This document shows positions 1 through 64,000 of a stretch of DNA of 64,000 bases, piece by piece. Source of the DNA: Pseudorhodobacter sp. PARRP1. GTDB taxonomy: Bacteria; Pseudomonadota; Alphaproteobacteria; Rhodobacterales; Rhodobacteraceae. The position numbers and the translations under genes are program-made. The notes below the pieces were generated by a model. That model had not been told where the DNA came from. It saw only the letters and a list, made by a program, of their open reading frames with translations, and ran no database searches. Numbering within the stretch: the first letter of the stretch is position 1; each line of letters begins with the position of its first letter. The stretch is taken from positions 372,001-436,000 of the forward strand of contig NKIU01000002.1 of assembly GCA_002256245.1 (NCBI GenBank). The letters run 5' to 3'.

Positions 1-243
1 CGCGTTCAGCAGGGCGTGGAAGGCGGCGGTGACATTTTCGGTGGCGGTGATCGACTGCGCCGGGGCGTTCAGGATCGCGCGCCAGCGGTCGATGAAGCCT
101 GCGCGTTTGCCCAAGGCATAGGCCCATTGGCTGTCATCGGGCTTGCCCCAGACGCTGGCAAATTCGGTCATCGCATGGGCGAGATCTTCGGTTTTGCCGG
201 GATACATGCCGATGGAATGGTAGAGGAAATACGTGTCAGACAT
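1..243 (-). CDS. Kynureninase-like PLP enzyme (class-V aminotransferase fold), N-terminal part, cut by window edge
   Basis: The leftward frame opens at the ATG at 241-243 and stays open to the window edge, giving the first 81 residues. It starts MSDTYFLYHSIGMYPGK and contains GKRAGFIDRWRAILNAP followed by TATENVTAAFHALL. This resembles the N-terminal part of kynureninase and related class-V aminotransferase-fold enzymes, where a cofactor-phosphate-binding loop precedes a helix. The PLP lysine lies beyond the edge, so activity cannot be judged. It is the last visible gene of the leftward arm of the aminobenzoyl-CoA cluster, only 5 bp after the hydroxyacyl-CoA dehydrogenase stop, so it is probably co-transcribed. 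A second, full kynureninase lies at 26980-28173. Its role here is inferred from context only. Confidence 0.6.
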   Translation of the reverse strand, partial: MSDTYFLYHSIGMYPGKTEDLAHAMTEFASVWGKPDDSQWAYALGKRAGFIDRWRAILNAPAQSITATENVTAAFHALLNA

Positions 244-248
244 GGGGT

Positions 249-1358
249 TCACCGGGTAAGATAGGGGGCAGGGGCGTAGCGGGGTTTCAAGGCCTCGGGG
301 GCTTGCTGGGCGAGGGCTTGCAGGGTTTTCAGCACGGCTTCGTGGCCATGCTGCGCAAGCGCCTCAAACGGGCCGCGCGGGAAATTCAGGCCGAGTTTCA
401 TTGCGGTATCAATGCCTTCGGGCGTGGTGCCGCCTTCGGCGAGCAGCCATGCGGCCTCGTTGATCAGGGTGGATTCGATGCGCAGGGCGATGTCTGGGTT
501 GGGGTTGGCGGCCGTCTCGGCGGGATAGATAAAGCCGCGCCCGGTCTTGCGGCCAAGATCGCCCGAGGCGACTTGCGCGGTCAGGATCGGGAAAACATGG
601 TAGCGCGGGTGTTTTTGCATCGCGGCATGCAGGCCTTGGGTGGCGGCAAGGTTGATGTCGGCGCCAATGAGGTCGATCAGCGCGAAGGGGCCAAGGCGGT
701 AGCCCGCAGCGAGCATTGCGGCGTCAATCTCGGCGGCCTTGTGGCCTTCCGAGAGCAGGGCGAGCGCCTCGCCGTAATAGGGGCGCGCGCAGCGGTTGAC
801 GATGAAACCGGGGCGGTCGGGGCATTGGATGGTGGTTTTGCCTGCGGTTTGGGTGATTTTTCCGGCGAGGGCGAGGGCGGCGGCCGAGGTGCCTGCGTGG
901 GGCGCGAGTTCGACCAGTTTCATCGCGGTGGGCGGGTTGAAGAAATGCAGCGCAAGGATGCGGTCGGGGTGCGTGGCCGTGGCTGCGATGGCGGCGACCG
1001 GGATGGAGGAGGTGTTGGTGGCGAGGATCGTTGTGGCGGGGATGATGGCTTCGAGGCTGGCGAACAGGGCTTGTTTGGCGTCAAGGCGCTCGACAATCGC
1101 TTCGATGATCAGGGCGCAGGGGGCGAAATCTGACAGGGATTCGGCGATGTGCAGGTTGTTGAGGGTGGCGTCGCGGGCCTCTGGCGTCAGTTTGCCAGCG
1201 GTGACGCGGGCGTTTAGCGCCTGCTCCATCCGGTCGCGGGCATTGGCGCGGGCCGGGGCATGGGCGTCGGTGGCGATGGTGGGAAATCCCGCTGCCGCAA
1301 AGACTTGCGCGATCCCAAGGCCCATGGTGCCAAGGCCGATGATGCCGATGGTTTGCAT
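249..1358 (-). CDS. 3-hydroxyacyl-CoA dehydrogenase, NAD-dependent
   Basis: This 369-residue protein should oxidise a 3-hydroxyacyl-CoA to the 3-oxoacyl-CoA in the beta-oxidation-like steps after ring reduction. The N-terminus IGIIGLGTMGLGIAQVFA is the Rossmann GxGxxG dinucleotide site. LALHFFNPPTAMKLVEL around residue 140 is the family signature with the catalytic His. GFIVNR begins the all-helical C-terminal dimerisation half. It is longer than the roughly 280-residue short form and carries a second C-terminal helical repeat (EGIDTAMKLGLNFPRGPFE), as in PaaH-type enzymes of aromatic CoA pathways. Its ATG overlaps the stop of the upstream hydratase by one base (TAATG), indicating translational coupling. 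Confidence 0.92.
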   Translation of the reverse strand: MQTIGIIGLGTMGLGIAQVFAAAGFPTIATDAHAPARANARDRMEQALNARVTAGKLTPEARDATLNNLHIAESLSDFAPCALIIEAIVERLDAKQALFASLEAIIPATTILATNTSSIPVAAIAATATHPDRILALHFFNPPTAMKLVELAPHAGTSAAALALAGKITQTAGKTTIQCPDRPGFIVNRCARPYYGEALALLSEGHKAAEIDAAMLAAGYRLGPFALIDLIGADINLAATQGLHAAMQKHPRYHVFPILTAQVASGDLGRKTGRGFIYPAETAANPNPDIALRIESTLINEAAWLLAEGGTTPEGIDTAMKLGLNFPRGPFEALAQHGHEAVLKTLQALAQQAPEALKPRYAPAPYLTR

Positions 1359-2116
1359 TATGCGCCCCTGAAATCGGGTTTGCGTTTGGCGCGGAAGGCG
1401 GCGATGCCTTCGGCCTTGTCGGTGGTGTCCATCAGGGATTCGAAGGCGGCGCGTTCAAGGGTGAAGGCGCGGTGAGCCTCGTCGCCCGTCACAAGTGCTG
1501 CTTTGGCGGCTTGCAGGGCGAGGGGCGCGCGGAGGGCGATTTTGCTGGTCAGCGTGATGGCGTCTGTCAGGGCAGTGCCTTGCGCGCGGTAGGCGGCGAT
1601 GCCCCAAGCGTGGGCAGTTGCGGCGTCGATGATCTCACCCGTCAGAATCATCCGGCTGGCGCGGGCGCGGCCTGCCAGGGCCAGCAGGCGTTGCGTGCCG
1701 CCGGCACCGGGGATCATGCCAAGGTTGGTTTCGGGCAGGCCGAGTTTGGCGGTATCCCCTAGCACCATCAGGTCGGCCATCAGGGCGAGTTCCAGCCCGC
1801 CACCCAAGGCAAAGCCATCCACCGCTGCGATCAGCGGTTTGGGAAAGGCGCGGATGCTGGCCCAATGGGCTTTGCGCGGGTCAGCGGCGGCTTCAAGCGT
1901 GGTTTTGTGCTCGATTTCGCTGATGTCGGCACCTGCGGCGAAATTGCCCTCGGCGCCGTGGATCAGCGCCGCGCGGATGCTGGGATCGGCGCTCGCATCG
2001 CCAAGCACCTGCGCCAAGGCGGCCAAGGTGGCAGTGTTCAGCGCGTTCTTGACCGCAGGGCGGTTCAGGGTGATTTGCAGCCAAGCGCCGTGGTGGGTGA
2101 GGATCAGGTTTTCCAT
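1358..2116 (-). CDS. Enoyl-CoA hydratase/isomerase family protein
   Basis: This 252-residue crotonase-fold enzyme is first in the leftward arm. Visible family features are LNRPAVKNALN near the N-terminus, the oxyanion-hole segment AEGNFAAGADISE around residue 60 and AAVDGFALGGGLELALMADL around residue 100. A Glu-containing loop (LGLPETNLGMIPGAGGTQRL) follows near residue 125. Both halves of the CoA-binding crotonase core are intact. It likely hydrates an alpha,beta-unsaturated or ring-cleavage acyl-CoA in the 2-aminobenzoyl-CoA route. The exact substrate cannot be read from sequence. The ATG at 2116 has no strong Shine-Dalgarno. The operator palindromes at 2143-2174 lie only 27 bp upstream, so it is probably under the same control as the divergent operon. 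Confidence 0.9.
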   Translation of the reverse strand: MENLILTHHGAWLQITLNRPAVKNALNTATLAALAQVLGDASADPSIRAALIHGAEGNFAAGADISEIEHKTTLEAAADPRKAHWASIRAFPKPLIAAVDGFALGGGLELALMADLMVLGDTAKLGLPETNLGMIPGAGGTQRLLALAGRARASRMILTGEIIDAATAHAWGIAAYRAQGTALTDAITLTSKIALRAPLALQAAKAALVTGDEAHRAFTLERAAFESLMDTTDKAEGIAAFRAKRKPDFRGA

Positions 2117-2142
2117 CGCTGCACTATGCGGCAGGGCGGGAA

Positions 2143-2174
2143 AATTTCAAGCGAGAAATTTCAAGCTTGAAATT
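2143..2174. promoter_or_regulatory. Tandem overlapping palindromic operators between divergent aminobenzoyl-CoA operons
   Basis: Positions 2157-2174 are a perfect 18-bp palindrome, AATTTCAAGCTTGAAATT. A second copy at 2143-2160 differs at two central bases and shares four bases with the first. A motif identical to the perfect copy occurs before kynureninase at 28239-28256. Size, symmetry and AT content fit a MarR-family dimer site, and the rightward operon encodes a MarR protein (5238-5666). The site sits in the 105-bp gap between the leftward hydratase start and the rightward monooxygenase start, so it can control both. That the MarR protein binds here is inference. Confidence 0.72.
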
Positions 2175-2221
2175 GTTTTGAGGCGGTGGCAGGCTGTCTT
2201 AAACGCATTGGAGGGATTGCC

Positions 2222-4504
2222 ATGAAGGTTCTGTGTTTGGGCGGTGGTCCGGCGGGCTTGTATTTTGCGATCTCGATGAAGCTGCGCGATGCGGGCCATG
2301 AGGTCGTGGTGCTGGAGCGTAACCGGGCCAACGATACCTTTGGCTGGGGCGTGGTGTTGTCGGATGACGCCTTGGGGCGGATGCAGAAGAACGATCCGGT
2401 CAGCACCGATGCCATCCGCAGCCAGTTCGCCTATTGGGACGATATCGCGGTGGTGCACAACGGCGTGCGCACGGTGTCGGGCGGGCATGGTTTTGCGGGC
2501 ATCGGGCGCAAGGCGCTGCTGATCTTGCTGCAAGCGCGGGCGCGCGAATTGGGCGTTGATCTGCGGTTTGAGACCGAGTTCAAATCGGCCGAAGAATACC
2601 GCCGCGAATATGATCTGGTGGTGGCGACTGATGGCCTGAACAGTCTTGTGCGGCGCGAATATGCCGATGTGTTCCAGCCCGATATTGACCTGCGCAAGTG
2701 CAAATTCGTCTGGCTGGGCACCCATGCCAAGTTCGACGATGCCTTCACCTTCATCTTCGAGAAGACCGAATACGGCTGGGTCTGGGCGCATGTCTATCAG
2801 TTTGACAAAGACACCGCGACCTTCATCGTCGAATGCAGCGCCGAGACGTGGGAGCTGTGGGGTTTTGAGGCGATGAGCAAAGAGGAGACGGTGGAAACCT
2901 GCCGCAAGATCTTTGAGCGTCACCTTGGCGGCCATGATCTGATGTCGAACGCGGCGCATTTGCGCGGCTCGGCGGTGTGGATGCAGTTCCCGCGGGTGAT
3001 TTGTGCGCAGTGGTATCACGAGAATGTCGTGCTGATGGGCGATGCCACGGCGACCAGCCATTTCTCGATCGGCTCGGGCACGCGGCTGGCGTTTGATAGC
3101 GCGATTGCTTTGGCCGAGTATCTGCATTCGGAACCGACCATGCAGGCGGCGTTTGAACGCTATCAGGCAGAGCGCCGCGTGGAAGTGTTGCGGTTGCAAT
3201 CTGCGGCGCGCAACTCGCTGGAGTGGTTTGAGGAGGTTGAGCGCTATCTGGATATGCCCGCGCCGCAGTTTGCCTATTCGCTGCTGACCCGCAGCCAACG
3301 GATTTCTCACGAGAATTTGCGGATGCGCGATCCGGCTTGGCTGCGGTCTGCCGAGGATTGGTTCGCGGCGCAATATGGCGGGCAACCGGGGCGCGCGCCG
3401 ATGTTCACGCCGTTCCAGTTGCGCGGCATGACGCTGGAAAACCGCATCGTGGTGTCACCGATGGCGCAGTATCGCGCGGTGGAAGGCACGCCGACCGATT
3501 GGCATTTCGTGCACTACGCCGAACGCGCCAAGGGCGGCGCGGGGCTGGTTTACACGGAAATGACTTGCGTGACCGCCAATGCGCGGATCACCCCCGGCTG
3601 TCCGGGGCTCTATGCGGAAAAGCACATGCTGGGCTGGAAGCGGATCGTTGATTTCATCCACGCCGAGACGCAGGCCAAGGTTTGCTGCCAGATCGGCCAT
3701 GCGGGGCGGAAGGGCTCCACTCAGGTCGGCTGGGCGGATGCCGATGCGCCTTTGGTTTCGGGCAACTGGCCGCTGCTTTCGGCTTCGGCGATCCCGTGGG
3801 CTGCGGGCAATCAGGTGCCAAAGGCGATGGACCGCGATGATATGGACACTGTGCTGCGCCAGTTCATCAAAGCCACCGAAATGGCCGAGGCGGCGGGCTT
3901 CGATATGATCGAATTGCACGCAGCGCATGGCTATCTGATCTCGTCCTTCATCTCGCCGCTGTCGAATCTGCGGGACGATGAATACGGCGGGTCTTTGGAA
4001 AACCGGATGCGCTATCCGCTGGAAGTGTTCCGCGAGATGCGGCGCTATTGGCCGGGGCACAAGCCGATGGCGGTGCGGATTTCTGCCAATGATTGGGCGG
4101 AAGGTGGGGTTACTCCGGCTGAGGCTGTGGTGATCGCCCAGATGTTCGCTGCGGAAGGCGCGGATATTATTGACGTATCGGCGGGTCAGACCAGCACGGA
4201 TGCGAAACCTGTTTATGGGCGGATGTTCCAGACGCCGTTCAGCGACCGGATCAAGAATGAGGCCGGACTTGCTACGATGGCGGTGGGCAATATCACCGAG
4301 GCCGATCAGGTGAATCAGATCTTACTGGCGGGTCGCGCCGATCTGGTGTGTCTGGCGCGGGCGCATCTGTCTGATCCTTACTGGACTTTGCATCAGTCGG
4401 TGGCTTTGGGGGATGCAGAAACTGCATGGCCGAAGCCATATCTTGCGGGGCGTGATCAGGCGCGGCGCTTGGCGCAAAAGCAGGAAGGCGTGATCCGGGT
4501 ATGA
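2222..4504 (+). CDS. abmA: 2-aminobenzoyl-CoA monooxygenase/reductase (FAD monooxygenase fused to old-yellow-enzyme reductase)
   Basis: This 760-residue fusion hydroxylates and then reduces the aromatic ring of 2-aminobenzoyl-CoA, as established for the Azoarcus evansii enzyme. Residues about 1-380 are a class-A flavin monooxygenase: MKVLCLGGGPAGLYFAI is the FAD Rossmann motif and LMGDATATSHFSIGSGT the second FAD motif. Residues about 394-760 are an old-yellow-enzyme/NADH:flavin oxidoreductase barrel: FTPFQLRGMTLENRIVVSPM, then IELHAAHGYLISSFISPL with the substrate His pair and EYGGSLENRMRYPLE. The ATG at 2222 was chosen because GGAGGG lies at 2210-2215. An in-frame GTG at 2186 lacks this spacing. 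Some databases name the family salicylyl-CoA 5-hydroxylase/oxidoreductase. The aminobenzoate-CoA ligase nearby favours the aminobenzoyl-CoA reading. Confidence 0.93.
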   Translation: MKVLCLGGGPAGLYFAISMKLRDAGHEVVVLERNRANDTFGWGVVLSDDALGRMQKNDPVSTDAIRSQFAYWDDIAVVHNGVRTVSGGHGFAGIGRKALLILLQARARELGVDLRFETEFKSAEEYRREYDLVVATDGLNSLVRREYADVFQPDIDLRKCKFVWLGTHAKFDDAFTFIFEKTEYGWVWAHVYQFDKDTATFIVECSAETWELWGFEAMSKEETVETCRKIFERHLGGHDLMSNAAHLRGSAVWMQFPRVICAQWYHENVVLMGDATATSHFSIGSGTRLAFDSAIALAEYLHSEPTMQAAFERYQAERRVEVLRLQSAARNSLEWFEEVERYLDMPAPQFAYSLLTRSQRISHENLRMRDPAWLRSAEDWFAAQYGGQPGRAPMFTPFQLRGMTLENRIVVSPMAQYRAVEGTPTDWHFVHYAERAKGGAGLVYTEMTCVTANARITPGCPGLYAEKHMLGWKRIVDFIHAETQAKVCCQIGHAGRKGSTQVGWADADAPLVSGNWPLLSASAIPWAAGNQVPKAMDRDDMDTVLRQFIKATEMAEAAGFDMIELHAAHGYLISSFISPLSNLRDDEYGGSLENRMRYPLEVFREMRRYWPGHKPMAVRISANDWAEGGVTPAEAVVIAQMFAAEGADIIDVSAGQTSTDAKPVYGRMFQTPFSDRIKNEAGLATMAVGNITEADQVNQILLAGRADLVCLARAHLSDPYWTLHQSVALGDAETAWPKPYLAGRDQARRLAQKQEGVIRV

Positions 4505-5241
4505 CTCTGGCTGGCAAACGCGTTCTGATCACCGGCGGCGGCTCGGGTGCGGGGGAGAACCTTGCCCTCGGCTTTGCGCAGGCGGGGGCCGAGGTGGTGA
4601 TCGCCGGACGTCGTCTGGCGGCGTTGCAGGGGGTGGTGGATCGCGCGCCGGGGATACGCGCGGTGCAGGCGGATGTGACGGATGAGGCCTCGGTTCGGGC
4701 GATGTTTGCCGACGCCGGGCCGTGTGATGTGGTGATCGCCAACGCGGGGGCGGCGGATTCGACGGTGATGGCGAAGACCAGCCTTGCGCAATGGAACGCG
4801 ATGATCGCGGTCAATCTGACGGGGGTGTTTTTGACCCTGCGCGACGGGTTGAACCAGATGCCGGGCTGGGGGCGGTTGATCTCGGTCGCGTCCACGGCGG
4901 GGTTGAAGGGCTATGCCAAGGTAGCACCCTATGCGGCGGCCAAACATGGCGTGATCGGGCTAACCCGTTCTTTGGCCTTGGAAATCGCCAAGCGCCCGGT
5001 GACGGTGAATGCGATTTGCCCAGGGTTTTTGGACACGCCGATGACGGACCATTCGGTTGAGGTGATTGCCGAGAAGACCGGGAAATCGCTGACCGAGGCG
5101 CGGGCGGTTTTGGCGGCGATGAACCCGCAGGGGCGGCTGATCGCGCCATCAGAAGTCACCGCGATGGCGCTGTTTTTGTGCGGGCCGGGGTCGGAAGGCG
5201 TCAACGGGCAGGCATTGGTGATTGCGGGGGGCGAATTGTGA
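4501..5241 (+). CDS. Short-chain dehydrogenase/reductase (SDR) family oxidoreductase
   Basis: This 246-residue classical SDR has the cofactor motif LITGGGSGAGENLALGFA at the N-terminus, NAGAA after beta-4, a catalytic serine region (LISVASTAGLKGYAKVAPY), then YAAAKHG as the YxxxK catalytic pair. Both catalytic positions are present, so it should be an active NAD(P)H-dependent alcohol/ketone oxidoreductase. Its start overlaps the monooxygenase/reductase stop by 4 bp (ATGA), and its stop overlaps the MarR start. It probably acts on the alicyclic oxo or hydroxy CoA intermediate made by the fused enzyme, but the substrate is inferred from position only. Confidence 0.88.
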   Translation: MTLAGKRVLITGGGSGAGENLALGFAQAGAEVVIAGRRLAALQGVVDRAPGIRAVQADVTDEASVRAMFADAGPCDVVIANAGAADSTVMAKTSLAQWNAMIAVNLTGVFLTLRDGLNQMPGWGRLISVASTAGLKGYAKVAPYAAAKHGVIGLTRSLALEIAKRPVTVNAICPGFLDTPMTDHSVEVIAEKTGKSLTEARAVLAAMNPQGRLIAPSEVTAMALFLCGPGSEGVNGQALVIAGGEL

Positions 5242-5666
5242 GCGAGCTTTCCAAGCGGCGGCTGAAGATGTGGATCAGGATGCTGGGGGTGACGCGATCC
5301 TCGGAAAGCCATCTGCGCGAGTTTTTGCGGGTGAAGCACGACACCACCTTGCCGCGTTTTGACGTGCTGGCGGCGCTGTATCGCAGGCGGGATGGCGTGA
5401 CGATGTCTGAGTTGAGCCGGATGCTGCTGGTGTCAAACGGTAATGCGACGGCGGTGGTGGACCGGCTGGAGAAAGACGGTCTGGTGCGGCGCACGCAATC
5501 TGAACAAGACCGCCGCACGGTGTTTGTGGCGCTGACCACTGAAGGTCTGGCGCAGTTTGAGGGGCTGGCGGCGGATCACGAACGCGCGGTGGACCGGCTG
5601 TTTGGCGGGCTGTCCGAGGCTGATCTGGACGCGCTGACCGAGATTTTGAAAAGGATGGGCAAATGA
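5238..5666 (+). CDS. MarR-family transcriptional regulator of the aminobenzoyl-CoA cluster
   Basis: This 142-residue winged-helix regulator contains [20 protein letters not shown] followed by [20 protein letters not shown] (helix-turn-helix and recognition helix) and the wing [14 protein letters not shown]. This is the standard MarR layout, with dimerisation helices at both ends. The GTG at 5238 was chosen because it gives a normal family N-terminus and overlaps the SDR stop by 4 bp. An upstream in-frame start at 5178 would lie deep in the SDR gene. Regulators of this kind usually repress aromatic-CoA operons and release DNA on binding an acyl-CoA or aromatic ligand. Likely targets are the palindromes at 2143-2174 and 28239-28256 (inference). 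Confidence 0.9.
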
Positions 5667-6472
5667 AACTGGCAGATCGCAAGCCCGTGCATTTTCTGTG
5701 GGACGTTTCCGACCGGGTGGCGGTGTTGCGGCTGAACCGGCCGGATCGCAAGAACCCTTTGACGTTTGAGAGCTACGCCGAAATGCGCGATCTGTTCCGT
5801 GATCTGGCCTATGCGACGGATGTCGATGTGGTGGTGCTGGCGTCGAACGGTGGCAATTTCTGCTCGGGCGGCGATGTGCATGACATCATCGGGCCGCTGA
5901 TTGGGAAGCCGATGAAAGACTTGCTGGCGTTCACCCGGATGACCGGCGATCTGGTTAAGGCGATGATTTCCTGTGGAAAACCGGTGATCGCGGCAGTGGA
6001 TGGCGTGGCCGTTGGGGCGGGGGCGATCTTGGCGATGGCGGCTGATTTGCGGCTGGCGACGCCAGAGGCGAAATGCGCGTTCCTGTTCACGCGGGTGGGC
6101 CTTGCGGGCTGCGACATGGGGGCCTGTGCGATGCTGCCGCGCATCATCGGGCAGGGGCGGGCGGCGGAATTGCTTTACACCGGTCGGGTGATGACGGCTG
6201 CCGAGGGCGAGCGTTGGGGCTTTTGGAACGCTTTGCATGACAGTGCCGATCTGGAAGCCGAGGCGATGGTTCTGGCGCGCCGCTTGGCTGCGGGACCGAC
6301 TTTTGCGCATGGCGTGACCAAGACTCAGTTGTTGCAGGAATGGGACATGGGGCTGCTGGCCGCGATTGAGGCGGAAGCGCAGGCGCAGGCGATCTGCATG
6401 CAGACGCAGGATTTTGAGCGGGCGTATCGGGCGTTTGTGGCGAAGGAAAAGCCCGTGTTTGCCGGGGATTGA
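5663..6472 (+). CDS. Enoyl-CoA hydratase family protein
   Basis: This 269-residue crotonase-superfamily protein starts at an ATG overlapping the MarR stop by 4 bp. [20 protein letters not shown] marks the first strand-helix unit. [17 protein letters not shown] is the oxyanion-hole loop with the CoA-binding G-G-D pattern, and [20 protein letters not shown] is the second oxyanion segment. The helix ending [13 protein letters not shown] is typical of the fold. It differs clearly from the hydratase at 1358-2116, so the two probably serve successive steps. It resembles the hydratase usually co-located with aminobenzoyl-CoA monooxygenase/reductase. Whether it hydrates, isomerises or opens a ring cannot be settled from sequence. 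Confidence 0.88.
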
Positions 6473-6483
6473 GGCTTGGCAAG

Positions 6484-6530
6484 CCGCCGGGGCGCTGCCC
6501 CGGACCCCGGGATATTTAGGAACGGATGAA
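6484..6530. repeat. GC-rich hairpin plus GGGATATTTA/GATGAA repeat, copy 1
   Basis: A short inverted repeat (GCCGGGGCGCTGCCCCGG) is followed by GGGATATTTAGGAACGGATGAA, which ends just before the acyl-CoA dehydrogenase ATG at 6533. Near-identical blocks occur at 44905-44953 and, inverted, at 51284-51335. The distal part GGAACGGATGAA may supply the ribosome-binding site of the downstream gene. Confidence 0.7.
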
Positions 6531-6532
6531 AC

Positions 6533-7669
6533 ATGGCGGATGAGAGTTTTCTAGGCTGGCCGTTTTTTGAGGACCGTCACCGGGCTTTGGCGGCGGCTTT
6601 GGAGGATTGGGCCGGGGCAAATCTGCCGGTGGATCATGGCGATGTTGATGCGGCTTGCCGGGGGCTGGTGGCGCGCCTTGGTGCGGGCGGGTGGTTGCAA
6701 CATTCGGGTGCTGCGCAGGGCGAAAGGCTGGATGTGCGCAGCTTGTGTCTGATCCGCGAGACTTTGGCGCGCCATGACGGGCTGGCCGATTTTTCCTTTG
6801 CGATGCAGGGGCTTGGCATGGGGGCGGTGTCGCTGTTCGGCAGTGACGTGCAGCGCGAATGGCTGGCGCGGACGCGGGCGGGCGAGGCGATTTCGGGCTT
6901 TGCGCTGACGGAACCGGCCTCGGGGTCGGATGTGGCGGCGACGGCGACTTCGGCTGTGCGGGGCCAAGGTGGTTGGGTGCTGAACGGCGAGAAGACCTAT
7001 ATCTCGAACGGCGGGATTGCCGATGTTTATGTGATCATCGCGCGCACTGGCGAGGCGCCGGGGGCCAAGGGCTTGTCGGCGTTTTTGCTGCCTGCCGATA
7101 CGCCCGGCCTGCGGGTGGTGGAGCGGATTGAGGTGATTGCGCCGCATCCCTTGGCGCATCTGGCGTTGCAGGATGTGATTTTGCCCGAAGGCGCGCTGAT
7201 CGGGAAGGCCGGGGACGGCTTTAAGATCGCGATGTCGGTGCTGGATGTGTTCCGCTCGACCGTGGGGGCTGCGGCTTTGGGCTTTGCGCGCAGGGCGCTG
7301 GATGAGGCCTTGGCGCGGGTGAAAGCGCGGCGGATACAAGGGGCGGCGCTGGCGGAATTGCAGATGGTGCAGGGGCATATCGCCGATATGGCGTTGCAGA
7401 TTGATGCGAGCGCCCTGCTGATTTACCGCGCCGCTTGGGTCAAGGATCAGGGGGCTGCACGGGTCAGCCGTGAGGCCGCGATGGCCAAGCTTTATGCCAC
7501 CGAGGCTGCGCAAAAGGTGATCGATATGGCGGTGCAACTGCATGGCGGTGACGGCGTGCGGCATGGCGTGGTGGTTGAGGCGCTTTACCGCGAAATCAGG
7601 GCCTTACGCATCTATGAAGGCGCATCTGATGTGCAGCGGGTGGTGATTGCGCGCAGCATTCTGGGGTAG
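6533..7669 (+). CDS. Acyl-CoA dehydrogenase family protein
   Basis: This 378-residue FAD flavoenzyme has the family layout: N-terminal helices, then [20 protein letters not shown] (around residue 120, FAD/substrate loop), [20 protein letters not shown], and the C-terminal four-helix domain with [16 protein letters not shown] and the end motif [22 protein letters not shown]. The C-terminal pattern is that of active FAD-binding acyl-CoA dehydrogenases. It probably dehydrogenates an alicyclic or dicarboxylyl-CoA intermediate in the same route. It lies 60 bp after the hydratase, with a repeat filling the gap, and continues the same operon direction. Confidence 0.92.
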
Positions 7670-7704
7670 TTTGATGACTTTGGGTTCATTCAGGGAGGAC
7701 TAAA

Positions 7705-8154
7705 ATGGCAGATCTTGACGGCGGTATCACCGCAAATGGCGCGGCCTATCATGGCCGGATGCTGAACATTCTGGGCCAGCGCTATTTCCCCAAAGCCTCG
7801 TGCGACAGCAGTTACAGCTTTGAGACCAACAGCGAAGCCGGGCAGTTCGTGCCGGTGCACGTCCATCACACGCAGGACGAGTTCATTCTGGTGCAGGAAG
7901 GCCAGTTGGAGCTGAAACTTGACGGCAAATGGCAGACCGCCCGCGCCGGTGATCTGGTGCGGATGCCGCGCGGGGTGCCGCATGGCTACTTCAACAAATC
8001 CGACAAGCCGTGCCGCGCGTTGTTCTGGGTCTCGCCTGCCGGCAAGCTGGAGGCTTTGTTCGAGAAGCTGCACAACATGACCGATATTCCCGAAGTGGTG
8101 GCGACCTCGGCGGCGCATGATGTGGATTTTCTGCCGCCTGAGGCCAATGACTGA
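7705..8154 (+). CDS. Cupin-domain protein of the aminobenzoyl-CoA operon
   Basis: This 149-residue single-domain cupin starts at an ATG preceded by GGAGGA. Cupin motif 1 is visible as PVHVHHTQDEFILVQEGQLEL (metal-ligand His/His/Glu pattern) and motif 2 as RMPRGVPHGYFNKSD with the last His. Metal binding is therefore plausible. Cupins of this kind can be small dioxygenases, isomerases or ligand sensors, and the sequence does not say which. It overlaps the thioesterase start by one base. A 3-hydroxyanthranilate dioxygenase is unlikely because only the general cupin motifs match. Confidence 0.82.
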   Translation: MADLDGGITANGAAYHGRMLNILGQRYFPKASCDSSYSFETNSEAGQFVPVHVHHTQDEFILVQEGQLELKLDGKWQTARAGDLVRMPRGVPHGYFNKSDKPCRALFWVSPAGKLEALFEKLHNMTDIPEVVATSAAHDVDFLPPEAND

Positions 8155-8564
8155 TGAGCTACCAGCGCCTTACCCAGATCGAGTTCAACCACTGCGACCC
8201 GGCGGGGATCGTGTTTTATCCGCGCTATTTCGAGATGACAAACTCGGTCGTTGAGAACTTTTTCAACGATGTGGTGGGGCGCAGTTTTGCCTCGATGCAC
8301 CGCGATGCCAACAACGGCGTGCCGACGGTTTCGCTGACTGCGGAATTCGTCGCGCCTTCGCGGCTGGGCGATAAGGTGCTGTTTTCGCTGAAGATCGAAA
8401 AGCTGGGGCGATCGTCGGTCAGCATCCGCATTGAGGGCCATATGGGGGCAGAGTTGCGGCTGCGCGTGGCGCTGGTGCTCGTGTGGATTGAGGGCATGAA
8501 ATCGGCCGCCTGGCCGGATGCGATGCGGGCGCGCCTGCAGGCTTATATGGAGGACGCGGCATGA
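8154..8564 (+). CDS. Acyl-CoA thioesterase, 4-hydroxybenzoyl-CoA thioesterase-like hotdog fold
   Basis: This 136-residue hotdog-fold protein carries QIEFNHCDPAGIVFYPRYFE near the N-terminus. The Asp-Pro-Ala-Gly block with tyrosine is the active-site signature of 4-hydroxybenzoyl-CoA-type thioesterases, with the Asp as the catalytic acid/nucleophile. The length is typical. It starts within the cupin stop and ends 4 bp into the next gene. In aromatic-CoA clusters such enzymes are thought to release CoA from dead-end thioesters, protecting the CoA pool. That role here is inferred from context. Confidence 0.88.
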   Translation: MSYQRLTQIEFNHCDPAGIVFYPRYFEMTNSVVENFFNDVVGRSFASMHRDANNGVPTVSLTAEFVAPSRLGDKVLFSLKIEKLGRSSVSIRIEGHMGAELRLRVALVLVWIEGMKSAAWPDAMRARLQAYMEDAA

Positions 8565-8965
8565 GCCATGAGATTTTGCACCCGAAAAACTGGAAGGCCG
8601 CGCGGGGCTATGCCAATGGCATGGCGGCCTCGGGGCGGATGGTTTTTACCGGCGGGCTGATCGGCTGGAATGCGGATCAGGAATTTGAAACCGATGATTT
8701 CGTGGGGCAAGTTGAAGCCGCGTTGCAAGGGATCGTCGCGGTGCTGGACTGTGCCGGGGCCAAGCCGGAACATCTGGTGCGGCTGACATGGTATGTCACC
8801 GACAAGCAGGAATACCTCAGCAACCTCAAGGGGTTGGGCGCGGTGTATAAAGCGGTGATCGGGCGGCACTATCCGGCGATGGCACTGGTGCAGGTGGTGG
8901 CTTTGGTCGAGGACCGCGCCAAGGTCGAGATTGAGGCAACGGCTGTCATACCGGAGGGGATGTGA
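8561..8965 (+). CDS. RidA-family (YjgF/YER057c/UK114) enamine/imine deaminase-like protein
   Basis: This 134-residue RidA-like protein contains NGMAASGRMVFTGGLIGW near the start, VAVLDCAGAKPEHLVRLTWYVTD in the middle and YPAMALVQVVALVEDRAKVEIEATAVIP at the end. The final block is the family signature, although the canonical catalytic Arg of RidA (usually in an R-x-A/V block) is replaced by YPAMALVQV, so deaminase activity is uncertain. In this operon it would fit hydrolysis of the enamine or imine expected when the amino group leaves the reduced 2-aminobenzoyl-CoA ring. It overlaps its neighbours by 4 bp on both sides. Confidence 0.85.
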   Translation: MSHEILHPKNWKAARGYANGMAASGRMVFTGGLIGWNADQEFETDDFVGQVEAALQGIVAVLDCAGAKPEHLVRLTWYVTDKQEYLSNLKGLGAVYKAVIGRHYPAMALVQVVALVEDRAKVEIEATAVIPEGM

Positions 8966-10584
8966 TGTTGGGACCAACTGGACATAGCGACAGCTTCACC
9001 CGCGACCGTCTGCCGCCTGCCGATCAGCAACCGGATTTCCTGCTGGATGGCTTTGACTACCCCGAATACATCAATGCGGCGGTCGAATTGACCGACCGGA
9101 TGGTGGAAAAGGGCTTTGGCGACCATACTGCGCTGATCGGCAATGGGCGGCAGCGGACGTATAAAGAGCTGACCGATTGGTCGAACCGCATCGCGCATGT
9201 GTTGGTGGAAGATTACGGCGTAAAGCCCGGTAATCGTGTGCTGATCCGCTCGGCCAACAACCCGGCGATGGTGGCCTGCTGGTTGGCTGCGACCAAGGCG
9301 GGCGCGGTGGTGGTCAACACCATGCCGATGCTGCGCGCGGGCGAGTTGGGCCAGATTGTTGATAAGGCCGAGATCGCTTTGGCTTTGTGCGATACGCGGT
9401 TGATGGAGGAGTTGGTCGCTTGCGCCAAAACCTCGGGGTTTTTGAAAACCGTGGTGGGGTTTGACGGCACGGCGAACCATGATGCCGAACTTGACCGCGC
9501 GGCTTTGGGCAAATCGGTGCGGTTTGTCGCGCCCAAGGTGGGGCGCGATGATGTGGCGCTGATCGGCTTTACCAGCGGCACCACTGGCGAGCCGAAGGGG
9601 GCGATGGCGTTTCACCGCGATATTCTGATCATCGCGGACGGCTATGCGAAAGAAGTGCTGAACGTGGTGCCCGAGGATGTGTTCGTAGGCTCGCCGCCGC
9701 TGGCGTTTACCTTTGGATTGGGCGGTTTGGCGGTGTTTCCGCTGCGGTTTGGCGCGGCGGCGGCGCTGTTGGAGCAGGCGACGCCGGGCAATATGATCGA
9801 GTTGATCCAGACCCATAAGGCGACGGTGTGTTTCACCGCACCGACCGCCTACCGCGTGATGCTGAAGGCGATGGCGGAGGGGGCGGATTTGTCGTCGTTG
9901 CGCGCGGCTGTGTCGGCGGGGGAGACCTTGCCTGCGCCGGTTTATGAGGAATGGATGGCGAAAACCGGCAAGCCGATGCTGGATGGCATTGGGGCGACCG
10001 AAATGCTGCATATCTTCCTGACCAACCGGTTTGAAGACCATCGCCCCGGTTGCACCGGGCGGCCCGTGACCGGCTATCAGGCGCGGATTGTGGGGCCGGA
10101 TATGGCAGAGTTGCCGCGCGGCGAGGTTGGGCGGTTGGCGGTGCGGGGGCCGACTGGCTGCCGCTATATGGCGGACGACCGGCAGGCGAAATATGTGCGC
10201 GACGGCTGGAATCTGACCGGGGATAGTTTCTGGCAGGATGACGAGGGGCGCTTTCACTTTGCGGCGCGCTCGGATGATATGATCATCTCGGCGGGCTATA
10301 ACATCGCCGGGCCAGAGGTGGAGGCGGCGCTGCTGTCGCACGCTTGCGTGCTGGAATGTGCGGTGATCGGGCGGGCGGACGAGGATCGCGGCCAGATTGT
10401 CGAGGCGCATGTGGTGCTCGCGCAGGGCGTGGTTGGCGATGCGGTGATGACCAAGGCGCTGCAAGACCATGTGAAAAGCGTGATCGCGCCCTACAAATAT
10501 CCGCGCAAGGTGCATTTTGTGGCGGCTTTGCCCAAGACGCAAACCGGCAAGATCCAACGCTTCCGGCTGCGCGACGGGGGCTGA
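8962..10584 (+). CDS. abmG: 2-aminobenzoate-CoA ligase (benzoate-CoA ligase family)
   Basis: This 540-residue ATP-dependent acyl-adenylate/thioester-forming ligase has the P-loop-like A3 motif GFTSGTTGEPKGAM (around residue 200), the A5 segment DGIGATEMLHIF, the A7/A8 region DGWNLTGDSFWQDDEGRFHF with RSDDMIISAGYNI, and the A10 lysine in LPKTQTGKIQRFRLR. It groups by motif style with benzoate- and 2-aminobenzoate-CoA ligases. It supplies the CoA thioester for the fused enzyme at 2222-4504 and is the last gene of the rightward operon. A terminator-like hairpin follows at 10665-10683. Specificity for anthranilate rather than benzoate is inferred from the cluster. Confidence 0.88.
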   Translation: MMLGPTGHSDSFTRDRLPPADQQPDFLLDGFDYPEYINAAVELTDRMVEKGFGDHTALIGNGRQRTYKELTDWSNRIAHVLVEDYGVKPGNRVLIRSANNPAMVACWLAATKAGAVVVNTMPMLRAGELGQIVDKAEIALALCDTRLMEELVACAKTSGFLKTVVGFDGTANHDAELDRAALGKSVRFVAPKVGRDDVALIGFTSGTTGEPKGAMAFHRDILIIADGYAKEVLNVVPEDVFVGSPPLAFTFGLGGLAVFPLRFGAAAALLEQATPGNMIELIQTHKATVCFTAPTAYRVMLKAMAEGADLSSLRAAVSAGETLPAPVYEEWMAKTGKPMLDGIGATEMLHIFLTNRFEDHRPGCTGRPVTGYQARIVGPDMAELPRGEVGRLAVRGPTGCRYMADDRQAKYVRDGWNLTGDSFWQDDEGRFHFAARSDDMIISAGYNIAGPEVEAALLSHACVLECAVIGRADEDRGQIVEAHVVLAQGVVGDAVMTKALQDHVKSVIAPYKYPRKVHFVAALPKTQTGKIQRFRLRDGG

Positions 10585-10605
10585 AGGCGACCCCTGCGCG
10601 CCCGA

Positions 10606-10635
10606 ACAAGTTTGTCCCCGCGGGGACAGACTTGT
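10606..10635. repeat. 30-bp near-perfect palindrome downstream of the ligase gene
   Basis: The arms ACAAGTTTGTCCCC and GGGGACAGACTTGT flank a CG centre, with one mismatched pair. It lies 21 bp after the ligase stop. It could form a strong RNA hairpin or be a mobile palindromic repeat. No T-run follows, so termination is more likely at the next hairpin. Confidence 0.6.
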
Positions 10636-10664
10636 GCTTTGGCGGCTTTCTGGCTGCCATTTCC

Positions 10665-10684
10665 ACCACATGTTGTGGTTTTTC
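10665..10684 (+). terminator. Probable rho-independent terminator of the aminobenzoyl-CoA operon
   Basis: A 6-bp stem ACCACA/TGTGGT with a TGT loop is followed by a run of T. It stands about 80 bp after the ligase stop and before a leftward small gene. The stem is short, so strength is uncertain. Confidence 0.5.
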
Positions 10685-10721
10685 GCCAAATGTCAGATTG
10701 AGGCAGAGTGTCGGCCCCTGA

Positions 10722-10895
10722 TCAATGCAATTCTGCCAGCGCGCGCCGGATGGGCCAGCCGGGACGGGGCTGGGTGGCGTTGGGGTTTTGTGCCGCCTGT
10801 TCGATGGCGGCGCAGAGGCTGGCTTCGCGGGCCTTCAGCCGGGCGAGGGTGGCGCGGATTTCAGACAACTCATCTGCGGGGCTCAGGCTGGGCAT
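10722..10895 (-). CDS. Small coiled-coil-like conserved hypothetical protein
   Basis: This 57-residue protein begins MPSLSPADELSEIRATLARL and continues with charged, heptad-like helix (KAREASLCAAIEQAAQ) before a basic Pro-rich tail. No family is recognised. The ATG at 10895 is preceded by CAGGAGAATCCG, a good Shine-Dalgarno at the right distance, whereas the longer frame up to 10970 has none. It is isolated and convergent with the aminobenzoyl-CoA operon. A single amphipathic helix suggests a dimerising small protein. The function is unknown. Confidence 0.6.
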   Translation of the reverse strand: MPSLSPADELSEIRATLARLKAREASLCAAIEQAAQNPNATQPRPGWPIRRALAELH

Positions 10896-11071
10896 CGGAT
10901 TCTCCTGTTGCGGCGGGATACGGACAGGATGGCGGACAGTGGTTAATGCTCGGTTGCCAACCGGCAGCACCTGAAAATTTTCTCAACCGCCGCCGCCGAT
11001 GAATTTTCTTGCATTATAGCGCCACCCGGCAAATTCTGGCCGGGTTTAAGCAAGTTCATTTGGAGACGGCG

Positions 11072-12046
11072 ATGTGGGATTTTTCGATGGCGCAGGCGCT
11101 TGGCCTGATGCGCAGGACGGCACCTTTTGTGGTGTTCCGGGTGCTGGTGTATTTTGGCATCTCGGCGGCGTTTGTGCTGGTGACGGGCACGGGGGCTGGG
11201 ATTGGCTGGGGTGTCGGCGCGTTTGGCGACGGTGATTTTCAGGCGAGTTCGACGTTTTACGGCGGGCTGTTTGGCTTTGCGGCCACGGCGGGGGTGCTGT
11301 TTTTCGTGCGTGACTACATTTTGTATATCGTCAAGGCGGGCCATATCGCGGTGATGGTCGAGATCATGCAGGGCGGGCAGGTGCCGGGTGGGCGCGGGCA
11401 GATCGAACATGCAACGGCGGTTGTGAAAGCGCGGTTTGGTGAGGCCTCGGCGCTGTTTGCGCTGGATAAGCTGATCAAGGGCGTGGTGGGCGTGATCACC
11501 GGGTTGATGCAGGGAATTATGGGGCTTTTGCCGATTCCGGGCCTTGATCAGCTGATGGGCGTGGTGCGCGCCTATCTGAAAGTGGCGGTCGGGCTGGTGG
11601 ATGAGGTGATTTTGGCGCATGGCATTCGCACGCGGGCGGAAAACCCTTGGACCTCGGCGCAGGATGGGCTGGTGCTTTATGCGCAAAACGCGCGGCCTTT
11701 GCTGATCAACGCGGCGTGGCTGACCTTGTTCAGCTATGGGCTGGCCTTCGTGGTGTTTCTGGTGATGTTGGCCCCGGCGGCGCTGGTGGTTTACCTGATC
11801 CCCGGATCATGGTCGGCGGGGGGCTTTGTGTTTGCCATCCTGTTTGCCTGGGCGGTGAAGGCGGCGCTGATCGAGCCCTTTGCGATTGCCTGCCTGTTGC
11901 AGGTGTTTTTCAAAGTGACCGAGGGCCAGACGCCAGACCCTGTGTGGCGGGCCAAGCTGGAAAGTGCCACCGACAAGTTCAAGGAATTGGGCACGCGGGC
12001 GGCAGGCTGGGCCGGTGCCCGGTTTGGTGGCATGGCGGCACGCTAA
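11072..12046 (+). CDS. Multi-pass inner-membrane protein, function unknown
   Basis: This 324-residue protein has about five hydrophobic segments, the first in FVVFRVLVYFGISAAFVLVTG and the strongest pair near the C-terminus (WLTLFSYGLAFVVFLVMLAP and FVFAILFAWAVKAALIEPFA). A soluble, charged C-terminal tail follows. A central segment LIKGVVGVITGLMQGIMGLL may be a re-entrant or amphipathic membrane element. The ATG at 11072 follows GGAG at 11062-11065. An earlier in-frame ATG at 11009 lacks a site. No catalytic motif or transporter signature is seen, and no symbol is justified. Confidence 0.75.
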   Translation: MWDFSMAQALGLMRRTAPFVVFRVLVYFGISAAFVLVTGTGAGIGWGVGAFGDGDFQASSTFYGGLFGFAATAGVLFFVRDYILYIVKAGHIAVMVEIMQGGQVPGGRGQIEHATAVVKARFGEASALFALDKLIKGVVGVITGLMQGIMGLLPIPGLDQLMGVVRAYLKVAVGLVDEVILAHGIRTRAENPWTSAQDGLVLYAQNARPLLINAAWLTLFSYGLAFVVFLVMLAPAALVVYLIPGSWSAGGFVFAILFAWAVKAALIEPFAIACLLQVFFKVTEGQTPDPVWRAKLESATDKFKELGTRAAGWAGARFGGMAAR

Positions 12047-12155
12047 ATTGCCGCAGCCCATCACTTTCGGCGGGCAGATGCGATGGGGCGTTGCTCTGTC
12101 GGGTCAGATGTGGCAAGAGGAATAAGACGCAAACTAGACTGGTGAGTTTAGCCAT

Positions 12156-12794
12156 ATGAGCGATTTTTCTGCCCGCCGCGTGATGATGGTCGATACGCAA
12201 GTGCGTCCCTCGGATGTCACGAAGTTTCCTATTATTGCCGCGATGCTTGCGGTGCCGCGTGAGGCCTATGTGCCACATTCGAAATCCGAAGCGGCCTATG
12301 TTGGTGAAAACCTTGAGATCGGCAACGGTCGCGTGATGGTGGAAGCCCGGACATTGGCCAAGATGCTGGATGCGCTGGATTTGCAACCCACGGATCGGGC
12401 TTTGTATATCGCGGGCGGGCTTGGCTATGGCGCGGCGGTGCTGGGGCAGATGACGGCCTCGGTGGTGATGGTCGAATCCGATGCGGGCTTGGCGGGTGCG
12501 GCGCAGGCGACTTTGGGCGCAGGCAATGTCTGCGTGGTCACCGGGCCGCTGGAGGCGGGTGCGGCGGGCTCTTACGACGTGATCCTGATTGAAGGCGGCG
12601 TGCAGGACGTGCCGGATGCGGTGCTGGCGCAACTGGCCGAAGGCGGGCGGATTGGTGCGATTTTCATGCAGGGTGCCCTTGGCGCGGTGAAGATTGGCCA
12701 TAAATCTGATGGGCGGGTCAACTGGCGCTTCAGCTTTAACGCCACGGCCCCGGTGCTGCCGGGATATGCAAAGGCGCCTGCCTTTGCGCTGTAA
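12156..12794 (+). CDS. Protein-L-isoaspartate O-methyltransferase-like protein, degenerate
   Basis: This 212-residue protein has PCMT-family organisation: MMVDTQVRPSDVTKFPIIAA and VPREAYVP at the N-terminus, a SAM-binding-like loop YIAGGLGYGAAVLGQM and an acidic residue at the end of the next strand (VVMVESD). The family block that normally reads like QTISQP is replaced by NGRVMVEART, so the active-site serine is absent and true isoaspartyl repair activity is doubtful. It is followed 77 bp later by the TolC gene in the same direction. Members beside tolC may have taken another role, but this is inference. The ATG at 12156 follows a weak ribosome site. Confidence 0.8.
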   Translation: MSDFSARRVMMVDTQVRPSDVTKFPIIAAMLAVPREAYVPHSKSEAAYVGENLEIGNGRVMVEARTLAKMLDALDLQPTDRALYIAGGLGYGAAVLGQMTASVVMVESDAGLAGAAQATLGAGNVCVVTGPLEAGAAGSYDVILIEGGVQDVPDAVLAQLAEGGRIGAIFMQGALGAVKIGHKSDGRVNWRFSFNATAPVLPGYAKAPAFAL

Positions 12795-12871
12795 AGAATA
12801 GACGTGGCGGCGGGGCTTTGGTCTTGCCGCTGACAACAAGCGCACAACGCGCAGCTATACATGAGGTCGTG

Positions 12872-14266
12872 ATGCAGAAGTTCTGGGCAGCAGTGGCGGT
12901 GACGGCGGCAATGGTGGCGGCCCCCGCCGCGCGGTCCGAGACTTTGGCGGATGCGCTGATCTCGGCGTATAAGACCTCGCATTTGCTGGACAAAAATCAG
13001 GCGGTGCTGCGGGCGGCGGATGAAGATGCGGCGGTGGCTTTGGCGCAGTTGCGCCCGGTGGTCAATTTTGCGACGCAGGCGACGTGGACCAAGCTGGACA
13101 ATGCTTTCTCTAACAGCATTTTTACCGGGGTTCAGGGGCCGTTCTACACTGAATCCACCGATGCCTCGGTGCAGTTGACGGCCTCGTTCCTGATATACGC
13201 TGGCGGGCGCGGCAAGATGGCGGTTGAGGCTGCGCGGGAAAGTGTTCTGTCCACGCGTGAGGCTTTGGTGAACATCGAACAGCAGGTGCTGCTGGCTGCG
13301 GTGTCGGCCTATGTCGATATGCGCTTGCAGGCGGAAATCGTGGCGCTGCGGCAGTCGAACGTGCGGCTGATTTCCCAGGAATTGCAGGCGGCCAAGGATC
13401 GCTTCGATGTGGGCGAGGTCACGCTGACCGATGTGTCGCTGGCCGAGGCGCGCAGGGCTGCGGCGCAATCCGGTCTGGCGGCAGCGCAGGGTGCCTTGGA
13501 AGTGGCGCGCGAGCGTTACAAGGCGGCGATTGGCCATTACCCCGGCAAGCTAGCCGGCCTGCCAAAGCTGCCCTATGCCGCCAAATCGGAAGAGGCCGCG
13601 CGCGCGATTGCGGTGCGCAACCATCCGGTGATCAAGCAGGCCGGGCATGAGGTGAAAATCTCGGACATCCGCGTCAAGATCGCCGAGGCCGCGTTCTTGC
13701 CGACGGTCAGCAGCTCGCTGACGGTGAATGAAGATTGGCGGACTGGCACGGGAAATACCGTCGCAGGCATCAAGTTCAGCGACACGGTTTATCAGGGCGG
13801 CGAACGCTCGGCTTTGTATCGGCAGGCGCTGGCGGGCAAAGAGGCTGCGGCTGCGGCGCAGTTGCAGGCGGTGGTGGATGTGTCCGAAGGCGTCGGCCAA
13901 GCGTGGTCGAACGTGATGGTGCAGCAGGCGTCAATTCAGGCCGGCGGCTTGCAGGTGACGGCGGCGCAAAAGGCGTTTGACGGCGTGCGCGAGGAAGCCA
14001 CCTTGGGCGCGCGCACCACGCTGGACGTGCTGAACGCCGAGCAGGAATTGCTGAACGCCCGCGCGGCCAAGCTGCAATCGGAAGCCAGCCGGTATGTTGG
14101 CGTGTATCAGTTGCTGTCCACCATGGGGCAGTTGACCGCCGAGCAGTTGAACCTTGGCATCACCACCTATGACCCCGAGGCCTATTACAATGCGGTCAAG
14201 AAAGCGCCGCTGACCTCGACCCGTGGCAAGAAGCTGGACAAGATTCTGGAAAAGATCGGCAACTGA
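12872..14266 (+). CDS. tolC: TolC-family outer-membrane efflux/secretion channel
   Basis: This 464-residue protein has a 22-residue Sec signal (MQKFWAAVAVTAAMVAAPAARS, cut before ETLADALISAY). The body has the duplicated TolC architecture: a helix-rich DKNQAVLRAADEDAAVALAQ repeat unit, extended beta regions (VNFATQATWTKLDNAFSN), then coiled helices such as QAAKDRFDVGEVTLTDVSLAEA, matched in the second half by TLGARTTLDVLNAEQELLNARA. The trimer forms an outer-membrane barrel and periplasmic tunnel joining to RND, ABC or type I export pumps. No pump partner is adjacent. The ATG at 12872 was chosen because it starts the signal peptide. The longer frame from 12818 adds non-signal residues. Confidence 0.93.
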   Translation: MQKFWAAVAVTAAMVAAPAARSETLADALISAYKTSHLLDKNQAVLRAADEDAAVALAQLRPVVNFATQATWTKLDNAFSNSIFTGVQGPFYTESTDASVQLTASFLIYAGGRGKMAVEAARESVLSTREALVNIEQQVLLAAVSAYVDMRLQAEIVALRQSNVRLISQELQAAKDRFDVGEVTLTDVSLAEARRAAAQSGLAAAQGALEVARERYKAAIGHYPGKLAGLPKLPYAAKSEEAARAIAVRNHPVIKQAGHEVKISDIRVKIAEAAFLPTVSSSLTVNEDWRTGTGNTVAGIKFSDTVYQGGERSALYRQALAGKEAAAAAQLQAVVDVSEGVGQAWSNVMVQQASIQAGGLQVTAAQKAFDGVREEATLGARTTLDVLNAEQELLNARAAKLQSEASRYVGVYQLLSTMGQLTAEQLNLGITTYDPEAYYNAVKKAPLTSTRGKKLDKILEKIGN

Positions 14267-14294
14267 GCCCTGCTCTGCCTGCCCAGACTGCAAG

Positions 14295-14329
14295 CGGCCC
14301 CTGCCCATATGCGGTGCGGGGGCCGTTTT
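14295..14329 (+). terminator. Rho-independent terminator after tolC
   Basis: The stem CGGCCCC/GGGGGCCG, with a loop of about 16 nt that includes an inner CATATG, is followed by TTTTCGTT. It lies 29 bp after the TolC stop. Confidence 0.75.
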
Positions 14330-14385
14330 CGTTAAACTGCTTGGCAGTCTATCCGCTTGATCGTTCTCGCTATTGCGCCAATTCC

Positions 14386-14414
14386 TTGTCTTGTGCGGCT
14401 TTGGTCGCTAGACT
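14386..14414 (+). promoter_or_regulatory. Sigma-70-type promoter of the PopZ-like gene
   Basis: A -35-like TTGTCT at 14386-14391 and a -10-like TAGACT at 14409-14414 are separated by 17 bp, each matching four of six consensus bases. The expected start of transcription would lie about 35 bp upstream of the ATG at 14456. Predicted from consensus only. Confidence 0.5.
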
Positions 14415-14455
14415 GGGGACTGATAGCCAAGTTTGAAATGTGTAGGGCGCCGCCG

Positions 14456-15256
14456 ATGTCAGAGCCGTTGAGTTCGACCGAGATTGAAGATGTGTTGTCC
14501 TCTATCCGCAGGCTGGTGTCGGACGACACGCGGTCCGCGCCAAAGCCGGTTGCCATGGCGGGCGACAAGCTGATCCTGACGCCCGCGCTGCGCGTGGTGC
14601 AAGCGGTGCCTGCCGGTGCGCCGCCTGAAGCAGACGCGCCGCCGATGTTCGTGGCGGTGCCGCGCAGCACCCTGATGGACGCCCCGCGCAGTGGCTTGGG
14701 CGATGTGGTGGCCAGCGTTGGCGCTGCGGTGGACGAAAGCCCCGATGACTGGGAGGCCGAGACGGGCGACAGCGCGCCGCACCCCGACCTTGCGGCGGGC
14801 AACCCGTGGGCGATGCCGGTAGATGCGGCGTTTGCCGAGGATATGCCTGAGGATCTGCCTGAGGATCTGGCAGAAGATCATCCCGGCATCACCGACCATT
14901 TCGAATACCACGCAGAACCGGTGCCGACACCAGCTTGGGCGCAGGTTGCCGAGGCGGGGCACGAGGACGACGACATCGCGCCTGCAACCGCGCTGCATGG
15001 CACGGTAGAGCCTGATCCGGTCTGGGCCGATGCGGCCGAGGCCAGCGTCATCGCAGAGCTTGCCGAACCCGAGGTTGACGAGGAAGACGCCTTTGATCAG
15101 GGCATGCGCTTTGACGAGGATGTGCTGCGCGAGTTGGTGCGCGACATGCTGCGCGAGGAATTGGCGGGCAAGATGGGCGAGCGGATCACCCGCAACATCC
15201 GCAAGCTGGTGCGCGCCGAGATTGCGCGGGCGCTTGCGGCACAAGAATTCGAATAG
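14456..15256 (+). CDS. PopZ-like (DUF2497-type) acidic polar-organising protein
   Basis: This 266-residue protein has the three-part PopZ layout. There is an N-terminal helix (STEIEDVLSSIRRLVSDD), a long disordered acidic Pro/Ala-rich linker and a C-terminal helical oligomerisation block (VLRELVRDMLREELAGKMG then ITRNIRKLVRAEIARALA). In Caulobacter, PopZ self-assembles at cell poles and tethers the chromosome origin. The linker includes a four-unit acidic repeat (EDMP, EDLP, EDLA, EDHP) encoded by 12-bp units at 14837-14884. The homology call rests on both termini and composition rather than strong overall identity. The ATG at 14456 is the first that begins the conserved N-terminal region. 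Confidence 0.65.
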   Translation: MSEPLSSTEIEDVLSSIRRLVSDDTRSAPKPVAMAGDKLILTPALRVVQAVPAGAPPEADAPPMFVAVPRSTLMDAPRSGLGDVVASVGAAVDESPDDWEAETGDSAPHPDLAAGNPWAMPVDAAFAEDMPEDLPEDLAEDHPGITDHFEYHAEPVPTPAWAQVAEAGHEDDDIAPATALHGTVEPDPVWADAAEASVIAELAEPEVDEEDAFDQGMRFDEDVLRELVRDMLREELAGKMGERITRNIRKLVRAEIARALAAQEFE

Positions 15257-15285
15257 GCTTCAGGCCTTCCGTGGTTTGCACGCAA

Positions 15286-15315
15286 TAAAAAACGCGCCCT
15301 TAAGGCGCGTTTTTC
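15286..15315. terminator. Bidirectional terminator between convergent genes
   Basis: ACGCGCC, a CTTAA loop and GGCGCGT form a 7-bp stem preceded by a run of A and followed by a run of T. It can stop transcription from both the PopZ-like gene and the leftward DUF6280-like gene. Confidence 0.85.
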
Positions 15316-15335
15316 TATTCGATGGCAGGCAGGGC

Positions 15336-15662
15336 TTAGGCAGCCTCTGCATGCTCCAGCTCCAACGCATGACGACGCTCGGATTCCTCACGCGACAGCG
15401 CCACCGAAGTGCGCACGCCTTTCGAGACGAATTCCATCAGGCCCTTGACGACGCGTTCGTTCGGGTCGATGCCCGAGCAGGACAACACTTCACGCCCATC
15501 GCGCGAACGTGCCCAACGGGCGATCTGATCGGGGCCGTTGCCGTATTTCTTGTCATCTGCAATGGCATCATCCAAAGCAGCCAAAACCACCGCCGCAAAA
15601 AGTTTGCGCGCCCGCTGGCCTTGCTCAAAGTTGAAGGCTGTGCTGTCAACCGTATCCAACAT
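15336..15662 (-). CDS. DUF6280-like small conserved protein
   Basis: This 108-residue cytosolic protein begins MLDTVDSTAFNFEQGQRARK and contains ARWARSRDGREVLSCSGIDP and VKGLMEFVSKGVRTSVAL. I recognise it as a small protein conserved across Rhodobacteraceae without known function, with moderate certainty about the DUF number. The ATG at 15662 has AAAGGA upstream with 7-nt spacing. A GTG one codon earlier is possible. It is convergent with the PopZ-like gene and divergent from efp across 216 bp. No catalytic motif or membrane segment is seen. Confidence 0.7.
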   Translation of the reverse strand: MLDTVDSTAFNFEQGQRARKLFAAVVLAALDDAIADDKKYGNGPDQIARWARSRDGREVLSCSGIDPNERVVKGLMEFVSKGVRTSVALSREESERRHALELEHAEAA

Positions 15663-15878
15663 CACATTGTCCTTTTTTCTTGCTCTTGTATTTCCGTAAC
15701 TTCCGCGCTTGTAACGATTTGATAACGATTCGGGGGGCTAACTTTCGCATATCTGTCATGCGCTAACGGCATGGCTTGCAAAGGTCGCTACCGTATCTAG
15801 TCGTCTTGCGAGGAAGCAGAACCCGATATATAGGGAGCGCAACGTTCATTTCAACCTTTTGACAAGGTTTTGCCACAA

Positions 15879-16442
15879 ATGCCGAAGATCAACGGAAACG
15901 AAATCAAACCGGGCTTTATCATGGAACATGACGGCGGGCTTTGGGCCGCGGTCAAGGTCAACCATGTCAAACCCGGCAAGGGCGGCGCTTTCGCGCAGGT
16001 AGAATTGAAAAACCTGCGTGATGGCCGCAAGTTGAACGAGCGTTTCCGCTCGGAAGACAAGGTCGAACGCGTCGAGTTGGAAAACAAAGACCAGCAATTC
16101 CTGTATGAAACCGACGGGCGGTTGGTGTTCATGGATTCGGAAACCTACGAGCAAGTTGAAATTGATGCCGAACTGCTGGGCGACCGCCGCCCGTTCCTGC
16201 AAGATGGCATGACGGCGACGGTCAACTATTTCGGTGAAGAACCGCTTAACGTCAGTCTGCCGCAAAAGGTAAAATGCAAGGTTGTTGAGACTGAGCCTGT
16301 GCAAAAGGGCCAGACCGCAACCAGCAGCTTCAAGCCCGCCATCCTGGACAACGGCGTGCGCATCATGATCCCGCCGTTCATCGGCGTGGATGAAGAAATC
16401 ATCGTGCATACCGAATTGATGGAATATTCCGAGCGCGCGTAA
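15879..16442 (+). CDS. efp: Translation elongation factor P
   Basis: This 187-residue protein matches the canonical EF-P length and start [18 protein letters not shown] binds between ribosomal P and E sites and relieves stalling at polyproline stretches. [20 protein letters not shown] carries the conserved loop with Lys34 (K in PGKGGAF), the position modified by EpmA/EpmB in many proteobacteria. The three beta-barrel domains are complete, ending with [25 protein letters not shown]. The ATG at 15879 was preferred over an in-frame TTG at 15870 because it gives the family N-terminus. A terminator follows at 16467-16492. Confidence 0.97.
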
Positions 16443-16466
16443 GCCTGCGCGGGTTGGGTGATTGGG

Positions 16467-16493
16467 GCCGTCCTTTTGGGGCGGCCTTTTCTT
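16467..16493 (+). terminator. Rho-independent terminator after efp
   Basis: GGCCGTCC, a TTTTG loop and GGGCGGCC form an 8-bp stem with one G-U pair, followed by TTTTCTTT. It ends just before the GTG start of the next gene, so any start inside it for that gene is unlikely. Confidence 0.8.
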
Positions 16494-16506
16494 TGGGGGG
16501 TGGGTG

Positions 16507-17322
16507 GTGGATCAGGTTTTGCAGGCGGTGCGGGCGGCGGGCAAGGTGGCGGTGCTGCCTCGGTTTCGGGCGTTGGGCGCGGGCGAGGTGGCGCAGAAAA
16601 GCGATTTCGCCGATCTGGTGACGGTTGCCGATACCGAGGCCGAGGCGATGATCGGCGCTTTGCTGGCGCAGAGTTGGCCGGCAGCGCGGGTGCTGGGCGA
16701 GGAGGCGGTGGCGGCGGACCCAAGCTTGCGCGCGGCGATGGCGGGGCCGGGGTGGCAGGTGATTGTCGATCCGGTGGATGGCACCTGGAACTTCGCCAAG
16801 GGGATCTCGACCTTTGGCATGATCGCGGTCGCGGTGCGCGACGGGGTGGCGCAGTATGGCTTGCTGTATGATCCGCTGCTGGATGACTGGGTTGAGGTCA
16901 CGGCGGGCGGGCCTGCGCGCTTTGTGCAGGCGGATGGCCGGGCGCAGGTGTTGGCGGTGTCGCAGGTTTGCGACCCTGCGCAGATGTGCGGCTTTATTCC
17001 GGTGGGGCTGTTTGAGCCTGCGCGCAAGCGCGCAGCGGTGTTGGCGGGGCTGGCTTATGGGCGCGTCACGTCATTGCGCTGTTCGTGCCATGAATACCGG
17101 CTGATGGCGCAGGGGCATGTGGAATTCGTGATCTCGGGGCCACATCCGCATCCGTGGGACCATGCGGCGGGGGTGCTGGCGGTGCAGGCGGCGGGCGGCG
17201 TGGCGCGGTTTCTGGACGGGGCTGCCTATGATCTGGCGCGGCGCGAGGGCGTGTTGCTGGTGGCCAATTCCGAGGCGACATGGAGCCGCGTGGCGCGGGA
17301 TTATGCGGCGCTTGCGGATTGA
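16507..17322 (+). CDS. Inositol-monophosphatase-family phosphatase
   Basis: This 271-residue Mg-dependent sugar/amino-alcohol phosphatase has the three metal-binding motifs of the family: GEEAVAADP (around residue 63), IVDPVDGTWNFAKG (around 86) and PWDHAAGVLAVQAAGG (around 217). The motifs are intact, so activity is expected. Substrates in this family include inositol-1-phosphate, histidinol phosphate and 3'-phosphoadenosine phosphates. The sequence alone does not choose between them. The GTG at 16507 (or at 16504) was chosen because the longer frame begins inside the efp terminator. The N-terminus VDQVLQAVRAAGKV then fits the family. Confidence 0.9.
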   Translation: MDQVLQAVRAAGKVAVLPRFRALGAGEVAQKSDFADLVTVADTEAEAMIGALLAQSWPAARVLGEEAVAADPSLRAAMAGPGWQVIVDPVDGTWNFAKGISTFGMIAVAVRDGVAQYGLLYDPLLDDWVEVTAGGPARFVQADGRAQVLAVSQVCDPAQMCGFIPVGLFEPARKRAAVLAGLAYGRVTSLRCSCHEYRLMAQGHVEFVISGPHPHPWDHAAGVLAVQAAGGVARFLDGAAYDLARREGVLLVANSEATWSRVARDYAALAD

Positions 17323-17342
17323 TCGCTTGCTTTGCTTGACCG

Positions 17343-17383
17343 CCTGAGGAGCCTCCGGCGGGGATATTTAAGCAGAGAGGATG
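17343..17383. repeat. Single-arm GGCGGGGATATTTAAG repeat
   Basis: GGAGCCTCCGGCGGGGATATTTAAGCAGAGAGGATGGG resembles one arm of the larger inverted repeats at 26898-26970 and 63810-63893. It lies between convergent genes. A strong hairpin is possible in the GC-rich first half. Confidence 0.55.
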
Positions 17384-17392
17384 GGCTGAGCG

Positions 17393-18148
17393 TCAGGGGT
17401 GAAGCGTGATCTTGGCGCTGCCTGCCGTGAGGTTCTCGGCGCGGTCAAAGCGCAGGTAGGCGATGGCGCGGTTGCTTGATTGGGTGAACAGGGTGCCTGC
17501 GGGTTTGTCGCCTTGCAGGATCGGGGTGCCGGGTGGGGCTGCGCCGTCGATGCTGACGGTGATCAGGCCCTTTTTCAGCTCGGTCTTGTGCTTCATCCGG
17601 GCGGTGACTTCTTGGCCGACATAGCAGCCCTTGCGGAAATCGACGCCGTGCAGGCGCTCAAAGCCGGATTCCAGCAGGTAGCTGTCGTCGGGGATCAACT
17701 CGATACCTGTCTCGGGGATGCAATGGGCAACGCGGATGGCATCCCAGTCAATCTCGGGCGCGCCAGCGGCGGCACCATAGCCGCGCCAGCCGAGCGCCGC
17801 GTGGCGGGGGTCGGCGATGGTGCCGGGCGGGGCTGCGCCAAGACCGCGCGCCACCTTCAGATCGCTGGCGGTGATCTGCACATCGGCGCGCAGGCGATAC
17901 ATCGACAGGCGGCGGATGGTGGCGTCAGCGATGCTGTCTTTGATGTCCAAGAGCAGGCGGTCGCCTTGCGCCACCAGCAGGAAATCGGCCAGATACTTGC
18001 CCTGCGGTGTCAGCAGCGCGGCCCACACCGCGCCATCGCCGCGCCCCAAGGGCAGCACATCATTGCTGACCATGCCTTGCAGAAAGGTCAGCCGATCGGC
18101 CCCGGTGACGGTATAGACGCGGCGGTCGGCGGCGGTTTCGCCCAACAT
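17393..18148 (-). CDS. ygfZ: YgfZ/GcvT-like folate-binding protein
   Basis: This 251-residue protein contains RKGCYVGQEVTARMKHK, the KGCYxGQE signature that separates YgfZ from glycine-cleavage T proteins. YgfZ binds tetrahydrofolate and aids assembly or repair of Fe-S enzymes such as MiaB. The N-terminal half has RVYTVTGADRLTFLQGMVSND, typical of the family. It begins three bases after the stop of the ABC exporter gene upstream on the same strand, so the two may form an operon. Confidence 0.9.
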   Translation of the reverse strand: MLGETAADRRVYTVTGADRLTFLQGMVSNDVLPLGRGDGAVWAALLTPQGKYLADFLLVAQGDRLLLDIKDSIADATIRRLSMYRLRADVQITASDLKVARGLGAAPPGTIADPRHAALGWRGYGAAAGAPEIDWDAIRVAHCIPETGIELIPDDSYLLESGFERLHGVDFRKGCYVGQEVTARMKHKTELKKGLITVSIDGAAPPGTPILQGDKPAGTLFTQSSNRAIAYLRFDRAENLTAGSAKITLHP

Positions 18149-18151
18149 GGC

Positions 18152-19888
18152 TTAGTCCTTGAATTGCAGGCGGTAGAGCCCGGCATAAAGCCCGCCCTGT
18201 GCCAGAAGTTGGTCATGCGTGCCGGTTTCCGCAACCCTGCCGTGATCCATCACCACGATTTTGTCGGCCCCGCGCACGGTGGCCAGACGGTGCGCGATCA
18301 CCAAGGTGGTGCGGCCCTGGCTGCCAAGGGCCAGCGCCTCGGCCACGATGGCCTCGGATTGGGCATCAAGCGCCGAGGTGGCCTCGTCCAGCAGCAGCAC
18401 GGGCGCGTCTTGCACCAGAGCGCGCGCAATGGCCACGCGTTGCCGTTGCCCGCCCGACAGCGCCGAGCCGCGCGGGCCGACCGGGGTTTGCAGCCCGCGC
18501 GCCATGGCGGCGAGAAAATCGGCGACATGCGCCGCCTTCAGGGCTGCATCCAGCGCGCCGGGGTCGATATCGCGGCCGAGGGCGATATTCTCGACCAGCG
18601 ATTCATCAAACAGCGCCGAGTCTTGCGTGACGGTGGCAAACAGCGCGCGTTGATCGGCAAGCGTGAGGGCAGAGGCCGCGACGCCACCCACCCAGATCTC
18701 GCCACTGGCCGGGTCCAAAAGCCCGGTCAGCAGTTGGAACACCGTGCTTTTGCCAGCCCCGGATGCGCCGACAAGGGCGGTGGTCTTGCCTGCCTCGGCG
18801 GTGAACGACAAGGCGTGCAGCACGGGTTGGTCGCCATGCGCGAAGCTGACATTGTCAAAGCGGATTTCCGGCGCGCCGGGGGCGGGCAGGGCCGCGCTGG
18901 CACTGGGGCGTGGCGTGGCAGGCCGGGCATCCAGAAGCGCATAGATGCGTTCCAGACTTGCCGAGGCGACTTGCCAGGTGCCCGACATCTCTCCCAAGCG
19001 GCGCAGCGGCTGGAAGGTCAGCGACATCGCGGTAAAAAACGACATGAAATCGCCGGTGGTGCGCTGGCCCGAGGAAATCTCATCCCCCGCCATCAGCAGA
19101 ACGGCAAAAAAGCCAAGGCCTGTCACCAGATCAATCATCCCAGGCATCAGGCTGCGGGCAAAGATCGAGCGGACCTCGGCGCGGCGGATGGATTTCAGCA
19201 CGGCGCGGAAGCGGCCGGTCTGGTAATCCTCCATCCGGTTCAGCTTGACCGCGTTGATGCCGTGAAAAATCTCGTCCAGCCGTGTGGCGCGCTGGCCGGC
19301 CTGATCGCGCAGATCGTTGGATTTGCGCCGCACGTAGCGTTGCAGGATCGCGGCAGGCAGGATCAGCAGGGGCGCGCCGATCAGCGCGGCCAAGGTCCAG
19401 CGCAGATCAATCGAGACCGCCACCGCAAGCAGCGTCACCAGCCCCAACAGATCGCGGCCGATGCCGGTGACAAGCGCGCTCCATATGCCTTGCACCGCAC
19501 CGGTGTCGCCCTGCACACGCTCGATCAGCATTCCGGGCGGGTTGGTCTGGAAGAAGGGCGCATCAAGCGTGAGGATATGGCGCAGCAGGTCTGACTGCAT
19601 CGCAGCCGCGACGCGTTGCGAGATGGACCAGATCAGCGTGCGCGAGACCACGACGGTAAAGGCACGCGTGGCAAACAGGCCGAAGATTGCAAAGCCCACG
19701 CCGTAAAGGGCAGCCTCGCCGCCCGGGGTGAAAACCACATCGAACAGCGGCTTGAGCAGGTAGGACAACCCGCCCAGTGCGCTGCCTTCGACGATCATCA
19801 ACACAAGGCACAGCAGGATGCCCCAACTGTGCTGGTGAATATAGCTGGACCAAAAACGCCGAAGCAGACTGGGGTTTGCAGAGGGCAA
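18152..19888 (-). CDS. ABC exporter half-transporter (MsbA-like, fused permease and ATPase)
   Basis: This 578-residue half-transporter has about six transmembrane helices in residues 1-310 and an ATPase after about 340. The Walker A motif is LVGASGAGKST, the signature LSGGQRQRVAIARAL, Walker B VLLLDEATSALD and the switch His LVIAHRLATVR. The homodimer would export a lipid or other hydrophobic molecule; lipid A flippase MsbA is one candidate, but lipid-linked roles cannot be read directly. The start codon is TTG with no clear ribosome site, so the N-terminus is uncertain; a hydrophobic first helix begins shortly after. YgfZ follows in the same direction. Confidence 0.9.
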   Translation of the reverse strand: MPSANPSLLRRFWSSYIHQHSWGILLCLVLMIVEGSALGGLSYLLKPLFDVVFTPGGEAALYGVGFAIFGLFATRAFTVVVSRTLIWSISQRVAAAMQSDLLRHILTLDAPFFQTNPPGMLIERVQGDTGAVQGIWSALVTGIGRDLLGLVTLLAVAVSIDLRWTLAALIGAPLLILPAAILQRYVRRKSNDLRDQAGQRATRLDEIFHGINAVKLNRMEDYQTGRFRAVLKSIRRAEVRSIFARSLMPGMIDLVTGLGFFAVLLMAGDEISSGQRTTGDFMSFFTAMSLTFQPLRRLGEMSGTWQVASASLERIYALLDARPATPRPSASAALPAPGAPEIRFDNVSFAHGDQPVLHALSFTAEAGKTTALVGASGAGKSTVFQLLTGLLDPASGEIWVGGVAASALTLADQRALFATVTQDSALFDESLVENIALGRDIDPGALDAALKAAHVADFLAAMARGLQTPVGPRGSALSGGQRQRVAIARALVQDAPVLLLDEATSALDAQSEAIVAEALALGSQGRTTLVIAHRLATVRGADKIVVMDHGRVAETGTHDQLLAQGGLYAGLYRLQFKD

Positions 19889-20060
19889 GGCGGGGCACTT
19901 TCAGTTGCGGAAGCCGGGCGACAGCCAACGGCTGAATTGGTCTAACTTGCGCGGGCACCGAGGGCAAGCGAAGCTGCGGCGACGGGCGGTGCTTGCCGCT
20001 GGCGATTGACGCGGCAAACCCGCCCGGATAGCCATGTGCCCAGTGCATCAGGAGCCCGAC

Positions 20061-21269
20061 ATGACGCTAGCCAACGGCCGCCCATACCTTGCCATTCCAG
20101 GCCCTTCGGTGATGCCGGACCGGGTGCTTCAGGCGATGCACCGCGCGGCACCCAACATCTACGAGGGCGCGCTTTACGATCTGGTGGCCTCGCTTTGGCC
20201 CGATCTGAAGGCTTTGGCGGGGACGAAAGCCTCGGTTGCGGCCTATATCGGCAATGGCCATGCGATCTGGGAGGCGGCGAACGCCAATCTGTTTTCACGC
20301 GGGGAAAAGGCGCTGGTGCTGGCGACCGGGCAATTCGGGCTATCGTGGGCGAATTCGGCGCGCGCTATGGGGATTGATGTCGAGGTGCTGGATTTCGGCA
20401 AGTCGTCTCCGGTCGATATGGGGCAGGTCGAGGCGGTGTTGCGGGCGGACAAGGCGGGCGCGATCAAGGCGGTGCTGACGACGCAGGTGGATACCGCCAG
20501 CACGATCCGCACCGATGTGGCGGCTTTGCGCGCCGCGATGGATGCGGCGGGCCATGATGCGCTGTTGGCGGTGGATTGCATCGCAAGCCTTGGCTGCGAT
20601 GAATACCGCATGGATGATTGGGGGGTCGATGTCACCGTCGCCGCCAGCCAGAAGGGCTTGATGACGCCGCCGGGCATGGGGTTCGTGTGGTTTTCCGACA
20701 AGGCGCGGGCGGCGACGGCGGCGGCGGATCTGCGCACGCCCTATTGGAACTGGACGCCGCGCGCGGATGGCGAGGAATTCTGGCAGTTGTGGAATGGCAC
20801 CGCACCGACACACCATCTTTATGGCTTGCGCGAGGCGCTGAACATGATCGGCGAGGAGGGTCTGCCTGCGGTCTGGGCGCGGCACGATTGTCTGGCGCGC
20901 GCGGTATGGGCGGCGTTTGATTGCTGGTCGGCGGGCAACCCTGCGATTGGGATGAATGTGGCGGATGCCGCCCATCGTGGACGCTCGGTGACGGCGGCGC
21001 GGTTTGGTGCCCCGCATGCCACCCGGCTGCGCGAATGGTGTGAGCATCGCGCCGGGGTGACGTTGGGGATCGGGCTGGGCATGGCGCCGAGTTCCGACCC
21101 GGCCTATCACGGCTTTTTGCGGGTGGCGCATATGGGGCATGTCAACGCCCATATGACTTTGGGCGCGATTGCGGTGATGGAAGCTGGGATGATCGCGCTG
21201 GACATTCCGCACGGGCCGGGGGCTTTGGCTGCGGCGGCGCAGGTGGTGGCTGCCGGGGCTGGCGCGTGA
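20061..21269 (+). CDS. Class-V aminotransferase (alanine/serine-glyoxylate aminotransferase family)
   Basis: This 402-residue PLP enzyme begins MTLANGRPYLAIPGPSVMPD, a family-typical N-terminus with the substrate Gly-Pro loop. VTVAASQKGLMTPPGMGFVW carries the Schiff-base lysine, and LAVDCIASLGCDEYRMDDWG carries the conserved Asp that pairs with the pyridine nitrogen. The likely reaction is amino transfer between glyoxylate and alanine or serine, useful in C1/C2 metabolism. The ATG at 20061 follows CAGGAGCCCGAC. The frame to 20034 lacks a site. A hydrophobic tail at the end (GPGALAAAAQVVAAGAGA) is low-complexity. Confidence 0.88.
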   Translation: MTLANGRPYLAIPGPSVMPDRVLQAMHRAAPNIYEGALYDLVASLWPDLKALAGTKASVAAYIGNGHAIWEAANANLFSRGEKALVLATGQFGLSWANSARAMGIDVEVLDFGKSSPVDMGQVEAVLRADKAGAIKAVLTTQVDTASTIRTDVAALRAAMDAAGHDALLAVDCIASLGCDEYRMDDWGVDVTVAASQKGLMTPPGMGFVWFSDKARAATAAADLRTPYWNWTPRADGEEFWQLWNGTAPTHHLYGLREALNMIGEEGLPAVWARHDCLARAVWAAFDCWSAGNPAIGMNVADAAHRGRSVTAARFGAPHATRLREWCEHRAGVTLGIGLGMAPSSDPAYHGFLRVAHMGHVNAHMTLGAIAVMEAGMIALDIPHGPGALAAAAQVVAAGAGA

Positions 21270-21506
21270 TCTGAAAGCGGGTGCGGTCTTGGCCCCCATC
21301 GAGGGGGCACGCGACCGCGCTGCCGCGACAGGCGGCGATTGCGCGCGGAATGCGCCGCAGCGGTGTGATGCCGGGGCGCTTTGGGCGCGCGTGCGCTTCC
21401 GGCGGGGATATTTTTTCCAGTGTGACATTGCTTGCGTGCGCGCATCGGCGAAACATCATGTTTTGCAGGGCGTTATGCGGCGGTCTTCGCGCGCAATCTG
21501 AAGCGG
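21270..21506. other. 237-bp intergenic region between convergent genes
   Basis: It includes a degenerate partial copy of the dispersed repeat (GGCGGGGATATTTTTT at 21400-21416) and GC-rich palindromic fragments. No convincing gene, promoter or strong terminator is seen. Confidence 0.5.
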
Positions 21507-22400
21507 TCAGGGTTGTTCGATGGCCTCGGGCGCGGGGCGGTTGCGTTCGGTCAGGGTGATGTAGAGCGCGCAGGCCAGCAGGATGGCCACGCCAAGGAAG
21601 GTCAGCGCATCGGGGAAATCACCGAAGAAATACCAGCCGAGGGCGGTGGCAGTTACCATCTCGGTATAGGCGAGCGGGGCCAGCAGGGACGCTTCAGCGT
21701 AATCATAGCCGCGCACGATCAGGTAATGGCCGAAGGTTGCGATGCTGCCAAGGCCCAGGCACATCAGCCATTGCGACGGGCTGAGGGCGTGCCAGACCAG
21801 CGGCATCGCAAGGCTGAGCAGCACGGCTCCGATGGCATTGGTCTGAAAGGTGGTGACCATCGCCGGGGCGCGACCCGCCATGTGGCGCGTCATCACCATG
21901 TAGATCGCAAGGAAGCTGCCCGCCGCAAGGGCAAGCAGGCTGCCGGGGTTCAGCGCCACAAAGCCGGGGCGGATGATGATCAGCGTGCCGATGAAGCCCA
22001 CGGCGACGGCGGCCCAGCGGTGGCGGGCGACATGCTCTTTCAGCACCAGTGCCGACAGCAGGGTGACAACCAGGGGCTGCACGAAGAAGATCGCCAGGGC
22101 GTCGGCGATCGGCAGGTATTTCAACGACAGGAAAAAGCTGAACGTCGCTGCGATCAGAAAGCCCGCGCGCAAGCTGTGAAAGCCGGGGCGGTCGGGGATC
22201 AGGCCTTGCCCGCCGCCGTGTCGCCACGCGAAGGGCATAGCGACCACCGCGCCGATGCTGAGCCGCGCCCAGACGATCTGCAACACCGGCACGCCTTGCT
22301 GGCCAAGGAATTTTGCGAACACGTCGATCATCGGCAGGCTGGCCATCGCGCCCAGCATGAACAGAACGCCGGTCAGCGGCGAGGAATGCGGGCGTGTCAT
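21507..22400 (-). CDS. EamA/DMT-superfamily transporter
   Basis: This 297-residue membrane protein has ten hydrophobic segments in two EamA repeats: the first from GVLFMLGAMASLPMIDVFAK, the second around SLLALAAGSFLAIYMVMTRH through the C-terminus. It resembles RhaT/YdcZ-type drug/metabolite transporters, which move amino acids, nucleobases or drugs. The substrate is unknown. The ATG at 22400, with AGGAC upstream, was chosen. The longer frame to 22589 adds arginine- and Ser-rich residues with no hydrophobic segment. It diverges from the glutamine-amidotransferase-like gene. Confidence 0.88.
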   Translation of the reverse strand: MTRPHSSPLTGVLFMLGAMASLPMIDVFAKFLGQQGVPVLQIVWARLSIGAVVAMPFAWRHGGGQGLIPDRPGFHSLRAGFLIAATFSFFLSLKYLPIADALAIFFVQPLVVTLLSALVLKEHVARHRWAAVAVGFIGTLIIIRPGFVALNPGSLLALAAGSFLAIYMVMTRHMAGRAPAMVTTFQTNAIGAVLLSLAMPLVWHALSPSQWLMCLGLGSIATFGHYLIVRGYDYAEASLLAPLAYTEMVTATALGWYFFGDFPDALTFLGVAILLACALYITLTERNRPAPEAIEQP

Positions 22401-22615
22401 CGGCGGTGTCCTGTAACTGCGTGCCCAAGCCAGCGGGCTTGCTGCGTGTTTACGGGCAGCGGTGCGCGCCTGCCAGCCTGTTTGCGACATGCGCAAGCGC
22501 GGGCCGGAACGCCCGATGTTTGGGCGCTGTGCTGAAAAATCACGCGGTTGTGCGGACGCGCGCAAGCTGTGTTGGTTTTCGCCCTTCACCCTGCCTGTCG
22601 CGCTGTTATGATAAC

Positions 22616-23461
22616 ATGAAATTGCAACACAGGCTTGCCATGCTCTCCGCCCCGTCGAAAGCCGCCCGCCGTCCCGTTGTCGGGATCATCGGCAACGCAC
22701 ATCTGATGAACGACCGCTACGAGGTGCACGCGGCCGGGCACATCAACTCGGAAGCGGTGGCGGAAGTCGCGGGCTGTGTGCCGCTGATCGTGCCCGCCGA
22801 TCCGCGCTTTGTCTCGGTGGCCGATCTGCTGTCGGTTTGCGATGGATTTCTGCTGACCGGTGGCCGCCCGAACGTGCATCCCGATGAATATGGCGAGCCT
22901 GAAACCCCGGCGCATGGCGCGTTTGACCGCGGCCGCGATGCGATCACCCTGCCGCTGATCCGGGCCTGCGTGGACAGTGGCCAGCCATTTCTGGGGATCT
23001 GCCGGGGCTTTCAAGAGGTCAACGTGGCGATGGGTGGCTCGCTTTACCCCGAGATCCGCGAGCTGCCGGGGCGGATGAACCACCGGATGCCGCCCGATGG
23101 CACGATGGAGGAGGTGTTCGCGCATCGCCATGTGGTGAAATTCACCGAAGGCGGCGTGTTTCACCGCCTGATGGGATCGGCCGAGGTGATGACCAACACG
23201 CTGCACGGTCAGGGCGTGGCGCGGGCGGGCGCGCGGATCGTGATTGACGGGCTGGCCCCGGATGGCACGCCCGAGGCACTGTATGTCAAGGACGCGCCGG
23301 GGTTCACGCTGTCGGTGCAATGGCACCCGGAGTGGAATGCCGCCAATGATCCGGTGTCTAGGCCGTTGTTCACGGCGTTTGGCGACGCGGTGCGGGCTTG
23401 GGCAGGGCGATCTGGGGCAGGGCGATCTGGGGCGGGGCGATCTGGGGCGGGACGCGTTTAG
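22616..23461 (+). CDS. Class-I glutamine amidotransferase-like gamma-glutamyl hydrolase (PuuD-type)
   Basis: This 281-residue protein has the class-I amidotransferase triad: Cys in PFLGICRGFQEVNVAMGG, and His with Glu in SVQWHPEW near the end. It resembles PuuD-type gamma-glutamyl-gamma-aminobutyrate hydrolases, which split gamma-glutamyl amides in polyamine catabolism, but no other puu genes are near. The C-terminus carries a reiterated GRSGA five-residue unit encoded by a 15-bp tandem repeat (23402-23454), probably a recent extension. The start is uncertain: ATG at 22616 or 22640. Neither has a strong ribosome site. Confidence 0.85.
   Translation: MKLQHRLAMLSAPSKAARRPVVGIIGNAHLMNDRYEVHAAGHINSEAVAEVAGCVPLIVPADPRFVSVADLLSVCDGFLLTGGRPNVHPDEYGEPETPAHGAFDRGRDAITLPLIRACVDSGQPFLGICRGFQEVNVAMGGSLYPEIRELPGRMNHRMPPDGTMEEVFAHRHVVKFTEGGVFHRLMGSAEVMTNTLHGQGVARAGARIVIDGLAPDGTPEALYVKDAPGFTLSVQWHPEWNAANDPVSRPLFTAFGDAVRAWAGRSGAGRSGAGRSGAGRV
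23402..23454 (+). repeat. 15-bp tandem repeat within the 3' end of the hydrolase gene
   Basis: Three full and one partial copy of a unit like GCAGGGCGATCTGGG run in frame, giving GRSGA repeats at the C-terminus. Copies vary A/G at one position. Confidence 0.85.
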
Positions 23462-23494
23462 GGATTATTAACCTTGTGGCGGCAGGATGGCAGC

Positions 23495-23722
23495 ATGTCA
23501 GCCATGCCTCCGATCAGTGCGCAGCAGTTTTTCCTCGAGCTTTTCGGCTCGCAAGCCGCGGCGAGTGGCGCGATCGTCCGGCGCAAGGTGCGGGATGTGG
23601 AGCGTTACATCGGGCGCGCAGCCTTTCTGACCGAGGCCAAACGGCGGGGATTTCCCGTGGTGGAAAATGCCGGGCAGTTTGTGATCTTTTGCAACAACGA
23701 GCCGATCCGTCGGCTGACCTGA
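23495..23722 (+). CDS. Small conserved-type hypothetical protein
   Basis: This 75-residue protein starts MSAMPPISAQQFFLELFGSQ. AGGA at 23484-23487 sets the start. The remainder includes VRRKVRDVERYIGRAAFLTE, AKRRGFPVVENAGQFVIFCN and EPIRRLT, a mixed alpha/beta composition with no transmembrane segment. No family is recognised. It lies 33 bp after the hydrolase stop in the same direction and could be co-transcribed with it. Two perfect palindromes follow immediately. Confidence 0.6.
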   Translation: MSAMPPISAQQFFLELFGSQAAASGAIVRRKVRDVERYIGRAAFLTEAKRRGFPVVENAGQFVIFCNNEPIRRLT

Positions 23723-23724
23723 GG

Positions 23725-23767
23725 CGATTTTCGCGCGAAAATCGTGCCGGAATTCGCGCGAATTCCG
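23725..23767. repeat. Twin 20-bp perfect palindromes
   Basis: CGATTTTCGCGCGAAAATCG at 23725-23744 and CGGAATTCGCGCGAATTCCG at 23748-23767 are both perfect palindromes sharing the core TTCGCGCGAA and spaced three bases apart. They lie between a small gene and the sugar isomerase gene. They may be a terminator, a regulatory site for the isomerase or a palindromic repeat. Confidence 0.75.
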
Positions 23768-23834
23768 ATCCCCTTTGCCGTTGTTGGCGCAAACATTGGC
23801 AGTATAGTGCGGATAGAATCTGGGGAGGATGACG

Positions 23835-24518
23835 ATGAAGCGTTCGCGTATCAATGAGATCATGGCCGGGGCCGAAGACATGGTGCGCCAGTATGGCTTT
23901 GTCTTGCCGCCGTTCGCCAACTGGTCGCCGGGCGAGTTCAAGGCCAACAAGCCGATTGCTTCGCGGGTGATCGAGGGGCGCTGCGGCTGGGATATCACCG
24001 ATTACGGTCAGGGTCGGTTTGACCAGATGGGGTTGTTTCTGTTCACCCTGCGCAATGGTCTGTTGTCGGATCTGCAACGCGGCGGCGGCATGTGCTATGC
24101 CGAGAAGCTGTTGATTTCGCGGCAGGATCAGCTGTCGCCGATGCACACCCATGTGATCAAGGCCGAAGATATCATCAACCGCGGCGGGGCGACCTTGATC
24201 GTCGAGCTTTACGGCTCGGACGATGCGGGCAACTGGGCGGCAGATCGCGGCGGCGTGGTGCGCTGTGACGGGATCGAGCGGGCTTACAAGCCGGGCGACA
24301 AGCTGCGGCTGGCACCGGGCGAGTCTGTGACGCTGATGCCAGGCGATTGGCATGCGTTCTGGGGCGAGGGGGGCGATGTGCTGATCGGCGAGGTTTCGAC
24401 CGTCAACGACGACGTCACCGACAACGTGTTCCGCGAGCCGATCGGGCGGTTTGCCGATATCGAGGAAGACGTAGCGCCCACGCATCTGCTGGTCAGCGAT
24501 TACGACAAATGGCTGTAA
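23835..24518 (+). CDS. D-lyxose/D-mannose ketol-isomerase family protein (DUF1498 type, cupin fold)
   Basis: This 227-residue cupin-fold protein matches the D-lyxose isomerase family: GFVLPPFANWSPGEF near the start, RQDQLSPMHTHVIKAEDIINRG with metal-ligand His-x-His and Glu, and a late MPGDWHAFWGEGG His. These isomerases use Mn and interconvert D-lyxose with D-xylulose or D-mannose with D-fructose. Start: GGGGAGG at 23822-23828 places the ATG at 23835 at six-base spacing, whereas the ATG at 23829 abuts the site. No sugar transporter or kinase lies alongside, so it is an orphan. A shared bidirectional terminator follows. Confidence 0.85.
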   Translation: MKRSRINEIMAGAEDMVRQYGFVLPPFANWSPGEFKANKPIASRVIEGRCGWDITDYGQGRFDQMGLFLFTLRNGLLSDLQRGGGMCYAEKLLISRQDQLSPMHTHVIKAEDIINRGGATLIVELYGSDDAGNWAADRGGVVRCDGIERAYKPGDKLRLAPGESVTLMPGDWHAFWGEGGDVLIGEVSTVNDDVTDNVFREPIGRFADIEEDVAPTHLLVSDYDKWL

Positions 24519-24554
24519 GGCCGGCTGCCCGCTAACGCCCGAAGCTGTGAGTAT

Positions 24555-24587
24555 GAAAAAACCCGCCTTGACCAAGGCGGGTTTTTG
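24555..24587. terminator. Bidirectional terminator between convergent genes
   Basis: AAACCCGCCTT and AAGGCGGGTTT arms enclose a GACC loop, flanked by an A-run and a T-run. It serves the isomerase gene (right) and the L,D-transpeptidase gene (left). Confidence 0.88.
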
Positions 24588-24620
24588 TTTGGCTGGCCGT
24601 TCCGCTTAAGACTGCGCCGC

Positions 24621-25691
24621 TTAAGACTGCGGGCAGACACCGTTGACCAACGGCACCGTGCAGGTGCTGGGCGCAGGGGTGGTCGCCGGGGCGGTAGCAG
24701 CGGGTGGCGTTGCGACCGGCGCGGTTGCAGCCGGAGCGGTTGCAGCCGGAGCCGTCGTTGCAGGCGCCGTCGTTGCTGGTGCCGTGGTTGCAGGCGCCGT
24801 CGCCGCCGCAGCGGCGGGTGCAGGTGCTGCCATCGTATCAACGGCAGGCGCCGTCGGGGCCGCAGGCAGGGTGGTGGCCGCAGGCAGCGTGGTGGCGCCG
24901 GGCAACACGGTTGGCGTCGCGCTCAGCACCGGTGCTGGGGCTGCTGCCGGGGTTACAGAGGCTGGGGCCGGCTTTTTCTTTTTCGGCGCGGGTGGCGGCA
25001 GTTTCAGCTTGTCGGGATAGCTGCCATCGGCATTCAGCACCACAACCTTCGCGCCATCCTGCACGCGGTTGTAAAGATCCATCACGTCTTGGTTGATCAT
25101 ACGGATACAGCCCGACGAGGCGTTCTTGCCGATCGAGAACCATTCCGGCGTGCCGTGGATGCGGTAGCCGTAATCAACGCCGTTGGTGGTCAGATACAAA
25201 GCGCGCGCGCCCAACGGGTTTTCCGGGCCGCCGGGCATGCCGTCTTTCCATTTGGCCTTTTCCGGGCTGCGCTCGATCATCTCTGGCGGTGGCGTCCATT
25301 TCGGCCAATGGGTGCGGCTGGTGATATTGGCCACCCCGGCCCATTGGAAGCCAGCCCGACCCACAGCGATGCCATAGCGCAGCGCGGTGTTCTTGCCGTT
25401 GATGAAATACAGATGCCGCTCGGCCGGGTTGATGATGATCGTGCCCACCGCCTCGCCGCTTTCATAGGCGACCTGCTGCACCTGGAAGTCCGCAGGCACC
25501 TTTTCGACCGGCACGGTCGGCACGGTAAAGCCATCGTCGGTGACACCCGCGTAATGCGCGGTATTGTCGGCGGGGATCGGCGGCTGTGCCGCCACGGGCG
25601 TCGCCGCAGGCATCGTGGTGCCCGGAACACAAGCCGCCAGTGTCAGCGACAGAGCTGTCGCCGCCAGAAGTTTAACAGTCAGAAAACGCAT
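24621..25691 (-). CDS. L,D-transpeptidase (YkuD domain) lipoprotein with Ala/Thr/Pro-rich tail
   Basis: This 356-residue protein has a lipoprotein signal (MRFLTVKLLAATALSLTLAAC, lipobox ending in Cys about 21) and so is probably membrane-anchored. The YkuD catalytic core shows YRIHGTPEWFSIGKNASSGC then IRM, carrying the His and the nucleophile Cys. Such enzymes form 3-3 cross-links in peptidoglycan or attach proteins to it. The last roughly 130 residues are a low-complexity tail with repeated APATT and APAAT units. The ATG at 25691 was preferred because it begins the signal. A longer frame starts at 25706. Confidence 0.9.
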   Translation of the reverse strand: MRFLTVKLLAATALSLTLAACVPGTTMPAATPVAAQPPIPADNTAHYAGVTDDGFTVPTVPVEKVPADFQVQQVAYESGEAVGTIIINPAERHLYFINGKNTALRYGIAVGRAGFQWAGVANITSRTHWPKWTPPPEMIERSPEKAKWKDGMPGGPENPLGARALYLTTNGVDYGYRIHGTPEWFSIGKNASSGCIRMINQDVMDLYNRVQDGAKVVVLNADGSYPDKLKLPPPAPKKKKPAPASVTPAAAPAPVLSATPTVLPGATTLPAATTLPAAPTAPAVDTMAAPAPAAAAATAPATTAPATTAPATTAPAATAPAATAPVATPPAATAPATTPAPSTCTVPLVNGVCPQS

Positions 25692-25869
25692 GCATCGGCC
25701 TATCAAAAGGGGATGGCCCTGCAGAGCCGTCCGGATTCTCTTGTAAAGACGCTAGATCAGGGCAAAAGCAAGGTCAAAGCCCTTGTTTCCAAAGCCTGCA
25801 TAATCACAAAGCCGTGCGCGGATTTTCGACCCACCGCCCAGATCCAGCGTTCTGATCCAGCGCCGCTGT

Positions 25870-26742
25870 TCACAGCGTGGTGCGCAGATGCCACAATTCA
25901 GGGAACAGTTCGACATCCAGCATCCGGCGCAAGTAGCTGACACCACCCGTGCCACCCGTGCCGCGTTTCAGGCCGATCACGCGTTCCACCGTGGTCACGT
26001 GGTTGAAACGCCAGCGGCGGAAGTAATCCTCGAAATCCACCAGCTTTTCGGCCAACTCATAGGCCTGCCAGTATTGCGTCGGATCGCGATACACCATCTC
26101 CCACACCCGCTGCACGCCTTCGTGCACGCTCCAAGGTTGGCGCAGATCGCGGGTCAGCACGTCTTGCGGCACCGGCAACCCTGCGCGGGCCAGATGGCGC
26201 AAGGCCTCGTCATAAAGGCTGGGGCGCGCGAGTTCGGCCTCCAGCAGGGCGGTCAGGTCGGCGCGGTGGGCGTGCGGTTTCAGCATCGCCAGATTGCGGT
26301 TGCCGACCGCATATTCGATCAGCCGGTATTGCCAGGACTGAAACCCCGAGGATTGCCCCAAGCCCTCGCGGAAGGTGGTGTAATCCGACGGCGTCATGGT
26401 GCGCAACACGTCCCAGGCGTTGTTCAACTGCTCAAATATCCGGCTGATGCGGGCCAGCATCTTGAACGCTTCGGGCGCGCGATCATCGGCGATGGCGTGG
26501 CGCGCGGCATTCAACTCGTGCAGCGCCAGCTTCATCCACAATTCGGATGTCTGGTGCTGGATGATGAACAGCATCTCGTCATGCGCCGGGGTAAGCTGCC
26601 GTTGCGCCGAGAGAATCTGGTCGATGTGCAGATAGTCGCCATAAGACATCCGCCCGTCGAACGACATCTGCGCGCCCTCAGAGGCGGGGTTGTAGGGGGT
26701 CGCCGCGTGCATCGGGCAGCCGGATTTTGCATCATTGGTCAT
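25870..26742 (-). CDS. kynA: Tryptophan 2,3-dioxygenase
   Basis: This 290-residue heme dioxygenase opens the indole ring of L-tryptophan to N-formylkynurenine. Diagnostic segments are [36 protein letters not shown] with the active-site His/Glu, and [20 protein letters not shown] before the terminal PELWHLRT. Length and C-terminus are typical. It lies downstream of kynureninase in the same direction, with a 237-bp gap that contains an inverted repeat, so read-through is possible but not proven. The Cys-rich N-terminus ([14 protein letters not shown]) is seen in related proteins. No kynurenine formamidase is seen in the window. Confidence 0.97.
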
Positions 26743-26893
26743 TCATACATTCCTGTCATGTAGGGGTTTCCCCCGGATGGGTTCAGGCGATGGAATGGCT
26801 GCGGCAGTTCAGAACCGAGATCGCGCCGATGGTGCGCCATTGGGCGATCCATCCGGCTGGGCGACAAAGTGCGGCGTTTGTGGCCTTCACATT

Positions 26894-26975
26894 GGTCAAA
26901 ATACTCCCGCCGGAGGCTTCGGCAGAGGCTGAGGGAGCCTCCGGCGGGAGTATTTTTGCCAAGATGAAGCGCACA
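26894..26975. repeat. Dispersed inverted repeat (21-bp arms) between kynA and kynU
   Basis: Perfect arms of 21 bp, AAAATACTCCCGCCGGAGGCT at 26898-26918 and its complement at 26936-26956, enclose a 17-bp loop. The sequence continues with GCCAAGATGAAG. Related elements occur at 42640-42715 and 63810-63893. The hairpin may dampen read-through from kynU to kynA. Confidence 0.85.
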
Positions 26976-26979
26976 GGCA

Positions 26980-28173
26980 TCAGGTGACTTTCGCGCGGGT
27001 TTTGTACTCGGGGCGGTCCCAGAGGTTGTTTTGCATGATGTCGGCGATGATCTGGATCGCCTTGTCCACGTCGGCGGCGTCGATGAACAGCGGCGTGAAG
27101 CCGCAGCGGATGATGTCGGGCGCGCGGAAATCGCCGATCACGCCGCGGGCGATCATTGCCTGCATGATGGCATAGCCTTCGGGGTGGCGGAACGACACCT
27201 GGCTGCCGCGTTCCGCGTGGTCGCGGGGCGTGGCGAGGGTCAGGGTGGGGCAGGCGGCCTCGATCCCGGCGATGTATTGGTCTTGCAGCGCCAGCGAGGC
27301 TTTGCGCAGCGCGGCCATATCGACCCCGTCCCAGATATCGAGCGAGGCTTCCAACGCCGCCAGTTGCAGGATCGGCGGCGTGCCCACCCGCATCCGCTCG
27401 GCCCCGGAGGCGGGGCGGTAATCGAGATCAAACGCGAAGGGGGCCGCGTGGCCTTGCCAGCCGGACAGTGCCGGGAGGGCGGTATCGGCGTGGCGGGGGG
27501 CCACGTAAATGAAGGCCGGACCGCCGGGGCCGGAGTTGAGGTATTTATAGGTGCAGCCCACCGCGAAATCGGCGTGGCATTTGGCCAGTTCCACCTGAAA
27601 TGCGCCTGCCGAATGCGCCAGATCCCAGATCGTGAGTGCGCCGTGCTGATGCGCGCGCGCCGTGATTGCCGCCATGTCGTGCCGACGCCCGGTGCGGTAA
27701 TCGACCTCGGTGATCATCGTCACCGCCACCGTGTCGTCGATCGCGTCCAGCACATCCTCGGGCGCCACAGTTTTCAGCGTGTAGCCCTGCCCAAGCGTGC
27801 GGCACAGGCCTTCGGCCATGTAAAGATCAGACGGGAAGTTGCCGGTGTCGGACAGGATGACTTTGCGTGTCGGGTTCATCTCAAGGCACGACGCGAGCGC
27901 CTGATAGACCTTGATCGACAGCGTGTCGCCCATCACCACATGGCCCGCTTCCGCCCCGATCAGCCGCGCGATGCGGTCGCCCACGCGCATCGGCTTGTCC
28001 ATCCACCCGGCTTTGTTCCAGGCGGTGATCAGCATGTCGCCCCATTCTGCCGTCACGGCTTGCGCCACACGTGCGGCGGTGGCACGCGGCAGCGGGCCCA
28101 GCGAGTTTCCGTCCAGATAGATCATGCCCTCGGGCAGATGGAACTGGGCTTTGGTGGCGGCGAAATCGGTCAT
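26980..28173 (-). CDS. kynU: Kynureninase
   Basis: This 397-residue PLP enzyme cleaves L-kynurenine to anthranilate and alanine. MTDFAATKAQFHLPEGMIYL then DGNSLGPLPRAT is the typical N-terminus, IWDLAHSAGAFQVEL carries the cofactor Asp, and GCTYKYLNSGPGGPAFIYV carries the PLP lysine. HPEGYAIMQAMIARGVIGDFR near the end is conserved. The ATG at 28173 is set by AAGGAG eight bases upstream. An 18-bp palindrome identical to the aminobenzoyl-CoA operator lies at 28239-28256, 66 bp upstream, which links anthranilate production to its CoA-dependent degradation. Confidence 0.97.
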   Translation of the reverse strand: MTDFAATKAQFHLPEGMIYLDGNSLGPLPRATAARVAQAVTAEWGDMLITAWNKAGWMDKPMRVGDRIARLIGAEAGHVVMGDTLSIKVYQALASCLEMNPTRKVILSDTGNFPSDLYMAEGLCRTLGQGYTLKTVAPEDVLDAIDDTVAVTMITEVDYRTGRRHDMAAITARAHQHGALTIWDLAHSAGAFQVELAKCHADFAVGCTYKYLNSGPGGPAFIYVAPRHADTALPALSGWQGHAAPFAFDLDYRPASGAERMRVGTPPILQLAALEASLDIWDGVDMAALRKASLALQDQYIAGIEAACPTLTLATPRDHAERGSQVSFRHPEGYAIMQAMIARGVIGDFRAPDIIRCGFTPLFIDAADVDKAIQIIADIMQNNLWDRPEYKTRAKVT

Positions 28174-28238
28174 TGCGGGCTCCTTCAGGTGCAGCGTGGC
28201 ACGCAGCTTTGGTGGCAGCAATAGGCAGAATGGCGTAA

Positions 28239-28256
28239 AATTTCAAGCTTGAAATT
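28239..28256. promoter_or_regulatory. Kynureninase operator, identical to the aminobenzoyl-CoA cluster palindrome
   Basis: AATTTCAAGCTTGAAATT is an 18-bp perfect palindrome identical to that at 2157-2174, with identity extending one base to the left and four to the right. It lies 66 bp upstream of the kynU ATG and about 290 bp upstream of pntA. It probably binds the MarR regulator at 5238-5666 (inference). Confidence 0.75.
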
Positions 28257-28545
28257 GTTTCGAATCGGCGCGGCGGTCATGGGCCGCGTCAATGTTTGCG
28301 CTATCAGGGGCTTGCGGACATAGGCTATTGAAATCACGCTGAGATTCCGATGCGGGAAATTCGTCTGTCTGGGCGATTTGGCGCGGAATATTCGACCCGG
28401 CGCGGGGCGTGTATCTGTAGAAGCCGACAGGTTTTTCTGCAAAAGCGGCAAACAAACGTTGAACTCTGGCCCTGCAATGCTAAGCCTCTGGGGGATTTGG
28501 CGGTCACGGTTGCTCCTTGAACCGCGCAAACGACGGGGGAACACA

Positions 28546-30123
28546 GTGAAAATAGGTGCGTTGAGCGAGATTTTTGCGGGCGAGAACCGGGTGGCGATGA
28601 CCCCCGATTCCGCGCTGCAACTGGTGAAACTGGGGCATGTTTGCGTCATTCAGGCCGGGGCGGGGGCGAAGGCGGGGTTCTCGGACGCGCTTTACGCCAA
28701 GGCGGGGGTCGAGGTTCTGCCAGATGCGGCGGCGGTGATCGCGGCGGCGGATGTGCTGGTGAAGGTGCGCGGGCCGGAAGTGGCCGAGGCGCAGGCTTTG
28801 CGTGAAGGCCAGACGCTGATCAGCTTCTTCTGGCCGGCGCAGAACCCCGAATTGCTGGAGATTGTGAAATCTCGCGGTGCGACCGTGGTGGCGATGGATA
28901 TGGTGCCGCGGATCAGCCGCGCGCAGAAGATGGACGCTTTGTCGTCGATGGCCAATATCGCAGGCTACCGCGCGGTGATCGAGGCGGGCAGCAACTTTGG
29001 CCGCTTCTTCACCGGCCAAGTCACGGCGGCGGGCAAGGTGCCTCCGGCCAAGGTGTTGGTGGTTGGTGCGGGTGTGGCGGGGCTTGCGGCGATTGGCACG
29101 TCGGTGTCGTTGGGCGCGATTGTGCATGCGTTTGATGTGCGCCCCGAAGTGGCCGAGCAGATCGAATCGATGGGCGCGTCTTTCGTGTTTCTGGAATTTG
29201 ACGCCAGCGAGTTGCCGGATGGCGCGGCCACGGGCGGCTATGCGGCTCCCTCCAGCCCTGCGTTTGCGGCCAAGCAGTTGGCGAAATTCCGCGAACTTGC
29301 GCCCGAGATGGACATCGTGATCACCACGGCGCTGATCCCCGGACGCCCCGCGCCCAAGCTGTGGACCGCCGAGATGGTGGCTGCGATGAAGCCCGGCTCG
29401 GTCGTGGTGGACCTTGCGGCCGAGCGTGGCGGCAACTGCGATCTCACCGTGCCGGATCAGAAGATTGTCAGCGACAACGGTGTGACCATTGTTGGCTACA
29501 CCGATTTCCCCAGCCGGATGGCCGCACAGGCAAGCACACTTTATTCCACCAATATCAGGCACATGCTGACCGATCTTACACCAAAGAAAGACGGTGTGAT
29601 TGATCACAACATGGGCGATGACGTGATCCGGGGCGCGACTGTTGCCAAGGCTCACGAGATCACCTTCCCGCCGCCGCCGCCAAAAATCGCGGCGATTGCG
29701 GTGCAAAAGCCGAAGGAAAAGGTCAAGGAACTGACGCCCGAGGAAAAACGCGCGGCAGAGACGGCGGCGTTCAAGGCGCAGACCCGCAATCAGGTGGGCA
29801 TGCTGGTGGTCGGCGGCGGTTTGATCCTGCTTGCGGGGCTTTATGCCCCCGCCAGCTTCATGTCGCACTTCATCGTGTTTGTGCTGTCGGTCTATGTCGG
29901 CGTGCAGGTGATCTGGAACGTCAGCCACAGCCTGCACACGCCCTTGATGGCGGTGACCAACGCAATCTCGTCGATCATCATTCTGGGGGCGTTGATGCAG
30001 ATCGGCTCGGGCAACTGGCTGGTGGTGATCTTGGGCGCGCTTTCGGTGTTCATGGCAGGGATCAATATTTTCGGTGGCTTCATGGTGACACGGCGGATGC
30101 TTGCCATGTTCCAGAAGTCGTAA
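28546..30123 (+). CDS. pntA: NAD(P) transhydrogenase subunit alpha
   Basis: This 525-residue subunit couples hydride transfer from NADH to NADP with proton movement. It has domain I (residues 1-380, with [15 protein letters not shown] and the dinucleotide loop [34 protein letters not shown] near the site) and C-terminal transmembrane helices ([20 protein letters not shown] onwards) for subunit IIa. This is the fused alpha form. The GTG at 28546 was chosen because it gives the family start [15 protein letters not shown]. In-frame upstream residues from 28378 do not match the family. It is translated with pntB, 13 bp later. Confidence 0.95.
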
Positions 30124-30136
30124 GGGAGCGGACAGT

Positions 30137-31600
30137 ATGGATTACGGATTTACCACGGCAGCCTATGTGGTTGCGGCTGTTCTGTTCATTCAATCTTTGG
30201 GCGGGCTGTCTGGTCAGGAAAGTGCCAAGCGCGCGGTCTGGTATGGCATTGCGGGCATGGCGCTGGCGATTGCGGCGACATTGATGGGGCTTGGCGGCGG
30301 TGCGCTGCCGGTTGTTATCGCCTTGGTCATGCTTGCAGCGGGTGCGGCACTGGGTGCCTATGCGGCAGGCAAAGTGCAGATGACCGAAATGCCGCAACTG
30401 GTGGCGGCCATGCACTCGCTGGTTGGTCTGGCTGCCGTGTTCATCGGCTTCAATGGCCATATCGAGATGACCTCGGTTGCGGGAATGGACGACGCGGCGC
30501 GCACCGCGCTGGTTGGGCTGTTTGAGCAGGGCAAGGGCGGGTTGGCGGCGATCATCGCGCACAAGACGCCGGTGGAGTTGTCGATCCTGCGGGTGGAAAC
30601 CTTCCTTGGCGTGTTCATCGGGGCTGTCACCTTCACCGGCTCGGTGATTGCGTTCGGCAAACTGGCGGGCCGCGTGGATGGCAAGGCGAAAAAGCTGCCG
30701 GGCGGGCATGTGTTGAACGCAGGCGCTGCGCTGATCTCGCTGGTTTTGCTGGTTGTTTACCTGCAATCGGGCAGCACTTTCGCCCTGTTGGGTATGACGG
30801 TGGCGGCGCTGTTCATCGGCTATCACCTGATCATGGGCATCGGCGGCGCGGATATGCCGGTGGTGGTGTCGATGCTGAACAGCTATTCCGGCTGGGCGGC
30901 GGCGGCGATCGGGTTTTCGCTGTCGAACGATCTGCTGATCGTGGTGGGCGCGCTGGTGGGTTCCTCGGGCGCGATCCTGAGCTATATCATGTGCAAGGCG
31001 ATGAACCGGTCGTTCATCTCGGTGATCCTGGGCGGCTTTGGCGGCACCACCGGCCCCGCGATGGAGGTTGTGGGCGAGCAGGTGGCGATTGACACCGAGG
31101 GTGTCGCCGCTTTGCTGAACGATGCTGACAGCGTCATCATCATCCCGGGCTACGGCATGGCGGTGGCGCAGGCGCAGCAATCGGTGTCGGAACTGACCCG
31201 CAAACTGCGCGCGGCTGGCAAGACCGTGCGTTTCGCCATCCACCCGGTTGCGGGCCGCTTGCCCGGCCACATGAACGTGCTGCTGGCCGAGGCGAAAGTG
31301 CCTTATGACATCGTGATGGAGATGGACGAGATCAACGAAGATTTCCCCACCACCGATGTGGCCATCGTGATCGGCTCGAACGACATCGTGAACCCGGCAG
31401 CGCAGGAAGACCCGAACAGCCCCATCGCGGGGATGCCGGTACTGGAATGCTGGAAGGCCAAGCAGGTGATCGTGTCGAAACGCGGGCAGGGCACTGGCTA
31501 TTCCGGTATCGAGAACCCGTTGTTCTACAAAGAAAACACCCGGATGTTCTACGGCGATGCCAAAAAATCGCTGGATGCTTTGCTGCCGATGATCGACTGA
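30137..31600 (+). CDS. pntB: NAD(P) transhydrogenase subunit beta
   Basis: This 487-residue membrane subunit holds the proton channel and the NADP-binding domain III. The N-terminus [20 protein letters not shown] starts a series of about nine hydrophobic helices. Domain III begins near [20 protein letters not shown] and has [20 protein letters not shown] and the loop [20 protein letters not shown], which are canonical. [20 protein letters not shown] is strongly conserved. The ATG at 30137 has GGGAG upstream. Together with PntA it makes the NADPH pool needed for biosynthesis. A terminator at 31637-31660 follows. Confidence 0.96.
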
Positions 31601-31636
31601 GGCATGGTGCGTGCAAGCACGCACCCTACGACAAGA

Positions 31637-31660
31637 CCCCGGCCATCGCGCCGGGGTTTT
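31637..31660 (+). terminator. Rho-independent terminator after pntB
   Basis: CCCCGGC, CATCGC loop and GCCGGGG make a 7-bp GC stem followed by TTTT. Another hairpin (31606-31625, GGTGCGTGC arms) lies just before it. Confidence 0.8.
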
Positions 31661-31768
31661 GCTTTTCTGCAACAGGCTGCCTGCATACTCGGGTATGCGA
31701 CGAAAGTGCTGGCAGTCGCGCCGCTGTGGCCGCCAAATGGGTCACTGTTTCTGACGTAAGGGCCCGCG

Positions 31769-33043
31769 ATGACAACCGACCACCCCCTGCGCTATGCGCT
31801 TGTCAATGAACTGCACGCGCGGCCGTTTCCGGCATTGGCGGCCCCCTGCACGGCGGCTTATCTCGCGATCAAGGAACCGCTGGATGCGCAGAACCGTGAC
31901 CGCAACGCCGACCGCGCGCATCTTTTGGCGCTGCTCGACCGTTACGGCTCGGCCCATCCGCAACCCGATGCCACGCATTTCTCGGGGCCTGTCGGGCGGG
32001 CTGACCTGAAATGGGAAAGCCATACCGAGTTTGTCACCTATTCCGCCTTCACGCCGGGGCTGTCGGCGCGGGCGTTTGACCCTGCCGAGATGGAGGTTTT
32101 CCCCGCCGATTGGCTGGAGAGGGCACCCGGCAAACGGGCCGCTGCGGTGCTGATCCGGGTTGAGGAGATGGCGGATGAGGCTGTCATGCTGGACAAGCTT
32201 GAGGAGTGGTTCGTGCCCGAAAGCCTTGCCGTCGCCCGCGTGGTGGATGGCGCGGCGGTGATTGCCGGCGATTTCCGCATCGACCCTGCCGGCAACATGC
32301 GCTTTGCGGTGTTCGTGCGCCCCGATACCGGTGCGCGCCGCATTGGCCGGATTGTGCAGCGCTTGTGCGAGGTGGAAACCTACCGCGCGATGTCGATGCT
32401 GGGCCTGATGCGCGCGCGGGGGCTGACGGGGCGGTTGAACGCGCTGGACCCAAGGCTGTCAGACCTCGTCTCGGGCCTTGATGGCGTATCGCGGCCTGCC
32501 GAGGCGGCTTTGCACGAGTTGCTGGCGATTTCGGCAGAACTGGAATCGCTGGCCGTGCAACATTCCTTCCGGTTCGGCGCGACGGGTGCCTATGAGGCGA
32601 TCGTGAACCAACGCATCGCGGCGCTGCGTGAAGAGCGGGTGCAGGGCCGGCAGACCTTTGGCGAGTTTATGATGCGGCGCTATGACCCTGCGATGCGCAC
32701 GGTGAAATCCGCCGAGGCGCGTCTGGTGTCGATGGCAGAACGCGCGCAACGCGCCGCAGAACTGCTGCGCACGCGGGTCGATGTTGAACGCTCGGCGCAG
32801 AACCAAAAGCTGCTGGAAAGCATGGACCGCCGCGCCGATCTGGCCCTGCGCTTGCAGCATACGGTGGAAGGCCTGTCGGTGGTTGCGATCAGCTATTACG
32901 CGGTGTCGCTGGCAGGCTATGTCGCCTATCCGCTGATCGAGGAGATTGGTGTCTCAAAAGGTGTTGGCATGGCGGTGCTGACGCCGTTGGTGGTGCTAGG
33001 GGTCTGGTGGGCGCTGCGGCGGATCAAGGCGCAGATGCAGTAA
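31769..33043 (+). CDS. DUF3422 family membrane-anchored protein
   Basis: This 424-residue protein begins MTTDHPLRYALVNELHARPF, the family N-terminus. A long soluble helical region follows (DVERSAQNQKLLESMDRRAD coiled-coil-like), then two C-terminal hydrophobic segments (VVAISYYAVSLAGYVAYPLI and VGMAVLTPLVVLGVWWALRR). I recognise it as DUF3422, with unknown function. The layout suggests a cytosolic helical domain anchored in the membrane at the C-terminus. The ATG at 31769 follows AAGGGCC. It is convergent with L-asparaginase over a 28-bp-arm inverted repeat. Confidence 0.88.
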   Translation: MTTDHPLRYALVNELHARPFPALAAPCTAAYLAIKEPLDAQNRDRNADRAHLLALLDRYGSAHPQPDATHFSGPVGRADLKWESHTEFVTYSAFTPGLSARAFDPAEMEVFPADWLERAPGKRAAAVLIRVEEMADEAVMLDKLEEWFVPESLAVARVVDGAAVIAGDFRIDPAGNMRFAVFVRPDTGARRIGRIVQRLCEVETYRAMSMLGLMRARGLTGRLNALDPRLSDLVSGLDGVSRPAEAALHELLAISAELESLAVQHSFRFGATGAYEAIVNQRIAALREERVQGRQTFGEFMMRRYDPAMRTVKSAEARLVSMAERAQRAAELLRTRVDVERSAQNQKLLESMDRRADLALRLQHTVEGLSVVAISYYAVSLAGYVAYPLIEEIGVSKGVGMAVLTPLVVLGVWWALRRIKAQMQ

Positions 33044-33069
33044 GGGCTGCGGCCTGACGCGGTTTCCGC

Positions 33070-33137
33070 CGCCGCCCCGGACTTGATCCGGGGCCTCTTG
33101 CTGTGACCTGAGGCCCCGGATCAAGTCCGGGGCGGCG
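33070..33137. repeat. Perfect 28-bp-arm inverted repeat between convergent genes
   Basis: The left arm 33070-33097 and right arm 33110-33137 are exact reverse complements of 28 bp with a 12-bp loop. The key central block is CCCCGGACTTGATCCGGGG. Both flanking genes converge here, so a bidirectional stem-loop terminator role is plausible. Confidence 0.92.
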
Positions 33138-33176
33138 TGGCGGGGCGATGACAGCAGCGTTTTCGATCGGTGCGGC

Positions 33177-34103
33177 TTAGCCGCGCTCGCCCACCATGTT
33201 GCGCGCAAGGGCCCATTTGCGCTGCTCGGGCGGCAGGCCAAGCACATGGTAAAGCTTGGTATAGGCGGCCTCGGGGGTCATGTCGTGGCCGTCGATCACG
33301 CCCGTTTGCAGCATCAGATTGCCCGCCGCATAGGTGCCCAACGCCACGCCACCCTTGGGCGATTGGCTGACCGCAATCACCGGGGTGCCACGGGTTTGGG
33401 CGGCCAGCAGACCTGCGCGTAAGGCGCTGGTCTCGGGCAGGGTGCCCGCGCCGAACACCCGCAGCACCACCGCGTCAAGGCTGGTCAGCGCATGTGAAAG
33501 CAGGTCTTCGGACTGACCGGGAGCCATCGAAAGGATGCCGATCTCGGCCGGCGCATAGGGCGTGAAACCAACGGTCTTGCCGGGTTGCAACGGCGGCTTG
33601 GCGGCGCGCGAGGCGGTGAAGGCATCGAGCGCCGAGCTGTGCGCCTTGCGCAACCGCGCGCCGTGCAACAACTGGCCTGCAAACTGCACCCAAACGCCGG
33701 GCGGGGCGGTGCGCGCGGCGCGCAGGGCATCTGACAGGTTGCTTAACCCGTCAGATTTTTCAACCGTCAAGGGCCGCATCGACCCCGTCAGCACCACAGG
33801 GCGCTGCAATCCGGTCAGCGCAAAGCACAAGGCGGCGGCGCTGAACGCCAAAGTATCGGTGCCATGGGTGATCACGAAGCCATTGTAATCGCTGTGATGT
33901 TGCACAATCGCCTGCGCGATGCGGTTCCAATCGGCGGGCGTGGCTTGGGCAGAATCAATCAGCGGCAACAGCGGCAGCAGCGTCACGTCGCTGGCGCGCA
34001 GATCGCGCAGCGCGGCCTCGATCACGCCGTCGCCCGGCGCAAAACCGGCCTCGGTCGCCACCATGCCAATGGTGCCGCCAGTGTGGATCAACAACAGCTT
34101 CAT
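33177..34103 (-). CDS. L-asparaginase
   Basis: This 308-residue asparaginase/glutaminase hydrolyses asparagine to aspartate and ammonia. MKLLLIHTGGTIGMVATEAG has the first catalytic Thr (TGGTIG), FVITHGTDTLAFSAAALCFA carries the second Thr with Asp, and VVLTGSMRPL follows. The catalytic set is complete. No signal peptide is seen, so it is cytosolic and suggests metabolism of imported peptides or amides. It lies six bases after the permease stop as the last gene of the first transporter operon, an unusual pairing that fits a nitrogen-scavenging role. Confidence 0.93.
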   Translation of the reverse strand: MKLLLIHTGGTIGMVATEAGFAPGDGVIEAALRDLRASDVTLLPLLPLIDSAQATPADWNRIAQAIVQHHSDYNGFVITHGTDTLAFSAAALCFALTGLQRPVVLTGSMRPLTVEKSDGLSNLSDALRAARTAPPGVWVQFAGQLLHGARLRKAHSSALDAFTASRAAKPPLQPGKTVGFTPYAPAEIGILSMAPGQSEDLLSHALTSLDAVVLRVFGAGTLPETSALRAGLLAAQTRGTPVIAVSQSPKGGVALGTYAAGNLMLQTGVIDGHDMTPEAAYTKLYHVLGLPPEQRKWALARNMVGERG

Positions 34104-34109
34104 CTTAAA

Positions 34110-35021
34110 TCAACGCCCCCGGATGCGCGGGTCCAAAGCGTCGCGCAATCCGTCTCCGATATAGTTGACAGACAGCACCGTCAACGAGATCGCAAGGCCG
34201 GGCCAGATCACCCGCTCGGGGTAAACCTGCATATAGGACAGCCCATCATACAAAAGCCGCCCCCATGTCGGGAAATCGGGCGGAAAGCCAAGGCCAAGGA
34301 ACGAAAGCACGGATTCCGTGATGATCGCCTCGGCAATCCCCAAAGTTGCCGCCACCATCACCGGAGACACCACGTTCGGCAGGATGTGCCGCGTGATGAT
34401 CCGGCGCGAGGCCGAGCCGATAGAGCGGGCGGCAAGGACATATTCGCGCTCCTTCAGCGCCAGCACTTCCCCCCGCACAATCCGCGCGGCTTGCATCCAC
34501 GAGGTGATGCCAATGGCAAACACGATCAGCGTGAACGCCCCCAGTTCCGGCCCCAGAATACTGGCGGTGCGGTCGCGGAACAGCATCATGATCACCAACA
34601 GCAGCGGGATCAGTGGCAGCGCCAGAAACATATCCGTCAGCCGCATCAAGGGGCCGTCAAGGCGGCGGTAATAGCCCGCCAGCACGCCGATCAACGTGCC
34701 AAAAACGATGGCGATCAGCATCGCCACGAACCCCACCGCGAGCGACACCTTACCGGCTTGGATCATCCGTTGCAGCATGTCGCGGCCCAACTGATCGGTG
34801 CCCAGCGGGAACTTCAGGCTTGGGCCCTTGTTCTTCGACTTGATCGCCTCGACCACCGTCAGCTTTTCAGGGTGCCACAGATAGGGGCCGATCAGCACCG
34901 CCAAAATCAGGATGCCCAGCACCACAAGGCCAAAAACTGCGCCCTTGTGGCTGCGGAATTGCGCCCAGATCGCGCGCGCGGCGCTGTCGGGTTTCGGGAT
35001 GGCTGTGGTGGTCTCAGTCAT
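34110..35021 (-). CDS. Peptide-type ABC transporter permease (DppC/OppC-like)
   Basis: This 303-residue inner-membrane permease has about six hydrophobic helices after an N-terminal segment FGLVVLGILILAVLIGPYLW. The EAA-like loop, which contacts the ATPase, is visible as ALKEREYVLAARSIGSASRRI. LGTDQLGRDMLQRMIQAGKV is the characteristic DppC/OppC motif. The ATG at 35021 overlaps the upstream permease gene by 8 bp. It completes the translocation pore with the permease at 35014-36021. Confidence 0.93.
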   Translation of the reverse strand: MTETTTAIPKPDSAARAIWAQFRSHKGAVFGLVVLGILILAVLIGPYLWHPEKLTVVEAIKSKNKGPSLKFPLGTDQLGRDMLQRMIQAGKVSLAVGFVAMLIAIVFGTLIGVLAGYYRRLDGPLMRLTDMFLALPLIPLLLVIMMLFRDRTASILGPELGAFTLIVFAIGITSWMQAARIVRGEVLALKEREYVLAARSIGSASRRIITRHILPNVVSPVMVAATLGIAEAIITESVLSFLGLGFPPDFPTWGRLLYDGLSYMQVYPERVIWPGLAISLTVLSVNYIGDGLRDALDPRIRGR

Positions 35022-36021
35022 AGCGAATCCTCGGATCGAGCAGGCCGTAAAGCACGTCGGCAATCAGGTTGAAGGTGACGATCAGCACGGCAAAGATGAA
35101 GGCCAGCGTCTGCACCATCGGCAAGTCGCTGGCATGGATCGCGCCGATCAGCGCGGCCCCTATGCCATTCACGCCAAACAGATTTTCGGTGATGATCGCC
35201 CCGCCAAAGATCGACGGGATGCCCAAGGCAATCACCGTCACCACCGGGATCATCGAGTTGCGCAGCACATGTTTCAGCACAACCACGCGTTCCGACATGC
35301 CCTTGGCGCGCGCGGTGCGGACGTAATCCATCGTCATGTTATCCAGCATCGACGAGCGCATGTAGCGGCTGATCACCGCCGCATTGGCCAGCCCCAGTGT
35401 CATCACCGGCATCGCCATTTGCCGCAGTTGTTGCAGGAACGACGGCCAGTCGGTGACGGCAAGGTTGGTGTCATATTTGGTCGGAAACCAGCCCAAGGTG
35501 ACGGCAAAGATAATGATGATCAGCGTGCCGGAAAAGAACGTCGGCACCGAAAACCCGATCATCGCAAACAGCGTACCCAACTGATCAAACAGCGAATACT
35601 GCCGGTAGGCCGAGTAAATGCCAATCGGCAGCGCAATCAGCACGCCCACCAGATAAGCGGTGCCAATCACCGTCAGCGTCTGCGGAATGCGCTGGCCGAT
35701 GATGGTGAACACCGGCGCGCGCGATTGCCACGAGAGAATCCGCTGCTCGCCGCCCGCAAGATTGGTGCCAAACCAGCCGTCAAACAGGGTCGCTGGCTCC
35801 ACCCAGAAGAACTGGCGCAGCCACAGCACATAGCGCACCATCACCGGCTGATCCGCGCCCAAAGCCTCGATCATTTTCTTGCGCACCTCGGGCGGCACGG
35901 TCAGCGGGATTTCCGACATCGGCGATCCGGGGGCCAGATCGACCAGCAGGAAGATCACCAAAGAGATGACAAAAAGCGTCGGGATGGCCAGCAATAACCT
36001 GCGCAGGGTGAAGGTAAGCAT
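35014..36021 (-). CDS. Peptide-type ABC transporter permease (DppB/OppB-like)
   Basis: This 335-residue permease begins MLTFTLRRLLLAIPTLFVIS, the family N-terminal membrane helix. The EAA-like loop is YVRTARAKGMSERVVVLKHV, and six hydrophobic segments are seen. The segment GAPGSPMSEI-type loop (LVDLAPGSPMSEIPLTVPPE) matches DppB N-terminal periplasmic loops. Lying 77 bp after the binding protein and overlapping the next permease, it is firmly in the same operon. Confidence 0.93.
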   Translation of the reverse strand: MLTFTLRRLLLAIPTLFVISLVIFLLVDLAPGSPMSEIPLTVPPEVRKKMIEALGADQPVMVRYVLWLRQFFWVEPATLFDGWFGTNLAGGEQRILSWQSRAPVFTIIGQRIPQTLTVIGTAYLVGVLIALPIGIYSAYRQYSLFDQLGTLFAMIGFSVPTFFSGTLIIIIFAVTLGWFPTKYDTNLAVTDWPSFLQQLRQMAMPVMTLGLANAAVISRYMRSSMLDNMTMDYVRTARAKGMSERVVVLKHVLRNSMIPVVTVIALGIPSIFGGAIITENLFGVNGIGAALIGAIHASDLPMVQTLAFIFAVLIVTFNLIADVLYGLLDPRIRYD

Positions 36022-36098
36022 AAGCTGTGACGCCTTTGGTCAGATCTTGGGGAATGAATAGGGGGGCGGGGCCATCGCAGGCCCCGCCCGTGTTCAGA

Positions 36099-37799
36099 TC
36101 ACTTCACGCGGAACCAATCGGCCACGTTCCACATTTCCGAATCCCAGGCGTTGATTTTCACGCCGCCAAGGGTGTTGGAATGCGCAGACAACGTGCCGCG
36201 GTGCACCAGCGGGATCACCGTCATGCTGTCTTTCGTCACCATGTCATTGAGTTCCTTGGCAAGTTTCTGACGCTCGGCCACATCGACCGTGGTGGACAGC
36301 ACCTTGACCTTGGCATCATAGGCCGGGTCGCAGTAGCGGTTCATGTTCTCACCCTGCCACTGGTTCTCGGGCGAAGGCGCGTTCACGCACTGGTATTGCG
36401 AGAGATAGGTTTCCGGATCGGTGCCGTCCGAGTTGTTGGCATACATCTCGACATCGGCGTAGAATTTCTGGAACGTATCGGGCGAGCCCGCATCGCCGCC
36501 AAAGAACACCGACGGGTCGATGGCTTTCAACTCGACATCCACGCCCAGTTCCGTCCACCAATCCTTGATCAGCGCCTGGAAATCCTGACGGATCGGGTTG
36601 ACGGTGGATTGATAGAGGATGTGCAGTTTCTTGCCGTCTTTTTCACGGATGCCATCAGCGCCCGGAACCCAGCCAGCTTCATCCAGCAGCTTTTTCGCGC
36701 CTTCCATATCCTGCGCGATGCAGCCGGTGTTGTCGGACGCCCAAGCCGCCGGGGCGGGGACGACGTTACAGGTCGGCGCACCACCCGCGCCATAGCCCAC
36801 GTCCGACAGGATTTGCCGGTCGATGGCTTTCGACAGCGCGGTGCGCACCTTGATATCCGACAGCACCGGGTGCGGGTGCTTGGCGGTCGAACGCTCGCCC
36901 TCCGGCAGCGCCGGATCGGGGTCGGTCATGTTCATCTCGATACGCTCAACCAGCGTGCCGAACGCCACCACGAACTCGCCCTTGCCGGCGGCGGTCATCG
37001 AGGCTTGGCTGTCGGGCGGAATCTGGGTGTTCCAGGCATAGTCGAACTCGCCCGTCTCCATCACCGCGCGGGCCGAACCTTCGGCATCGCCGCCGCCTTT
37101 GATCACGGCACTTGCGAACGCGGGCTTGGCCGGGTCGCGGTAGTTGTCGTTCATCGCCAAAGTGACAGTGTCATTGACGGTAAAGCCGGTGACTTTGAAC
37201 GGCCCGGTGCCGATCGGCATGTTGTTCGGATCGGTGCAGGTCGGTGCCGCAGCCCCTTGGCAGGCCGCAAACTGCGCCTTTTGCAAGATCGGCGAAAGGG
37301 CACCCACGAAAGCGGTATAGGGGTTCGGTTTCGGCGCCGAGAACGTGACTTTCACGGTCGAGGCATCGACAGCCTCTACCTTGGCCACGCCGTCAAACTT
37401 GGAAAGCTGCGCGCAGCCGCCTGCCGGGTCCATGCAATAGGCGGCGGTGAATACCGCGTCATCAGCGGTGACGGGCGAGCCATCCGACCACTTCAGATCA
37501 GGCAGCAGCTTCCAGGTGATGGTGGTCAGGTCTGCCGAGATGCCGCCGTTTTCAACGGTGGGGATTTCGGTAACCAACTTGGGGATCAGGTTGCCATCGG
37601 CGTCAAAGCCTGCCAGCGGCTCCAGCACCAGCGACGACGCATAAACGTCCTTGGTGCCCGAGGACAGGAACGGGTTCATGATAGAGACCGCCTGCGGGAA
37701 GGTGAACTTCACCTCGCCATCAGTGCCGCGATCTGCAAAGGCGGCGGGCGCGAAAGACAGCGCGCAGGCCGCCCCGAGAAGGGCTGTTTTCAGCTTCAT
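36099..37799 (-). CDS. Peptide/oligopeptide-type ABC substrate-binding protein
   Basis: This 566-residue periplasmic protein has a signal peptide (MKLKTALLGAACALSFAPAAF, cut after AFA) and family 5 extracellular solute-binding features, including TWKLLPDLKWSDGSPVTADD and WNTQIPPDSQASM. It supplies substrate to the permeases at 34110-36021. Substrate specificity is not readable; the argE-like and FAD-oxidase genes nearby suggest N-acylated or D-amino acids or peptides. AAGGAGA precedes the ATG, and the start overlaps the upstream ATPase by four bases. Confidence 0.93.
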   Translation of the reverse strand: MKLKTALLGAACALSFAPAAFADRGTDGEVKFTFPQAVSIMNPFLSSGTKDVYASSLVLEPLAGFDADGNLIPKLVTEIPTVENGGISADLTTITWKLLPDLKWSDGSPVTADDAVFTAAYCMDPAGGCAQLSKFDGVAKVEAVDASTVKVTFSAPKPNPYTAFVGALSPILQKAQFAACQGAAAPTCTDPNNMPIGTGPFKVTGFTVNDTVTLAMNDNYRDPAKPAFASAVIKGGGDAEGSARAVMETGEFDYAWNTQIPPDSQASMTAAGKGEFVVAFGTLVERIEMNMTDPDPALPEGERSTAKHPHPVLSDIKVRTALSKAIDRQILSDVGYGAGGAPTCNVVPAPAAWASDNTGCIAQDMEGAKKLLDEAGWVPGADGIREKDGKKLHILYQSTVNPIRQDFQALIKDWWTELGVDVELKAIDPSVFFGGDAGSPDTFQKFYADVEMYANNSDGTDPETYLSQYQCVNAPSPENQWQGENMNRYCDPAYDAKVKVLSTTVDVAERQKLAKELNDMVTKDSMTVIPLVHRGTLSAHSNTLGGVKINAWDSEMWNVADWFRVK

Positions 37800-38857
37800 T
37801 GATACTCTCCTTGTGGGTTGTGCTCTTGCCTCAGGTTGGCTGGGGCCTCAGTCGTCCCGGTTGATCCGGGTTTGGCGTCGTAGAGGAAGCAGGCGACATG
37901 GCGGCCCGGCTCTACCTCTTGCAATTCGGGTTTCTCGGCGTGGCAACGCGCGAAGGCTTTCGGGCAACGGGTGCTGAAATTGCAGCCTTTCGGGGGCCGA
38001 GCAGGCGAAGGCACATCGCCCTTCAGGATGATGCGCGGGCGGCGGGCAAGCGAGGGATCAGGCTCGTTCACCGCTGACAGCAAAGCCTCGGCATAGGGGT
38101 GCAAGGGCTTGGAAAACAGCGCATCACGCGGGGAAAGTTCAGCAATCCGGCCCAGATACATCACCGCGACCCGGTCAGCGATATGGCGCACCATGGAAAG
38201 GTCGTGGCTGATGAACAGATAGGTCAGGCCCAGCTTTTCCTGCAAATCTTCCAACAGGTTAACCACCTGCGCCTGAATGGACACATCCAGCGCCGCAATG
38301 GGTTCGTCACAGACGATGAACTTCGGGTTCAGCGCCAAGGCCCGCGCGATGCCGATGCGCTGGCGCTGGCCGCCGGAAAACTCATGCGGGAAACGGTTGG
38401 CAAAGCGGCGGTTCAGGCCCACCGCATCCATCAACTCATACACGCGTTCAAGCCTGCGGTCGGCGTTCCAGTCGGTGTGCTCGACCAAGGGTTCGCTGAT
38501 AATATCCGCCAAGGTCATCCGGGGGTTCAGGCTGGCCTGCGGGTCTTGAAACACCATCTGCATCGTCGGGCGCTTGCGGCGCAGGGCTTCGGGCGACAGC
38601 TTGGCAATATCCTCGCCCTCGATCACCACCGCCCCCGCCGTCGGCTCGTAAAGCCGCAAAAGCGCCCGGCCCACGGTCGATTTGCCGCAACCGGATTCGC
38701 CCACCAGCCCCAGAGTTTCCCCCGCCTGAATGCTGAACGACACGCCATCCACGGCTTTCACATCGCCGGTGTGGCGGCGCAAGATGCCGGAATAGATTGG
38801 GAAATACATCTTCAGCCCGTCCACCTGAACCAAGGGCGCTGTGGTGGTATCACGCAT
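37796..38857 (-). CDS. ABC transporter ATP-binding protein (DppF/OppF-like)
   Basis: This 353-residue ATPase has Walker A LVGESGCGKSTVGRA, the family C-loop FSGGQRQRIGIARAL, Walker B KFIVCDEPIAALDVS and the switch His in LFISHDLSMVR. The C-terminal Fe-S-type-like ending CNFSTRCPKAFARCHAEKP is the Cys-rich OppF tail. It overlaps both neighbours, OppD-like by 8 bp and the binding-protein gene by 4 bp. With the OppD-like protein it powers import. Confidence 0.95.
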   Translation of the reverse strand: MRDTTTAPLVQVDGLKMYFPIYSGILRRHTGDVKAVDGVSFSIQAGETLGLVGESGCGKSTVGRALLRLYEPTAGAVVIEGEDIAKLSPEALRRKRPTMQMVFQDPQASLNPRMTLADIISEPLVEHTDWNADRRLERVYELMDAVGLNRRFANRFPHEFSGGQRQRIGIARALALNPKFIVCDEPIAALDVSIQAQVVNLLEDLQEKLGLTYLFISHDLSMVRHIADRVAVMYLGRIAELSPRDALFSKPLHPYAEALLSAVNEPDPSLARRPRIILKGDVPSPARPPKGCNFSTRCPKAFARCHAEKPELQEVEPGRHVACFLYDAKPGSTGTTEAPANLRQEHNPQGEYQ

Positions 38858-39869
38858 GGGCGGCCTCGGCAGTTACGGGCGCCCAGTGGCAGGCAACATC
38901 ATGGCCCTGACCCAAAGCCACCCCGTCGATGGCGTGGCGCTTGGGGTTATCGACCTCGCAACGATCAAACGCATGGCCGCAGCGGGCGCGGAAAGCGCAG
39001 GCGGTGGGGGCGGCTGTCATGATCGGCGGCTGGCCTTCGATCACCTGCAACCGCGCCTCGCGCGCGCCGGTCAGCGACGGAATGGTTTTCAACAGCGCCC
39101 GCGTATAGGGGTGCTGCGGGTTGGCAAACAGGTCTTTCACCGGAGCCTGTTCCACGATCTGGCCGCCATACATCACCATCACCCGGTCGGCTATGGCGGC
39201 AATCACACCCAGATCATGGGTGATCCAGATGATCGCCATGCCCAGCTTGACGCGCAATTCCTTCACCAATTCAAGGATTTGCGCCTGAATCGTCACATCC
39301 AGCGCCGTGGTCGGCTCGTCCGCGATCAGCACATCCGGGTCGCAGGCCAAGGCAATCGCAATCATCACCCGCTGCCGCATGCCGCCGGAAAACTGATGCG
39401 GATAATCGCCCAAACGCTTGGCCGCATCGGGAATGCCCACCAGTTCCAACAGCTCCACCGCGCGTTTGGCAGCCTGCGCCTTGGTCATCCCCATATGCCG
39501 ACGCAACGGCTCGGCAATCTGAAAGCCGACGTTGAACACCGGGTTCAGGCTTGTCATCGGATCTTGAAAGATGAAGCCCACGCGTGCACCACGCACGGCG
39601 CGCAACTGATCGGCCGAGATTTTCAGCAGGTCCTGCTCGCCCAGCATCACCGTCCCTGCGCGGATTTCCGCAGGCGGTGACGGCAGCAAACCGATCAGCG
39701 ACATCATGGTAACCGACTTGCCGGAACCACTTTCGCCGACAACGCCCAAAAGTTCACCACGTTCCAGATGGAAGCTGACATCGTTGACAGCGTGAATCTC
39801 GCCTCCGCGGGTGCGGAATACGGTTTTCAGCCCCCTTACATCAAGGACGGGCGCGGCCCGATCGGGCAT
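38850..39869 (-). CDS. ABC transporter ATP-binding protein (DppD/OppD-like)
   Basis: This 339-residue ATPase has Walker [18 protein letters not shown]-loop [15 protein letters not shown], Walker [15 protein letters not shown] and switch [10 protein letters not shown]. The C-terminal [20 protein letters not shown] is the OppD-type Cys/His tail. It is the first gene of the leftward transporter operon, with GGGAG ahead of the ATG at 39869. The 228-bp divergent gap to the argE-like gene should hold its promoter. Confidence 0.95.
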
Positions 39870-40097
39870 ATGGAACTCCCCAGTTCTTTGTTATTCTTTG
39901 GTTTTATCCAAGGTCAGTCGATGCCGCCCCGGTTGTATCTGCAAGTCTTGACGATTTCGTCCTAGCTATCAATCCTGAATTTTCGCCGTGATACAGATTG
40001 TTTTTCCGACATTTTGTAGTGCAAGAGCGGCACTTTGCTGGGATTGACAGGGGCGGTGGCCAAGGCCACGTTCGGCCACAACATATGGGGGCCCGAA
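39870..40097. other. 228-bp divergent intergenic region
   Basis: It separates the leftward transporter operon from the rightward argE-like gene and must carry promoters for both. Several AT-rich blocks exist, but I see no convincing -35/-10 pair. The right part has a GGCCAAGGCCACGTTCGGCC-like inverted segment. Confidence 0.4.
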
Positions 40098-41255
40098 ATG
40101 ATCGAACTGACGCCACGTCAAGTGCTGGACCATCTGGTTGGCTTCCCGACGGTGAGTCGCGGCAGCAATCTTGATCTGATTGATTGGCTGGAGGGCTATC
40201 TGGCCAGCCACGGCATCGCAGCACATCGGCACTGGAATGAAGACCGCAGCAAGGCCGCCTTGTTCGCGCATGTCGGCCCGTGGCAGGCCGGTGGCGTGGT
40301 GCTGTCGGGCCATTCCGATGTCGTCCCGGTCGATGGGCAGGCGTGGTCATCCGATCCGTGGGTGGTGACGGAACGCGACGGGCGGCTTTACGGGCGCGGC
40401 ACTTGCGACATGAAGGGCTATGTGGCGCTGTCGGTTTGGGCCTTGGTGCGCGCGCACAAGTTAGGCGTTCAGCGGCCTTTGCAACTGGCTTTGTCCTATG
40501 ACGAAGAACTGGGCTGCACCGGCGCGCCACCGATGATCGCCGCGATGCAGGCGGTGTTGCCGCAAGCCTCTGCTGCGCTGATCGGCGAGCCTTCCCGCAT
40601 GAAGCTGATCCACGGCCACAAGGGCGGCACCGGCTATCATGTGCATGTGAAGGGGTTCGAGGTGCATTCCTCGCTGCTGCCCTACGGCGTGTCGGCGATC
40701 ATGGAAGGCGCGCGGCTGATTGGTTGGGTCAATGCCAAGAACGCCGAAATTCAGGCGCGGCCAATTTCCGACGTGGCCGCCACCTTCTACCCGCCCTTCA
40801 CCACGCTGCATGTCGGCATGATCGCAGGCGGCACGGCGCATAACATCACCGCAGGCGACTGCAAGTTTGCCGTTGAGATGCGGGTGGTGCCGGGCGAGGA
40901 TGCCGATGCTTTGGCCGCCGAATTTGAGGCCGAAGCGCATCGCCTCGACGCCGCGCTAAAGGCCGTGCGCCCCGAAGCAGGCGTGCATCTGGAGAAGTTT
41001 TTCGGCGTGCCGGGGCTGAAGCCCGAAGTGGACGGCCCCGCCGAACATCTGGTGCGGCAACTGACCGGCGATAACGCGGTGGGCGTGGTGTCCTACGGCA
41101 CCGAGGCCGGGCAGTTCCAAGAGGCAGGCTATTCCGCCGTGGTCTGCGGCCCCGGCGACATCGCGCAGGCGCATCAGGTTGACGAATACCTCGAATTGTC
41201 CGAATGGCACGCCGGTCTCCGCTTTATGGAAAGCCTGCTGGAGAGTTTGCGGTGA
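40098..41255 (+). CDS. argE: ArgE-type acetylornithine deacetylase / M20 amidohydrolase
   Basis: This 385-residue M20 metallohydrolase has metal-ligand segments GVVLSGHSDVVPVDGQAWS and YGRGTCDMKGYVALSVWA, plus the catalytic Glu pair in LSYDEELGCTGAPPM. The final EAGQFQEAGYSAVVCGPGDI matches ArgE. It removes an N-acyl group, typically from N-acetylornithine. Here, next to a peptide importer and an FAD oxidase, it might instead release amino acids from an N-acyl amino acid. The ATG at 40098 follows a G-rich site, whereas the longer frame to 40035 does not. Confidence 0.9.
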   Translation: MIELTPRQVLDHLVGFPTVSRGSNLDLIDWLEGYLASHGIAAHRHWNEDRSKAALFAHVGPWQAGGVVLSGHSDVVPVDGQAWSSDPWVVTERDGRLYGRGTCDMKGYVALSVWALVRAHKLGVQRPLQLALSYDEELGCTGAPPMIAAMQAVLPQASAALIGEPSRMKLIHGHKGGTGYHVHVKGFEVHSSLLPYGVSAIMEGARLIGWVNAKNAEIQARPISDVAATFYPPFTTLHVGMIAGGTAHNITAGDCKFAVEMRVVPGEDADALAAEFEAEAHRLDAALKAVRPEAGVHLEKFFGVPGLKPEVDGPAEHLVRQLTGDNAVGVVSYGTEAGQFQEAGYSAVVCGPGDIAQAHQVDEYLELSEWHAGLRFMESLLESLR

Positions 41256-42598
41256 TGCAATTCCCGATCTCGGAAGCCAATAAACCCCGCTTTACCAGTG
41301 CCTTGCCAGCCGCCTGCGATGTGGTGGTGCTGGGCGGCGGGGTGATCGGCGTGATGACCGCGTGGCATCTGGCGGAACGCGGCCTCAAGGTCGTGCTGTG
41401 TGAAAAGGGCCGGATTGCGGGCGAGCAAAGCAGCCGCAACTGGGGCTGGATCAGGCAGCAGGGCCGCGATCTGGGCGAGTTGCCGATCATGGTCGAGAGC
41501 TTGCGGATCTGGAAATCGCTGTCGCAGGAATTTGGCGCAGGTTTGGGGTTTCGGCAGGAAGGGGTGATGTATCTCGCCCGCACCGAGGCCGAAATGCAGG
41601 GCTTCGCCGATTGGCTGACCCATGCCAAGGCGCATGGCCTTGATACCGTGATGCAATCGCCGGGGCAGGTGCAGGCGGCGATCAAGGGGGCTGCGGCGCC
41701 GTGGGTCGGCGGCTTGCTGACCCCATCCGATGCGCGGGCCGAGCCTTGGGTGGCGGTGCCGATGCTGGCCGAAGGCGCTGTCGCGCGCGGCGCGGTGCTG
41801 ATCGAGGATTGCGCCGTGCGCAGGCTTGACCGGGCAGGGGGCCGCATCACTGGCGTTTACACCGAAAAAGGCCGCATCGCCTGCGATCAGGTGGTGGTCG
41901 CGGGCGGCGCGTGGTCGTCGCTGTTCCTGCGCGCCGAGGGCGTGGTGATCCCGCAACTGGCGGTGTTGGCATCGGTGGCGGCTACCGAAGCGATGCCCGA
42001 GGTCTATGCCGGCAATGCCGCCGACGACCGTTTCGCCTTCCGCCGCCGTCTGGATGGCGGCTATAGCATCGCACCGGGGGCTTCCCACGATTTCTTCATC
42101 GGCCCCGATGCCTTCCGCCATATGCTGACCTATCTGCCCGTTCTGAAAAAAGATTTCAAATCAACGGTGTTCCGCCCCGCAGCCCCGAAAGATTACCCCG
42201 ATGCCTGGGGCACCAAACGCAAATGGCAGGCCGACCAAGTCTCGCCTTTCGAACGCATCCGAGTGCTGAACCCCGCGCCGAATATGCAAGCCTTGTCCGA
42301 TGTGCAGGACAATTTCGCCAAAGCCCTGCCAGAACTTGGTCGCCCGAAACTGAAAGCGGCTTGGGCGGGCATGATCGACACCATGCCCGATGTGGTGCCG
42401 GTGATCGACCGGGTGGCAGGCATCCCGGGCCTTGTGATCGCGACGGGGATGAGCGGCCACGGCTTTGGCATCGGCCCCGGCATGGGGCGCGTGGTGGCCG
42501 ATCTGGTGGCGGGCAACACCGAAACGCATGATCTGACGCGCTTCCGCCTGTCTCGGTTCACCGATGGCAGCAAAATCGCGCCGGGGCCAAGTCTTTAG
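41255..42598 (+). CDS. DAO-family FAD-dependent oxidoreductase (D-amino-acid/sarcosine-oxidase-like)
   Basis: This 447-residue flavoenzyme starts at an ATG whose last base region overlaps the argE stop. The FAD site is DVVVLGGGVIGVMTAWHLAE, and GRIAGEQSSRNWGWIRQQGR is typical of FAD-dependent D-amino-acid dehydrogenase/DadA-like oxidases. VIDRVAGIPGLVIATGMSGH and GFGIGPGMGRVVADL near the C-terminus complete the FAD fold. It likely oxidises an amine or amino acid liberated by the neighbouring deacetylase. It is translationally coupled with argE. Confidence 0.9.
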   Translation: MQFPISEANKPRFTSALPAACDVVVLGGGVIGVMTAWHLAERGLKVVLCEKGRIAGEQSSRNWGWIRQQGRDLGELPIMVESLRIWKSLSQEFGAGLGFRQEGVMYLARTEAEMQGFADWLTHAKAHGLDTVMQSPGQVQAAIKGAAAPWVGGLLTPSDARAEPWVAVPMLAEGAVARGAVLIEDCAVRRLDRAGGRITGVYTEKGRIACDQVVVAGGAWSSLFLRAEGVVIPQLAVLASVAATEAMPEVYAGNAADDRFAFRRRLDGGYSIAPGASHDFFIGPDAFRHMLTYLPVLKKDFKSTVFRPAAPKDYPDAWGTKRKWQADQVSPFERIRVLNPAPNMQALSDVQDNFAKALPELGRPKLKAAWAGMIDTMPDVVPVIDRVAGIPGLVIATGMSGHGFGIGPGMGRVVADLVAGNTETHDLTRFRLSRFTDGSKIAPGPSL

Positions 42599-42639
42599 GC
42601 CAAGTCTGTAGCTGTGGCGACGCCTTCAGCGGCGGACGC

Positions 42640-42715
42640 ACCGCGGGGAGTATTTAAGCCAAGATGAAGCACCAAGGCTTTCACCTTGGCCCAAATACTC
42701 CCGCCGGAGGCGCAG
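42640..42715. repeat. Dispersed inverted repeat, reversed-arm variant
   Basis: GGGGAGTATTTAAGCCAAGATGAAG is followed by an inner CCAAGG/CCTTGG hairpin and then AAATACTCCCGCCGG. The arms match those at 26898-26956 and 63821-63878 but in the opposite order. It lies between convergent genes. Confidence 0.75.
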
Positions 42716-42755
42716 GCTGGCCGCCGCGATCCCATATCAGATCAAAGGCAGCACG

Positions 42756-42780
42756 TAGGGTGCGTGATTTCACGCACCGC
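42756..42780. terminator. Hairpin GGTGCGTGA/TCACGCACC between convergent genes
   Basis: A 9-bp stem with a two-base minimal loop (42759-42778), similar in sequence to the hairpin at 31606-31625 after pntB. It lies just before the stop of the leftward ATPase. No long T-run. Confidence 0.5.
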
Positions 42781-42789
42781 ACCCGAAGA

Positions 42790-44877
42790 TCACTCCGCCG
42801 CGATCTTGATCACCGGCTCCATCGAGGCCAACACCTCTGCCGACAGGTGGCACTTCACCTGATGGCCACCTTCCAGCACCTGCACCGGTGGCATTTCGCG
42901 GTCACACAAGCCCCCCGGCACCTGAGATTTCCAGCGGCAGCGGGTTTGGAACGGGCAGCCGGGCGGCGGGTTCATCGCCGACGGAATATCGCCGTCCAGC
43001 ACGATGCGCTTGCGGATCACCTTGGTGTCGGCAATAGGCACGGCGGACAAAAGCGCCTCGGTATAGGGGTGGTAGGGCGGCTGGAACACCTGATCGGTGG
43101 TGCCCATTTCGACCACATGGCCGAGATACATCACCATCACCCGGTCAGACAGATAGCGGACGATGGAAAGGTCGTGGCTGATGAACAAAAGCGTGGTTTT
43201 GTTCTCGCGCTGAATGTCCATCAACAGATCGGTCACCGCCGCCTGGACCGACACATCGAGCGCGCTGACGGGTTCATCGGCGACCACCACCTTGGCACCG
43301 CCCGCGAAAGCCCGCGCAATCCCGACGCGCTGTTTTTGCCCGCCTGAAAGCTGGCGCGGCATCCGTTCGGCAAAGGCGCGCGGCAGTTTTACAAGGTCCA
43401 ACAGTTCCAGCATCCGGGCGTGGCGTTCCTCATCCGAGCCGCCTTGCTTGAAAATCTCCAAAGCGCGGATGATCTGGCGGCCGACGTTCATCGACGGGTT
43501 CAGCGTGTCAAACGGGTTCTGGAACACCATCTGCACGGACGACACCGTATCGGTGTTGCGCTGCTGAATGGGTGTTGACTGCACGTTTTCATCGAACAGC
43601 AGGATCGAGCCAGAAGTCGCGGTTTCCAGCCCCATCAGCACCTTGGCGAAGGTGGATTTGCCGCAACCGCTTTCACCCACAATCGCCAGCGTCTCGCCCT
43701 CGCGCGCCTCGAACGACAGGGTTTCGTTGGCTTTCACCACTTTGGCGGTGCCGCTGCCGAAAGCACCCGAGGACACCGAATAGTATTTCTTCAGATCCTC
43801 CATCTTCAGCACGACCTTGCCGATCGGGGTCTTTTCCTTGCTGGCTTTCAGCGCCATCGGCGCGTCCCAGTCGATCTCGGTCCATTTGATGCAGCGCGTG
43901 GCGTGGCGGTCATCGCCCGGCACCGGGAACATCGGCACGTCGGCGGCATTGCAGCGGCCATCCTGGAAGTAATCGCAGCGCGGGCCAAAGTTGCAGCCCT
44001 TCGGGCGTTCATGCGGCAGCGGGAAGTTGCCCGGGATCGCCACCAGCGGGTGCGAGTTCTTGTCCGCCCCCGGCAGCGGGATCGAGCGGAACAGCGCCTG
44101 CGTGTAGGGGTGGCGCATCTTGTCGAACACTTCGACCACGTTGCCGGTTTCCACCGCTTCGCCGGAATACATCACGCAGAGGCGGTCGCAGACATCGAGG
44201 ATCAGGCCAAGGTTGTGGCTGATGAACAGCATCGAGGTGCCGTATTTATGGCCCAAGTCTTTGACCAGATCGACGATGCCCGCCTCAACCGTCACATCAA
44301 GTGCTGTGGTCGGTTCGTCCAGGATCAGCAGGGCGGGTTTGCTCATCAGTGCCATCGCGATGACGATGCGCTGCTGTTGGCCGCCCGACAACTGGTGCGG
44401 ATAGCTTTGCAGCATGCGGTCGGGGTCGGGCAGGCGCACGTCGGCCACGATCTGCCGCGCCAGCGCCCAGGCCTCATCCTTCGACATGCCTTGATGGATC
44501 ATCGGCACTTCGGCCAGTTGCGCGCCGATCTTCATCGCCGGGTTCAAGGACGCCATCGGTTCCTGATAGATCATCGCAATTTCGCTGCCGCGAATATGGC
44601 GCAGTTCTTCGTCGTTCATATGGGTCAGATCGCGGCCCTTGAACTTGATGCTGCCGCCAACAATCCGCCCGTTCTTGCCCAGATCGCGCATCACCGCCAG
44701 CGCCACCGTGGATTTGCCACAGCCAGACTCGCCCACCAGCCCCATCGCCTCGCCTGCCATCACGGTGCAGGAAAAATCCATCACCGCCGGGATTTCCCGC
44801 ATCCGGGTGAAGAAGCTGATCGAGAGGTTTTCGATCTCGAGGATCGGCTTGGATGGGTCCCAGGTGGTATCAGTCAT
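42790..44877 (-). CDS. Dual-ATPase peptide-type ABC transporter subunit (fused DppD-DppF-like)
   Basis: This 695-residue protein is two ATP-binding modules in one chain. The first has Walker A LVGESGCGKSTVALAV, C-loop LSGGQQQRIVIAMAL and Walker [15 protein letters not shown]. The second, after about residue 370, has Walker A IVGESGCGKSTFAKV, C-loop LSGGQKQRVGIARAF and Walker B KVVVADEPVSALDVS. Both modules look functional. Each has a Cys-containing C-tail (FGPRCDYFQDGRCN and QTRCRWKSQVPG). It is the last gene of the second transporter operon. The fusion replaces the separate D and F subunits of the first. Confidence 0.95.
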   Translation of the reverse strand: MTDTTWDPSKPILEIENLSISFFTRMREIPAVMDFSCTVMAGEAMGLVGESGCGKSTVALAVMRDLGKNGRIVGGSIKFKGRDLTHMNDEELRHIRGSEIAMIYQEPMASLNPAMKIGAQLAEVPMIHQGMSKDEAWALARQIVADVRLPDPDRMLQSYPHQLSGGQQQRIVIAMALMSKPALLILDEPTTALDVTVEAGIVDLVKDLGHKYGTSMLFISHNLGLILDVCDRLCVMYSGEAVETGNVVEVFDKMRHPYTQALFRSIPLPGADKNSHPLVAIPGNFPLPHERPKGCNFGPRCDYFQDGRCNAADVPMFPVPGDDRHATRCIKWTEIDWDAPMALKASKEKTPIGKVVLKMEDLKKYYSVSSGAFGSGTAKVVKANETLSFEAREGETLAIVGESGCGKSTFAKVLMGLETATSGSILLFDENVQSTPIQQRNTDTVSSVQMVFQNPFDTLNPSMNVGRQIIRALEIFKQGGSDEERHARMLELLDLVKLPRAFAERMPRQLSGGQKQRVGIARAFAGGAKVVVADEPVSALDVSVQAAVTDLLMDIQRENKTTLLFISHDLSIVRYLSDRVMVMYLGHVVEMGTTDQVFQPPYHPYTEALLSAVPIADTKVIRKRIVLDGDIPSAMNPPPGCPFQTRCRWKSQVPGGLCDREMPPVQVLEGGHQVKCHLSAEVLASMEPVIKIAAE

Positions 44878-44904
44878 GGCAGCCTCGCTATTGCGGAGAG
44901 ATCG

Positions 44905-44953
44905 GACCGGGGGCCAGCCCCCGGACCCCCGGGATATTTAAGAACGGATGAAA
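44905..44953. repeat. GC-rich hairpin plus GGGATATTTAAG/GATGAA repeat, copy 2
   Basis: CCGGGGGCCAGCCCCCGG followed by CCCCCGGGATATTTAAGAACGGATGAAATG. It lies between the permease stop and the ATPase start of the leftward operon and matches the block at 6484-6530. Confidence 0.7.
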
Positions 44954-44963
44954 TGCGCGTGCA

Positions 44964-46136
44964 TCAGTCCTTCAGGCTTTCTTCGCGCAGACCATCGGCC
45001 AGCAGGTTCAGGCCCAACACAAGGCTCATCAGCGCAAGGGCAGGGGTGATGGCGGGGTGCAGATACAGCGACAACAGCTTGCGGCCATCGTCGATGGTCG
45101 AGCCCCAGTCGGGGGATTCCGGGCTGACGCCGAGGCCAAAGAAGCCAAGCGTGCCCAAGAGGATCGTGGTGTAGCCGATGCGCAGGCAGAAATCGACGAT
45201 CAGCGGGCCGCGCGCGTTGGGCAGGATTTCCCACAGCATGATATACCACGCAGACTCGCCCCGGGTCTGGCCTGCGGCGACGTAATCGCGCGCCTTCAGA
45301 TCCATCACGATGCCGCGCACGATGCGGAACACGGTGGGAGAGTTCACGAACACCACCGACACGAAGACGTTCAGCAGGTTCGGGTCCATCGACCACACGC
45401 CCAAGGGGTCTTTGTTGAAGGCAAGGCCAAGGTAGGCCCACAGCCCGATCACCAGCGTGATCCCGACATAAAGGTTGCGCTTGGGTGGGTTGGTGAAGAA
45501 ACGCGAGTTGAACAGCACGGTGAGGAAGATCACCGGGAAGATGAACAGCACCGCCGCCAGCACCACCGGGATGTTGGTGTTGCGGATTTCGGGTGTGACC
45601 AGCAGGTAGAACAGCAAGATCACCGGGAAGGCCAGCACGAGGTTGGCCAAGAACGACAGCACGGTATCGAGCTTGCCGCCGAAATAGCCTGCAGGCAGGC
45701 CGAGCGTGACCCCCATGATGAAGGCGAAGGTGGTGGCCGCAGGTGCAATCGTCAGCACCCGGCGCGCGCCCATCACCACGCGGCTGAACACATCGCGCGC
45801 CAGATGATCGGCGCCCAGCAGGAAGTAGGCGTATTGGCCATCCTTCACATCGACCAGCGGTGTTCCGGGCGGCGGGTTTTTCACCCGGCCAAACTGCGCA
45901 ATCGGGTCCATGGTGATGATCATATCGGCAAAGATCGCCGTATAGACCCAGAACATCACCAGCGCGAAGCCGATCATGCCCACCGGGCTGTCAAACAGCT
46001 TGCCGTAAAGCCCCAGTTTGCGCTTGTAGCGGATCGAGACCGCGAAGGTGACGATCAGCGCGATCCACACCGGCAGGAATTGCTGCACGATGCGGGCAAT
46101 GATCTGGCCCCAGCTTAGAAGGGTAGTTTGATCCAT
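44964..46136 (-). CDS. Peptide-type ABC transporter permease (DppC-like)
   Basis: This 390-residue permease is longer than the DppC at 34110-35021 because of an N-terminal extension with two hydrophobic stretches (FLPVWIALIVTFAVSIRYK and VGMIGFALVMFWVYTAIFAD) and an inserted membrane segment. FLLGADHLARDVFSRVVMGA is the family motif, and KARDYVAAGQTRGESAWYIM contains the EAA-like loop. It lies seven bases after the other permease. GAGGC precedes the ATG. Confidence 0.93.
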   Translation of the reverse strand: MDQTTLLSWGQIIARIVQQFLPVWIALIVTFAVSIRYKRKLGLYGKLFDSPVGMIGFALVMFWVYTAIFADMIITMDPIAQFGRVKNPPPGTPLVDVKDGQYAYFLLGADHLARDVFSRVVMGARRVLTIAPAATTFAFIMGVTLGLPAGYFGGKLDTVLSFLANLVLAFPVILLFYLLVTPEIRNTNIPVVLAAVLFIFPVIFLTVLFNSRFFTNPPKRNLYVGITLVIGLWAYLGLAFNKDPLGVWSMDPNLLNVFVSVVFVNSPTVFRIVRGIVMDLKARDYVAAGQTRGESAWYIMLWEILPNARGPLIVDFCLRIGYTTILLGTLGFFGLGVSPESPDWGSTIDDGRKLLSLYLHPAITPALALMSLVLGLNLLADGLREESLKD

Positions 46137-46143
46137 TATTGCC

Positions 46144-47229
46144 TCATGCCAGCCGGATACGGGGGTTCAGGAACACATAGCCGATGTCGGAGATCAGTTG
46201 CGTGACCAGAACGACAAGAACCGCGACCACCGAACAGCCCAAAAGCAGGTCGATGTCATTGTTGCCGGCGGCTTGCACCAGCGTCCAGCCGAAGCCTTTG
46301 TAGTTGAACAGCGCCTCGGTGATCACCACGCCGTTCAAAAGCCAGGGAAATTGCAGCATGATCACGGTAAAGGGCGCGATCAGCGCGTTGCGCAACGCGT
46401 GCCGCATCACCACGGTGCGAAACCGCACGCCTTTCAGACGTGCTGTGCGGATGTATTGCTGCGTCATCACCTCGGTCATGCTGGCGCGGGTCATCCGCGC
46501 GATATAGCCGATGCCGTATAGGGCGATGGTCAGCACCGGCAGCGCGAAATTCCAGAAGGTGATGTTGTCCATCGCAGAGGTGGCGGTGCCCAGAAACAGC
46601 GTCTTGCCGCTGATCCAGCCCCAATCGTGCAAAATCGGTGAAATCCCTGCGGTGGCGCTTGCGAAAATCGCCACCAGAATAACGCCCGAGACATATTCCG
46701 GTGTGGCCGTGGTGGCGATGGCCACGATCGACAGGCTGCGGTCCAGCCGAGAGCCCTCGCGCATCCCCGACAGCACCCCCATGATCAGCGAGACGGGGAC
46801 CATGACGATCATCACCCACATCATCAGCCAACCGGTCGAGCCCAGCTTTTGCAGCACAGACTCCAGCACCGGCTTCTTGAACACGGTGGAAAACCCCCAC
46901 TCGCCTTGCAGCACGCCGCAATAGGTGGCGGCGGTGGCGGGGTCCTGGTTGTTCTGGATGCAGCGGCCGCGCGTCACACCTTTGTCATCGGTCAGCACCC
47001 AGCCGGGGGCAATCCCCAGCCATTGCGCATAGCGGCCAAACACTGACCCACCATGGCCGTTGTTTTCAATCCACGACGCCACCGCCTGATCGGTCATCCG
47101 CACCGAACCTTCGGTGCGCGCCAGTTTCTCAAGGTTCGGCGGCAGGTTGGTCAGGTAGAACACCACAAAGGTCAGCGCCAGCGCAGTCAAGACCATGACG
47201 CCCAAGCGCCTTGCCACGAATTTCAACAT
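46144..47229 (-). CDS. Peptide-type ABC transporter permease (DppB-like)
   Basis: This 361-residue permease starts MLKFVARRLGVMVLTALALT, the DppB N-terminal helix. The EAA-like loop is YIRTARLKGVRFRTVVMRHA, and the C-terminal VLVTQLISDIGYVFLNPRIR is typical. An extended periplasmic loop after helix 1 carries two cysteines (RGRCIQNNQ and TYCGVLQGEW), which may form a disulphide. It pairs with the permease at 44964-46136. Confidence 0.93.
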   Translation of the reverse strand: MLKFVARRLGVMVLTALALTFVVFYLTNLPPNLEKLARTEGSVRMTDQAVASWIENNGHGGSVFGRYAQWLGIAPGWVLTDDKGVTRGRCIQNNQDPATAATYCGVLQGEWGFSTVFKKPVLESVLQKLGSTGWLMMWVMIVMVPVSLIMGVLSGMREGSRLDRSLSIVAIATTATPEYVSGVILVAIFASATAGISPILHDWGWISGKTLFLGTATSAMDNITFWNFALPVLTIALYGIGYIARMTRASMTEVMTQQYIRTARLKGVRFRTVVMRHALRNALIAPFTVIMLQFPWLLNGVVITEALFNYKGFGWTLVQAAGNNDIDLLLGCSVVAVLVVLVTQLISDIGYVFLNPRIRLA

Positions 47230-47360
47230 CTATGGTTCCCCCATGCGCCAAACATTCGGCATCCGACGGTGCGGTGGTGCCTGCGTTCAGTCTTTATATT
47301 GGCAGGCATCGTGTTGGCAGGTTTGGTCCGGGCACTTCAGCGCCCGGACCGGGTGTCAGC

Positions 47361-49055
47361 TTACGCCACCGACCACTTGTAGTGCTGGTGCTCGAACGAC
47401 GGGTGCATATCGACGTTGATGCCTTCCTTGGCGTGGCGGAACAGCGAGCGCCAGTAGGGCTGGATGATATAGCCTTCGTCTTGCAGGATCGTCTCCAGCG
47501 TCACCATGACTTCACGGCGCGCATCAGCGTTGTCCAAGGCCAGGGCTTTGGTCATTGCATCGTCGAAGTCCTTGTTCGCCATGCCGGTTTCGTTCCACGA
47601 CCCGGTCGAGGTATAGGCCAGCGACATGTTCTGCACGGCCAGCGGACGGTGGTTCCAGGTGGTCGAGGAGAACGGGTATTTCTGCCAGTCGTTCCAGAAG
47701 GTCGAGCCCGGCATCACGGTGCGCTTCACAGTCGCCCCTGCGTCGCGCAACTGGGCTGCCACGGCGTCGGTGGTGGCGGCTTCAAAGCCGTCGTCCAGCG
47801 AGATGATCTCGAACTCGGTCGTGTCCAGACCAGCCGCTTTCAGCGCGGGCATCAGGCCAGCCGGATCAATCACTTGCGGTGCGATCTTGGCATATTCCGG
47901 ATGGATCGGGCAGGCGTGGTGGTTTTCCGCCGTGGTGCCAAGGCCGTTATAGCCCAGTTCCAGCACAACCTTCGGATCAACCGCTTTCTGGATCGCCTGA
48001 CGGACGGCTTTATCCTTGTAAAGATCGCCGTTGGCCGAGTTCATCCGCATCACGATGGTAGAAGCGGTCACCGCTTCGATCTTCTTCCAGCCCAGACCGT
48101 CCATCTGCTCGATGAAGTCGCCGGTGGTCTCATAGTTGGTGTCGATCTCGTCAGAGCCGGCCAGTTGCACCATGGCAGACGGGTCGGTGCCGAAGTCGAT
48201 GTAGTGGATTTCGTCCAGCGGTGACGTGCCACCCCACCAGGTGTGGTTCGGTGCGCGCACCAGCACAACCTTCTGGCCGACCGACACTTCCTGCGGGATG
48301 TAAGGCCCGGTGCCGATTGCGTTGGTCGCAGGATCGCTGCCGTCCACGTAAGAGCTGTGCACCACAGCCGCCGGATAGTCGGCAAGGTTTGCCACAACGG
48401 CGATATCCGATTGCGACATCATCAGCTTGACGGTGGCATCATCAACCTTCACGACCGAACCGTCGCGCAGTTTGTTGACCATGACGGCAGCGCCTGCCTC
48501 GTCCTTCTTGTCGGTGCCATCGGCGTTCTTCGCCGCAACCGACTCGACCAGACCCGAGAAGCGCGAGGCCATCGCGTTGCCATCCACCGAACCATCGGTC
48601 CAGCGGGTGAACATCCGCACCACGTCATCGGCGGTGAAATCGTCGCCGTTGTTCCACTTGACGCCCTGACGGACCTTCAGCGTGTATTCGGTGGCGTCAG
48701 CGTTGGCTTCCCACGACTCCAGCAGGCGGCCCTCGAAGGTGCCGTCGGCGTTATACTGGATCAGATATTCCAGCCAGCCGCGATAGATGTTGGCGATCTG
48801 CGGCCAGTCAGCGGTGCGCGGGTCTTTCTGCGCTTTGACTTCCATCGCGCAACGGATGATGCCGCCAACTTTCGCGTCCTGAGCCTTTGCAGGCGCAGAC
48901 AGGCCGAGCAGGCCATAAGCCGCAGCGGCAGAAACGCCCAAAGCGGTGGTGCGCGACAAGAACTCACGACGGCTCAGCTTGCCATCCTGAACTTCCTGCG
49001 CGTGCATGTAAGCAGCCGGGTGCAAAGCGCGCTCGGTGGTGCGGGTATCGGTCAT
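47361..49055 (-). CDS. Peptide-type ABC substrate-binding protein with Tat signal
   Basis: This 564-residue family 5 binding protein has a twin-arginine signal: [20 protein letters not shown] at about residues 26-45, with Arg-Arg followed by a hydrophobic stretch and cleavage near APAKAQD. It would be exported folded. Solute-binding segments include [26 protein letters not shown] lies before the ATG at 49055, while Met17 is an alternate start. It is the first gene of the second transporter operon. The role of Tat export is unclear but is seen in this subfamily. Confidence 0.92.
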
Positions 49056-49447
49056 CGGTATCTCCCTGTAAGGCTGAAGCCTTTACGTTTTTTGGCCGTC
49101 TTTGAACTGGCGATGCGCTGCAACAGATGCGATTTCTGGTGGCCCCTCCCCACGACGGGCAACCAAAACTTCCGCAGCGGAACCACAGCGTCTCACATGC
49201 CTATTCGGCACCTTTTCCGCCAATCCGTCAACGGCTGGATTCGCCCTTGCGTAGAACGTTAGCGACATTGTGACGACGTATTCAATGTTCAAACCACCGC
49301 AAATTGCGGCACGTCCCCGACACAACCCCGACACAACCCCGGCATACCATTGTGTGCAGCGATTTCCGCCGCCCACGGAAGCTTGTCCGCCATCGCGGAC
49401 GAATCGTCACACTTGCGACGGGTTTCGCGCCAAAGCCGCCCGAGGCG
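49056..49447. other. 392-bp intergenic region upstream of the second transporter operon
   Basis: It lies between the AraC-family gene and the binding-protein gene, both leftward. It holds a direct repeat CCCCGACACAA at 49315-49336 (two copies and a partial) and a CGCAAATTGCGG inverted motif just before it (49298-49309). A minus-strand TTGAAT-N17-CTAACG pair near 49260-49290 may be a promoter, but this is weak. Confidence 0.45.
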
Positions 49448-50260
49448 CTAAACCGCGCGGCGGAAGGCGGTGGGCGATACCCCGGTCAGATGCTGAAAGG
49501 CGCGGGTGAAATAGGCAGGCGAGGTGAACCCCAGACTGGCCCCGATCTGCCCCACCGCGATGTCGGTCTCTGCCAACAACTTGCGCGCCTCAAAGATCCG
49601 GCGATCCTGCAAAAGATCAATCGCCGAACGCCCGCAAGTCTCGCGGCAGCAGCGCGTCAGATGCGTTGCGGTGACGCCCAGATCGCAGGCCAATTCGCCC
49701 ACGCCCTTGCCACGCCGGAACTCTTTTTCCAAAAGCGCCGTGTAGCGCGCAACCAAGCGCCGGGCCGCATCCGGGCGCGGCACCTCGGCGCCCGGCTTCT
49801 TGGCCTGACGCTCGATCCACACGCCCAACAGTCCCAGATAATGCCGCGTCGCGCGGTCATGCGCGGGGGTGTCGCTGTCCATCTCGCGCTGGATCATGTC
49901 AAGCGTGACATTGACCTCTTGTTGCGCATGCACTTCACGGATGCGCAGATGCTGCGGCTCGGACGGCAGGGTGACGGTCGAGTTTTTTCCGAAAAACACC
50001 GCAGTGCCAAACACTTGCGGGCCGACCTCAAAGCCGTGCATCACGCCGGGCGGAATGTAGATCGCGTTGTTGGCGGTATAGCCACGGGTCTGGCCTGCAA
50101 TGGTGATGCGGCCCTGACCCTTGGTGAACCACAAAAAACAGCCCTCAGACAACGACCGCATCGCTTCCACCCGCCAGCGCCCGCCCGCCGCCAATCGCGG
50201 AATGGCGATCAGGCGCATCTGATCGGTATCAGGGCCGGATTTGACGGTCTGGGTCTTCAT
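49448..50260 (-). CDS. AraC-family transcriptional regulator
   Basis: This 270-residue regulator has an N-terminal cupin-like sensing domain (IYIPPGVMHGFEVGPQVFGT) and a C-terminal double helix-turn-helix with VGELACDLGVTATHLTRCCR and IGASLGFTSPAYFTRAFQHL. It likely activates the adjacent transporter operon when the ligand is bound. The ATG at 50260 was chosen because it gives a compact family N-terminus. A frame to 50353 adds poorly conserved residues. It is followed by the 392-bp intergenic region leading to the binding-protein gene. Confidence 0.92.
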   Translation of the reverse strand: MKTQTVKSGPDTDQMRLIAIPRLAAGGRWRVEAMRSLSEGCFLWFTKGQGRITIAGQTRGYTANNAIYIPPGVMHGFEVGPQVFGTAVFFGKNSTVTLPSEPQHLRIREVHAQQEVNVTLDMIQREMDSDTPAHDRATRHYLGLLGVWIERQAKKPGAEVPRPDAARRLVARYTALLEKEFRRGKGVGELACDLGVTATHLTRCCRETCGRSAIDLLQDRRIFEARKLLAETDIAVGQIGASLGFTSPAYFTRAFQHLTGVSPTAFRRAV

Positions 50261-50402
50261 GGTGCACTGCCTGCTTTTGTATTTTTCCAACATGTAACCG
50301 AGCCTTGCAACACAACCCAAGCGAAAAGATGGCACGCCGGGGAAGTTATCCACAGGGGGTGCAGAAACCTGTGGGCAACTCTGTGGATGCGGCGCGCCGC
50401 GC

Positions 50403-51275
50403 TTACGGCAGGCTGATCTCGCGCCACGCCTTCATGCGCGAGCGCAACCACGTGCGCTGCCGTTTGGCATATTGCCGGCTCGCCAAAGTGGCGGCATCGG
50501 CAGCCTCGGCCAGACTGATCTGCCCGCGCAGATGCGCCACCAATTCGGGCGCGCCGATCGCCTTGGCCCATGGCTGCACCGGGTCCCAATGGGGCAGGGC
50601 GGCGCGCACCTCGTCCAAGGCACCCTCGCGCAGCATGGCCGCAAACCGCCGCGCGATTCGCGCGTCCAGCCAGCCGACATCCGGGCGGATCACCAGCGCC
50701 TCGGCCCTCGGCAGCGGCAAGGCCGCAGGCCCGGTCGCATCCTGCCACGCGGCCAAACCCCGCCCGGTGCTGGCCTGCACCTCCCACGCCCGCTGCACCC
50801 GCGCGGGGTTCAACGTGTCAATCCGCGCCGCCGTCACCGCGTCCAACTCGGCCAGAAGTGCCGCAATCCCCTCATCAGCCAACCGCCCGTCAGCCCGCGC
50901 CCGCACCTCGGGCGGGGTGGCTGGGATCTCGCTCAACCCTTCTGTCAGCGCGCTGAAGTAAAGCCCGGTGCCGCCCACAATCACCACGGGCCGGTCCAGC
51001 AACCCGCGCGCCTCGCGCAGCCAATGCCCCACCGAATAGGCCTGATCGCGCGCCACATGGCCATAAAGCGCGTGGTCCGCCGCCGCCTCATCCGCCGCAC
51101 TTGGCCGCGCCGACAACACCCGCCAGCAGTCATAAACCTGCAAGGCATCGGCATTCACCACCACCCGGCCATCCCGCGCCGCCAGTTCCATGGCGAAAGC
51201 CGATTTGCCGCTCGCCGTAGGTCCGGCAAGCAACACCGGGGCCTCGCGCGAAATCAGCTTCAAATCAAACGTCAC
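50403..51275 (-). CDS. miaA: tRNA dimethylallyltransferase
   Basis: This 290-residue enzyme adds a dimethylallyl group to A37 of tRNAs reading codons that begin with [21 protein letters not shown] is the P-loop, [20 protein letters not shown] contains the substrate Asp/Tyr, and [17 protein letters not shown] the glycine loop. The start is GTG at 51275. The longer frame to 51461 crosses a dispersed repeat and matches nothing. Its isoprenyl donor comes from the pathway of dxr, encoded nearby. It is divergent from pyrH. Confidence 0.95.
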
Positions 51276-51283
51276 GCCTTGCC

Positions 51284-51335
51284 TTTCATCTGTTCCCAAA
51301 TATCCCGGGGGTGCGGGGGCTGGCCCCCGCTCTTG
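51284..51335. repeat. GGGATATTTA/GATGAA repeat, copy 3 (inverted), before miaA
   Basis: On the minus strand it reads GGGGGCCAGCCCCC then CCCCCGGGATATTTGGGAAC and AGATGAAA. It lies immediately upstream of the miaA GTG, matching the blocks at 6484-6530 and 44905-44953. Confidence 0.7.
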
Positions 51336-51459
51336 GGCGATCAACCCCCAAACCGACAGCCAATGTCGCTTCCCCCGTTGAACCTGCAACGGTTTTGCGA
51401 CATTTTGCGCGCCAGTCAATCCAGTTACTGCCCATCCACAGCCATGCAAGGATCTCCCC

Positions 51460-52191
51460 ATGTCTCACCCCGGCGAGCCAAAAGTGACCTACGACCGGGT
51501 CATGCTGAAAATCTCCGGCGAGGCGCTGATGGGCGACCAGGGCTTTGGCCTGCACCCGCCCACCGTGCAACGCATTGCCCAAGAGGTAAAATCCGTCCGC
51601 GATCTGGGCGTTGAGATCTGCATGGTGATCGGCGGCGGCAACATCTTCCGCGGCCTCGCAGGCAGCGCCCAAGGGATGGAGCGGACCACCGCCGACTATA
51701 TGGGGATGCTCGCCACCGTGATGAACGCCCTTGCCATGCAATCGGCGCTCGAATCCATCGGCGTGTTCACCCGGGTGATTTCCGCCATTCCGATGGATCA
51801 GGTCTGCGAGCCCTATATCCGCCGCCGCGCCGTCCGCCACCTTGAGAAAAAGCGCGTCTGCATCTTTGCCGCAGGCACCGGCAACCCCTATTTCACCACC
51901 GACACCGCAGCCACCCTGCGCGCCAATGAAATGGCCTGTCAGGCGATCTTCAAAGGCACCAAGGTGGACGGCGTCTATGACAAAGACCCCAAGAAATTCG
52001 CCGACGCCAAACGCTACGACAAAGTCAGCTATGATGAGGTGCTGCAAAAGCATCTCGGCGTGATGGATGCCTCGGCGATTGCGCTGGCGCGTGACAACAA
52101 CCTGCCAATCATCGTGTTCAGCCTTGATGAACCCGGCGGCTTCAAAGGCATCCTGGCCGGGCAGGGCACCTATACCCAAGTGCACGGCTAG
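51460..52191 (+). CDS. pyrH: UMP kinase
   Basis: This 243-residue kinase phosphorylates UMP to [23 protein letters not shown] is the N-terminal ATP region, [20 protein letters not shown] the glycine loop with UMP contacts, and [20 protein letters not shown] the family signature. It is typical in length. It opens the rightward pyrH-frr-uppS-cdsA-dxr-rseP set. Start ATG 51460 with AAGGA upstream. Confidence 0.97.
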
Positions 52192-52293
52192 GGCGCGCGC
52201 GGGCTGAAGCTTCCCCTATACCTGCCAAACCACTTGCTGTTATAGAACAGCGAAAGCCCAGCCGCTTTGGGCCGAAGACACGAAGGAATTGCT

Positions 52294-52857
52294 ATGTCGG
52301 ACGATCTTGAAATTGACCTCGACGCCATCCAGCGCCGGATGGACGGCGCGATGAACGCGCTCAAGGTGGAATTTGCCTCGCTGCGCACCGGCCGGGCTTC
52401 GGCCTCGATTGTCGAGCCGATCATGGTTGATGCCTACGGCCAGATGACCCCGATCAACCAGCTTGGCACCGTCAACGTGCCCGAACCGCGCATGGTGGTG
52501 ATCAACGTCTGGGACAAGGCGATGATTGCCAAGGTTGAAAAGGCCATCCGCGAAAGTGGCATCGGCATCAATCCGATCAGCGACGGCCCCTTGATCCGCC
52601 TGCCGATCCCCGAGTTGAACGAGGAACGCCGCAAGCAGTTGACCAAGGTCGCCGCAGGCTATGCCGAAAACACCAAGGTCGCGATCCGCAACGTGCGCCG
52701 CGATGGCATGGATCAGATCAAGAAGGCCAAGACCGCTGGCATGGGAGAGGACGACCAGAAGATGTGGTCGGACGAGGTGCAAGACCTGACCGACAAGGCC
52801 ATCGTCGCCGTGGATCGCGCGCTGGAACACAAACAAGCCGAGATCATGCAGGTCTAG
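52294..52857 (+). CDS. frr: Ribosome recycling factor
   Basis: This 187-residue factor splits post-termination ribosomes together with EF-G. It begins [40 protein letters not shown] and [20 protein letters not shown] are signature segments. Start ATG 52294 follows AAGGA; the in-frame codon at 52267 is not supported. It has a hundred-base gap to pyrH that holds a CTGTTATAGAACAG palindrome (52235-52248). Confidence 0.97.
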
Positions 52858-52953
52858 CACTTGCCCACAGGGCGCAGCCACCAGCCGCGCCTCTGACACC
52901 GGTATGACGTGACGGCCCGTTGTGGGCGAACCAGACAAGGTAGGGCGTGGTCC

Positions 52954-53688
52954 TTGGGCGCTAAATCCGACACAAAGACCCCGCGCGAAGCCGCGCATGT
53001 CGCCATCATCATGGATGGCAATGGCCGCTGGGCCACAAATCGCGGCTGGCCGCGCCTTGTCGGCCACCGAAAGGGGGCAGAGCGTGTCAAACAGATCGTG
53101 CGCGCCGCACCCGAAATCGGCATCCAGTGGCTGACCATCTACGCGTTCTCCACCGAAAACTGGAAACGCTCGACCGAGGAAGTGCTTGGCCTGATGTCGA
53201 TTTTCGCCCGCTATATCGAGCGTGAGGCAGATCGTCTGGCCGCCGACGGCGTGCGGATGCGCTTTATCGGCGACCGCTCCAAGCTGGATGCCAAACTGCA
53301 GCGCCTGATGACCGGGATCGAGGCGCGCACCGCCAACCTTACCCGGCTGAACCTGACCGTGGCGATCAACTACGGCGGCCGCGATGAGATCACACGCACC
53401 ATCCGCACGCTTGCAGCCGAGGCCGCGGCAGGCCGCATCGACCCCGCCCAGATCAGCGATGCGCTGATCAGCCAGCACCTGGATACCGCCACCATTCCCG
53501 ACCCCGATCTGGTGATCCGCACCAGCGGTGAGACCCGCACCTCAAACTTCCTGCCATGGCAGGCGGCCTATGCCGAATACGAATTCACCCCAACCCTGTG
53601 GCCCGATTTCACCATCGACGAACTGGTCGCCATCCTCGCCCGCTTTGGCCATCGCGACCGCCGCTTTGGCGGCGTGGTTTCGGCATGA
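52954..53688 (+). CDS. uppS: Undecaprenyl diphosphate synthase (isoprenyl transferase)
   Basis: This 244-residue enzyme condenses isopentenyl units to make the lipid carrier for peptidoglycan. AHVAIIMDGNGRWATNRGWP holds the Asp and Arg of the substrate site; RTSGETRTSNFLPWQAAYAE then YEF is the family signature. The start is uncertain: TTG at 52954 is preceded by AGGTAGGG, whereas a GTG at 52909 would add 15 residues without a site. Its stop overlaps the cdsA ATG by four bases. Confidence 0.94.
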   Translation: MGAKSDTKTPREAAHVAIIMDGNGRWATNRGWPRLVGHRKGAERVKQIVRAAPEIGIQWLTIYAFSTENWKRSTEEVLGLMSIFARYIEREADRLAADGVRMRFIGDRSKLDAKLQRLMTGIEARTANLTRLNLTVAINYGGRDEITRTIRTLAAEAAAGRIDPAQISDALISQHLDTATIPDPDLVIRTSGETRTSNFLPWQAAYAEYEFTPTLWPDFTIDELVAILARFGHRDRRFGGVVSA

Positions 53689-54473
53689 GCGGGGCCGCGC
53701 AATGGGGCGACCTGCGCCCGCGCGTGCTGTCGGCGGCGGTGATGCTGGCAGTCGGGGCGGTTGAAATCTGGCTGGGCGGGTGGTGGTTTTTGATCCTGAT
53801 CACCCTGCTGACCTCGGTGATGATCTGGGAACTTGCACGCCTGTCCCAGCCGCAACACCGGCGCACCGCTCTTGCCATCGCCGCCTTGGCCGCCCTGTGC
53901 CTGATCGCGGATGAAGGCTGGCCGTCGCTTTCGGCATGGATCGTGTTTCCGCTGGTGCCACTTGCCTTCATGGCCACACCGCGCCGCCAGCAAACGGCGG
54001 TCACGCTGATTGCGATTGCGGTCATGGTGGCAGGCCACGGCCTGTTCGTGCTGCGCGACGAGGCCGGGACGGTCGCTTTCCTGTGGCTGCTGGGCGTGGT
54101 GATCGTGTCCGATGTGATGGGCTACTTTGCCGGGCGGTTGCTTGGTGGGCCGAAATTCTGGCCCGCGATCAGCCCGAAGAAAACATGGTCGGGCACCATC
54201 GCAGGCTGGATCGGTGCTGCGATATTGGGTGCTGCCTTTGTCGCCGCAGGCCACGGCACCCTGTGGCTGATCCTGCTGTCACCCTTGGTGGCCTTTGCGG
54301 GCCAGATGGGCGACATCGCCGAAAGCTGGCTGAAACGCCGGGTGGGGGCGAAAGACAGTTCCAACCTGATCCCCGGCCACGGCGGCGTGCTGGATCGGTT
54401 TGACGCATTGACCGGTGCCATGGTGCTGGTGATGCTGCTGACTCGGGCATTTGATTTGCCGATTGGAGGCTAG
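53685..54473 (+). CDS. cdsA: Phosphatidate cytidylyltransferase
   Basis: This 262-residue membrane enzyme makes CDP-diacylglycerol for phospholipids. It has about seven hydrophobic segments. SPKKTWSGTIAGW and the signature around KDSSNLIPGHGGVLDRFDAL place it in CdsA. The ATG at 53685 overlaps uppS by four bases and the stop abuts dxr, indicating coupling. Confidence 0.96.
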   Translation: MSGAAQWGDLRPRVLSAAVMLAVGAVEIWLGGWWFLILITLLTSVMIWELARLSQPQHRRTALAIAALAALCLIADEGWPSLSAWIVFPLVPLAFMATPRRQQTAVTLIAIAVMVAGHGLFVLRDEAGTVAFLWLLGVVIVSDVMGYFAGRLLGGPKFWPAISPKKTWSGTIAGWIGAAILGAAFVAAGHGTLWLILLSPLVAFAGQMGDIAESWLKRRVGAKDSSNLIPGHGGVLDRFDALTGAMVLVMLLTRAFDLPIGG

Positions 54474-55655
54474 ATGCGTTCCGTCTCGGTTTTTGGGGCC
54501 ACGGGGTCGGTGGGCGAAAGCACCTACGATCTGCTGATCCGCGAAGGCGGGCCCGAGGCCTATCGCACGGTGGCCCTGACCGGCGGGCGCAATGTGGCGC
54601 GGCTGGCCGAAATGGCTGTGGCGCTGCGGGCAGAAATCGCCGTCACCGCCTTTGACGATTGCTTGTCCCCCCTGCGCGATGCGCTTGCCGGCACTGGCAT
54701 TGCCGTGGCCGCTGGAACCCAAGCCGTGCACGACGCCGCCGACCGCCCCGCCGATTGGGTGATGAGCGCGATAGTGGGGGCTGCGGGCCTTGTGCCGGGG
54801 ATGCGCGCTTTGCGTCATGGCGGCAAGCTGGCGCTGGCCAACAAGGAAAGTCTGGTGACGGCCGGGCAGGTGCTGATGGCCACCGCCGCCGCCAATGAGG
54901 CCACCGTGCTGCCGGTGGACAGCGAACATTCGGCGATCTTTCAGGCGCTGGTGGGCGAAGACCTCTCGGCGGTCGAGCGTATCATCCTCACCGCCTCTGG
55001 TGGCGCTTTGCGCGATTGGCCGCTGGAACGGCTGGCGGGTGCCACCGTGACCGAGGCGCTGGCGCATCCGAACTGGTCAATGGGTGCCCGCATCACCATC
55101 GATTCCGCCTCGATGTTTAACAAAGCCTTGGAAGTCATTGAAACCCGCGAGTTTTTCGGCGTCGCGCCTGCGCAGATCGAGGTCATCATCCACCCCGAAT
55201 CGATCATCCATTCGATGGTGGGTTTCCGCGATGGCGCGGTGATGGCGCATTTGGGCGCGCCCGACATGCGCCACCCGATCGGCTATGCGCTGCACTGGCC
55301 GCACCGCCAGAACCTGCCCGTGGCGCGGCTTGACCTTGCCGCACTGGGCGGCCTCACCTTCCGCGCGCCCGATGAGGCCCGCTTCCCCGCCCTGCGTCTG
55401 GCGCGAGAGGTGATGGAGGTCCGCGGCCTTGCCGGTGCCGCCTTCAACGCCGCGAAAGAGGTGGCGCTGGATCACTTCATCGCAGGCGGGCTTGGCTTCA
55501 TGCAGATGGCCGCCGTGGTTGAGGCTACACTTAACCGTGTTTCGTCCGATTGCAGCCTTGGAAATGCCGCCCTTACCCTTGAGGATGTGCTGCAAATGGA
55601 CCATTTGGCACGGATAAAGGCCGCCGAGGCGGTAAACATGGTAAAGGGCAGCTAG
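54474..55655 (+). CDS. dxr: 1-deoxy-D-xylulose-5-phosphate reductoisomerase
   Basis: This 393-residue NADPH enzyme makes 2-C-methylerythritol 4-phosphate in the MEP pathway. SVFGATGSVGESTYDLL is the nucleotide site, LALANKESLVTAGQVLM and PVDSEHSAIFQALVGED the substrate/metal loops, and HPNWSMGARITIDSASMFNK the next. It starts immediately after cdsA. Its product feeds uppS and, indirectly, miaA. Confidence 0.97.
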   Translation: MRSVSVFGATGSVGESTYDLLIREGGPEAYRTVALTGGRNVARLAEMAVALRAEIAVTAFDDCLSPLRDALAGTGIAVAAGTQAVHDAADRPADWVMSAIVGAAGLVPGMRALRHGGKLALANKESLVTAGQVLMATAAANEATVLPVDSEHSAIFQALVGEDLSAVERIILTASGGALRDWPLERLAGATVTEALAHPNWSMGARITIDSASMFNKALEVIETREFFGVAPAQIEVIIHPESIIHSMVGFRDGAVMAHLGAPDMRHPIGYALHWPHRQNLPVARLDLAALGGLTFRAPDEARFPALRLAREVMEVRGLAGAAFNAAKEVALDHFIAGGLGFMQMAAVVEATLNRVSSDCSLGNAALTLEDVLQMDHLARIKAAEAVNMVKGS

Positions 55656-55656
55656 C

Positions 55657-56994
55657 GTGGATTTCAGCAGCATTGCGGCGTCATTTGGCGGTGCGGTTTG
55701 GTCGGGCTTGTTCTTCATCGTCGCCGTGGCGGTGATCGTGGCGGTGCATGAATACGGCCATTACATCGTCGGGCGCTGGTCTGGCATCCATGCCGAGGTG
55801 TTCTCGTTGGGCTTCGGCCCGGTGATCTATGCGCGCGTTGATAAACGCGGCACGCAATGGCAGATCGCGGCCTTTCCCATTGGCGGCTATGTGAAATTTC
55901 TGGGCGACAAGGACGCAGCCTCCAGCACCGACCATGCCGCCATCAGCGGGCTTTCCGATGCAGAGCAACGCCACACCATGGCAGGTGCGCCGCTGTGGGC
56001 GCGCGCGGCGACGGTCGCAGCAGGCCCGGTGTTCAACTTCATTCTGGCGCTCGTGGTGTTCATCGGTATGATCACCTACACCGGTGTCGCCACCGATGCG
56101 CCCGTCGTGGGCCGCCTCAATGCCTCGCCCTTTGCAGGCGAAACCCTGCAGCCCGGCGACCGGATTCTGGCGCTGAACGGCACCGCCACGCCTGACATCG
56201 AAAGCTTTGCCAAAACCGCAAGCGCCCTGCCGCCTGCTGCCACCGTCACCTACCAGATCGAGCGCGCAGGGGCCACGATGGACGTGACCGGCGCGCATCC
56301 GTTCTTGCCGCTGGTCGGCTCGGTGATGCCGCGCAACGCCGGCGGCGATGCCGGTATTCAGGTGGGCGACGTGATTTTGCAGGCGGGCGACACCCCCGTC
56401 ACCGCCTTCAGCCAACTGCCCGCGCTGGTCGAGGCCACCCAAGGTGCCCCCATCGCGCTGAAAATCTGGCGCGCTGGTCAGATCATCGACCTGACGCTTT
56501 CCCCCAACCGCCGCGATCTGCCCAAAGACGGCGGCGGGTTTGAAACCCGCTGGATGATCGGCCTGTCGGGCGGCATGTTGTTTGATCCGCAAACCCGCCA
56601 GCCGGGGCCATGGGAGACCGTAACGCTGGCCGTCGATCAGGCATGGAGCACCGCGCAATCCTCGCTGTCTGGCCTGTGGCATATCGTGACCGGCAAGATC
56701 AGCACCTGCAACCTCTCTGGCCCCGTCGGCATGGCCGAAGTGATGGGCGACGCCGCCCGCCAAGGCCCCGAGCAGTTCATCGGCTATCTTGGCATGATGT
56801 CGCTGGGCATCGGCCTTTTGAACCTGTTCCCGATCCCGGTGCTGGACGGCGGCCATCTGGTGTTCTTCGCCTATGAGGCCGTGTTCCGCCGCAAACCCAA
56901 CCCTGCGGTGATGAATGTGCTGATGCTGATCGGCCTGATGGCTGTCCTGAGCTTCATGTTCTTCGCCTTGGGCAATGATTTCACCTGCAAATAA
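55657..56994 (+). CDS. rseP: RIP metalloprotease RseP (site-2 protease)
   Basis: This 445-residue intramembrane zinc protease has HEYGH at residues 31-35 in a hydrophobic N-terminal helix, and NLFPIPVLDGGHLVFF near residue 389, the second active-site motif. A PDZ domain pair lies between (PVVGRLNASPFAGETLQPGD and SVMPRNAGGDAGIQVGDVIL). It cleaves membrane anti-sigma factors and signal-peptide remnants. GTG start at 55657, one base after dxr. Confidence 0.96.
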   Translation: MDFSSIAASFGGAVWSGLFFIVAVAVIVAVHEYGHYIVGRWSGIHAEVFSLGFGPVIYARVDKRGTQWQIAAFPIGGYVKFLGDKDAASSTDHAAISGLSDAEQRHTMAGAPLWARAATVAAGPVFNFILALVVFIGMITYTGVATDAPVVGRLNASPFAGETLQPGDRILALNGTATPDIESFAKTASALPPAATVTYQIERAGATMDVTGAHPFLPLVGSVMPRNAGGDAGIQVGDVILQAGDTPVTAFSQLPALVEATQGAPIALKIWRAGQIIDLTLSPNRRDLPKDGGGFETRWMIGLSGGMLFDPQTRQPGPWETVTLAVDQAWSTAQSSLSGLWHIVTGKISTCNLSGPVGMAEVMGDAARQGPEQFIGYLGMMSLGIGLLNLFPIPVLDGGHLVFFAYEAVFRRKPNPAVMNVLMLIGLMAVLSFMFFALGNDFTCK

Positions 56995-57066
56995 CGGCGC
57001 AGGCCACAGTGCTGCCACATTCTCGGGCTAAATTTCGGCATCATTTGGTGCGGAAAGGGCAAGACC

Positions 57067-57204
57067 ATGCAGGCTGTGATGAAAAGCTACAAAGGCCTGT
57101 CGCTTCTGGTCTGGCTGAACTGGGATCGCCTGTTCACCGCAGGCACCGTGATCGTGGGCCTGCTTGCCGGTGCCTTCCTTGGCACGGCGCTGATGCAGCC
57201 CTGA
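57067..57204 (+). CDS. Small membrane protein, 45 residues
   Basis: This short frame runs from ATG 57067 to TGA 57204. It encodes MQAVMKSYKGLSLLVWLNWD and then a hydrophobic single helix (TAGTVIVGLLAGAFLGTALM) with a short tail. AAGGGC precedes the start. A single-pass inner-membrane protein is predicted, between rseP and bamA. No family is recognised. Its position in the conserved cluster and plausible ribosome site argue for a real gene, but this has not been tested. Confidence 0.62.
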   Translation: MQAVMKSYKGLSLLVWLNWDRLFTAGTVIVGLLAGAFLGTALMQP

Positions 57205-57255
57205 TCTGCGGCCAAGAATATCCACCGATTGCTTACGATTTTTCCGGCCATCCTT

Positions 57256-57284
57256 TTGACATTGCTTGCGGTTGCGGGTAGTCA
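57256..57284 (+). promoter_or_regulatory. Possible promoter upstream of bamA
   Basis: TTGACA at 57256-57261 is a perfect -35 box; 17 bp later comes TAGTCA, a poor -10. The bamA ATG is 34 bp beyond. The -35 is striking but the -10 is weak. Confidence 0.35.
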
Positions 57285-57318
57285 GATGCACAGGATTTAG
57301 TGCATTCAGGAGCGGCTC

Positions 57319-59640
57319 ATGCGGGAAACAGCAAGCGCAGGTATCACGCGCAAGGGTAAGCTCCGTGGCTTTATGCGCCCGACACTCGTCGCAATTCTGC
57401 TTTCCAGCGCAATGGTTTCCGAACCGTTCCTCACGCTTGCTCAGGCGCAGACCTACAGCTTCAGCAACGTCACGGTCGAGGGCAACGCCCGCGTCGATGC
57501 CGCGACAATCCTGAAATATGCGGGAATCGCACGCGGTCAGTCGATGGCCGCCGGGCAGTTGAATGACGCCTATCAGCGCATTTTCGCCTCGGGTTTGTTC
57601 GAAACTGTTGATCTTGTGCCACAGGGCAGCACGCTGTTGATCAAGGTCAAAGAACTGCCGATGCTGAACGTTGTCGATTTTCAGGGCAACAAGCTGGTCA
57701 AAGACGAAAAGCTGAACGAAATCGTCAAATCGAAATCGCGTCTGGTCTATAACCCCGCGCAGGCCGAGGCCGATGCGGCGCAGATTTCCGAAGCCTACCG
57801 CGTGCAGGGCCGCCTTGCCGCCACGGTTGACCCAAAGATCATCCGCCGCTCCGACAACCGCGTTGATCTGGTGTTTGAAATCACCGAAGGCAAAGTCGTT
57901 GAAAACGAAGGCATTTCCTTTGTCGGCAACCGCTCTTTCAGTGACCGCCGCCTCAAGCAGGTGCTGCAAACCAAACAAGCAGGTTTCCTGCGCCAGTTGA
58001 TCAAATCCGACACCTTCGTGCCCGAGCGGTTGGAGGTTGATAAGCAGATGCTGCGCGACTTCTACATGTCGCGCGGCTATATCGACGTGCAGGTGGTCGA
58101 TGCCACCGGCCAACTTTCCCGCGAACGCGATGCAACTTTCGTGACCTATACCGTCAAGGAAGGCCAAAGCTGGAAGATCGGCAACGTCAGCACGGTGTCC
58201 GAGGTTGAGGGCGTCGATGCCGCCGAATTCGCCGCCGTGCAGAAGATGCGCTCGGGCGTGACCTATTCGCCGTCGATCATCGAAAACAACATCGCCCGGA
58301 TGGAAAATCTGGCCCTGCGCAAAGGCCTGAACTTTGTGAGCGTGGAGCCGCGTCTGGTCCGCAATGAGCGTAATCAGACCCTGGACGTGGAATATGTCAT
58401 CAAGCGCGGTGATAAGGTCTTCGTTGAACGCATTGATATTGAAGGCAATACCACCACGCTCGATCAGGTCGTGCGCCGTCAGTTCCGCACGGTGGAAGGC
58501 GACCCCTTCAACCCGCGCGAAATCCGTCAGGCGGCCGAGCGTATCCGCGCCTTGGGCTTTTTCACCGACGCCAAGGTCGATGCCAAACCCGGCAGCAACC
58601 CCGATGAGGTCGTCGTTAACGTCGATGTCGAAGAAAAACCCACCGGCTCGCTTAGCCTCGGCGCCAGCTTTGGCACGCAGTCGGGCTTGGGCCTGAATGT
58701 GGGCTTCTCGGAAACCAACTTCCTGGGTCGCGGGCAGGCGTTCTCGGTCAACATCGCCACCGCTTCCGATACCAAAGACAGCGGGATTTCCTTTGTGGAA
58801 CCGGCACTTCTGGGCCGTGACCTGAAGCTGAAATTTGGCTTGTCCTATAATGAGACCAACAACGCCAGCGCCCTCTACGACACCCGGTCTATCGCGTTCA
58901 CCACGGGATTGGAGTTTCCGATTGCCGAGCAGTCGCGGCTGGAACTGCGCTTCAAGGCATTTCAGGACACGCTCAGCAAGGTTACGTCAACCGCGCCATT
59001 GCTGGTTGCCGAGGGTGCACGCGGCAGCGAAATCGGCTCGGGTCTGGGCTATATCTATACCTTCGACAACCGCGTGACCGGCCTTAACCCGAAAAGCAGC
59101 CTGCTGTTCCGCTTCGGGCAGGATTTTGTCGGTTTGGGGGGCGATGCGAAATTTGTCGAAACCACGGCCTTGGCTGTGGCCGAGACCAAGGTCTTCAACG
59201 AAGACGTGACGCTGCGCGCGATTTTTGAAGGCGGCGCTGTCAACAGCTTTGGCGGCTATGATACCCGCGTCACCGACCGCTACTTCGCGAACGGCAAGAT
59301 CCGTGGCTTTGACACCAACGGCATCGGCCCGCGTGATGCGTCGGGCGATGCCTTGGGCGGCAATTTCTACGCCACCATGAAGCTTGAGGCTGAATTCCCG
59401 CTGGGCCTGCCGGAAGAATACGGCATCACCGGTGGCGTGTTTGCCGATATGGGATCGGTTTGGGGCTTGGACAACCCGGGTGCCGTTGACGACAGCGCGC
59501 ATCTGCGTGCCGCCGTCGGCGTCTCGGTGCTGTGGACCACCCCCATCGGCCCGCTGCGGTTCAACTTCTCGAACGCGGTCAAGAAAGAAAGCTATGACGA
59601 AGAGCAAAGCTTCGATCTGACCATCGCGACCAAATTCTGA
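57319..59640 (+). CDS. bamA: Outer membrane protein assembly factor BamA
   Basis: This 773-residue protein inserts beta-barrel proteins in the outer membrane. A signal peptide (FMRPTLVAILLSSAMVSEPF, cut near AQAQ) is followed by five POTRA domains (residues about 45-390), seen in repeated beta-alpha-alpha-beta-beta units such as YSFSNVTVEGNARVDAATIL and VFVERIDIEGNTTTLDQVVR. The barrel (about 420-773) has LPEEYGITGGVFADMGSVWG and ends in the C-terminal motif SFDLTIATKF. CAGGAGCGGCTC before the ATG supports the start. It is coupled with the OmpH-like gene. Confidence 0.97.
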   Translation: MRETASAGITRKGKLRGFMRPTLVAILLSSAMVSEPFLTLAQAQTYSFSNVTVEGNARVDAATILKYAGIARGQSMAAGQLNDAYQRIFASGLFETVDLVPQGSTLLIKVKELPMLNVVDFQGNKLVKDEKLNEIVKSKSRLVYNPAQAEADAAQISEAYRVQGRLAATVDPKIIRRSDNRVDLVFEITEGKVVENEGISFVGNRSFSDRRLKQVLQTKQAGFLRQLIKSDTFVPERLEVDKQMLRDFYMSRGYIDVQVVDATGQLSRERDATFVTYTVKEGQSWKIGNVSTVSEVEGVDAAEFAAVQKMRSGVTYSPSIIENNIARMENLALRKGLNFVSVEPRLVRNERNQTLDVEYVIKRGDKVFVERIDIEGNTTTLDQVVRRQFRTVEGDPFNPREIRQAAERIRALGFFTDAKVDAKPGSNPDEVVVNVDVEEKPTGSLSLGASFGTQSGLGLNVGFSETNFLGRGQAFSVNIATASDTKDSGISFVEPALLGRDLKLKFGLSYNETNNASALYDTRSIAFTTGLEFPIAEQSRLELRFKAFQDTLSKVTSTAPLLVAEGARGSEIGSGLGYIYTFDNRVTGLNPKSSLLFRFGQDFVGLGGDAKFVETTALAVAETKVFNEDVTLRAIFEGGAVNSFGGYDTRVTDRYFANGKIRGFDTNGIGPRDASGDALGGNFYATMKLEAEFPLGLPEEYGITGGVFADMGSVWGLDNPGAVDDSAHLRAAVGVSVLWTTPIGPLRFNFSNAVKKESYDEEQSFDLTIATKF

Positions 59641-60197
59641 TGCAGCGGCAGGCGGCGGGGCTGATCATGGCGCTGCTGCTTGCGGTTTGCCCGCAGGGGA
59701 TGGCGGCGCAATCGGTCGTGCAGAAATCCGCGATCGTGACGCTGGATCAGGATCAGTTGTATCTGGGCACCAAATACGGCCGGGCGCTGCAAGCCAAGTT
59801 TGAAGCCGAATCCTCGGCGCTGCTGGCCGAAAACCGCAAGATCGACTCCGCGCTCGAGACCGAAGAACGCGAGTTGACCAATCGCCGCGCCACAATGACC
59901 GCGCAGGATTTTCGCCCCTTGGCCGACGCTTTTGACAAGAAAGCCAACGAGTTACGCAAGGCGCAAGAGGTCAAATCGACCGAGCTGTCCAAGACCCGCG
60001 ATGCCGATCGCCAAAGCTTCTTTCAGGCCGTGGCGCCAATTTTGGGTGATTACATGGTCGAGCGCGGTGCGGTTGCCATCCTCGACAAATCCGCCATCGT
60101 GGTCAGCCTTGGGTCCATCGACATCACCAAAGACGTGATCGCCCGCATCGACAGCCGTTTGGGCGACGGCAGCACACCGCCTGCACCCGCGCCCTAA
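59640..60197 (+). CDS. OmpH/Skp-family periplasmic chaperone
   Basis: This 185-residue protein has a signal peptide (MQRQAAGLIMALLLAVCPQG then MAA) and a long coiled coil (FEAESSALLAENRKIDSALE and KKANELRKAQEVKSTELSKT) flanked by beta strands (IVTLDQDQLYLGTKYGRALQ and AVAILDKSAIVVSLGSID). The trimer holds unfolded outer-membrane proteins for BamA. Its start overlaps the bamA stop by one base. Confidence 0.92.
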   Translation: MQRQAAGLIMALLLAVCPQGMAAQSVVQKSAIVTLDQDQLYLGTKYGRALQAKFEAESSALLAENRKIDSALETEERELTNRRATMTAQDFRPLADAFDKKANELRKAQEVKSTELSKTRDADRQSFFQAVAPILGDYMVERGAVAILDKSAIVVSLGSIDITKDVIARIDSRLGDGSTPPAPAP

Positions 60198-60285
60198 GCC
60201 CGCCCGCCAATGGCTTGTCTCAGCCTGCGGTTTTCGCTAGTGACATCCCACGCCCCGGCAAGAGGGCCGCACACTCGGAGTTCCC

Positions 60286-60762
60286 ATGACCGACCAGCCC
60301 AACGCAGACGCCCCGCTCTCCGCCGATCTGTCGCTGATCCAGCGCATCATCCCGCACCGCTATCCCTTCCTGCTGGTCGATAAGGTGCGCGACATCTACA
60401 TCAACAAATCCTGCGTCGGCATCAAGAACATCACCTTCAACGAGCCGCAGTTTCAGGGCCATTTTCCCGGCATGCCGATCTTCCCGGGCGTGATGATCAT
60501 TGAAGCCATGGCGCAGACCTCGGGCATCCTTGTTGGCCTGTCGATGGACCTTGTCGATAAAAACGCCACCGTGTTTTTCATGGGCGTCGATGCGGTGAAA
60601 TTCCGCCGCAAAGTCGTCCCCGGCGATGTGCTGGAGTTGCACGTCACCGCCCTGCGCGGCGGCGGGCGGGTGTGGAAATTCGCCGGGCGCGCCATGGTCG
60701 ATGGCGAACTCGCGTGTGAGGCCGAATTCATGGCGATGTTCGACGTCCCGAAAAAGGCCTGA
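60286..60762 (+). CDS. fabZ: 3-hydroxyacyl-ACP dehydratase
   Basis: This 158-residue hotdog-fold dehydratase removes water from 3-hydroxyacyl-ACP in fatty acid synthesis. [20 protein letters not shown] contains the catalytic His and Glu (around residues 59-70), and [11 protein letters not shown] is the typical N-terminal block. It precedes lpxA by two bases, the classical fabZ-lpxA pairing of fatty acid and lipid A synthesis. Confidence 0.96.
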
Positions 60763-60764
60763 GC

Positions 60765-61562
60765 ATGTCCATTCACGGCACAGCCCTTGTCCACCCCTCT
60801 GCCTTCGTCGAGGAAGGTGCCACCATCGGCCCCGATTGCTTCATCGGCCCCTTCGCGCTGATCGGCCCCGAGGTGACCTTGCACAAGGGCGTCACGGTGA
60901 AATCGCACGCCGTGGTCACCGGCTGGACCGAGATCGGCGAAGACACCACAATCTTCCCCTTCGCCTGCGTCGGTGAAGTGCCGCAAGACCTGAAATTCAA
61001 GGGCGAGCGCACAAGGCTGATCGTCGGCAAACGCTGCAAAATCCGCGAGGGCGCAACCCTGAACACCGGCACCGAGGGCGGCGGCGGCATCACCCGCGTC
61101 GGCGATGATTGCCTGTTGATGACCGGCGCGCATATCGGCCACGACGCACAACTCGGCAACCGCATCGTGCTGGCCAACCAAGTCGCCATCGCGGGCCATT
61201 GCCACATCGGCGACGATGTGATCGTCGGCGGCCTGTCCGGCATCCACCAATTTGTCCGCGTTGGCCGCGGCGCGATCATTGGCGCGGTGACGATGGTGAC
61301 CAACGATGTGCTGCCCTTCGGCCTTGTGCAAGGCCCGCGCGGTGTGCTCGATGGGCTGAACCTTGTCGGCCTGAAGCGCCGCGGGGTCGAGCGTGCCGAC
61401 ATCACCGCTATGCGCGCGGCGTTCCAGATGCTGGCGCAGGGCGAGGGCAGCTTTCTCGATCGCGCCCGCCGTCTGGCCGAGGAAACCGACAGCCCTTATG
61501 TCCGCGAGATGACCGATTTCATCCTCTCGGCCTCTGACCGTTCGTTCCTGACCCCGAAATGA
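60765..61562 (+). CDS. lpxA: UDP-N-acetylglucosamine acyltransferase
   Basis: This 265-residue enzyme transfers a 3-hydroxyacyl group from ACP to UDP-GlcNAc, the first lipid A step. The left-handed beta-helix hexapeptide repeats are clear (IGPDCFIGPFALIGPEVTLH), and the catalytic His is in LLMTGAHIGHDAQLGN. The C-terminal helices are present. It overlaps lpxI by four bases. Confidence 0.96.
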   Translation: MSIHGTALVHPSAFVEEGATIGPDCFIGPFALIGPEVTLHKGVTVKSHAVVTGWTEIGEDTTIFPFACVGEVPQDLKFKGERTRLIVGKRCKIREGATLNTGTEGGGGITRVGDDCLLMTGAHIGHDAQLGNRIVLANQVAIAGHCHIGDDVIVGGLSGIHQFVRVGRGAIIGAVTMVTNDVLPFGLVQGPRGVLDGLNLVGLKRRGVERADITAMRAAFQMLAQGEGSFLDRARRLAEETDSPYVREMTDFILSASDRSFLTPK

Positions 61563-62353
61563 GCCGGCTTGCCATCATCGCAGGGCAGGGCGCTTTGCCC
61601 GCCGCCTTGGCCGCCACCCTGGCCGAGCCCCCCTTCGTCTGCGCTTTGGATGGCTTCACGCCAGCGGGCCTGCCCGTCGATCAGGTGTTCCGGGTTGAAC
61701 GCCTGGCGCTGTTCCTGCGCTTCTTGGAAGATCAAGGCGTCACCCGCGTGATCTTCGCCGGGGCCGTGCAGCGCCCGCGCCTTGACCCGTCGCTGTTTGA
61801 TCCGCAAACCGCGCAAATGGTGCCGCGCCTGCTGGCCGCGATGCAGGCGGGCGATGATGCCACCCTGCGCGCAGTCGTGGCGATCTTCGAGGAGGCGTGT
61901 TTTGAGGTGGTCGGCGTCGAAGCCATCGCCCCCGCACTTCTGCCGCAAGCCGCTGTTCTGGCAGGCGAAATCACCCCACAGCATGAAGCCGATGCGACCC
62001 GCGCCGCCACCATCACCGCCGCACTTGGCGCGGTCGATGTCGGCCAAGGTTGCGTCGTGGCGGGCGGCCTCTGCCTTGCGGTCGAAGCACTGCCCGGCAC
62101 CGACGCGATGCTGAAAAGCCTTGCCCAAATTCCCGCCAGCCTGCGCCCGAAAGGTGGTGTGTTCTACAAATCCGCCAAACCCGGCCAAGACCGCCGCATG
62201 GATCTACCCACCATGGGAATGGAAACCTTGCGCCTTGTGGCCGAGGCAGGCCTTGCCGGCGTTGCCTTCGAAGCCGGATCGGTGATCTGCCTTGATCTGC
62301 CGCAGATGATCGCCTTCGCTCAAGCGCAGAACCTGCTGCTATGGGCGCGCTGA
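61559..62353 (+). CDS. lpxI: UDP-2,3-diacylglucosamine diphosphatase (LpxI type)
   Basis: This 264-residue enzyme removes UMP from UDP-2,3-diacylglucosamine. MSRLAIIAGQGALPAALAAT matches the N-terminus of LpxI, an alphaproteobacterial alternative to LpxH. FAGAVQRPRLDPSLFDPQTA and the C-terminal PGQDRRMDLPTMGMETLRLV are family segments. It starts inside lpxA by four bases. Confidence 0.93.
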   Translation: MSRLAIIAGQGALPAALAATLAEPPFVCALDGFTPAGLPVDQVFRVERLALFLRFLEDQGVTRVIFAGAVQRPRLDPSLFDPQTAQMVPRLLAAMQAGDDATLRAVVAIFEEACFEVVGVEAIAPALLPQAAVLAGEITPQHEADATRAATITAALGAVDVGQGCVVAGGLCLAVEALPGTDAMLKSLAQIPASLRPKGGVFYKSAKPGQDRRMDLPTMGMETLRLVAEAGLAGVAFEAGSVICLDLPQMIAFAQAQNLLLWAR

Positions 62354-62636
62354 CCCCACAATCGCACCGCGCCCCGACATCGGCAGATGCCCCCGCATCT
62401 GCCGCAGCACAGCATTTCCACCACTCCCCCGGTGGCCAAAGCCACCGGGCAGCGCCCGCCCCGCCACCGGCGGGCGCTTCACGCCCACCGGGCCGGGCGC
62501 TGCCCTCTGACGGTGCTGGTGGATACGGTTATGCTGATGCGTTCCCACATCACCCGCGCAAGCTTGCGCGGGCGCGCGGCGGGAAAACAGTCCACTGGAC
62601 TGTTTTCTGTTCCGCCGCGTTCACGCCTTGGCGATC
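62354..62636. repeat. 283-bp intergenic cluster of hairpins between lpxI and lpxB
   Basis: No gene is seen. Five hairpin or palindromic units lie in series: 62381-62404 (10-bp stem), 62428-62449 (9-bp stem), 62452-62477 within larger arms 62447-62505, a 20-bp palindrome at 62553-62572 and 11-bp arms AAAACAGTCCA at 62584-62606. It is unusually structured for the middle of a lipid A operon. Confidence 0.8.
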
Positions 62637-63791
62637 ATGACGATGAAACCCCTCAGCCTCTATCTCCTCGCGGGCGAACCCTCGGGCGACCGTCTCGGTG
62701 CCGCGCTGATGGCGGGGCTGAAATCTCTGCACCCCAACATCATCTTCCAAGGTATCGGCGGCCCGCTGATGCAAGCCGAGGGCCTTAACAGCCTGTTCCC
62801 GATGGAAGAACTGTCGATCATGGGTCTGGCCGAAGTGCTGCCGAGATATTTCCACCTCAAGCGCCGCATCCGCGAAGCCGCCGCCGCGGCACTTGCCGCC
62901 CAGCCCGATGCCCTGATCACCATCGACAGCCCCGATTTCTGCCTGCGCGTGGCGAAAATCGTCAAAACCGCCAACCCGGCGCTGCGCACCATCCACTACG
63001 TCGCCCCCTCGGTCTGGGCATGGCGCCCCGGTCGCGCCGCGAAAATGGCAAAGGTCATCGACCATGTCCTGGCCCTGCTGCCGTTCGAGCCGCCCTATAT
63101 GACCGCCGCCGGGATGAGCTGCGATTTCGTCGGCCACCCCGTCGTCGCCGAACCCCTTGCCACGCCCACTGAGATCGCACAACTCGACGGCCCGCCATCT
63201 GAAAAGCCTGGCCCGCTGATCCTCACACTCCCCGGCTCGCGCCGTGGCGAAGTCAGCCGGCTGGCCCCGGTGATCGGCGAAACCCTTGCGCTGATCAAAG
63301 CCAAGCACCCCCACGCCCGCGTCGCGCTTCCAACCGTGCGCGGCGTGGAAGCGCTCGTCCGCGACCTTACCGCGGCATGGGCGATCCAACCACAGATCAT
63401 CACCGACCCCGCGCTGAAACGCGCAGCCTTCGCTGCCGCCGATGTCGCCATCGCCGCCTCTGGCACCGTCAGCCTGGAACTCGCCGCCAACACCTGCCCG
63501 ATGGTGATCGCCTACGACATGCATCCCCTGACGCTCTGGCTGATGCGCCGCGCGGCGCTGATTGACACCGTCACCTTGGTCAACCTCGTGTCAGATACCC
63601 GGGTGGTGCCGGAATTCATTGGTGAGAATTGCCGCGCCGAACAGATCGCCCCCGCCGTGCTGAACCTGCTCGACCACCCACAGGCGCAAACCGAGGCGAT
63701 GCACCTCACCATGCAGCGCTTGGGGCAGGGTGGAGAATCCCCCGGCCTGCGCGCAGCAAAATCGGTGCTGTCGGTCCTTCCAGATCGCTAA
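62637..63791 (+). CDS. lpxB: Lipid-A-disaccharide synthase
   Basis: This 384-residue glycosyltransferase joins UDP-diacylglucosamine to lipid X. SLYLLAGEPSGDRLGAALMA is the N-terminal motif and TIHYVAPSVWAWRPGRAAKM the signature. LILTLPGSRRGEVSRLAPVI carries the nucleotide-binding region. ATG at 62637 was preferred over TTG at 62628; ATG 62643 is also possible. Neither has a strong ribosome site, and the upstream gap is full of hairpins, so it may depend on read-through. Confidence 0.95.
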   Translation: MTMKPLSLYLLAGEPSGDRLGAALMAGLKSLHPNIIFQGIGGPLMQAEGLNSLFPMEELSIMGLAEVLPRYFHLKRRIREAAAAALAAQPDALITIDSPDFCLRVAKIVKTANPALRTIHYVAPSVWAWRPGRAAKMAKVIDHVLALLPFEPPYMTAAGMSCDFVGHPVVAEPLATPTEIAQLDGPPSEKPGPLILTLPGSRRGEVSRLAPVIGETLALIKAKHPHARVALPTVRGVEALVRDLTAAWAIQPQIITDPALKRAAFAAADVAIAASGTVSLELAANTCPMVIAYDMHPLTLWLMRRAALIDTVTLVNLVSDTRVVPEFIGENCRAEQIAPAVLNLLDHPQAQTEAMHLTMQRLGQGGESPGLRAAKSVLSVLPDR

Positions 63792-63809
63792 AATTTATCT
63801 AAGATTTTT

Positions 63810-63889
63810 CATCTTGGCCTAAATACTCCCGCCGGAGGCTCCCACGCTGAAGGGCAGAAGCCTCCGGCGGGAGTATTTTCGCCAAGATG
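63810..63889. repeat. Long dispersed inverted repeat at the window end
   Basis: Outer arms CATCTTGGC/GCCAAGATG and inner 20-bp arms AAATACTCCCGCCGGAGGCT (63821-63840 and 63859-63878) enclose an 18-bp loop. It resembles the element at 26894-26975. It lies just after the lpxB stop and may act as its terminator. Confidence 0.88.
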
Positions 63890-64000
63890 AAGCCCGGCCG
63901 CCCCAAGGTTTGATCGCGCCTAAGTGTTAAAAATCTGTTAAAATGCTAGGGTCAAGCCATTGAAAACAAACGTCTAAAAAAGGTCCCGAGTTGGGACCGT
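63890..64000. other. Window end with incomplete hairpin
   Basis: No gene begins here. GGTCCC, GAGTT loop and GGGACC form a small hairpin at 63982-63998, preceded by an A-run, possibly the start of a terminator for a gene converging from the right. Confidence 0.4.

Follow-up and report, generated by a model that had tools for sequence, protein, structure and literature searches.

Why does a perfect 18-bp palindrome in front of a kynureninase gene recur, base for base, in front of a distant operon for aryl-CoA breakdown, and could one regulator act at both places? In the 64,000-nucleotide stretch of DNA analysed here (the window), AATTTCAAGCTTGAAATT is found at 28239-28256, before the minus-strand kynureninase gene kynU (26980-28173; TIGR01814, 298 bits versus a cut-off of 246.4), and is palindromic at 18 of 18 positions. 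A second perfect copy lies 26.1 kb away at 2157-2174, before the plus-strand gene for ABM, a flavoprotein of the 2-aminobenzoyl-CoA monooxygenase/reductase type (2222-4504), and an overlapping copy with 2 mismatches (2143-2160) is offset by 14 bp from the perfect ABM copy. An earlier note on this DNA had pointed out the palindrome and its identical second copy, and both are exact; with the kynU start at 28173, the 66 bp given for the distance to the gene is also correct. Both perfect copies are predicted operators, and similar sites precede kynU in other genera. Our reading, which we regard as very likely, is that the palindrome is the operator of a MarR-family repressor encoded in the ABM operon, which would switch kynU and ABM together. 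Computation shows the sites, that this genome has them nowhere else, that they recur in front of both genes, that they go with the presence of ABM and that at ABM they overlap the -35 box; MarR binding, repression and the identity of the inducer are what we infer from sequence.

The two copies could also have nothing to do with regulation, having arisen by chance or belonging to a dispersed repeat. The earlier note had called a chance match improbable, and this is borne out: allowing up to 3 mismatches, the window holds 3 matches, whereas 100 dinucleotide shuffles average 0.02. The genome-wide scan that it had suggested, run at this looser threshold on the 4.35 Mb genome (28 contigs), returns the same three sites only, all before ABM or kynU, and the reversed-pattern control, run with the same limit, has no match in any contig. 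With three genomic sites, the operator is common to several pathway promoters and rare elsewhere, and the palindrome is not widespread in unrelated places. The identity claimed to run on into the flanks is real but short, amounting to 23 contiguous bases with the flank included. The two genes run in opposite directions, kynU on the minus and ABM on the plus strand, which puts the shared GTTT flank upstream of one and downstream of the other; because of these opposite sides relative to the genes we gave the flank no meaning, and rejected a duplication read from flank identity. The extension of the match to 23 bp, together with the exact 14-bp core in 8 of 239 other genomes of the class, is what a chance or repeat origin has in its favour. 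Set against the three sites in 4.35 Mb, the enrichment before ABM and kynU and the conservation as a -35 box at ABM (both below), such an origin is hardly credible, and the sequence evidence speaks strongly against it.

The operon behind the second copy fits an aryl-CoA route. ABM itself is 97% identical to the ABM of Cypionkella aquatica, which places the genome in the Rhodobacteraceae and very probably in Cypionkella. It scores 1257 bits, over the cut-off, with NF006101; it matches PF01494 and PF00724, i.e., a fused flavin monooxygenase and old-yellow-enzyme reductase. The name of the NF006101 model, "bifunctional salicylyl-CoA 5-hydroxylase/oxidoreductase", says salicylyl-CoA for the substrate, whereas 7 of 43 long loci have kynU and tryptophan dioxygenase placed together with ABM, which argues for 2-aminobenzoyl-CoA. 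On the same strand follow genes for a short-chain dehydrogenase (4501-5241), the MarR-family regulator that we propose as the repressor (5238-5666; its GTG start overlaps the preceding stop codon), an enoyl-CoA hydratase family protein (5663-6472; NF006107, 468 bits, over the cut-off), an acyl-CoA dehydrogenase (6533-7669; no model over its cut-off), a cupin protein (7705-8154; PF07883), a thioesterase-family protein (8154-8564; PF03061), a RidA-family protein (8561-8965; PF01042) and an aryl-CoA ligase, the proposed 2-aminobenzoate-CoA ligase (8962-10584; PF00501). The best model for the ligase is TIGR02262 (benzoate-CoA ligase family), at 359.3 bits, below its cut-off of 375.25. On the other side, the tandem palindromes at 2143-2174 separate the ABM operon from a minus-strand pair, an enoyl-CoA hydratase (1358-2116) divergent from the ABM operator region and a 3-hydroxyacyl-CoA dehydrogenase (249-1358), neither with a model over its cut-off.

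To see how far the arrangement extends, one can look across the family, where 49 of 248 genomes hold the site at up to 2 mismatches, while the reversed control matches in a single one. Forty of the 68 family sites precede ABM or kynU by at most 250 bp, and the share varies with the quality of the match: 8 of 8 perfect sites, 10 of 13 with one mismatch and 22 of 47 with two. Another 5 precede RidA or MarR pathway genes, and 23 of the 68 are elsewhere. A scoring matrix was built from 38 sites in 34 loci, which had been chosen as adjoining ABM or kynU; since the sites were hand-picked, held-out counts were made as well. Among the family ABM loci, 75 of 79 score at least 10 within 200 bp upstream of ABM, and with the matrix genomes removed 48 of 54 held-out loci score at least 12. 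At this latter threshold the background holds 9 matches in 643,993 bp, whereas the promoters of ABM and kynU, 13,750 bp in all, hold 49. The 79 ABM starts scored come from 85 ABM-bearing genomes, with G055, G069, G139, G142, G233 and G245 left out.

Among the sites elsewhere, no pathway gene was seen beside the two with one mismatch, L026 (next to a P450 gene and the ribosomal L19 gene) and L042 (an amidohydrolase), nor beside the annotated two-mismatch sites L025, L029, L044 and L049; the surroundings of the remaining unrelated two-mismatch sites were compared with the window's genes alone. One two-mismatch site, L031, is inside an ABM cluster, between MarR and hydratase. As a separate observation, L046 and L047 (2001-2018), from two genomes without ABM, have the common sequence AATTTCATGCATGAAATT, which is perhaps the operator of a different regulator.

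How would a protein bound to the palindrome affect ABM transcription? In the window, a TTGAAA within the operator (2167-2172, plus strand) is followed after a 17 bp spacer by the -10-like CAGGCT at 2190-2195. The same arrangement recurs: the pattern [TC]AnnCT occurs 16-17 bp after the operator TTGAAA in 43 of 75 ABM promoters, and none of the other spacers between 11 and 24 gives more than 1 of 75. The pattern was picked after viewing the alignment, the sharp spacing being no part of how it was built. From this spacing, the ABM -35 box is very probably formed by one of the palindrome's halves, so that a bound protein must hinder polymerase, and an operator over the ABM -35 box is very probably a repressor layout. 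A second overlapping copy, in tandem at 14-15 bp, is present in 33 of 79 ABM promoters.

The protein most likely to bind the palindrome is the MarR of the operon. It has a MarR winged-helix domain (PF01047, 58.2 bits versus a cut-off of 24.6) and a predicted structure with the MarR fold over the whole chain (pLDDT 93.1). The predicted operator, a perfect inverted repeat at a promoter, is where a MarR dimer would bind. The operon's MarR is the sole close homologue found in the genome, the next two being 33% and 32% identical. Among 129 MarR proteins from ABM loci, the stretch V65-S66-N67-G68-N69-x-T71, located in the recognition helix, is kept at 96-100% per position, x aside. A MarR match is found in 41 of 43 long ABM loci, and the two without (G102 and G033) are also without the site; over all family ABM loci the figure is 69 of 79, many of these having been fetched too short to show MarR. 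We take this MarR as the binder because of its position in the operon, its conservation and the two long loci that lack both MarR and site. In a scan of named genomes (80 loci), 48 of the 49 loci with ABM at least 62% identical and a MarR match score at least 12 upstream of ABM; for those with ABM this similar and no MarR match it is 7 of 8, 6 of the 8 having a short flank. Below 62% identity, the site is found in 5 of 23 loci (3 of 13 with MarR, 2 of 10 without), and five Flavobacteriaceae loci have neither site nor MarR match. Site and MarR occur together also in Halomonas, where matrix scores are weaker, Saccharospirillum, Maritalea and Phyllobacterium.

Not every locus fits, and the sites might instead be bound by a regulator encoded elsewhere, with the operon's MarR doing something else. 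L248 and L266, the two MarR-less named loci whose flank is not short, have the site and no MarR within the fetched flank; two of the four family ABM loci without the site (G063 and G105) do have MarR and no detectable site; and the two remoter homologues in the window's genome offer other candidates. This alternative is nevertheless improbable in our view, given the 41 of 43 long loci with MarR, the absence of the site from the other two, and the fact that MarR accompanies the site away from ABM too (L013 and L055, see below).

At kynU in the window, a putative -35 box TTGAAA lies inside the operator (28241-28246, minus strand), named as such from sequence and by analogy with the ABM promoters, and the candidate -10 box TATTGC at 28223-28218 is weak, with a 17-bp spacer from TTGAAA. 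A generic sigma-70 scan of 26700-28600 does not have the proposed kynU promoter in its output, and the poor -10 candidate does not settle the exact, still putative, kynU promoter in the window. In other genomes the kynU sites fall into two classes, ending either 35-68 nt before the start codon (the window's at 65) or 12-26 nt before it; a site 42 nt before the start codon in G075 was counted with the close class. At 12-26 nt, where most close-class sites lie, overlap with a -35 box is not expected, and the layout looks more like a roadblock. Beyond the operator, pntA (NAD(P) transhydrogenase alpha; 28546-30123) is divergent to kynU, and a PntA match occurs near kynU in many fetched family loci.

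The presence of the palindrome at kynU follows that of the lower pathway. Kynureninase is found in 205 of the 248 family genomes and ABM in 85. A matrix score of at least 12 within 250 bp upstream of kynU is reached by 27 of 61 kynU promoters from genomes with ABM versus 1 of 30 from genomes without (p = 2.7e-5), and for promoters held out of the matrix by 13 of 40 versus 1 of 30. The 61 promoters represent 60 genomes, G178 having two kynU copies, and the 30 were taken from the highest KynU identities, with G210 added, rather than drawn at random. The fragmentary genome G166 was counted as ABM-plus instead of ABM-minus on account of the partial ABM in L018 (with its first assignment, 27 of 60 versus 1 of 31), and G245 was dropped, with only 56 bp upstream, though a site of 14.5 was seen. 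Twenty-six of 86 ABM-bearing genomes fall outside the count, being beyond the matches listed, without a kynU match, too short or with kynU seen only in a cluster locus. The sole ABM-minus positive, G220, is a genome 75% complete.

These same counts raise the alternative that the kynU site is real but merely tunes kynU, as a remnant or weak secondary site, with the main control exerted otherwise. More than half of the ABM-plus kynU promoters (34 of 61) stay below 12, three of them scoring 5 to 12. Eight of the 34 belong to kynU genes preceded by tryptophan dioxygenase or another gene of the pathway, for which no operator of their own is expected; for the others, no explanation was found. The site also looks lost or decayed in close relatives: in G155 (ABM present, KynU 88% identical), the homologous kynU stretch looks decayed, and G247, the other genome of the window's genus (kynU 89% identity, no ABM), has the degenerate CACTTCCAGCTTGAACAT near the matching place. 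Yet the window's kynU site is as strong as its ABM site, perfect over all 18 positions, and strong kynU sites recur in many genera, so that we think a mere tuning role rather unlikely. A 200-residue kynU tree places all 12 far sites opposite all 20 close ones; it is weakly supported, with 10 starred of 89 branches, and an independent-pairs test confined to the starred ones gave no significance (median p 0.5 over 5 pairs). For both reasons we claim no count of independent gains, and the starred branches alone cannot prove the kynU-ABM link to be independent of ancestry.

How much of tryptophan breakdown would such a regulon cover? The proposal in the earlier note, that one MarR protein switches upper and lower pathways together, stands insofar as kynU and the ABM operon have a common operator; in the window's genome, only kynU of the upper pathway has the site, so that a jointly switched route from tryptophan through kynurenine is an overstatement there. 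The tryptophan 2,3-dioxygenase gene (25870-26742, minus strand; TIGR03036, 421.9 bits, over the cut-off) lies 237 bp downstream of kynU, past a long inverted repeat, and has no operator of its own in the whole-genome scan at up to 3 mismatches. The repeat (26879-26975; 47-nt arms, 81% complementary, 3-nt loop) is a possible terminator and may uncouple kynU from the dioxygenase; a terminator pattern scan of 26700-28600 gives it no statistical support, with 1 found versus 1.8 expected from shuffles. For the formamidase, the KynB model has a best score of 24.8 bits versus a cut-off of 223, with no clear gene in the genome. Two PF04199 cyclase genes are present elsewhere in the genome. A remote MarR homologue (33%) and a PF04199 cyclase gene lie some 2 kb apart on contig C10 of the same genome (L306/L308), and this region is maybe another aromatic cluster.

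Other genomes arrange these genes differently. In 7 of the 43 long loci (genomes G086, G213, G082, G228, G144, G093 and G169), kynU and tryptophan dioxygenase are both in the ABM cluster and on ABM's strand, and in 6 more of the 43 the dioxygenase alone is there. Some displaced pathway genes bear a site of their own, as in the RidA-thioesterase pair of L009, the MarR-ligase pair of L013 and the cupin gene of L253 and L257. In L055, from a genome without ABM, a site precedes a MarR gene with dioxygenase and kynU, and in L266 (Roseivivax) two tandem sites lie just upstream of dioxygenase-kynU. Clustered forms on the one hand and displaced genes with a site on the other are the pattern expected of one regulator for the whole route, if the sites are indeed its operators. 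The split regulon postulated for the window is partly supported: the pairing of sites recurs across genera, tracks the lower pathway and is mirrored by the clustering of kynU and dioxygenase with ABM. In L052 (1987-3596; G137), tandem operators precede RidA, followed by a gentisate or 5-aminosalicylate 1,2-dioxygenase-like gene; this branch is a possible further part of the regulon.

A mechanism can be sketched from these data. A MarR dimer on TTTCAAGCTTGAAA would cover the ABM -35 box, and very probably that of kynU too, blocking both promoters. A compound of the pathway would then free the DNA, most likely 2-aminobenzoyl-CoA (anthraniloyl-CoA) and less likely anthranilate or kynurenine, so that the production of anthranilate by kynureninase and its breakdown by the operon would be induced together from loci 26 kb apart. 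Free aromatic acids are ligands of many MarR proteins, and the signal of KynR in Pseudomonas is kynurenine; both facts lend weight to a variant in which the regulon is the same and MarR answers anthranilate or kynurenine rather than a CoA thioester. We hold this variant to be a serious possibility, if somewhat short of probable. The choice of 2-aminobenzoyl-CoA as the most likely inducer is drawn from the likeness to CouR. The available text on CouR of Rhodococcus jostii, the closest functional analogue by layout, describes a MarR repressor whose boxes overlap the -35 element and which is released by the p-coumaroyl-CoA thioester, not the free acid (PMC4737184).

CouR resembles the predicted regulon in several ways. 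It represses genes for an aryl-CoA route; its inverted repeat lies across the -35 box, as at ABM, one operator region serves divergent promoters, and the regulon takes in several promoters (PMC4737184). The pathway and the operator sequence are different, however, and the CouR entry 6c28 is a weak sequence match to the window's MarR (E 3.5e-5). The arginines by which CouR contacts DNA are Arg36 and Arg38. Another MarR structure, 3boq from Silicibacter pomeroyi, is at most 45% identical in its aligned part to any of the 129 ABM-locus MarR proteins.

Other regulators resemble parts of the proposed system. To our knowledge, KynR does not control the CoA-dependent anthranilate pathway. By the title of a paper among the references of PMC4938989, KynR of Pseudomonas aeruginosa controls the kynurenine pathway, and the accessible part of that article mentions a KynR-positive transcriptional loop; KynR is of the Lrp/AsnC type, however, whereas the regulator in the window's operon is a MarR protein. 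IadR and IacR are MarR regulators of auxin catabolism, the iad route ending at anthranilate (PMC9613470); they differ in regulating indole-3-acetic acid loci, and the available portion of that paper names no kynureninase and no ABM operon among their targets. The clusters of Azoarcus evansii and Arthrobacter Rue61a share the chemistry of CoA ligase and monooxygenase/reductase (PMC3534580). The Rue61a plasmid differs, as far as the accessible text goes, in having PaaX-related regulators in that gene number range, and the word MarR is absent from the main text of the paper (PMC3534580).

In the open-licence literature searched, we found no description of a MarR regulon joining kynureninase with a 2-aminobenzoyl-CoA operon, and no regulator of the aerobic CoA-dependent anthranilate pathway and kynureninase in Rhodobacteraceae. 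A curation paper, in its available part, omitted tryptophan degradation via the ABM enzyme for lack of knowledge (PMC9007349). Each component of the predicted regulon is of known kind: it is a MarR repressor regulon for an aryl-CoA route that, unusually, extends to the breakdown of tryptophan. What the present analysis proposes for Rhodobacteraceae is a regulator, together with its operator, of kynureninase and of the aerobic CoA-dependent route for anthranilate.

A wider reading, to which we give even chances, would be a feed-forward tryptophan regulon of Alpha- and Gammaproteobacteria in which one MarR protein would respond to anthraniloyl-CoA by lifting the repression of its use and, via kynU, of its supply, with membership rebuilt gene by gene. 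Displaced kynU, dioxygenase-kynU, RidA-thioesterase, cupin or ligase genes could then gain the operator, and kynU would have gained it at two positions in two lineages and would lose it where the lower pathway is missing. The gains and losses make a ready set for studying how regulons track genes that leave an operon, and the MarR protein is a possible sensor for anthraniloyl-CoA or anthranilate. Finally, the window contains two perfect 20-bp palindromes of another sequence, CGATTTTCGCGCGAAAATCG and CGGAATTCGCGCGAATTCCG, which lie three bases apart at 23725-23767.
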